From positions 1-23,120 of the IMG/VR virus record IMGVR_UViG_3300046028_002995: a stretch of DNA of 23,120 nt; one strand, written 5' to 3'. The notes below the pieces were generated by a model. The model searched no databases and was not told where the DNA came from. It worked only from the letters and a program-made list of their open reading frames with translations. Source of the DNA: a virus. Both the position numbers and the translations under genes were made by a program. Positions 1 through 23,120 of this stretch are shown piece after piece; within the stretch, counting starts at the first letter, position 1, and each line of letters begins with the position of its first letter.

Positions 1-48
1 AATGGGTCAATATCGTTAATCTATAGAGATGGATGGAGAATTATCTAA
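1..48 (+). CDS. C-terminal end of a phage tail-fibre protein (5' truncated by window edge)
   Basis: Frame 1 is open from the first base and reads NGSISLIYRDGWRII before a TAA at 46-48. An ending of the type S-L-I-Y-x-x-G-W-R-I-I is common at the C-terminus of phage fibre proteins; the two C-terminal domains of the fibre at 6100-10152 end in the comparable SNWKLL. The stop overlaps the next start as TAATG, the same junction used at 10152 and 10580, which supports it as a true gene end. Only 15 residues are visible, so the identity rests on this motif and the tail-fibre context. Confidence 0.6.
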   Translation, partial: NGSISLIYRDGWRII

Positions 49-632
49 TGTCGTACTTGTTTATAAACAATCAAGAAATAAAAAATGATATAGGTAATCC
101 TATACCAGTTACTATAAGCGGTGATGTGGGTGAATTACATTCATTTAATAATCACGCATTAGCATCTCATCGTGGTTGGGTTATGGATGACGTCATGAGA
201 CCTATGGTTAGTATTCGCGTTAACCCTTCTGGAACCACGTCTAATAATTTAATGCAGATTGTTGAATATATTATTGGAAACAATAATGCTAGTCAAAGCA
301 CTATTATGTATGAATGGTATGAGGGAGACTTAACTATTAGTGGAGCAACTATTCCAGATTGGACTAATATTAATTCAAGTTCGTATGCTCAGTATCGCAT
401 TTATCAAGATAAATATTCTACTAATCCAGGTAATACATTTACCATACCAAATGGAACAGTTATGCGCCATAGCGGAATTATTATCGGTAAAAATATAGAA
501 GGAGATGAAATTGATAAACCATTAACTGGTGGAATTAATGGAAAAATGCTTACTTTATGTTTAAAACGTTTAGATAATGCTACAGAGATAGATGTATGGT
601 TTGCATTTACAATTAAAGAGTTTATCCGATGA
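48..632 (+). CDS. Unidentified phage protein, probably tail or virion associated
   Basis: The protein is 194 residues from the ATG at 48, with no signal peptide or membrane segment. An in-frame ATG at 33 exists, but the ATG at 48 is preferred. It has GGAG at 35-38 at proper spacing, and it overlaps the upstream stop as TAATG, as at other junctions here. I do not recognise the family. The sequence mixes beta-strand-like stretches with Asn/Ser/Thr-rich loops, and has a central W-Y-E-G-D segment and a C-terminal V-W-F-A-F-T-I. That style suits a small beta-rich virion or fibre-attached protein and not an enzyme. It follows directly after a fibre C-terminus, which suggests co-transcription with tail genes, but function is unassigned. 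Confidence 0.7.
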   Translation: MSYLFINNQEIKNDIGNPIPVTISGDVGELHSFNNHALASHRGWVMDDVMRPMVSIRVNPSGTTSNNLMQIVEYIIGNNNASQSTIMYEWYEGDLTISGATIPDWTNINSSSYAQYRIYQDKYSTNPGNTFTIPNGTVMRHSGIIIGKNIEGDEIDKPLTGGINGKMLTLCLKRLDNATEIDVWFAFTIKEFIR

Positions 633-711
633 TATTAGGTATTGTATCGTATGTGGTAGTGAAATTGAAACGGAAATTGATGACGAAGAAGAAATTGAAG
701 ATGAAGAATAA
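592..711 (+). CDS. Possible tiny acidic protein with CxxCG motif
   Basis: An ATG at 592 opens a 39-codon frame overlapping the end of the preceding gene by 41 bases. It reads through R-Y-C-I-V-C-G-S-E-I and ends in a run of Asp/Glu. The C-x2-C-G followed by an acidic tail resembles half of a zinc ribbon, a style often seen in small phage proteins. A competing frame starts at an ATGA overlap (629-721, 30 residues) and gives a strongly Lys-rich peptide. The acidic frame looks more protein-like, but it has only a weak ribosome-binding site. Both could be spurious. Confidence 0.35.
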   Translation: MYGLHLQLKSLSDDIRYCIVCGSEIETEIDDEEEIEDEE

Positions 712-751
712 CCCTAAGTAAAGTTATCTTAACTTGAATAGGTAAAAATCA

Positions 752-1174
752 ATGTGGCTTTACAACAACGAACCATTAACTGCTCCCCCAGAAAAAGCAA
801 TTGGGTTTGTTTATCTAATTACCAACACCCAAAATAACAAAAAATATATTGGTAAAAAAGTTTTCCATTTTAGTAAAACTATCCAGAAGAATTTAAAAAA
901 GAAAAAAGTAAAGGTTGAATCCGATTGGAAAACATACACCGGATCCAACGACGATTTAAATACTGATATAAAAACAAATAACCCAGAATTAAAGAAAGAG
1001 ATATTGGAAATTTGTCATTCCAAGTCTCAACTTTCTTACTTGGAAGCCTATTATCAGTTCACCAACAACGTACTAATAGACTCAACCTATTATAATAATT
1101 GGATATCAGTGAAAGTAACAAGAAAACATCTAAACAAATATAAAATAATGCTTGACGAATCTAATTCCATATAG
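752..1174 (+). CDS. GIY-YIG-like endonuclease, T4-type phage family
   Basis: The protein is 140 residues. It has the split hallmark of the GIY-YIG nuclease fold: G-F-V-Y-L-I near residues 18-23 in place of GIY, then K-Y-I-G-K-K near 31-36 in place of YIG. A basic stretch (KKKKVKVESDWKTYTGS) follows, and later L-E-A-Y-Y-Q carries the expected catalytic Glu. The order W-x-Y at the N-terminus, then YIGKK, SDW-x-x-Y and LE-x-x matches small phage-encoded putative endonucleases of T4-like viruses. Such proteins are usually free-standing homing or DNA-processing nucleases that nick DNA using a divalent metal. Codons 735-751 contain AGGT about 8 bases before the ATG. There is no second DNA-binding domain, so the target cannot be guessed. 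Its last codons overlap a strong promoter for the next transcript. Confidence 0.75.
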   Translation: MWLYNNEPLTAPPEKAIGFVYLITNTQNNKKYIGKKVFHFSKTIQKNLKKKKVKVESDWKTYTGSNDDLNTDIKTNNPELKKEILEICHSKSQLSYLEAYYQFTNNVLIDSTYYNNWISVKVTRKHLNKYKIMLDESNSI

Positions 1175-1180
1175 TATAAT
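1152..1180 (+). promoter_or_regulatory. Near-consensus sigma70 promoter
   Basis: TTGACG (1152-1157) is separated by exactly 17 bases from TATAAT (1175-1180), an 11 of 12 match to the bacterial sigma70 consensus. The upstream bases 1131-1150 are A/T-rich, as in an UP element. The predicted start is near 1187, 25 bases ahead of a small membrane-protein ORF. Such a promoter would be read by unmodified host RNA polymerase, unlike the late-type octamers elsewhere in the window, so early expression is likely (inference). Confidence 0.75.
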
Positions 1181-1217
1181 AAAGTAAATCTAAACTCTAT
1201 CGAAACTCTATATGGAA
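1165..1217 (+). repeat. 10-bp inverted repeat spanning promoter -10 and a start codon
   Basis: Bases 1165-1174 (TTCCATATAG) are the exact reverse complement of 1208-1217 (CTATATGGAA). The left arm abuts the TATAAT box and the right arm contains the ATG at 1212. RNA started at the promoter (about 1187) lacks the left arm, while read-through RNA from upstream would contain both arms and could hide the start codon. A 9-bp direct repeat (AAACTCTAT at 1192-1200 and 1203-1211) sits in the loop. Confidence 0.6.
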
Positions 1218-1370
1218 CTAATTCTACTCCTGATTGTTATTATTCTACTAATCCAATCTAATAATAATGCTCTTTCTCTTCTTGCCTCTATTGTTATTCT
1301 CGGTGTCGCTGCCTATGCAGTTATTTGGATCGGTGCTCTTGCCTTTGTTGTTGCTCTAATCGGAAATTGA
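1212..1370 (+). CDS. Possible 52-residue membrane protein with two hydrophobic helices
   Basis: ATG at 1212 to TGA at 1370. Residues 2-14 are almost entirely Leu/Ile/Val. A short polar turn (Q-S-N-N-N, 15-19) follows, then a second long hydrophobic stretch (about 20-50) with only small and aromatic residues. This is the pattern of a small inner-membrane hairpin, of the size of holin-like or superinfection-exclusion proteins, although no family is recognised. A near-consensus promoter ends 32 bases upstream. No Shine-Dalgarno sequence precedes the ATG, the main reason for doubt. The codon choice (several GCC, GTC, CTC) differs slightly from the neighbours. Chance hydrophobicity of a pyrimidine-rich stretch cannot be excluded. 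Confidence 0.45.
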   Translation: MELILLLIVIILLIQSNNNALSLLASIVILGVAAYAVIWIGALAFVVALIGN

Positions 1371-1480
1371 ATTCAATCGATTCCTCGGAAATTGATTCCT
1401 CTGTCTTCGGAGTCTGTCTTTTCTGATAATGATTTAATGGGAATTTCCAAATTATGAGAATTACTAAGTAGTCTAAGACA

Positions 1481-1570
1481 AAAAAGACATCTTTAGACAT
1501 CTTTAGACATCTTTAGACATCTTTAGACATCTCTAGACACCATCAGTAAACTTCAGTAAACTTCAGTATA
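1481..1570. repeat. Tandem array of 10-bp units
   Basis: Four exact copies of CTTTAGACAT (1491-1530) are flanked by degenerate units AAAAAGACAT and CTCTAGACAC. In unbroken 10-bp phase come CATCAGTAAA, CTTCAGTAAA and CTTCAGTATA (1541-1570). Two further 10-bp units (GAAGATTCTC, GAAGATTCTA) lie at 1601-1620 in the same phase. The period close to one DNA helical turn suggests protein binding on one face or bent DNA, or simple slippage. No ORF explains it. Confidence 0.8.
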
Positions 1571-1681
1571 ATCACTAAAAACTCCCCTATTCCCTTCATC
1601 GAAGATTCTCGAAGATTCTAAAGAATTTCCAATACTTACTAAATCACTTTATTAAATTATTCTATTGCGCTTTACTTCACG

Positions 1682-1785
1682 CGCCCTATTTATATTCGCT
1701 CTATAATAGGGCGAGATACGCCAAATACATATAGATCGCTCTATAATAGAGCGAGTATTCCCAAGTTCGCTCTATAATAGGGCGA
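1682..1785. repeat. Three 19-bp near-palindromes, possible operators or hairpins
   Basis: TCGCTCTATAATAGGGCGA occurs at 1696-1714 and 1767-1785, and TCGCTCTATAATAGAGCGA at 1736-1754. The latter is symmetric except at its central base. Each encloses TATAAT. A fourth half site (1682-1690, CGCCCTATT) exactly complements 1705-1713, giving an alternative stem. The last copy lies 2 bases past the stop of the minus-strand gene. They may act as hairpins ending minus-strand transcripts, or as sites for a dimeric regulator. No T-tract follows, so they are not classical terminators, and no -35 box is spaced properly for the TATAAT sequences. Confidence 0.7.
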
Positions 1786-1787
1786 TG

Positions 1788-2276
1788 TTATTGTTGATTC
1801 AATTTATAGACAAAACTTCTAGAGATAGTTTCACCATTAGCTTTAGTAACTTTATTTGTTAGATGAAAATCCACAAGAGTATTTGGAATTTGAGAAACAA
1901 AGACAGTTGCTTTATAGTCATTAAAGGTACTGGTAGCAATATTAATAGCATTATTACTAGCCACCCAATTTGAGGCTGTCAATATTTCATCAGGAAGCAG
2001 CCACAGATTCCATGGAATGGCAGCAAAGATAGCAGTACCCCAAGTAACTTCTTCTTGATTCCAAGTTGGTTGAGTAGAGCCAGAAGTTCCATTGGTAGTA
2101 CATTGATAGTAGTAGCCATTATCCGTAGATGGACGACAGATATCACCTTGGCGATAGATGGTTAGCGGAGAGAATAGAGGGGCACCCCAATACACAGAGA
2201 TTTTAGTATTATCATCTGGATCAATATAGCCAGTTATTTTCAGCGGACCTTTAGTAGTAGGAGAATAGATTTGCAT
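1788..2276 (-). CDS. Small phage tail-associated protein, partner of the upstream repeat protein
   Basis: The protein is 162 residues. The middle (about residues 40-80) reads Y-R-Q-G-D-I-C-R-P followed by N-G-Y-Y-Y-Q-C-T-T-N-G-T-S-G-S-T-Q-P-T-W. This short beta module recurs in phage tail and fibre proteins and resembles carbohydrate-binding pieces (G-D-x-x-x-P ... Y-x-C ... G-x-T-x-P-x-W). The C-terminal half has beta-strand-like stretches ending in S-F-V-Y-K-L. The start is well supported: AAAGG sits about 8 bases before the ATG and overlaps the stop of the 1230-residue gene 10 bases upstream, so the two are translationally linked. The role, attachment or sugar contact beside the repeat protein, is an inference. 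The gene stops 2 bases before a palindromic repeat. Confidence 0.65.
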   Translation of the reverse strand: MQIYSPTTKGPLKITGYIDPDDNTKISVYWGAPLFSPLTIYRQGDICRPSTDNGYYYQCTTNGTSGSTQPTWNQEEVTWGTAIFAAIPWNLWLLPDEILTASNWVASNNAINIATSTFNDYKATVFVSQIPNTLVDFHLTNKVTKANGETISRSFVYKLNQQ

Positions 2277-2286
2277 TTTATTACCT

Positions 2287-5200
2287 TTATAATAATTTAA
2301 TTTGTATAATAGTATCTTTAGTTTGAGTTTTAATCAGAATATTTTGCTGCATATTTTTTTCTATACAGACTACTTGTTGATTTACATGCACTAGATTATT
2401 ATTATCATTATTAACCACTAGTATTTTTAATTCATTACCATAATCTTTTCTAGCCAGAAGATCAGCAAGAAGAACAGAGCAAGAATTATTAGAGGATATA
2501 TGCGCATTAAGAACAACCGCAGTAGTAAGATTTTGGGTAGATATTACATTTACAGCAAGATGTTTAGATAATTTAATTCCAGTAGAGATATCACCCTGAG
2601 CAGATACATCAGCGATTAGCGTATCAGATAGAAGAACAATACCTGTATTTAATTGAGCTGCATTAGATACAATACAAGAGTCTTCAGCCCCAAGATATAT
2701 TTCAGTTGTTAATTCAGCCGAGGCAAGCGATTCAGCTGCAACATTAGCCTCTACAGTAATGCTAGTCGTAATAACCGGAACATAGAGAATAGCAGCATTT
2801 ACAATAAGCGTCTCAGATTCTAATACAATTTCCGGTAATATCAGATTACCTATACTACGGGAAATACCAATAGTTGCTGTATTTAAATATATTTCAGTTA
2901 TTAATTCAGGAGAAGATATACTAACATTGGAGATTATATTTACATCAAGCGGAATTTCAGTTAATAGATTTGAATTAGCCTGAACATCAATTACTACTGT
3001 ATCAGATAGAAGAACAATACCTGTGTTTAATTGAGCTGCATTTGATACAACACAAGAATCAATTGATTCAAGTTTAATATCGGTAACCAATGTACTAGCA
3101 TTAGCCGATGCAATATTATCTAGATTTGCATTAAGTGGTATTTGTGTTGTTAAGTCAGCAGAGATAGATGTTATATCAACTACTGAGCCAATAAGAACAA
3201 CACCTGTATTTAATTGAGCTGCATTTGATACAACACAAGAATCAATTGAGGCTAATTGGATATTGGTAACCAATGTACTAGCATTAGCCGATGCAATATT
3301 ATCTAGATTTGCATTAAGTGGTATTTGTGTTGTTAAGTTAGCATCAATTTCAGAAACATTGGTTATCGAACCAAGAAGAACAACACCTGTATTTAATTGA
3401 GCTGCATTAGATACAACACAAGAATCAATTGAGGCTAATTGGATATTGGTAAGTAGATTAGCCGTTGCACTTGTTACATCGGAAATATATGCATTTAATA
3501 CAACATTAGTAACTAATTCAGCAGGATTAATGGTTACTTGAGAAGTTACCGAACCAAGAAGAACAACACCTGTATTTAATTGAGCTGCATTTGATACAAC
3601 ACAAGAATCAATTGATTCAAGTTTAATATTGGTAAGTAAATTAGAAGTTGCAGAGGAAATACTTACTACATTACTTGTTGTGGTAATAGATGTTACTAAT
3701 CTAACAGGATTAATGGTTACTTGAGAAGCTACTGAACCAAGAAGAACAACGCCTGTATTTAATTGAGCTGCATTTGATACAACACAAGAATCAATTGATG
3801 CTAATTTAATTGCAGTTGATAATTCTGCAGTTGCCACCGAAGAATTTGTTATCTCACCGGCAATTGTTATGTTATTTGTAAGATTAGCCGTTACTACTGA
3901 AGAAACTTTTAAATTTCCACGTACTATTGACTGTACACTTAATTCTGCTTGATTAGAAACAATACATTGATCAATAGATGCTAATCTAATACGAGTTCTT
4001 AGTGCAGCAGAGCCAGTTGTATTAGCAATACTTGCAGCATTAAATAATACTCTAGTAAATAAATTACCCGATGCTGTTGATCTTGAGTATACAGTTACGG
4101 GTACTATTCTTCCTTGTGATATTGTACCATCAATACTTACTTGTAAATTTGCAGCAAGTTGTATTTGTGTAATTAAATTTGGAGAAGATATACTAGCTTC
4201 AGTAAATATAGAGCTATTTGCCAGAATACTAGTTGTAATATTTGATATAGTATTAGCAACTGTATTAGCAGAACCTCTAACAAGAATGCTGGTAGTTAAC
4301 CCAGAAGTTGTATTGGCAACTGTATTAGCAGAACCGATCGCAAGAATACTGGTAGTTAAACCAGAAGCTGTATTGGCAATTGTATTAGCAGAACCAATAG
4401 CAAGAATATTAGTAGTTAATTCAGAATTCGCTGATACTACATCCTCTATAGCCCCAAGAAGAACAATTCCGGTATTTAAATATGCTACATTAGATACAAT
4501 ACAAGTATCAATAGCCGCTAATTCAATGCTAGTTGTAATATCTGATATGGTATTAGCAACTGTATTAGCAGAACCAATCGCTAGAATACTAGTTGTTAAT
4601 CCAGAAGTTGTATTGGCAACTGTATTAGCAGAACCTCTAGCAAGAATACTGGTAGTTAAACCAGAAACTGTATTGGCAACTGTATTAGCAGAACCTCTAG
4701 CAAGAATACTTGTTTGAATGGTAGTTGCATTAGCAGAAACAATATCCGTTATCCCTGCGGCAACAGTAATACTAGTTGTTAACCCAGATATAGTATTAGC
4801 AATAGTGTTAGCAGAAACAACAGGAGTAATACTTGTTGTTAAACCAGAAGCTGTATTGGCAACTGTATTAGCCGAGCCAATTACAGTAATACTTGTCGTT
4901 AGAGCAGAATTGGCTGACGCTATATCTAGGGCAGAACCAAGAAGAACAATTCCGGTATTTAGATATGCAGCATTAGATACAATACAAGTATCAATGGAGT
5001 TTAACTCAATACTTGTTTGAATAGTAGTTGCATTAGCAGAAACAATATCTGTTATCTCTGCAGCAACAGTAATACTAGTTGTAATATTGGAATTAGCTGA
5101 TACTATTACATCAGAAATAGTTCCTGCTATTTTAATACTTGTTGTTAGACCAGAAACTGTATTTGCAATAGTATTTGCCGATGCAGTTGGTCTAATACTA

Positions 5201-5979
5201 GTTGTGATATCTGATGCAGTATTAGCAGCTGTATTAGCCGAGCCAATTACAGTAATACTTGTTGTTATATCGGAGTTAGCTGTTACTACATCTAGGGCAG
5301 AACCAAGAAGAACAATTCCGGTATTTAAATATGCAGCATTAGATACAATACAAGTATCAATGGAGTTTAACTCAATACTTGTTTGAATAGTAGTTGCAGC
5401 GGCAGAAGCAATATCTGTTATCTCTGCAGCAACAGTAATACTTGTTGTAATATCTGATACTGTATTTGCAACTGTATTTACAGAAGAACTTGCAGTGATA
5501 TTGGTTGTTATATCGGAATTAGCTGTTACTACATCTAGGGCAGAACCTAAAAGAACAATTCCAGTATTTAATTGAGCTTGATTAGAAACAATACATGAAT
5601 CTATTGCATTTAATTCAATAGAGGTATGTAGATCTGATATAGCTGTAGCTATATCGATTATAGAACTATTAACTTTAATTTCTGTGGCTAATTGCGCTCC
5701 ACTTGTTGCAAGCGCAGCTGCAGCTGCAGCCATAGTTATTTGGGTATTAATTGACGCTGTGCTCAATACAAGAATATCTGTAATAGATGCAGCTATTGTT
5801 ATATTTGTTGATAGTGGCGCAGTAATATTAGTTACCACAGCAACCGAAGAATTTAACGAAATTTGTGTTGTGAGACTAGCTGTCGATGAACTAAATGAGT
5901 TCAGCGAACAGTTAAAATTTTGTTCTCCTCCACCAGAAGAAGATATTGGATTAGAACCAATTGAATAAAATCCTAGCAT
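2287..5979 (-). CDS. Giant Ser/Thr/Ile/Ala-rich repeat protein, likely fibrous adhesin
   Basis: The protein is 1230 residues. The N-terminus (M-L-G-F-Y-S-I-G-S-N-P-I-S) resembles the short leader of many phage structural proteins. Residues of about 25-1160 are built from roughly 55 units of about 20 residues, such as GSANTVANTVSGLTTSILAR, with recurring L-x-T-x-I strands. A Cys-bearing variant (I-D-S-C-V-V-S-N then L-N-T-G-V-V-L-L) recurs 11 times, once degenerate. In the C-terminal half these form a strict 61-residue super-repeat. The last 67 residues are non-repetitive and carry a Cys. Low charge, few aromatics and a regular 20-residue period suggest a beta-solenoid or similar fibre (inference). 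Phage proteins with LTTxI repeats exist but, to my knowledge, lack a firm function. The SD is GAGAG before the ATG. It is divergent from the main fibre operon and shares its promoter gap. Confidence 0.75.
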   Translation of the reverse strand: MLGFYSIGSNPISSSGGGEQNFNCSLNSFSSSTASLTTQISLNSSVAVVTNITAPLSTNITIAASITDILVLSTASINTQITMAAAAAALATSGAQLATEIKVNSSIIDIATAISDLHTSIELNAIDSCIVSNQAQLNTGIVLLGSALDVVTANSDITTNITASSSVNTVANTVSDITTSITVAAEITDIASAAATTIQTSIELNSIDTCIVSNAAYLNTGIVLLGSALDVVTANSDITTSITVIGSANTAANTASDITTSIRPTASANTIANTVSGLTTSIKIAGTISDVIVSANSNITTSITVAAEITDIVSANATTIQTSIELNSIDTCIVSNAAYLNTGIVLLGSALDIASANSALTTSITVIGSANTVANTASGLTTSITPVVSANTIANTISGLTTSITVAAGITDIVSANATTIQTSILARGSANTVANTVSGLTTSILARGSANTVANTTSGLTTSILAIGSANTVANTISDITTSIELAAIDTCIVSNVAYLNTGIVLLGAIEDVVSANSELTTNILAIGSANTIANTASGLTTSILAIGSANTVANTTSGLTTSILVRGSANTVANTISNITTSILANSSIFTEASISSPNLITQIQLAANLQVSIDGTISQGRIVPVTVYSRSTASGNLFTRVLFNAASIANTTGSAALRTRIRLASIDQCIVSNQAELSVQSIVRGNLKVSSVVTANLTNNITIAGEITNSSVATAELSTAIKLASIDSCVVSNAAQLNTGVVLLGSVASQVTINPVRLVTSITTTSNVVSISSATSNLLTNIKLESIDSCVVSNAAQLNTGVVLLGSVTSQVTINPAELVTNVVLNAYISDVTSATANLLTNIQLASIDSCVVSNAAQLNTGVVLLGSITNVSEIDANLTTQIPLNANLDNIASANASTLVTNIQLASIDSCVVSNAAQLNTGVVLIGSVVDITSISADLTTQIPLNANLDNIASANASTLVTDIKLESIDSCVVSNAAQLNTGIVLLSDTVVIDVQANSNLLTEIPLDVNIISNVSISSPELITEIYLNTATIGISRSIGNLILPEIVLESETLIVNAAILYVPVITTSITVEANVAAESLASAELTTEIYLGAEDSCIVSNAAQLNTGIVLLSDTLIADVSAQGDISTGIKLSKHLAVNVISTQNLTTAVVLNAHISSNNSCSVLLADLLARKDYGNELKILVVNNDNNNLVHVNQQVVCIEKNMQQNILIKTQTKDTIIQIKLL
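3000..3840 (-). repeat. 183-bp direct super-repeats inside the repeat protein gene
   Basis: The string ACACAAGAATCAATTGA starts at 3050, 3233, 3416, 3599 and 3782, exactly 183 bases apart each time, which encodes the 61-residue super-repeat. The flanking 30-50 bases (the Cys cassette) are nearly identical between copies, while the intervening units vary. Copies 1 and 2 also share most of the next 70 bases. These are good substrates for slippage or recombination that would change fibre length in steps of 61 residues. Diverged cassettes occur at about 2670, 3970, 4500, 4980, 5350 and 5590. Confidence 0.85.
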
Positions 5980-6014
5980 ACTCTCTCTATTAAATTCTTA
6001 GATTAATAATCAAG

Positions 6015-6036
6015 TATTTATTAAATATAATAAATA
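6015..6036. promoter_or_regulatory. Divergent late-type promoter pair (AATAAATA on each strand)
   Basis: TATTTATT (6015-6022) and AATAAATA (6029-6036) form an exact 8-bp inverted repeat around a 6-bp centre. Each arm gives AATAAATA in an outward direction, fitting the cyanophage late motif NATAAATA and differing from T4 TATAAATA at one base. The right arm lies 31 bases before the ATG at 6068 and the left arm 35 bases before the minus-strand start at 5979. The flanks are A/T-rich, so a chance match is possible. Confidence 0.5.
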
Positions 6037-6067
6037 GTTTATATTTAGATTTACTACAGGAAATAAC

Positions 6068-6115
6068 ATGGATTTTTCGCTTATTGATGGGAGTATTGCA
6101 TGTCTTTACAGTTAA
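6068..6115 (+). CDS. Possible 15-residue leader peptide overlapping the fibre start
   Basis: ATG at 6068 has the best ribosome-binding site in the gap (AGGAAATAAC before it) and encodes MDFSLIDGSIACLYS, stopping with TAA at 6113-6115, inside the fibre gene in another frame. The fibre's own ATG at 6100 has GGGAG at 6089-6093, which lies inside this short ORF. Translation of the leader could bring ribosomes to the fibre start by coupling. It may instead be meaningless. Confidence 0.35.
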   Translation: MDFSLIDGSIACLYS

Positions 6116-9100
6116 ATGACAGAGTAAAAGAAACTTCCACCACAACAGGAACAGTTCCGATCGTATTAAATGGTGCTTCAATTGGATACCAAAGTATTTC
6201 ATCAACTATTTCAACATCGAATACATTTCCGTATGTAGTTGAGTTGACTGGGGGATCAGAATGGGAAATTGGTATAGGGCAATATGTAAGCGGAAATAAT
6301 TCTATTATTAGAACTCAAATATTAAATAGTTCTAATGCAGGAAATATTGTTAATTTTTCTTCTGGTTCTAAAAACGTATTTTTAACAGTTCCAGCTGCAT
6401 ATACTGCATTAACTGCTCGTGGATTATCACAATTCTCTGCAACAAGTAGTGCTGAATTGGCATCTATAATTTCCGATGAAACTGGATCAGGTAAATTAGT
6501 ATTTTCAAATAATGCGATTTTAGTTACGCCAGATATTGGTAGAGCTAATGGTACATCATTAACATTATCTGGAGATTTATCGGTAACAGGAAACGTTTAT
6601 CTATCTGGAAATGTTACAACATTAAGTTCAAATAACCTTTCTATCCATGATCCATTAATTTATCTGGCACAAGAAAATCCTGCAAATCTTCAAGATATAG
6701 GCATTGTTGGGCATTTTACAAGCGATCATTATCAGCATACTGGATTAGTTAGGGATGCAACAGATGGAGTTTGGAAATTTTTTTCTAATGTTGTTAGCGA
6801 ACCAACAACTACAGTAGATTTTACTGGTGTAATATATGATACAATTCAAGTTGGATCGATAAATACATCAAATGCCGTTTTTTCTACTGCAAATGGCTCT
6901 GCACCGTTTTCTGTTGTATCTAATACCTTAGTATCAAATCTTAATGCGGATCTCCTTGACGGACAACATGGAACGTATTATACGGATTTAAGTAGTTCTG
7001 CATTTAATCAAGCCAATTTAGCATATACAACTGCTAATACTGGGGTTTCAATTGGCCAAGAAGCATTCTCTCAGGCTAATGCTGCATATACGCAAGCTAA
7101 TACAGGAACAACGATAGGATTAAGTGCGCTTAGTCAAGCGAATTCAGCCTATACTGCCGCTAATGTTGGAATAGCAACTGGTCAGGCTGCATTTGGTCAG
7201 GCTAATGTTGGAATTACATTAGCTCAAACTGCATTTAGTCAGGCAAATGCTGCATATAATCAAGCCAATGTTGGAATAGTAATTGGTCAGGCTGCATTTG
7301 GTCAAGCCAATTCTGCATATAATCAAGCTAATGCTGCTTATGCTCAGGCAAATGTTGGAATAGCAGTTGGCCAAGCTGCATTTGGTCAAGCCAATTCTGC
7401 ATATAATCAAGCTAATACTGGAGTTACAATTGGCCAAGAAGCGTTCGGTCAGGCTAATGCTGCATATAATACTGCTAATACTGGAGTTACAATAGGTCAA
7501 GCAGCGTTTTCTCAGGCTAATGCTGCTTATAATACTGCCAATACTAAATTTTCTGCTAACGGTGGAACTATTAGTGGATCGGTAACAATTACTAATGATT
7601 TAAATGTTTCTGGAAATGTATATTTAAGCGGTAATGTTACAACAGTAAGTTCAACGAATTTAATTGTAAATGATCCAATACTTTATTTAGCAAATAATAA
7701 TATTGGTAATACACAAGATATCGGTTTTGTTGGTCATTTTACAAATTCGTCATATCAACATACAGGTTTAGTTAGAAAAGCTAGTGATGGAATTTGGAGA
7801 TTATTTTCCAATGTATCAACTGAACCAACTTCCACTGTTGATTTTACTAATGGCATTTATGATACATTACAAATTGGTTCATTAATAGCATCGAATGCAA
7901 ATTTCTCTATTACTGGTGCAGCGCCATTTACAGTAACTTCTAATACAGTAGTTGTAAATCTTAATGCTGATTTACTTGATGGGCAGCATGGAACATATTA
8001 TACTGGGTTAACTGGAGTTTCATTTGATCAAGCAAACTCTGCATATAATCAGGCTAATACTGGAATTACAGTTGGCCAAACAGCCTTTACTCAGGCTAAT
8101 GCTGCATATAATCAGGCTAATACCGGAATAACAATTGGTCAAGCAGGATTTGATCAGGCTAATTCTGGATTTAATCAGGCAAATGTTGGAATAACAATTA
8201 GTCAAACAGGATTTAATCAAGCCAATGCTGCATATAATCAGGCTAATACCGGAATAACAATTGGTCAAGCAGGATTTGATCAGGCTAATTCTGGATTTAA
8301 TCAAGCCAATGGTGCATATTCTCAAGCAAATACAGCATTAACTATTGGGCAAAGTTCATTCGGTCAAGCTAACGCAGCATATAATACTGCTAATACAGGT
8401 ATTTCTGTTGGTCAAGGAGCATTTGGTCAAGCTAATTCTGGATTCAATCAAGCAAATTTAGCCTATACTGCTGCTAATACGGGAATTTCTATTGCTCAAA
8501 CTGCATTCTCTCAAGCAAATGCAGCGTATAGTCAAGCAAATACCGGAATTACAATTGCACAAACTGCCTTTGGCCAAGCAAACTCTGGATTTAATCAAGC
8601 TAATGCAGCTTATGCTCAGGCAAATGTTGGAGTTACAATAGCTCAATCGGCATTTAATCAAGCTAATTCAGAACCAATTGGCCAAGGAGCGTTCGGTCAG
8701 GCTAATGCTGCATATAATACTGCTAATACTGGAATTACAGTTGGCCAAGCAGCATACACTCAAGCTAATGCTGCTTATAATACTGCCAATACTAAATTTT
8801 CTGCTAATGGTGGAATAATTTCCGGATCAGTTACGATCACAACTGATTTAAATGTTACGGGAAATGTTTATCTATCTGGAAATGTTACAACATTAAGTTC
8901 GAATAACCTTTCTATCCATGATCCATTAATTTATCTGGCACAAGAAAATCCAGCTAACCTTCAAGATATAGGTTTGGTTGGGAATTTTACATCTGACCGT
9001 TATCAGCATACTGGATTAGTTAGAGATGCTTCTGATAATATGTGGAAATTGTTTTCTAACGTTGCATCTGAGCCAACATCAACCATAGATTTTACTGGTG

Positions 9101-10152
9101 GTGTAATATATGATACTCTTAAAATTGGTTCATTAATAACTTCTAATGCTGCGTTTAATGTTGCTAGCGGTACTGCTCCATTTACTGTTAATTCTGTTAC
9201 ATTAGTTAACAATTTAAATGCCGATTTATTGGATGGTCAGCAAGCAAATTATTATACAGGATTAAGTAATTCGGCAAATACTCAAGCAAATTTAGGTGTT
9301 GCTATTGCTCAAGGAGCTTTTGGTCAAGCTAACTCTGGTTATGCTCAAGCTAATGCTGCTTATGCTCAAGCTAATGCTGCTTATAATAAAGCAAATACAG
9401 GCGGTTCTGGATTAACTGCTACTGTTATCCAAACCTCGAATTATACAGCTACTGTTAATGATTTAGTTAGATGTAATACAGCTGTTAGTGCATTCTCCGT
9501 TACATTCCCTGCTAGTCCAGCCGATGGAGCAATAATAGGTGTTATAGACATAGCAGGAACATTTAATTCAAATAATTTAACTTTGTTACCAAATACCGGA
9601 AAAACAATTGAATCTGATGCTACATCATTAATATTGGATATGAATGGAACTTATGCATCATTTATATATAATTCAACTACGTCTAATTGGAAATTATTAG
9701 AAACTCCTCAAGGATCCGGTTTAACATCTACTCCAATTAAAACTTCTTCTTATACCGCTACAGTTAATGATGTCGTTAGATGTAATACTGCCGCAGGAGC
9801 ATTTTCAGTTACGTTGCCGGCAACTCCATCTGATGGAAGTTTAATTTCTATAGTCGATATTGCTGATAGATTTTATACGAATAATTTAACGGTTAATCGT
9901 AGTGGATCAGATACTATTGAAGGAGATACTTCTTTAATATTGGATATAAATTCAACTTATGCTGGATTGATGTATAATGCAATAAATTCAAATTGGAAAT
10001 TATTGCAAACGCCTATGGCAACATTATCAATTTCACAAAAATTATCGATTTTGAATAGAAATGGTTCTAATACAACGATCGTTAATATATTTGCTGGTAT
10101 TGTTCCAATTTTAACTAGATCCGGTTCAACTATACAAATAGGACTTACTTAA
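6100..10152 (+). CDS. Long tail-fibre protein with QAN heptad coiled-coil shafts
   Basis: The protein is 1350 residues. Residues 1-100 are the fibre N-terminal domain common in T4-like environmental phages (M-S-L-Q-L-N-D-R-V-K-E-T ... W-E-I-G-I-G). A globular module of about 150 residues (D-L-x-V-x-G-N-V-Y-L-S-G-N ... Y-Q-H-T-G-L-V-R ... L-N-A-D-L-L-D-G-Q) occurs three times, at about 150-295, 487-633 and 900-1055. After each copy comes a shaft of perfect 7-residue repeats such as YNQANTG, ITIGQAA and FGQANSA: 26 units (300-481), 36 plus one broken unit (640-897) and 6 units (1060-1100). The aromatic/aliphatic first position and Ala fourth position suit a trimeric coiled coil. Two homologous C-terminal domains (1102-1205, 1206-1306) and a short tip follow. 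The role is host recognition or reach. The start at 6100 has GGGAG about 7 bases upstream. Confidence 0.9.
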   Translation: MSLQLNDRVKETSTTTGTVPIVLNGASIGYQSISSTISTSNTFPYVVELTGGSEWEIGIGQYVSGNNSIIRTQILNSSNAGNIVNFSSGSKNVFLTVPAAYTALTARGLSQFSATSSAELASIISDETGSGKLVFSNNAILVTPDIGRANGTSLTLSGDLSVTGNVYLSGNVTTLSSNNLSIHDPLIYLAQENPANLQDIGIVGHFTSDHYQHTGLVRDATDGVWKFFSNVVSEPTTTVDFTGVIYDTIQVGSINTSNAVFSTANGSAPFSVVSNTLVSNLNADLLDGQHGTYYTDLSSSAFNQANLAYTTANTGVSIGQEAFSQANAAYTQANTGTTIGLSALSQANSAYTAANVGIATGQAAFGQANVGITLAQTAFSQANAAYNQANVGIVIGQAAFGQANSAYNQANAAYAQANVGIAVGQAAFGQANSAYNQANTGVTIGQEAFGQANAAYNTANTGVTIGQAAFSQANAAYNTANTKFSANGGTISGSVTITNDLNVSGNVYLSGNVTTVSSTNLIVNDPILYLANNNIGNTQDIGFVGHFTNSSYQHTGLVRKASDGIWRLFSNVSTEPTSTVDFTNGIYDTLQIGSLIASNANFSITGAAPFTVTSNTVVVNLNADLLDGQHGTYYTGLTGVSFDQANSAYNQANTGITVGQTAFTQANAAYNQANTGITIGQAGFDQANSGFNQANVGITISQTGFNQANAAYNQANTGITIGQAGFDQANSGFNQANGAYSQANTALTIGQSSFGQANAAYNTANTGISVGQGAFGQANSGFNQANLAYTAANTGISIAQTAFSQANAAYSQANTGITIAQTAFGQANSGFNQANAAYAQANVGVTIAQSAFNQANSEPIGQGAFGQANAAYNTANTGITVGQAAYTQANAAYNTANTKFSANGGIISGSVTITTDLNVTGNVYLSGNVTTLSSNNLSIHDPLIYLAQENPANLQDIGLVGNFTSDRYQHTGLVRDASDNMWKLFSNVASEPTSTIDFTGGVIYDTLKIGSLITSNAAFNVASGTAPFTVNSVTLVNNLNADLLDGQQANYYTGLSNSANTQANLGVAIAQGAFGQANSGYAQANAAYAQANAAYNKANTGGSGLTATVIQTSNYTATVNDLVRCNTAVSAFSVTFPASPADGAIIGVIDIAGTFNSNNLTLLPNTGKTIESDATSLILDMNGTYASFIYNSTTSNWKLLETPQGSGLTSTPIKTSSYTATVNDVVRCNTAAGAFSVTLPATPSDGSLISIVDIADRFYTNNLTVNRSGSDTIEGDTSLILDINSTYAGLMYNAINSNWKLLQTPMATLSISQKLSILNRNGSNTTIVNIFAGIVPILTRSGSTIQIGLT

Positions 10153-10580
10153 TGACAGCAAGATACCCTTTAGTGCTTAATGGTACTACATTACAAGAAT
10201 TACAAACAAGCGATTCGCTTGGAAGTTTAATATCAACTGGAGTATTTGAAACTAAAACTGCTATTTCCGCTTTAGATATTGATTTATCGTTAGGGACTTG
10301 TTTTACCAAAACATTAACCGCTACATCTATTACTTTTACTGTAAGTAATATTCCAGCAACAGGAATATTAGGTGCATTTATGTTAGATTTAACTAACGCT
10401 GGATTAGCTACAATTACTTGGACATTGTCTGTCGCAGCGGGAGGAACTTCTTCTGTTAAATGGGTTGGGGGTACTACGCCAACTGCATTAACGTCATCGG
10501 GAAGGGATAGTTTTATATTTTACACATACGATGCTGGAGCTACTTGGACAGGATTATTAGTTGGTAAGGATATAAAATAA
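10152..10580 (+). CDS. Small tail-fibre tip or attachment protein
   Basis: The protein is 142 residues. It starts M-T-A-R-Y-P-L-V-L-N-G-T-T-L-Q-E-L-Q and ends W-T-G-L-L-V-G-K-D-I-K. Both are typical of a small fibre-associated family found after long fibres in marine and T4-like phages, in which a short hook is followed by a beta domain (strands around T-I-T-W-T-L, then V-K-W-V-G-G, then F-I-F-Y-T-Y-D-A-G-A-T-W). It is joined to both neighbours by TAATG overlaps, so the three genes are translationally coupled. The exact role (tip, adaptor or separate short fibre) is not visible. Confidence 0.75.
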   Translation: MTARYPLVLNGTTLQELQTSDSLGSLISTGVFETKTAISALDIDLSLGTCFTKTLTATSITFTVSNIPATGILGAFMLDLTNAGLATITWTLSVAAGGTSSVKWVGGTTPTALTSSGRDSFIFYTYDAGATWTGLLVGKDIK

Positions 10581-13261
10581 TGATTGTCCGTAAGATATTG
10601 GGTACAGTTTCTTCTTCAGTTAGTAGTATCGTATCGTCAGATCCATATTGGTCAAATGTAGTTTTATTATTAAATGGAGATGGAACTAATGGTAGTAATA
10701 CAATTTTAGATTTAAGTTCTATCCCAAAAACTATAACAAATAATGGAACAGCAAATCACCCTCAAGCTAATACTACAATTAAAAAATATGGAACTGGTAG
10801 TATATATTTTAATGGATCTTCGTATTTAACTAATCCTTCCATATCTTTGAGCGGAGATTTTACTATTGAATGTTGGGTTTATAGAACTTCAGCAATTTCT
10901 GGTGCCATTGTTCTGTTAGGAACACCGTCAGGATCTGGATGGATAGGTTGGCAGAATTCAACTACATTTTATTATGAAGATCCAGGATACACAGCTGCTA
11001 GTAATTATACAATACCGGATACGATTAATACATGGGCGCATTATGCTGTAGTTAGATCTTCTAATGTAATTAAAGTATATGTAAATGGCGTTGCGGCTGC
11101 AGCAACGCTATCTTCTTCTACTATATTTACGATATCTCAAATTAACGGTAAAAGTGGATCTTATTTGTTTACTGGATACCTTGATGATTTAAGAGTTACG
11201 AATGGAATCGCGCGTTATACGACTAATTTTACTCCACCTACACAAACTCTTCCTATTCCAATATTAGATGCTGATCCGTATTGGAATAACGTTATACTTG
11301 CGTTAAATGGAGATGGAACTAATGGTAGTACATCATTCTCAGATTTAAGCTTATTCGGTAGAACGGTAACGCCAAGTGGTAATACGCAAGTTAATACATC
11401 GATTAATATCGCTGGAACAGGAAGCGTTTATTTTGATGGAGCTGGAGATTATTTGACGATACCGACTACCTCGAGTTTATCTTTAGGTAATTATGATTTT
11501 ACTATAGAGCTGTGGTTTTATCAAATAGATAGAAATAATGCATATGCCACTTTTTTAGATAATCAATCAGTCACCTCATGGGCAGCAAATACATTTGCTT
11601 TTTTTAATAGGCATGCAAATGCGCCTACTAAATTTTCTTTTATGGCATATAACTATCATAACGTAAACTCTATGTTAGTTAGTACAACGACTCCAAGTAA
11701 TAATACTTGGTATCATTTAGCTATAGTTAGATCCGGCTCTACGTTTACATTATATGTAAACGGAATTTCTGAGGCTACAGCTACTTTTGCCGGAGCAATA
11801 GATACAGCGGCATATCCATGGACAATTGGCGGATGGTCTAATAACGTGGCGACCAATATTAACGGATATCTCGACAACTTGAGGGTAACCAAAGGCATTG
11901 CTAGATATACTTCAAATTTTACTCCAGTGGCATACCCTTTGCCTATAACTGCAGCAACTGTTTCTACTGATCCATATTGGTCAAATGTTTTGTTAGAAAT
12001 AAACGCAAACGGAACTAACGGAAGTACATCATTTTCGGATTTAAGTTTATACGCTAGAACTATTACCCCAAGCGGTAATACTCAAATAAATACATCAAAT
12101 AAAATAGCTGGAACAGGAAGCGTTTATTTTGATGGAGCTGGAGATTATTTGACGATACCGACTAATTCTAGTTTATATTTCGGAACTTCCGATTTTACTA
12201 TTGAAATGTGGTATAAAGCTTCTGGTAGAGCTCCCGGATATCCTAATTACCCCTCGTTATTTTCTAATGCCAGCGTAATAGGTTGGGCAGCAAATTCATT
12301 CGATTTATTTGATCGAGCTGCTGGAGGAGGTTACGGGTTTAATTTTTATTCGTATAATATGAATCCATCTAGCGGTTCTATTTTGGCTAGCACGACATCT
12401 ACTATAGAAGGCGTTTGGTATCATTTAGCTGTAGTTAGATCTGGATCTTCGTTTAAACTATTTGTTAACGGAATTTCTGAAGCGACATATACTTCTAGCG
12501 CGTCGCTTGATGCTGTTGGGCAACCTTGGACTATAGGCGTTAGACAACCCTCTAATGGAGATTATATTACTGGATACGTTGACAATTTACGAGTCACTAA
12601 AGGCGTCGCTCGTTATACTGTTAATTTTACGCCTCCTGCATACGAGCTACCATTAACGGCAGATCCGTATTGGATAAACGTTGGATTATTATTAAACGGT
12701 AATGGGGTAAGCGGTAATACGACTTTTACCGATTTAAGTATTTCTCCTAAAAGCGTATCCGTAAATGGAACAGTTGTTGTAGATACAGTAACTAAAAAAT
12801 ATGGAACTGGTAGTATATATTTTAATGGCTCTTCATATCTAACGCACACAGCATTTAATCTTACTGCAGACCTTACAATAGAATGTTGGCTTAATCGTTC
12901 AACTATAACTGGCGGAAATAGAGTATTATATAGCGGAAGTACCGGATGGGTTGGATGGTCAACTAACACTAACTTTGTGTGGTCCTGTGGCGTTAATATT
13001 AACTTTACAATTCCAGATACTACAAATACTTGGGCGCATTATGCTATCGTACGGCAAAACGGAATAATACGAGTTTATGTTAATGGTCAAGTAGCTTCAG
13101 AAAGCGGATCTACTACTGCGGCATTTGGGGTCTCCGAAATCATCGGACAAAATGGCGGATATTTATTTGCTTGTTATCTTGATGATTTGCGAGTAACAAA
13201 TGGGATAGCAAGATATACTATTAATTTTACGCCTCCAACATCTGAATTACAAACAATTTAA
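10580..13261 (+). CDS. Adhesin with four tandem LamG-like (concanavalin A-like) domains
   Basis: The protein is 893 residues. Four jellyroll domains of about 200-230 residues begin at D-P-Y-W near residues 20, 231, 463 and 694. Each has G-T-G-S-(I/V)-Y-F-(N/D)-G, then an (F/L)-T-I-E-x-W strand, then (H-Y/H-L)-A-(I/V)-V-R ... V-N-G, and ends with the signature D-(D/N)-L-R-V-T-(N/K)-G-(I/V)-A-R-Y-T-x-N-F-T-P. These are hallmarks of Laminin_G_3-type domains, which usually bind glycans or proteins on surfaces. Domains 1 and 4 resemble each other (SIYFNGSSYLT), as do 2 and 3 (SVYFDGAGDYLTIP), an A-B-B-A order. A 20-residue N-terminal hook probably fixes it to the virion. It is coupled to the upstream gene by TAATG. 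Likely role: receptor binding to host polysaccharide (inference). Confidence 0.9.
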   Translation: MIVRKILGTVSSSVSSIVSSDPYWSNVVLLLNGDGTNGSNTILDLSSIPKTITNNGTANHPQANTTIKKYGTGSIYFNGSSYLTNPSISLSGDFTIECWVYRTSAISGAIVLLGTPSGSGWIGWQNSTTFYYEDPGYTAASNYTIPDTINTWAHYAVVRSSNVIKVYVNGVAAAATLSSSTIFTISQINGKSGSYLFTGYLDDLRVTNGIARYTTNFTPPTQTLPIPILDADPYWNNVILALNGDGTNGSTSFSDLSLFGRTVTPSGNTQVNTSINIAGTGSVYFDGAGDYLTIPTTSSLSLGNYDFTIELWFYQIDRNNAYATFLDNQSVTSWAANTFAFFNRHANAPTKFSFMAYNYHNVNSMLVSTTTPSNNTWYHLAIVRSGSTFTLYVNGISEATATFAGAIDTAAYPWTIGGWSNNVATNINGYLDNLRVTKGIARYTSNFTPVAYPLPITAATVSTDPYWSNVLLEINANGTNGSTSFSDLSLYARTITPSGNTQINTSNKIAGTGSVYFDGAGDYLTIPTNSSLYFGTSDFTIEMWYKASGRAPGYPNYPSLFSNASVIGWAANSFDLFDRAAGGGYGFNFYSYNMNPSSGSILASTTSTIEGVWYHLAVVRSGSSFKLFVNGISEATYTSSASLDAVGQPWTIGVRQPSNGDYITGYVDNLRVTKGVARYTVNFTPPAYELPLTADPYWINVGLLLNGNGVSGNTTFTDLSISPKSVSVNGTVVVDTVTKKYGTGSIYFNGSSYLTHTAFNLTADLTIECWLNRSTITGGNRVLYSGSTGWVGWSTNTNFVWSCGVNINFTIPDTTNTWAHYAIVRQNGIIRVYVNGQVASESGSTTAAFGVSEIIGQNGGYLFACYLDDLRVTNGIARYTINFTPPTSELQTI

Positions 13262-13271
13262 AGGTTATACA

Positions 13272-13709
13272 ATGGAAATAGCATTAATAGAAAATAATAA
13301 TATAATTAAAATTGGGCATTATAAAGAATTATTCCCAGATACATCATTTCCCTCTACCGGACCTAATAATTTTTTTATGGCAGAACATTCTGCTCTTAAA
13401 GTTACCGTTTGGAAACCTTATGATAAAAAAACTCAAAAATTAGTTAATTGCGAACCGTATATAGAAGATTTTCAAGTATTTACTGTACGTGTTGATGATA
13501 AAACAGAAGAAGACTTGGCTTTGGATTTTCAATTTGCGTCTATAGAAATAATAAATAAACGTAATAAACTATTAGAATTAAGTGATTGGACGCAAGTATT
13601 AGATACTCCTGTTGATAGAGATTCTTGGGTATTATATCGGCAAGAATTGAGAGATATAACAAAACAAGAACAATTTCCATTTAATGTAATTTGGCCAACT
13701 AAACCATAA
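13272..13709 (+). CDS. Phage tail-fibre assembly chaperone-like protein
   Basis: The protein is 145 residues. The C-terminal half is diagnostic: R-N-K-L-L-E-L-S-D-W-T-Q-V-L-D-T-P ... W-x-x-Y-R-Q-E-L-R-D-I-T-K-Q ... F-P-F-N-V-I-W-P-T-K-P. This is the pattern of the phage tail assembly chaperone family (Phage_tail_APC type). The N-terminal part (Y-K-E-L-F-P-D-T-S-F-P-S-T-G-P) matches a segment often joined to it in aquatic phages. Such proteins assist assembly of adhesin or fibre trimers and are usually encoded next to their client, here between the LamG protein and an adaptor fibre. AAAGGT precedes the ATG at normal spacing. Confidence 0.8.
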   Translation: MEIALIENNNIIKIGHYKELFPDTSFPSTGPNNFFMAEHSALKVTVWKPYDKKTQKLVNCEPYIEDFQVFTVRVDDKTEEDLALDFQFASIEIINKRNKLLELSDWTQVLDTPVDRDSWVLYRQELRDITKQEQFPFNVIWPTKP

Positions 13710-13719
13710 AGGATACATA

Positions 13720-14274
13720 ATGGCAAAAAGTCTTTCAAACATAATACGAACAGGAAGTCCAAATACTCCTTTACCAGTTTCTTTCGGCGGAACAGGTTTG
13801 ACTGCAACTGGCAATACTGGAAATATATTAGTTAGCGATGGCACGAATTGGAATAGTACATCCGCATTATCAAATTACCTTTCAATTAAATCGTTATTAG
13901 AAACTGCTACTATTTCTTCTAGCGCACCTACAGCTAATACTAATTTTGATGTTATTACTCAAGCGGTTCAATATTATACTAGTAACACAACAACCAATTT
14001 TACTTTTAATATTAGAGGAAATAGTTCTATCCCGTTAAATTCTGTAATGCAAGTAGGTCAATCAGCGACTATCGCATTATTATTAACAAATTCGACTACT
14101 GCATATTATCCTAACGCGGTTCAGATTGACAGTGCACCGCAAACTATTAAATGGCAAGGCGGAACTGCTGTATCAGCTGGAAATGTTTCAGCAATTGATA
14201 TATATTCATATACTATAATTAAAACTGCGAATAATGTGTATACACTATTAGGTTCGCAAACTAAATTTGCATAA
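13720..14274 (+). CDS. Tail-fibre protein with shared N-terminal adaptor
   Basis: The protein is 184 residues. Residues 1-45 (A-K-S-L-S-N-I-I-R ... G-G-T-G-L-T-A-T-G-N-T-G-N-I-L-V-S-D-G) match the N-terminus of the 630-residue fibre at 15608. That region includes the GGTGLT motif common where phage fibres attach to the tail. The remaining residues form a beta-rich domain (Y-Y-T-S-N-T-T-T-N-F-T-F-N-I-R-G, then Y-Y-P-N-A-V-Q-I-D, then K-W-Q-G-G-T-A-V-S-A-G-N, then L-L-G-S-Q-T-K-F-A). This domain type is recurrent in small fibre proteins of T4-like cyanophages and related viruses. AAGGA lies before the ATG. It is part of the packed fibre operon, and its receptor is unknown. Confidence 0.8.
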   Translation: MAKSLSNIIRTGSPNTPLPVSFGGTGLTATGNTGNILVSDGTNWNSTSALSNYLSIKSLLETATISSSAPTANTNFDVITQAVQYYTSNTTTNFTFNIRGNSSIPLNSVMQVGQSATIALLLTNSTTAYYPNAVQIDSAPQTIKWQGGTAVSAGNVSAIDIYSYTIIKTANNVYTLLGSQTKFA

Positions 14275-14285
14275 CGGGACTAATT

Positions 14286-15206
14286 ATGCCTTGTTTGTCA
14301 ACTATCGGTACTTCAAATATTAAAAGTTTTGGATTTACTCGAGCATTAGCTTCAATAATTCCATCCATTTTTTCTGTAAACTATCTTGTTGTTGCTGGAG
14401 GAGGTGGCGGCGGAGATCGTCATGGCGGTGGCGGTGGAGCAGGTGGGTTATTAGCGAATACAACTTCTAGTATTACTACTGGAGTTACATACACTATAAC
14501 AATAGGAGCCGGTGGAGCAGGAGGGAATTATGAAGCGTTAACTGGCGGAAGTGTTCAAGGGTCGGGAGCAGCTGGAGCAAATAGTTCTATAATAGGAACG
14601 GGTTTATCGATAATATCTCTACGCGGTGGTGGCGGAGCGACTTATGATGGATATGATAACATTACTTTAGTTGGTTCTGGCGGTGGTGGTGCTGGTAACG
14701 CATCCAATTATTTGGGGAAAGCAGGAACTTCTGGGCAAGGAAATGTCGGAGGAAATGGCAATGGCGGGAATGTTCAGGGCGGGGGTGGTGGCGGTGCCGG
14801 AGAAGCGGGTAAAAATTACGGGGTTGTTCTTGCCGCTACAGGTGGAGCTGGCGGCAATGGCGCAATTTCCCTTATAACAGGAACCTCTGTATATTATGCA
14901 GGAGGAGGCGGTGGTGCTTGTGCCTCCGGAGGCGATTATTCCGCAGGAGGTTTAGGTGGAGGCGGTAAAGGTTCATACGATACCGGAAATACTTCGGGAT
15001 CGCCTAATACCGGAGGTGGAGGTGGAGCTTCTAGATCTGCTGGAGGTACTTCGACCTTTGGTCAAAATGGAGGTTCTGGTGTAGTTATTATTAGTTACCC
15101 ATCTTCTTATCCTGACGCGATAGTTACCGGATCTCCAGTATATTCCGTTTCCGGAGGGAATAAAATATACAAATTTACTGGTTCTGGTTCAATTATATTT
15201 CAATAG
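14286..15206 (+). CDS. Glycine-rich tail-fibre adhesin
   Basis: The protein is 306 residues. A 30-residue N-terminal part is followed by Y-L-V-V-A-G-G-G-G-G-G and then a long polyglycine-patterned region (about 36-270) with repeated G-G-G-G-A-G, G-A-G-G and G-N-G runs. It ends S-G-V-V-I-I-S-Y-P and G-N-K-I-Y-K-F-T-G-S-G-S-I-I-F. This layout is the widespread phage glycine-rich adhesin domain, whose solved relatives (the Gp38-type tip of T-even-like phage S16) pack polyglycine II helices and expose variable loops for receptor contact. The equivalence is structural analogy, not proven homology. Base composition is locally G-rich because of glycine codons. A weak GGGA lies before the ATG. Confidence 0.85.
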   Translation: MPCLSTIGTSNIKSFGFTRALASIIPSIFSVNYLVVAGGGGGGDRHGGGGGAGGLLANTTSSITTGVTYTITIGAGGAGGNYEALTGGSVQGSGAAGANSSIIGTGLSIISLRGGGGATYDGYDNITLVGSGGGGAGNASNYLGKAGTSGQGNVGGNGNGGNVQGGGGGGAGEAGKNYGVVLAATGGAGGNGAISLITGTSVYYAGGGGGACASGGDYSAGGLGGGGKGSYDTGNTSGSPNTGGGGGASRSAGGTSTFGQNGGSGVVIISYPSSYPDAIVTGSPVYSVSGGNKIYKFTGSGSIIFQ

Positions 15207-15215
15207 GGTTTTAAA

Positions 15216-15599
15216 ATGGCGCATTTTGCAGAAATAGATGATGATAATATTGTTTTACGAGTAATAGTTGTTAATAATAACGAATTGCTTGATAATGGAT
15301 TGGAATCTGAAGAAAAGGGTATTTTATTTTGTAAATCTTTATTTGGCGAAAACACGAATTGGGTACAAACGAGTTATAATAACAGTTTTCGTAAACAATA
15401 TGCATTAGGCGGTTTTACATACGATAAACATAATGACATTTTTTTATCTCCGCAACCTTTCGTTAGCTGGATTTTAGATCCAGTAACATTTAATTGGAAA
15501 CCGCCTATAGAATATCCTAAAGACAATAAATATTATATATGGGATGAATCCGCATTTTCTTGGGTAGAAAATATTTTTAACATAGAAAACGATACATAG
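15216..15599 (+). CDS. MAHFAE-type conserved phage tail protein
   Basis: The protein is 127 residues. It opens M-A-H-F-A-E-I-D-D-D-N-I-V-L-R-V-I-V-V-N-N and continues F-C-K-S-L-F-G, W-V-Q-T-S-Y-N, F-R-K-Q-Y-A-L-G-G-F-T-Y-D, then F-L-S-P-Q-P-F-x-S-W-x-L-D and Y-x-W-D-E-S-A-F-S-W-V. This is a well-conserved small family in cyanophages and other marine T4-like phages, normally encoded among fibre genes; its precise function is not known to me. The sequence is Trp/Tyr-rich with a compact beta fold expected. AGGG precedes the start. It lies between the glycine-rich adhesin and the YadA-like fibre, which fits an assembly or attachment role (inference). Confidence 0.8.
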   Translation: MAHFAEIDDDNIVLRVIVVNNNELLDNGLESEEKGILFCKSLFGENTNWVQTSYNNSFRKQYALGGFTYDKHNDIFLSPQPFVSWILDPVTFNWKPPIEYPKDNKYYIWDESAFSWVENIFNIENDT

Positions 15600-15607
15600 A
15601 GATACTA

Positions 15608-17500
15608 ATGACAAAAAGCTTATCAAATATATTAAAAAATACTAACACTTCTACGTTAGCAGTTTCTCTAGGTGGAACTGGATTAACATCATCAGGGAAT
15701 ACCGGAAATATTTTGGTAAGCACTGGAACTGGGTGGGCGAGTGTATCTTCGCCTATCGCAAATACTACAACGTTCGGCGCAGTAAAAGTTGACGGAACGA
15801 CTATTATTGCTAATAATGGTGTAATTAGTGCTAATAGCAGCGGAAGCGGTTCTTCTACTAAAACTGTTGTAAATCTTTCGAGTGCATATACTATAGTATC
15901 TGGGGATAACGGAAAAGTTTTTAATTGTATAGCTAATACTTTTGCGATAACATTATCATCCGCGATAACATTAGGTAATGGTTTTTCGTGTAATATTTTA
16001 AATTCGTATGCATCCGGAGGAATAACTACAATTACTATTACTCCATTTGGTGGACAAACCGTTGGGAGTAAATCTACTTGGTTGCTTAGAACTGGAGAAG
16101 GTATTGCTATTATTTCTAATGGCGCAAATTGGATTATCGGCGATACAAGAATAGCTGGTATTTTATCAACTAGCGGCGATCAAAGCGGAGCATCGCCTGC
16201 CAGCGCAGGAGGAAATCAATGTATCGCTATGGGGTGGAATTCCAGTGCTTTAAACATCGCGTCGATAGCTTTTGGTAATGGGGCTTTGGCTACTGGAGAT
16301 AGAGCAACTTGTATTGGAACTGGAACTTCGCAAGCAGGAGGATATGGCTTTGCTGCAGGTTATAATTCTACGGCATCTGGAGGCAATGCCGTAGCTATTG
16401 GATCTGCTAGCACTTCATCTGGTAGTTCTTCTGTTGCTATAGGAGCTTCCGCTTTAGCGTCCGGAGCGGATACGATTGCTATAGGATCTTCTGCACAGGC
16501 TATAACCGGAACGGGAGCAATCGCTTTGGGTAATTCTAGAGCAAACGGAATTAATAGTTTTGCAGTTGCAGTTGCTAACAATACAGGAAGTTTTGGGGCA
16601 ACTGGTAGAAATAGTATAGCAATTGGAGTTACTACATGGGCGTCAGCTGCAAATACTGTAGCGATAGGTTCAAATTCCGGTAATAAAGGAGGTGCATGGG
16701 CAACTGCTGCTGGCGCTATAGCTTTCGGTAGTTCGCAAGCATGGGGAATAGATAGTTTTGCTGCGAATATCGGTGATTCTTGGGCTCTTTATGGAGCCGG
16801 AGGAACTCAAAGTTTATGTATTGGGAGTAATTCAAAAGCAAGTGGTCTTGCAGCCGTATCGTTAATGGCTGGTAATATTGCATCTGGAGCTCAATCGTTT
16901 AATGGGTCTTATATAGGTACAACTTCCGGAACCGCATCAACCGCGTTTGGTTGGAGTTCAAATTGCGGAGGAAGTTATGCATTCGCTGTTGGATATAAAG
17001 CTAATGGAAACGGAATTGCGTCTGTTGCGCTAGGCGGTTCTAATGCCGTTGCGACAGAACATGGCAAAATTGCATTTGGTTGCGCATGGGATACTGGAGC
17101 TGGAAATGGTCAAGCAGGTAAAATTGTTCTTGGTGGTTCAACAACTACGACAACTGCGGTCGTTTTGACGTCTAACGGTTCAGCTGCATCAACTAATAAT
17201 CAATTAATTGTGTTGACAAATCAAGCGATGACTTTTACTGGTATGTTAATTGCTAAACAAACCGCGTCAGCTAATATGGCATCTTATATGTTTAAAGGCG
17301 CTATCGTAAACAACGGCGGAACAGTATCAATTTCAAGTATTTCTGTGGATACTATTGTCGATACAATAGGATTAGGGGCGACGCCGACATTTACTGCCGA
17401 TAATACAAATAAAGCATTAGCAGTAACTTCAGGATATAAATCGGCTACCAGTATTCGTTGGTTTTGTTCAATAGACAGTATTGAAGTTGTATATGCATAA
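15608..17500 (+). CDS. Tail fibre with YadA-like head (Hep/Hag repeat) domain
   Basis: The protein is 630 residues. Residues 1-45 repeat the adaptor seen at 13720 (K-S-L-S-N-I ... G-G-T-G-L-T-S-S-G-N-T-G-N-I-L-V-S). A short link (F-G-A-V-K-V-D-G-T-T-I) and a beta domain (about 85-190) follow. Residues of about 195-480 contain many 14-residue-type repeats such as A-V-A-I-G-S-A-S-T-S-S-G, V-A-I-G-A-S-A-L-A-S-G-A and T-I-A-I-G-S-S-A-Q-A, the signature of the left-handed parallel beta-roll head of trimeric autotransporter adhesins (YadA/Hia type). The C-terminal about 120 residues form a separate domain found at the ends of phage fibres. The expected state is a trimer. No autotransporter membrane anchor is present, so the beta-roll is used as a phage adhesin. 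Confidence 0.87.
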   Translation: MTKSLSNILKNTNTSTLAVSLGGTGLTSSGNTGNILVSTGTGWASVSSPIANTTTFGAVKVDGTTIIANNGVISANSSGSGSSTKTVVNLSSAYTIVSGDNGKVFNCIANTFAITLSSAITLGNGFSCNILNSYASGGITTITITPFGGQTVGSKSTWLLRTGEGIAIISNGANWIIGDTRIAGILSTSGDQSGASPASAGGNQCIAMGWNSSALNIASIAFGNGALATGDRATCIGTGTSQAGGYGFAAGYNSTASGGNAVAIGSASTSSGSSSVAIGASALASGADTIAIGSSAQAITGTGAIALGNSRANGINSFAVAVANNTGSFGATGRNSIAIGVTTWASAANTVAIGSNSGNKGGAWATAAGAIAFGSSQAWGIDSFAANIGDSWALYGAGGTQSLCIGSNSKASGLAAVSLMAGNIASGAQSFNGSYIGTTSGTASTAFGWSSNCGGSYAFAVGYKANGNGIASVALGGSNAVATEHGKIAFGCAWDTGAGNGQAGKIVLGGSTTTTTAVVLTSNGSAASTNNQLIVLTNQAMTFTGMLIAKQTASANMASYMFKGAIVNNGGTVSISSISVDTIVDTIGLGATPTFTADNTNKALAVTSGYKSATSIRWFCSIDSIEVVYA

Positions 17501-17503
17501 ATA
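17496..17503 (+). promoter_or_regulatory. Possible late promoter (CATAAATA)
   Basis: CATAAATA overlaps the stop of the YadA-like fibre and lies 25 bases before the ATG at 17528, with AAGGA between. It fits the cyanophage late motif NATAAATA and is one base from T4 TATAAATA. It sits in the only gap of over 20 bases in this part of the operon. Confidence 0.45.
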
Positions 17504-17527
17504 TTTAATTTAACAAGGAAAACAACA

Positions 17528-17821
17528 ATGGCAATACAATTAGACTTAATGACAAGTAATTTTGGAATCTCTTTTCAAGCAGCATATTTTCGCGTGGCAA
17601 CTGCTCAAGTTTCAAAACAGCGTGGAGGATCTTTTTCTGTAATGATTGATATAGTTGGTTATGCAACTAAACCTATTACTGAAGAAGTACGAGATATCGA
17701 TTTTCGTAGATATCACGCTCCATTAGATGAAGTTGAATCTCAAACTGGAGCAACATTCCTAGAAAAAGTATATAACTGGGTTGCAATACAAGAAGATATG
17801 GCAGGCGCCATAGGAGTTTAA
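17528..17821 (+). CDS. Small conserved fibre-associated phage protein
   Basis: The protein is 97 residues. The ATG is preceded by AAGGA. The pattern is M-A-I-Q-L-D-L-M-T-S-N-F-G-I-S-F-x-A-A-Y-F-R-V, then a charged strand (R-G-G-S-F-S-V-M-I-D-I-V-G-Y), and finally F-L-E-K-V-Y-N-W-V-A-I-Q-E-D-M-A-G-A. This matches a type of small protein I associate with tail-fibre clusters of environmental phages, where the end is usually of the form A-Y-x-x-L-K-x-x-P-E-F-x-G-A. No function is known to me. It is followed one base later by the S74 chaperone protein, whose AGGAG ribosome-binding site lies within its last codons, so the two are probably made together. Confidence 0.65.
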   Translation: MAIQLDLMTSNFGISFQAAYFRVATAQVSKQRGGSFSVMIDIVGYATKPITEEVRDIDFRRYHAPLDEVESQTGATFLEKVYNWVAIQEDMAGAIGV

Positions 17822-17822
17822 A

Positions 17823-18293
17823 ATGGCTATTAGTTTTAACCATGCTGCAAATACAATTACTGATTGTCAAATAAGTTCCATTGGTATAGGAACGGCTGCA
17901 TCCGGTACTGCAGGAGAAATACGAGCCACTAATAATATTACTGCGTATTATTCGGATGAAAGATTAAAAACTAATATTGTTAATATTACAAATGCGTTAG
18001 AAAAAATACTTCAATTAAACGGTGTAACATTTAACGCAAATGACCTTGCTGCTTCATTTGGATATACTAACCAATCACAGCAAGTTGGTATTATAGCTCA
18101 ACAAGTTGAAGCGGTTTTACCCCAAATCGTTGTACCTGCACCGTTTGATATTGGTAGAAATGAAGACGGTGATGAGTATTCAATAAGTGGTGAAAATTTC
18201 AAAACGGTTCAATATGAGAAATTAGTTCCGTTATTGATTGAAGCTATTAAAGAATTAACTATGGAAGTTAATAAATTAAAAGGTGTTAACTAA
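17823..18293 (+). CDS. Minimal fibre protein with S74 intramolecular chaperone domain
   Basis: The protein is 156 residues. From residue 44 it carries the peptidase S74 (endosialidase intramolecular chaperone) signature: S-D-E-R-L-K-T-N-I, then A-L-E-K-I-L-Q-L-N-G-V-T-F, then Q-V-G-I-I-A-Q-Q-V-E-A-V-L-P-Q-I-V, V-Q-Y-E-K-L-V-P-L-L-I-E-A-I-K-E-L and a coiled-coil end. In characterised members the domain trimerises, guides folding of the upstream beta-fibre, then cuts itself off at the Ser, with a Lys five residues on as catalytic partner; here Ser44 and Lys49 are both present. The matured fibre part would then be only 43 residues, which is very short for this family. AGGAG precedes the start, and the stop overlaps the next start as TAATG. 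Confidence 0.9.
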   Translation: MAISFNHAANTITDCQISSIGIGTAASGTAGEIRATNNITAYYSDERLKTNIVNITNALEKILQLNGVTFNANDLAASFGYTNQSQQVGIIAQQVEAVLPQIVVPAPFDIGRNEDGDEYSISGENFKTVQYEKLVPLLIEAIKELTMEVNKLKGVN

Positions 18294-19279
18294 TGAAAGA
18301 ATATACATGGGAAATATTATCGTTATATACAACACCATCTGTTGATAGTTTATCGAGTGTTGTTAAACGGGTTACATGGCGATATCAAGTTAAAGATGGG
18401 ACATACGTAGCTGACACATATAAAGAAACTTACTTTAATTCGGTTGATCCAAATAATTTTATTGACTATAATAACTTAACACCAGAAATTGTTTTTGGTT
18501 GGATATCTTCAGTTGAAAATATCGATACTATTAAATTAGAATTAGACGAAAAATTATTAGCTGTAAAAGCTCCTGTACTTGTAGAAAAAGAAATACCATG
18601 GGACCGCACTATCAATTATACAGGTACAGAACAATTTGTTCTTACGTTAAATGATGCTGTAGTATTAGGACCAATTAAATGGAATAGCGGAGATTTTAAT
18701 AAGGTATTAAATCAAAATGGTGCAAACGATATTTTACCTACAGATATTTTAGCTTATAAACAAGGTATCGTACCTGTAAATCAACCTTTAGTATTAACAG
18801 ACGCATTGAAAATATATCAAGTTAGTAATGTTGTTAATGATACAGGGTTTGATAATATTTTATTTGATGGTACTGATATTACGTGGGATTTAACATCAGG
18901 TAAAGCTGTTGGTACATATACACCAACATCAAAATCTATTAAACATATTAAAACAACTCTTAAGCAAAATTTAAGAAATAAAAATAATATATTAGAAGAT
19001 ACCCCAATAACCGTGGAAATAGATGGTACAGAATTTACTATTTCAGCTACCACTTGGGGGCGAATCTTTGTTATAACAAAGATTCTACGGTTAGCAGATG
19101 GTGAAAGTTGTAGTTGGTGGAACAACAAAGTAAAAACAACAGTAACGAAAGATCAGTTAAAGCAAATGTTGAATGCTATTGACGACTACATCGATTCGTT
19201 ATGGGATGATGAAATCCCAAAAATCGTAGAAATAGATAGTTGTGATACAGTTGCTAAATTAAAAATCATCGTTATTTAA
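18293..19279 (+). CDS. Phage structural protein, DUF7936-like N-terminus and DUF4376-like C-terminus
   Basis: The protein is 328 residues. The N-terminal about 95 residues (Y-T-W-E-I-L-S-L-Y-T-T-P-S-V-D-S-L-S-S-V, then V-T-W-R-Y-Q, then F-I-D-Y-N-N-L-T-P-E-I-V-F-G-W-I) match a small domain common in cyanophages and T4-like phages (DUF7936 by recollection). The C-terminal about 90 residues (I-x-V-E-I-D-G-T-E-F-T-I-S, then W-W-N-N-K-V-K-T-T-V-T-K-D-Q-L, then C-D-T-V-A-K-L) resemble DUF4376, a domain often attached to tail or fibre-assembly proteins. The middle (about 105-215) is unassigned. Its start overlaps the S74 gene stop. The role is unknown; position suggests fibre assembly or attachment. 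Confidence 0.75.
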   Translation: MKEYTWEILSLYTTPSVDSLSSVVKRVTWRYQVKDGTYVADTYKETYFNSVDPNNFIDYNNLTPEIVFGWISSVENIDTIKLELDEKLLAVKAPVLVEKEIPWDRTINYTGTEQFVLTLNDAVVLGPIKWNSGDFNKVLNQNGANDILPTDILAYKQGIVPVNQPLVLTDALKIYQVSNVVNDTGFDNILFDGTDITWDLTSGKAVGTYTPTSKSIKHIKTTLKQNLRNKNNILEDTPITVEIDGTEFTISATTWGRIFVITKILRLADGESCSWWNNKVKTTVTKDQLKQMLNAIDDYIDSLWDDEIPKIVEIDSCDTVAKLKIIVI

Positions 19280-19288
19280 GGTATCAAT

Positions 19289-20191
19289 ATGACATTACCT
19301 ACAGCGGGATCAGCAATATCCTTAAACCAAGTTAATGTTGAATTAGCTTTAACGGGTACCACGGCTATTCAAATGAATCAAACTAATGTACGTACATTGT
19401 TTGCAAAACCGAGCGGTGCAATTTCAATGAGTGATGGGCGCGGTAAGAGTAACAGCCCTACTGTTTCATCTATAGTGGTTTCTGGTACCACTAGTTATAA
19501 TTACGCTGGAGCGACTACCGCTACTTGGACCGTACTAATTACGTACACAAACGGTTCAACAAGCACTGATTGTACACTATTAACTTGGAGTCAATATACT
19601 GGTACCTACAACACTGGTACAACTGTTAATGTTCCACTAAAAACATTAGTTGTTACTACCGCTAACGTAAAACTGTCAACCACTGGTAATGTTGGTGGAG
19701 GTATCGGATATATTAAAGCTGTAAACACTTCTAATGGTGTAGCAGGGTATCTAAATGTAACATGGACCTGTCTACCATTAAAAACATTAATTACTATGAT
19801 GGACGGTACCCAAAAATCAATAGGATCTATTAAGGTCGGTGATATAGTTAAAGCTATTGACCCTAAAACTCAAATACGGTCCAACGAAAAAGTAACGTTT
19901 GTATTAGATACAAACACGTCATATAATTTAATAAAAATAACCTGTGAAGATAATATTATTTTAGAACCAACACCGGAACATGAAGTGTGGGTTAAACGCA
20001 ACGGTGTAACACTATGGTGCGAGTCAAAAGATGTATTGGTAGATGATGAATTATTAGCGGATAATTTAACCTATAAAAAAATACTTACGATTGAACAAGT
20101 TTGTTATCCAGAAGGTATTGAAGTAGGTAATATATCAGTTGCAAACGCAAAAGTATATTTTGCAGAACGTCTATTAATGCATAACACGTAA
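19289..20191 (+). CDS. Phage structural protein with C-terminal Hint (intein-like) domain
   Basis: The protein is 300 residues. Residues 1-60 (T-L-P-T-A-G-S-A-I-S-L-N-Q-V-N-V-E-L ... G-A-I-S-M-S-D-G-R-G-K-S) are a structural start common in marine phage tail proteins. A beta-rich domain of about 95 residues follows. At Cys161 a Hint domain begins: C-L-P-L-K-T-L-I-T-M-M-D-G (block A), T-P-E-H (block B TxxH), F-A-E-R-L-L-M-H-N ending at Asn299. The protein then ends with one Thr, the usual +1 residue of an intein. Hint domains shift the upstream peptide bond to a thioester and so allow splicing, cleavage or linkage to a nucleophile. There is no homing endonuclease insert (139-residue domain). 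The AAGGT ribosome site is good. The context, just before glycosyltransferase genes, is unusual. Confidence 0.85.
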   Translation: MTLPTAGSAISLNQVNVELALTGTTAIQMNQTNVRTLFAKPSGAISMSDGRGKSNSPTVSSIVVSGTTSYNYAGATTATWTVLITYTNGSTSTDCTLLTWSQYTGTYNTGTTVNVPLKTLVVTTANVKLSTTGNVGGGIGYIKAVNTSNGVAGYLNVTWTCLPLKTLITMMDGTQKSIGSIKVGDIVKAIDPKTQIRSNEKVTFVLDTNTSYNLIKITCEDNIILEPTPEHEVWVKRNGVTLWCESKDVLVDDELLADNLTYKKILTIEQVCYPEGIEVGNISVANAKVYFAERLLMHNT

Positions 20192-20193
20192 TC

Positions 20194-20751
20194 ATGTTTG
20201 ATATTATAGTACTATCTAGTTCTAATATGATAAATCATGTTTTAGATCAAACATTGAAAGCTAATACAAATTCATTTCATATCATAACACCATTTAATAA
20301 TACAAACACTGAACCTAGTGTAAAAATTACCGTTACTGATAAGCCTGAATTAGCTATAGAAAACCGTGTTGTATTAGTAATTACAAATGATTGTTATTTA
20401 CCTAAGTTTTGGGAAGTACAATTTTTACGCACTTTACAAATTGATACATCACAAGTTTTAGTTCCATGTTTTACCAATTCAAAATATCAAGAACAACAAT
20501 GTCCGTTATTTGAGACCTTTACTAATGGTATATACTTAGAAAAATTAGATTGGTATAATAGGTGTAGTAAACCTTCTATTAAACAAATATCAAATTGCTC
20601 TATCGATGCTAGTTTATTTGGGTATACTACATTCGTTGATACACCATTAGATGAACGTAATTGGAATGTATTACAGTCATGTATCATAGGTAATGGTAAA
20701 ATATTAGCTAAAGATACAAACAATTTTATAAACCTACTAGATTTAATATGA
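20194..20751 (+). CDS. Unidentified protein in glycosyltransferase operon, possibly a degenerate GT-A fold
   Basis: The protein is 185 residues and starts 2 bases after the Hint gene, with no clear ribosome-binding site, so coupling is likely. It opens with strand F-D-I-I-V-L-S-S-S-N. A middle strand V-V-L-V-I-T-N-D-C-Y-L-P lies where glycosyltransferases carry their DxD motif, here without a second Asp. The end (S-I-D-A-S-L-F-G ... P-L-D-E-R-N-W-N-V-L-Q-S-C-I-I-G-N-G-K-I) loosely follows the F-D-E-x-x-W-x-x-x-D of GT2 enzymes. I regard this as a weak structural hint, not an assignment. The stop shares ATGA with the next gene, a glycosyltransferase. Confidence 0.6.
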   Translation: MFDIIVLSSSNMINHVLDQTLKANTNSFHIITPFNNTNTEPSVKITVTDKPELAIENRVVLVITNDCYLPKFWEVQFLRTLQIDTSQVLVPCFTNSKYQEQQCPLFETFTNGIYLEKLDWYNRCSKPSIKQISNCSIDASLFGYTTFVDTPLDERNWNVLQSCIIGNGKILAKDTNNFINLLDLI

Positions 20752-21320
20752 TACAAGTTTGTATACCACATACAGGTGAAATAGATGCAAATTTAGTAGA
20801 ATGGCTAACTGATAATAATCATAAACCATTTTTGCAAAAAAGTTATTCTGTGTGTAAAGGTCGTAATCAACTTATGGAAAGATTCTTAAATGAATCAACT
20901 GCCGAGTGGTTATTCTATCTTGATTCTGATATGCATCCAGCAACTCCTGATCTATTTGAATTTGTAGAACAACAAACTGTTGATTGTTTATTTGTTCCTG
21001 GTATTACTAATAAACTAAAATGGAACATGTCGCTAGATACAACTGAACTATTAGAGTTAACAGAGTATACACCAAGTGGAAAGTATGAGTTAAAACAAAC
21101 TAATATATTTGGTGGTTCTGGTATATTGCTACATAGAAGATTAGTTGAAAAGTTACCTAAGAATATATGGCGTGAATCTAACAATAATATTACATCTGAA
21201 GATATCTTATTTGCATTTACATTGACGCAAACATATAATATCCCAGCGTATGTAATTTGGAATTCTGCATTACACCACTACAAGGGTGGGTTTGATTTGT
21301 ATTCGTTGGTTAATTTATGA
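20748..21320 (+). CDS. GT-A type glycosyltransferase
   Basis: The protein is 190 residues. The pattern is that of a small GT2-like enzyme: a conserved helix C-K-G-R-N-Q-L-M-E-R-F-L, then strand W-L-F-Y-L-D-S-D-M-H-P with the metal-binding DSD, then F-G-G-S-G-I-L-L-H-R-R, a catalytic-type S-E-D-I-L-F-A, and A-L-H-H-Y-K-G with the His that often completes metal coordination. These cytosolic enzymes transfer a sugar from a nucleotide donor; the acceptor cannot be read from the sequence. It is joined to both neighbours by ATGA overlaps. Such small phage glycosyltransferases modify phage DNA, phage proteins or host polysaccharides. Confidence 0.85.
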   Translation: MIQVCIPHTGEIDANLVEWLTDNNHKPFLQKSYSVCKGRNQLMERFLNESTAEWLFYLDSDMHPATPDLFEFVEQQTVDCLFVPGITNKLKWNMSLDTTELLELTEYTPSGKYELKQTNIFGGSGILLHRRLVEKLPKNIWRESNNNITSEDILFAFTLTQTYNIPAYVIWNSALHHYKGGFDLYSLVNL

Positions 21321-21976
21321 AAATATTAGTCGGCGCACCAGTGAATCAAACTACTGAAATTTTTGAACAGTATATTACAGCATTACGAGAAATGGAAGGT
21401 GATTTTGATTTATTCTTTATACTACATAATTCTCCGCATTTAAAACCATTGTTAAATGATAACGAGTATATAGAGTTTAACACTAGCACACTATATAAAC
21501 CGCATATATGGAATCCTAAGAATTTAAAAGAAGTTGGAATTATGCGTAATATGTTATTAAATTACGCAAAAGTTAATAACTACGATTATTTTTTAACATT
21601 TGATAGTGATCAGATTGCCCACCCTGATATGCTACAGCATCTACTATCATTAGATAAAGACATTGTTGGCGAAGTAATTTGGACTAAATGGAAATCTAGT
21701 GAAGAAGAGATGCCAAATGCATGGATGTCTGATTTTTATGAGTTTGGTAATTTTCCTATAGGACTATTTAGAACACCCGGATTGTACAAAGTTGGTATGA
21801 TCGGCGGGTGTTATTTAATTAAAAGAAACGTATTATTAGCTGGCGTTAATTATAATCCAATTTATAATTTATCTTGTACTACTTGGGAAGATAGAGCATT
21901 TTTCGTTAGAGCTGCAGTACATGGATTTGATTGTTATGTTGATACAACGTATCCAATAAAACATTTATATGATTAA
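21317..21976 (+). CDS. GT-A type glycosyltransferase, second of the pair
   Basis: The protein is 219 residues. It has M-K-I-L-V-G-A-P-V-N at the start, R-N-M-L-L-N-Y-A, then strand Y-F-L-T-F-D-S-D-Q-I-A-H-P with DSD, and V-G-M-I-G-G-C-Y-L-I-K-R near the acceptor site. At the end it has the diagnostic W-E-D-R-A-F-F-V-R-A-A-V-H-G-F-D-C-Y-V-D-T and P-I-K-H-L-Y-D. The E-D ... A-x-x-H-G-F ... V-D ... H-L-Y pattern is characteristic of phage-encoded enzymes of this fold. It overlaps the preceding gene as ATGA and ends directly before a strong terminator, so it is the last gene of the plus-strand operon. The sugar donor and acceptor are not known; it may act in sequence with the upstream enzyme. Confidence 0.88.
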   Translation: MKILVGAPVNQTTEIFEQYITALREMEGDFDLFFILHNSPHLKPLLNDNEYIEFNTSTLYKPHIWNPKNLKEVGIMRNMLLNYAKVNNYDYFLTFDSDQIAHPDMLQHLLSLDKDIVGEVIWTKWKSSEEEMPNAWMSDFYEFGNFPIGLFRTPGLYKVGMIGGCYLIKRNVLLAGVNYNPIYNLSCTTWEDRAFFVRAAVHGFDCYVDTTYPIKHLYD

Positions 21977-21977
21977 T

Positions 21978-22006
21978 AAAAAAGGGAGCCGAAGCTCCCT
22001 TTTTTA
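21978..22006. terminator. Bidirectional intrinsic terminator with UUCG loop
   Basis: A6, then stem GGGAGC (21984-21989), loop CGAA, stem GCTCCC (21994-21999) and T6 (22000-22005). The plus-strand reading ends with T6; the minus-strand reading also has T6 and a UUCG tetraloop closed by C-G, a very stable type. It sits between the convergent stops at 21976 and 22010. Confidence 0.95.
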
Positions 22007-22009
22007 TTC

Positions 22010-22456
22010 TTAGTTATCCAGCTGGATAGATAAAGCAGATGCCGAGAATGTCGGAGCCGCGTCACCATTGTTTACTGTTTTTGGAGTAGTTAAATTTCCA
22101 TAAAACAATAAATTACCACCAGCAGATGCATCATACATACCAAATGCAGTAATAACGCCCCAGTTTGCTCCAGTAGGAACAGGGAAAGTAATAGAATTAA
22201 TGTTATAAGTTGTGCCACTTGTACCAACACTAATTGAAGTGTTACTAGAACCTTGTGTAGCAGACCAATTTAATAACGTTGAACCAACTTGTACTCTAGC
22301 ATAACCGCCGCCAGAAACTTCAACTTGTCCTGTATTTGCATCACTTGTTCCTGTTGTCAATAAACCAATCCAAGTGTTTCCAGGTGGTGTATATGTTTGA
22401 CCTCTAAAAACATAATCGATTAATTTATTTTCAAGATAATCGGACATTGCGCTCAT
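22010..22456 (-). CDS. Gp80-like phage tail-fibre protein
   Basis: The protein is 148 residues. It begins M-S-A-M-S-D-Y-L-E-N-K-L-I-D-Y-V-F-R-G, then has W-I-G-L-L-T-T, then E-V-S-G-G-G-Y-A-R-V, A-I-T-F-type strands (S-I-T-F-P-V-P), W-G-V-I-T-A-F-G-M-Y-D-A-S-A-G-G-N-L-L-F-Y-G and N-N-G-D-A-A-P-T-F. This is a well-known, near full-length phage structural family, described as tail fibre protein (Gp80-like), present in many phages and prophages. The start is fixed by AAGGAG 7 bases before the ATG. It is read toward the shared terminator. Its exact place in the virion is not shown by the sequence. Confidence 0.85.
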   Translation of the reverse strand: MSAMSDYLENKLIDYVFRGQTYTPPGNTWIGLLTTGTSDANTGQVEVSGGGYARVQVGSTLLNWSATQGSSNTSISVGTSGTTYNINSITFPVPTGANWGVITAFGMYDASAGGNLLFYGNLTTPKTVNNGDAAPTFSASALSIQLDN

Positions 22457-22467
22457 GTATAACTCCT

Positions 22468-22505
22468 TATTTATATATTTTTATTTAAAGTATTTAGTAT
22501 TTATA
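22468..22505 (-). promoter_or_regulatory. Late promoter(s) TATAAATA for the Gp80-like gene
   Basis: TATAAATA, an exact T4 late consensus, occurs on the minus strand at 22498-22505, directly beyond the stop of the preceding gene, and again at 22468-22475 overlapping the ribosome-binding site. The first is better placed: its start point would lie about 35 bases before the ATG. The second would leave almost no leader. Confidence 0.65.
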
Positions 22506-23015
22506 TTAGGTTGCTTTATTTACGGAAATAGAATTGCCTGCAGCAATGTCAATTATATTGAGCCTACCGTATGGCCATGGTGATGTAACAGCTGTATAAT
22601 TTGTATTTGAATTTGCTGTTGTTACCGCTAAAGTTGCAACATTAATCCAATTAACTTGATTAGTTGAAACTTGAATTACTACATTTGAACTTCCGCCAGT
22701 TGATGATGCTTGTAAAATTGCACTAGGATAATTGGTAAAGCTAAATGTAAATGTATCTTGTGGTCCAGTTAATCCTGATCCATAATTTGGAGTTTTGGCT
22801 GCAACTCCAGTATTATTGTATTGTGGATTTACAAAATCAATAACAGCTGTATTTCCTGATACAGAAACAACTCTTGATGCATATCTTGCATCGTTGTTTG
22901 TAAAATACAATGTTAGATCATTGTTGGCAAGTAAATATGGGTTTGAGTCGAATACAATCGATGTATTACTATAAATGTATACACCTTTTACAATTCTTGT
23001 TAATTCAGTAATCAT
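22506..23015 (-). CDS. Unidentified phage structural protein
   Basis: The protein is 169 residues from the ATG at 23015. An upstream in-frame ATG at 23048 lacks a ribosome site, while AGGAA sits about 9 bases before 23015, so the shorter start is chosen. The protein is beta-rich (I-Y-I-Y-S-N-T-S-I-V-F-D-S-N, A-R-Y-A-S-R-V-V-S-V-S-G-N-T-A-V-I-D-F) with F-T-F-S-F-T and, near the end, G-S-S-N-V-V-I-Q-V-S-T-N-Q-V-N-W-I-N-V and P-Y-G-R-L-N-I. That last stretch resembles jellyroll-like domains of small phage virion proteins, where V-Q-x-S-x-N-x-x-x-W is common. No signal peptide or membrane segment. It is read with the Gp80-like gene, behind an exact late promoter; family not identified. Confidence 0.75.
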   Translation of the reverse strand: MITELTRIVKGVYIYSNTSIVFDSNPYLLANNDLTLYFTNNDARYASRVVSVSGNTAVIDFVNPQYNNTGVAAKTPNYGSGLTGPQDTFTFSFTNYPSAILQASSTGGSSNVVIQVSTNQVNWINVATLAVTTANSNTNYTAVTSPWPYGRLNIIDIAAGNSISVNKAT

Positions 23016-23050
23016 CGTTATTATTCCTAAATATGAGGTAATTTTCATAT

Positions 23051-23062
23051 TATTTATAAATA
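23051..23062. promoter_or_regulatory. Palindromic bidirectional late promoter TATTTATAAATA
   Basis: TATTTATAAATA is its own reverse complement and so provides TATAAATA on both strands: 23055-23062 (+), 21 bases ahead of the ATG at 23083, and 23058-23051 (-), 36 bases ahead of the minus-strand start at 23015. Both adjoining genes have ribosome-binding sites. T4 late promoters consist essentially of this octamer, read by gp55 and gp33. Confidence 0.7.
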
Positions 23063-23082
23063 ATAATAAACGGAGATAATTT

Positions 23083-23120
23083 ATGATAGAGATAATGACG
23101 ACTTTAGAAGATCGTTATAA
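23083..23120 (+). CDS. Start of a new gene, cut by the window end
   Basis: ATG at 23083 has CGGAG at 23071-23075 as ribosome site and opens MIEIMTTLEDRY before the window ends. The exact late octamer ends 21 bases upstream. Too little is visible to identify the product. Confidence 0.65.
   Translation, partial: MIEIMTTLEDRY

Follow-up and report, generated by a model that had tools for sequence, protein, structure and literature searches.

The gene and its surroundings

The window, meaning the whole 23,120-nt stretch of DNA that we analyzed, corresponds to positions 1 to 23,120 of the IMG/VR virus record IMGVR_UViG_3300046028_002995. No RNA families or tRNAs were found in it. Its plus strand carries a gene whose product ends in a Hint domain, with the following features and neighbors:

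17823..18293, plus strand: 156-aa protein with an endosialidase chaperone domain (Peptidase_S74, E=3.7e-17), two genes upstream of the Hint gene
18293..19279, plus strand: 328-aa protein with an N-terminal DUF7936, immediately upstream of the Hint gene
19289..20191, plus strand: putative precursor gene, 300 aa and stop; putative fiber-tip adapter, variable beta domain and C-terminal Hint (ORF, Pfam, AF2 model)
19289..19453, plus strand: residues 1-55, the N-terminal module, modeled by AF2 with three short helices; matches phrog_26817/26746
19457..19768, plus strand: residues 57-160, the middle domain, modeled by AF2 as beta strands; evolves fast among close relatives
19769..20185, plus strand: Hint domain, residues 161-299 (Pfam, PDB sequence search, profile comparison, AF2 and Foldseek)
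19769..19771, plus strand: Cys161, the Hint Cys1 and block A nucleophile; codon TGT in all relatives
19970..19981, plus strand: block B T-P-E-H, residues 228-231 (alignment)
20123..20185, plus strand: residues 279-299, blocks F and G, with Asn281 at F:4, Lys288 at F:13 and a terminal His298-Asn299
20186..20188, plus strand: Thr300 (+1), the sole C-extein residue; Thr-Gly in relatives
20194..21976, plus strand: three small genes of 185, 190 and 219 aa downstream of the Hint gene, together in most relatives

A preliminary description of the gene had given these coordinates, a length of 300 residues before the stop codon and the motifs Cys161, T228-P-E-H231 and H298-N299 followed by Thr300, all of which proved correct.

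The neighboring genes are consistent with a fiber or baseplate region. They encode, in order, a baseplate-like Laminin-G protein, a glycine-rich protein, a fiber with YadA-head repeats, the S74 chaperone and the DUF7936 protein; wherever a relative has both genes on its contig, the DUF7936 gene immediately precedes the Hint gene. Of the three small genes downstream, the third resembles glycosyltransferases (Anp1, below cut-off at E=1.4e-5), the second has a very weak Anp1/Fringe match (E about 0.02) and the first has no usable match; together they could modify the fiber or the host surface. Elsewhere in the window, a Gly_rich_2 protein encoded at 14286-15206 (E=2.8e-23) is possibly a second tip adhesin of the same fiber region, and the minus strand carries at 2287-5979 a 1230-aa ORF with no Pfam match. 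In one relative (L006), the S74 region corresponding to 17823-18293 is part of a 601-aa protein.

The N-terminal module recurs in proteins of 58 other viral contigs, in none of which a Hint was detected by HMM. Several of these proteins belong to the Gp38 adhesins (PF05268) or to glycine-rich proteins (PF21722), and one (L079) matches Gp38 PF05268 above the Pfam cut-off (E=7.4e-8) as well as a phrog annotated as 'tail fiber protein; host specificity'. Gp38 of phage S16 docks on the fiber via three short N-terminal helices (PMC9608196), and the AF2 model of residues 1-55 also has three short helical turns, albeit at low confidence. Sequence families thus link the module to Gp38 proteins, and the likeness is confined to it: no match to the Gp38 (PF05268) receptor-binding region was found in the window protein, nor any match of the middle domain to Pfam. 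An HtrL_YibB match to the window protein fell below the Pfam cut-off and was dismissed. Based on the N-terminal module and the gene neighborhood, the window protein is probably a fiber-tip adhesin, which would place it in the virion and backs its earlier naming as a tail protein.

A Hint domain with intein-like and BIL-like traits

Searches against Hint families, as proposed in the preliminary description, confirmed an intein-like Hint at the end of the protein. With the single window protein as query, Pfam returned Hint under its curated cut-off (E=1.1e-5) and phmmer against the PDB matched the C-terminal Hint to 8w20 (E=3.9e-7). What settles the assignment is the hhalign alignment of the family profile to three phage inteins, which spans 135 columns from Cys1 to Asn139, every block included, with a probability of 98.8 and E=9.5e-17. 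The AF2 model agrees. Built from only seven close relatives it reached a pLDDT of 37, but an alignment of 43 rows gave a usable model with Hint values mostly >90. The modeled Hint superposes on the BIL domain 2lwy with a TM of 0.91 (target-length normalised; rmsd 1.9) and on the Hedgehog Hog domain 1at0 with a TM of 0.83, and Foldseek matched it to 6y75 at E=1.1e-10. In the PDB it is most similar to BIL domains (6y75, 2lwy), mini-inteins (gp41-1, DnaB) and Hedgehog 1at0, in that order, a ranking that is partly driven by the alignment because the Hint rows among the 43 are mostly BIL-like; a sequence profile built from the same rows retrieves the same PDB set.

The domain has the fold, the block A Cys/Ser and the block B T..H that define the HINT superfamily, as well as the residue set of class 1 inteins (Cys/Ser at position 1, T and H in block B, C-terminal HN and Cys/Ser/Thr at +1). 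Class 1 inteins are placed inside conserved host proteins with functional exteins, whereas here the C-extein has 1-2 residues and the host is a variable adhesin. Nor does any member carry the F:4 Asp and F:13 His of that class. Block F departs from textbook inteins in having Asn281 at F:4 and Lys288 rather than His at F:13 in all members, and either substitution could retard the C-terminal step. Helicase inteins of Vibrio phages also have Asn at F:4. Among inteins, Asp at F:4 and His at F:13 are common but not universal, and some do without the latter (PMC4031507). Like A-type BILs, the family has a C-terminal His-Asn in the Hint of a non-conserved protein, but its +1 residue is Thr throughout rather than a non-nucleophilic one. 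The HN sets it apart from B-type BILs, which have no C-terminal intein motif. Hog domains lack HN and are followed by a sterol-recognition region, and the window protein ends at residue 300 directly after HN-Thr. In sequence, the family resembles BILs in block F and inteins in its +1 residue.

Selection at the junction and predicted self-processing

Scans of IMG/VR identified eight other viral contigs with the gene, one of which (L002) encodes a protein identical to that of the window. Neither the window gene nor any of the relatives departs from Cys161, TPEH, HN and the +1 Thr. The one-residue C-extein described earlier stands for the window, which ends in HN-Thr; the more divergent relatives end in HN-Thr-Gly and so carry two. 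A codon comparison of the relatives revealed almost exclusively synonymous variation in the last 22 codons of the gene, and the codons of His231, His298, Asn299 and Thr300 have synonymous changes only (ACG/ACA/ACT at +1, for example). Blocks F and G are under the strongest purifying selection in the gene (pN 0-0.04 versus pS 0.43-0.78); by contrast, pN reaches 0.37 in the middle domain. The C-terminal junction, with its HN-Thr invariant in the protein while the codons drift synonymously, is thus under selection, an indication that the C-terminal step is used.

These patterns also bear on two readings in which the Hint is never removed. One is a domesticated or dying mini-intein that lost its C-extein and is retained, functionless, by hitch-hiking. 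Its fold and core residues are intein-like, and helicase and terminase inteins are among the nearest annotated phage matches. Yet the synonymous-only changes at the junction and the presence of Thr300 in all relatives argue against decay, as do the recurrence of near-C-terminal Hints on unrelated viral proteins and the absence of an empty allele: we found no copy of the same middle domain without a Hint, and all eight of the other contigs in which the middle domain is complete have one. (The remaining middle-domain match is 50 residues inside a 1300-aa RCC1-like protein.) We regard this reading as improbable. The other is an unprocessed Hint that stays in the virion as a structural or binding part of the fiber tip. 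The altered block F (Asn281, Lys288) could indeed weaken processing, yet a purely structural role does not need purifying selection on all of the core catalytic residues, and we give it little credence.

A Hint that has Cys161, block B, HN and Thr300 is predicted by standard Hint chemistry to be removed. Considering the observed domain architecture, fold, catalytic residues and junction selection, we infer, as a reading with somewhat better than even chances, that the tip adhesin is made as a precursor whose C-terminal Hint removes itself by splicing or double cleavage. Residues 1-55 would dock the adhesin on the fiber, like the module carrying Gp38-type adhesins in other phages, and the fast-varying beta part (residues 57-160) would form the C-terminal portion of the mature protein. 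After folding, the BIL/intein-type Hint (residues 161-299), until then a temporary C-terminal cap, would excise itself, starting with an N-S acyl shift at Thr160/Cys161. In the splicing route, transfer to Thr300 and cyclization of Asn299 would yield adhesin-Thr (adhesin-Thr-Gly in relatives). In the double-cleavage route, thioester hydrolysis and Asn cyclization would yield the free adhesin. Either way, the mature adhesin would have 160-162 residues and the 139-residue Hint would be discarded. In BIL domains, which as a rule have no +1 nucleophile, cleavage prevails, yet one mutation was enough to make them splice efficiently (PMC7664689). A +1 Thr that occurs naturally is therefore compatible with splicing. 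The two routes are indistinguishable by sequence because the C-extein is too short for a clearly different product. The preliminary description held that ordinary splicing would make no useful product. On the contrary, a 160-residue adhesin would be set free by either route, which is plausible as a maturation step.

That description favored a Hedgehog-like outcome, in which a thioester at Cys161 would transfer the adhesin C-terminus to an outside nucleophile (a lipid, amine, sugar or virion protein) and HN-Thr would be secondary. The N-terminal thioester chemistry that it proposed is possible, as Cys161, Thr228 and His231 are invariant; the superposition of 1at0 and the glycosyltransferase-like genes downstream also agree with a transfer. 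The preferred outcome itself found no specific support. Hog domains use the first acyl shift only (PMC7664689) and so would have no need of an HN-Thr end, yet HN-Thr is under strong purifying selection here, and the Hint is not followed by a sterol-recognition or other acceptor-binding region. We consider such a transfer unlikely. Self-processing can be tested directly in this family, whose protein is small (300 aa), complete and expressible, with an intact splice junction and a probable place at the fiber tip. If processing occurs, protein engineering would also gain a natural substrate whose C-extein is a single residue.

Hint mosaicism and comparison with known systems

Four relatives carry, in frame after the stop of the Hint gene, an 81-aa ORF with a second Hint C-half (TPEH to HN-Thr) and no block A:

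L004, 6919-7164: second Hint C-half
L007, 4430-4675: second Hint C-half
L008, 2739-2984: second Hint C-half
L009, 4430-4675: second Hint C-half

The last 20 codons of the C-half differ synonymously among copies and the rest is almost identical. The 3′ end of the window gene shares 30/30 bases in one block with the L007 C-half copy and 27/30 with the L007 gene; all of its last 27 bases are shared with the C-half copy, as opposed to 23 with the gene. Between L008 and L012, pS is 0.06 in residues 226-278 but 0.52-0.53 on both flanks. This recombination-like mosaicism, from region counts read by eye, suggests homologous exchange across the Hint. The conserved Hint DNA could provide a homologous end for the exchange of tip variants. 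A bolder reading, which we think doubtful, is that phages equip tip adhesins with the self-removing Hint as a swappable 3′ cassette, splicing onto Thr(-Gly) erasing the Hint so that new tips end cleanly. The separate C-half with its TPEH and HN-Thr could instead point to a reaction in trans, with this half or the Hint itself joining the tip adhesin to a second protein. Such a reaction is very improbable: the C-half has neither block A nor a C-extein partner, is absent from the window, L006 and L012, and in its upstream part varies among copies at just four codons.

C-terminal Hints are a known kind of domain in phages and are numerous at the ends of phage proteins in metagenomes, and a viral structure library also holds many Hint proteins from uncultured phages. 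In our viral survey, several unrelated viral proteins had a Hint near the C-terminus that ends in HN and is trailed by 4-11 residues (+1 residue E, K, R or P among those listed, as in A-type BILs). Most near-C-terminal Hints of the survey lack His at F:13, as does the window family. In a tree, the family adjoins the C-terminal Hints of L127 and L128, a placement that is weakly supported (80/84) and flagged for long branches. These two are viral proteins of ~910 aa (L127 190-2913; L128 1715-4456) whose C-terminal two thirds are tandem Hints, each ending in His-Asn, with very short linkers (four in L128, counted by eye). In 11 other contigs (L154, L165, L167, L168, L170, L171, L174, L177, L180, L187 and L191), a Hint ending in HN is followed by two residues and a second Hint (HN-KG-CF...). 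A scan of viral-contig DNA for one motif spelling of the end (...NG-hhh-HN-[T/S/C]-TAA) gave six matches, none in a Hint protein, and none of the 12 Hints in a scan of bacterial and archaeal genomes, all of other subtypes, had a terminal HN. We found no paper in the open literature on the function of such terminal Hint domains in phages. What is unusual in the window family is where the Hint sits and that its final junction is intact; the combination of HN-Thr(-Gly)-stop with a Gp38-type docking module was seen only here.

Among known systems, A-type BILs (Clostridium thermocellum 2lwy; Tetrahymena BUBL1 BIL2, 6y75/6tmm) are the best structural and profile matches and share the C-terminal His-Asn and an F:13 residue other than His. 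Unlike them, as they have no nucleophilic +1 (PMC7664689), the window family always has a +1 Thr and stops 1-2 residues past the Asn. It resembles phage class 1 mini-inteins (the helicases of Vibrio phages K453 and 13VV501A; the ME3 terminase) in Cys1, block B TxxH, HN, +1 nucleophile and size. Those mini-inteins lie inside conserved enzymes and have long C-exteins, whereas the window Hint, with its F:13 Lys, is at the C-terminus of a variable adhesin. With Hog it shares the fold (1at0) and the residues for a Cys-based N-S shift, and differs in having a conserved HN-Thr and no sterol-recognition region. A C-terminal Hint on a tail or virion protein, as in the window, is also found in Achromobacter phages 2-1 and JWF, Providencia phage PSTNGR1 and phrog_38766 ('virion structural protein'). 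The Achromobacter and Providencia Hints end in ...VNGYL... without His-Asn, and the phrog_38766 matches (L158 and L192) have Lys or Pro after HN, unlike the Thr of the window family. In the Achromobacter phage fiber protein (L021 2083-3525; L025 2077-3528), a CNCDCNCSC-like stretch precedes the C-terminal Hint, and the gene lies two genes ahead of a radical SAM/sulfatase-maturase-like gene. Our results support the earlier view of an intein-like or BIL-like Hint that serves a phage tail-fiber protein. Peptidase_S74 chaperones are conserved C-terminal domains that sever themselves from variable phage fibers. Their fold and chemistry are unrelated to those of the window Hint, and the likeness would be one of a self-cutting C-terminal domain. 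If processing occurs, phage fibers would have, in addition to the S74 chaperone, another kind of C-terminal domain that removes itself.
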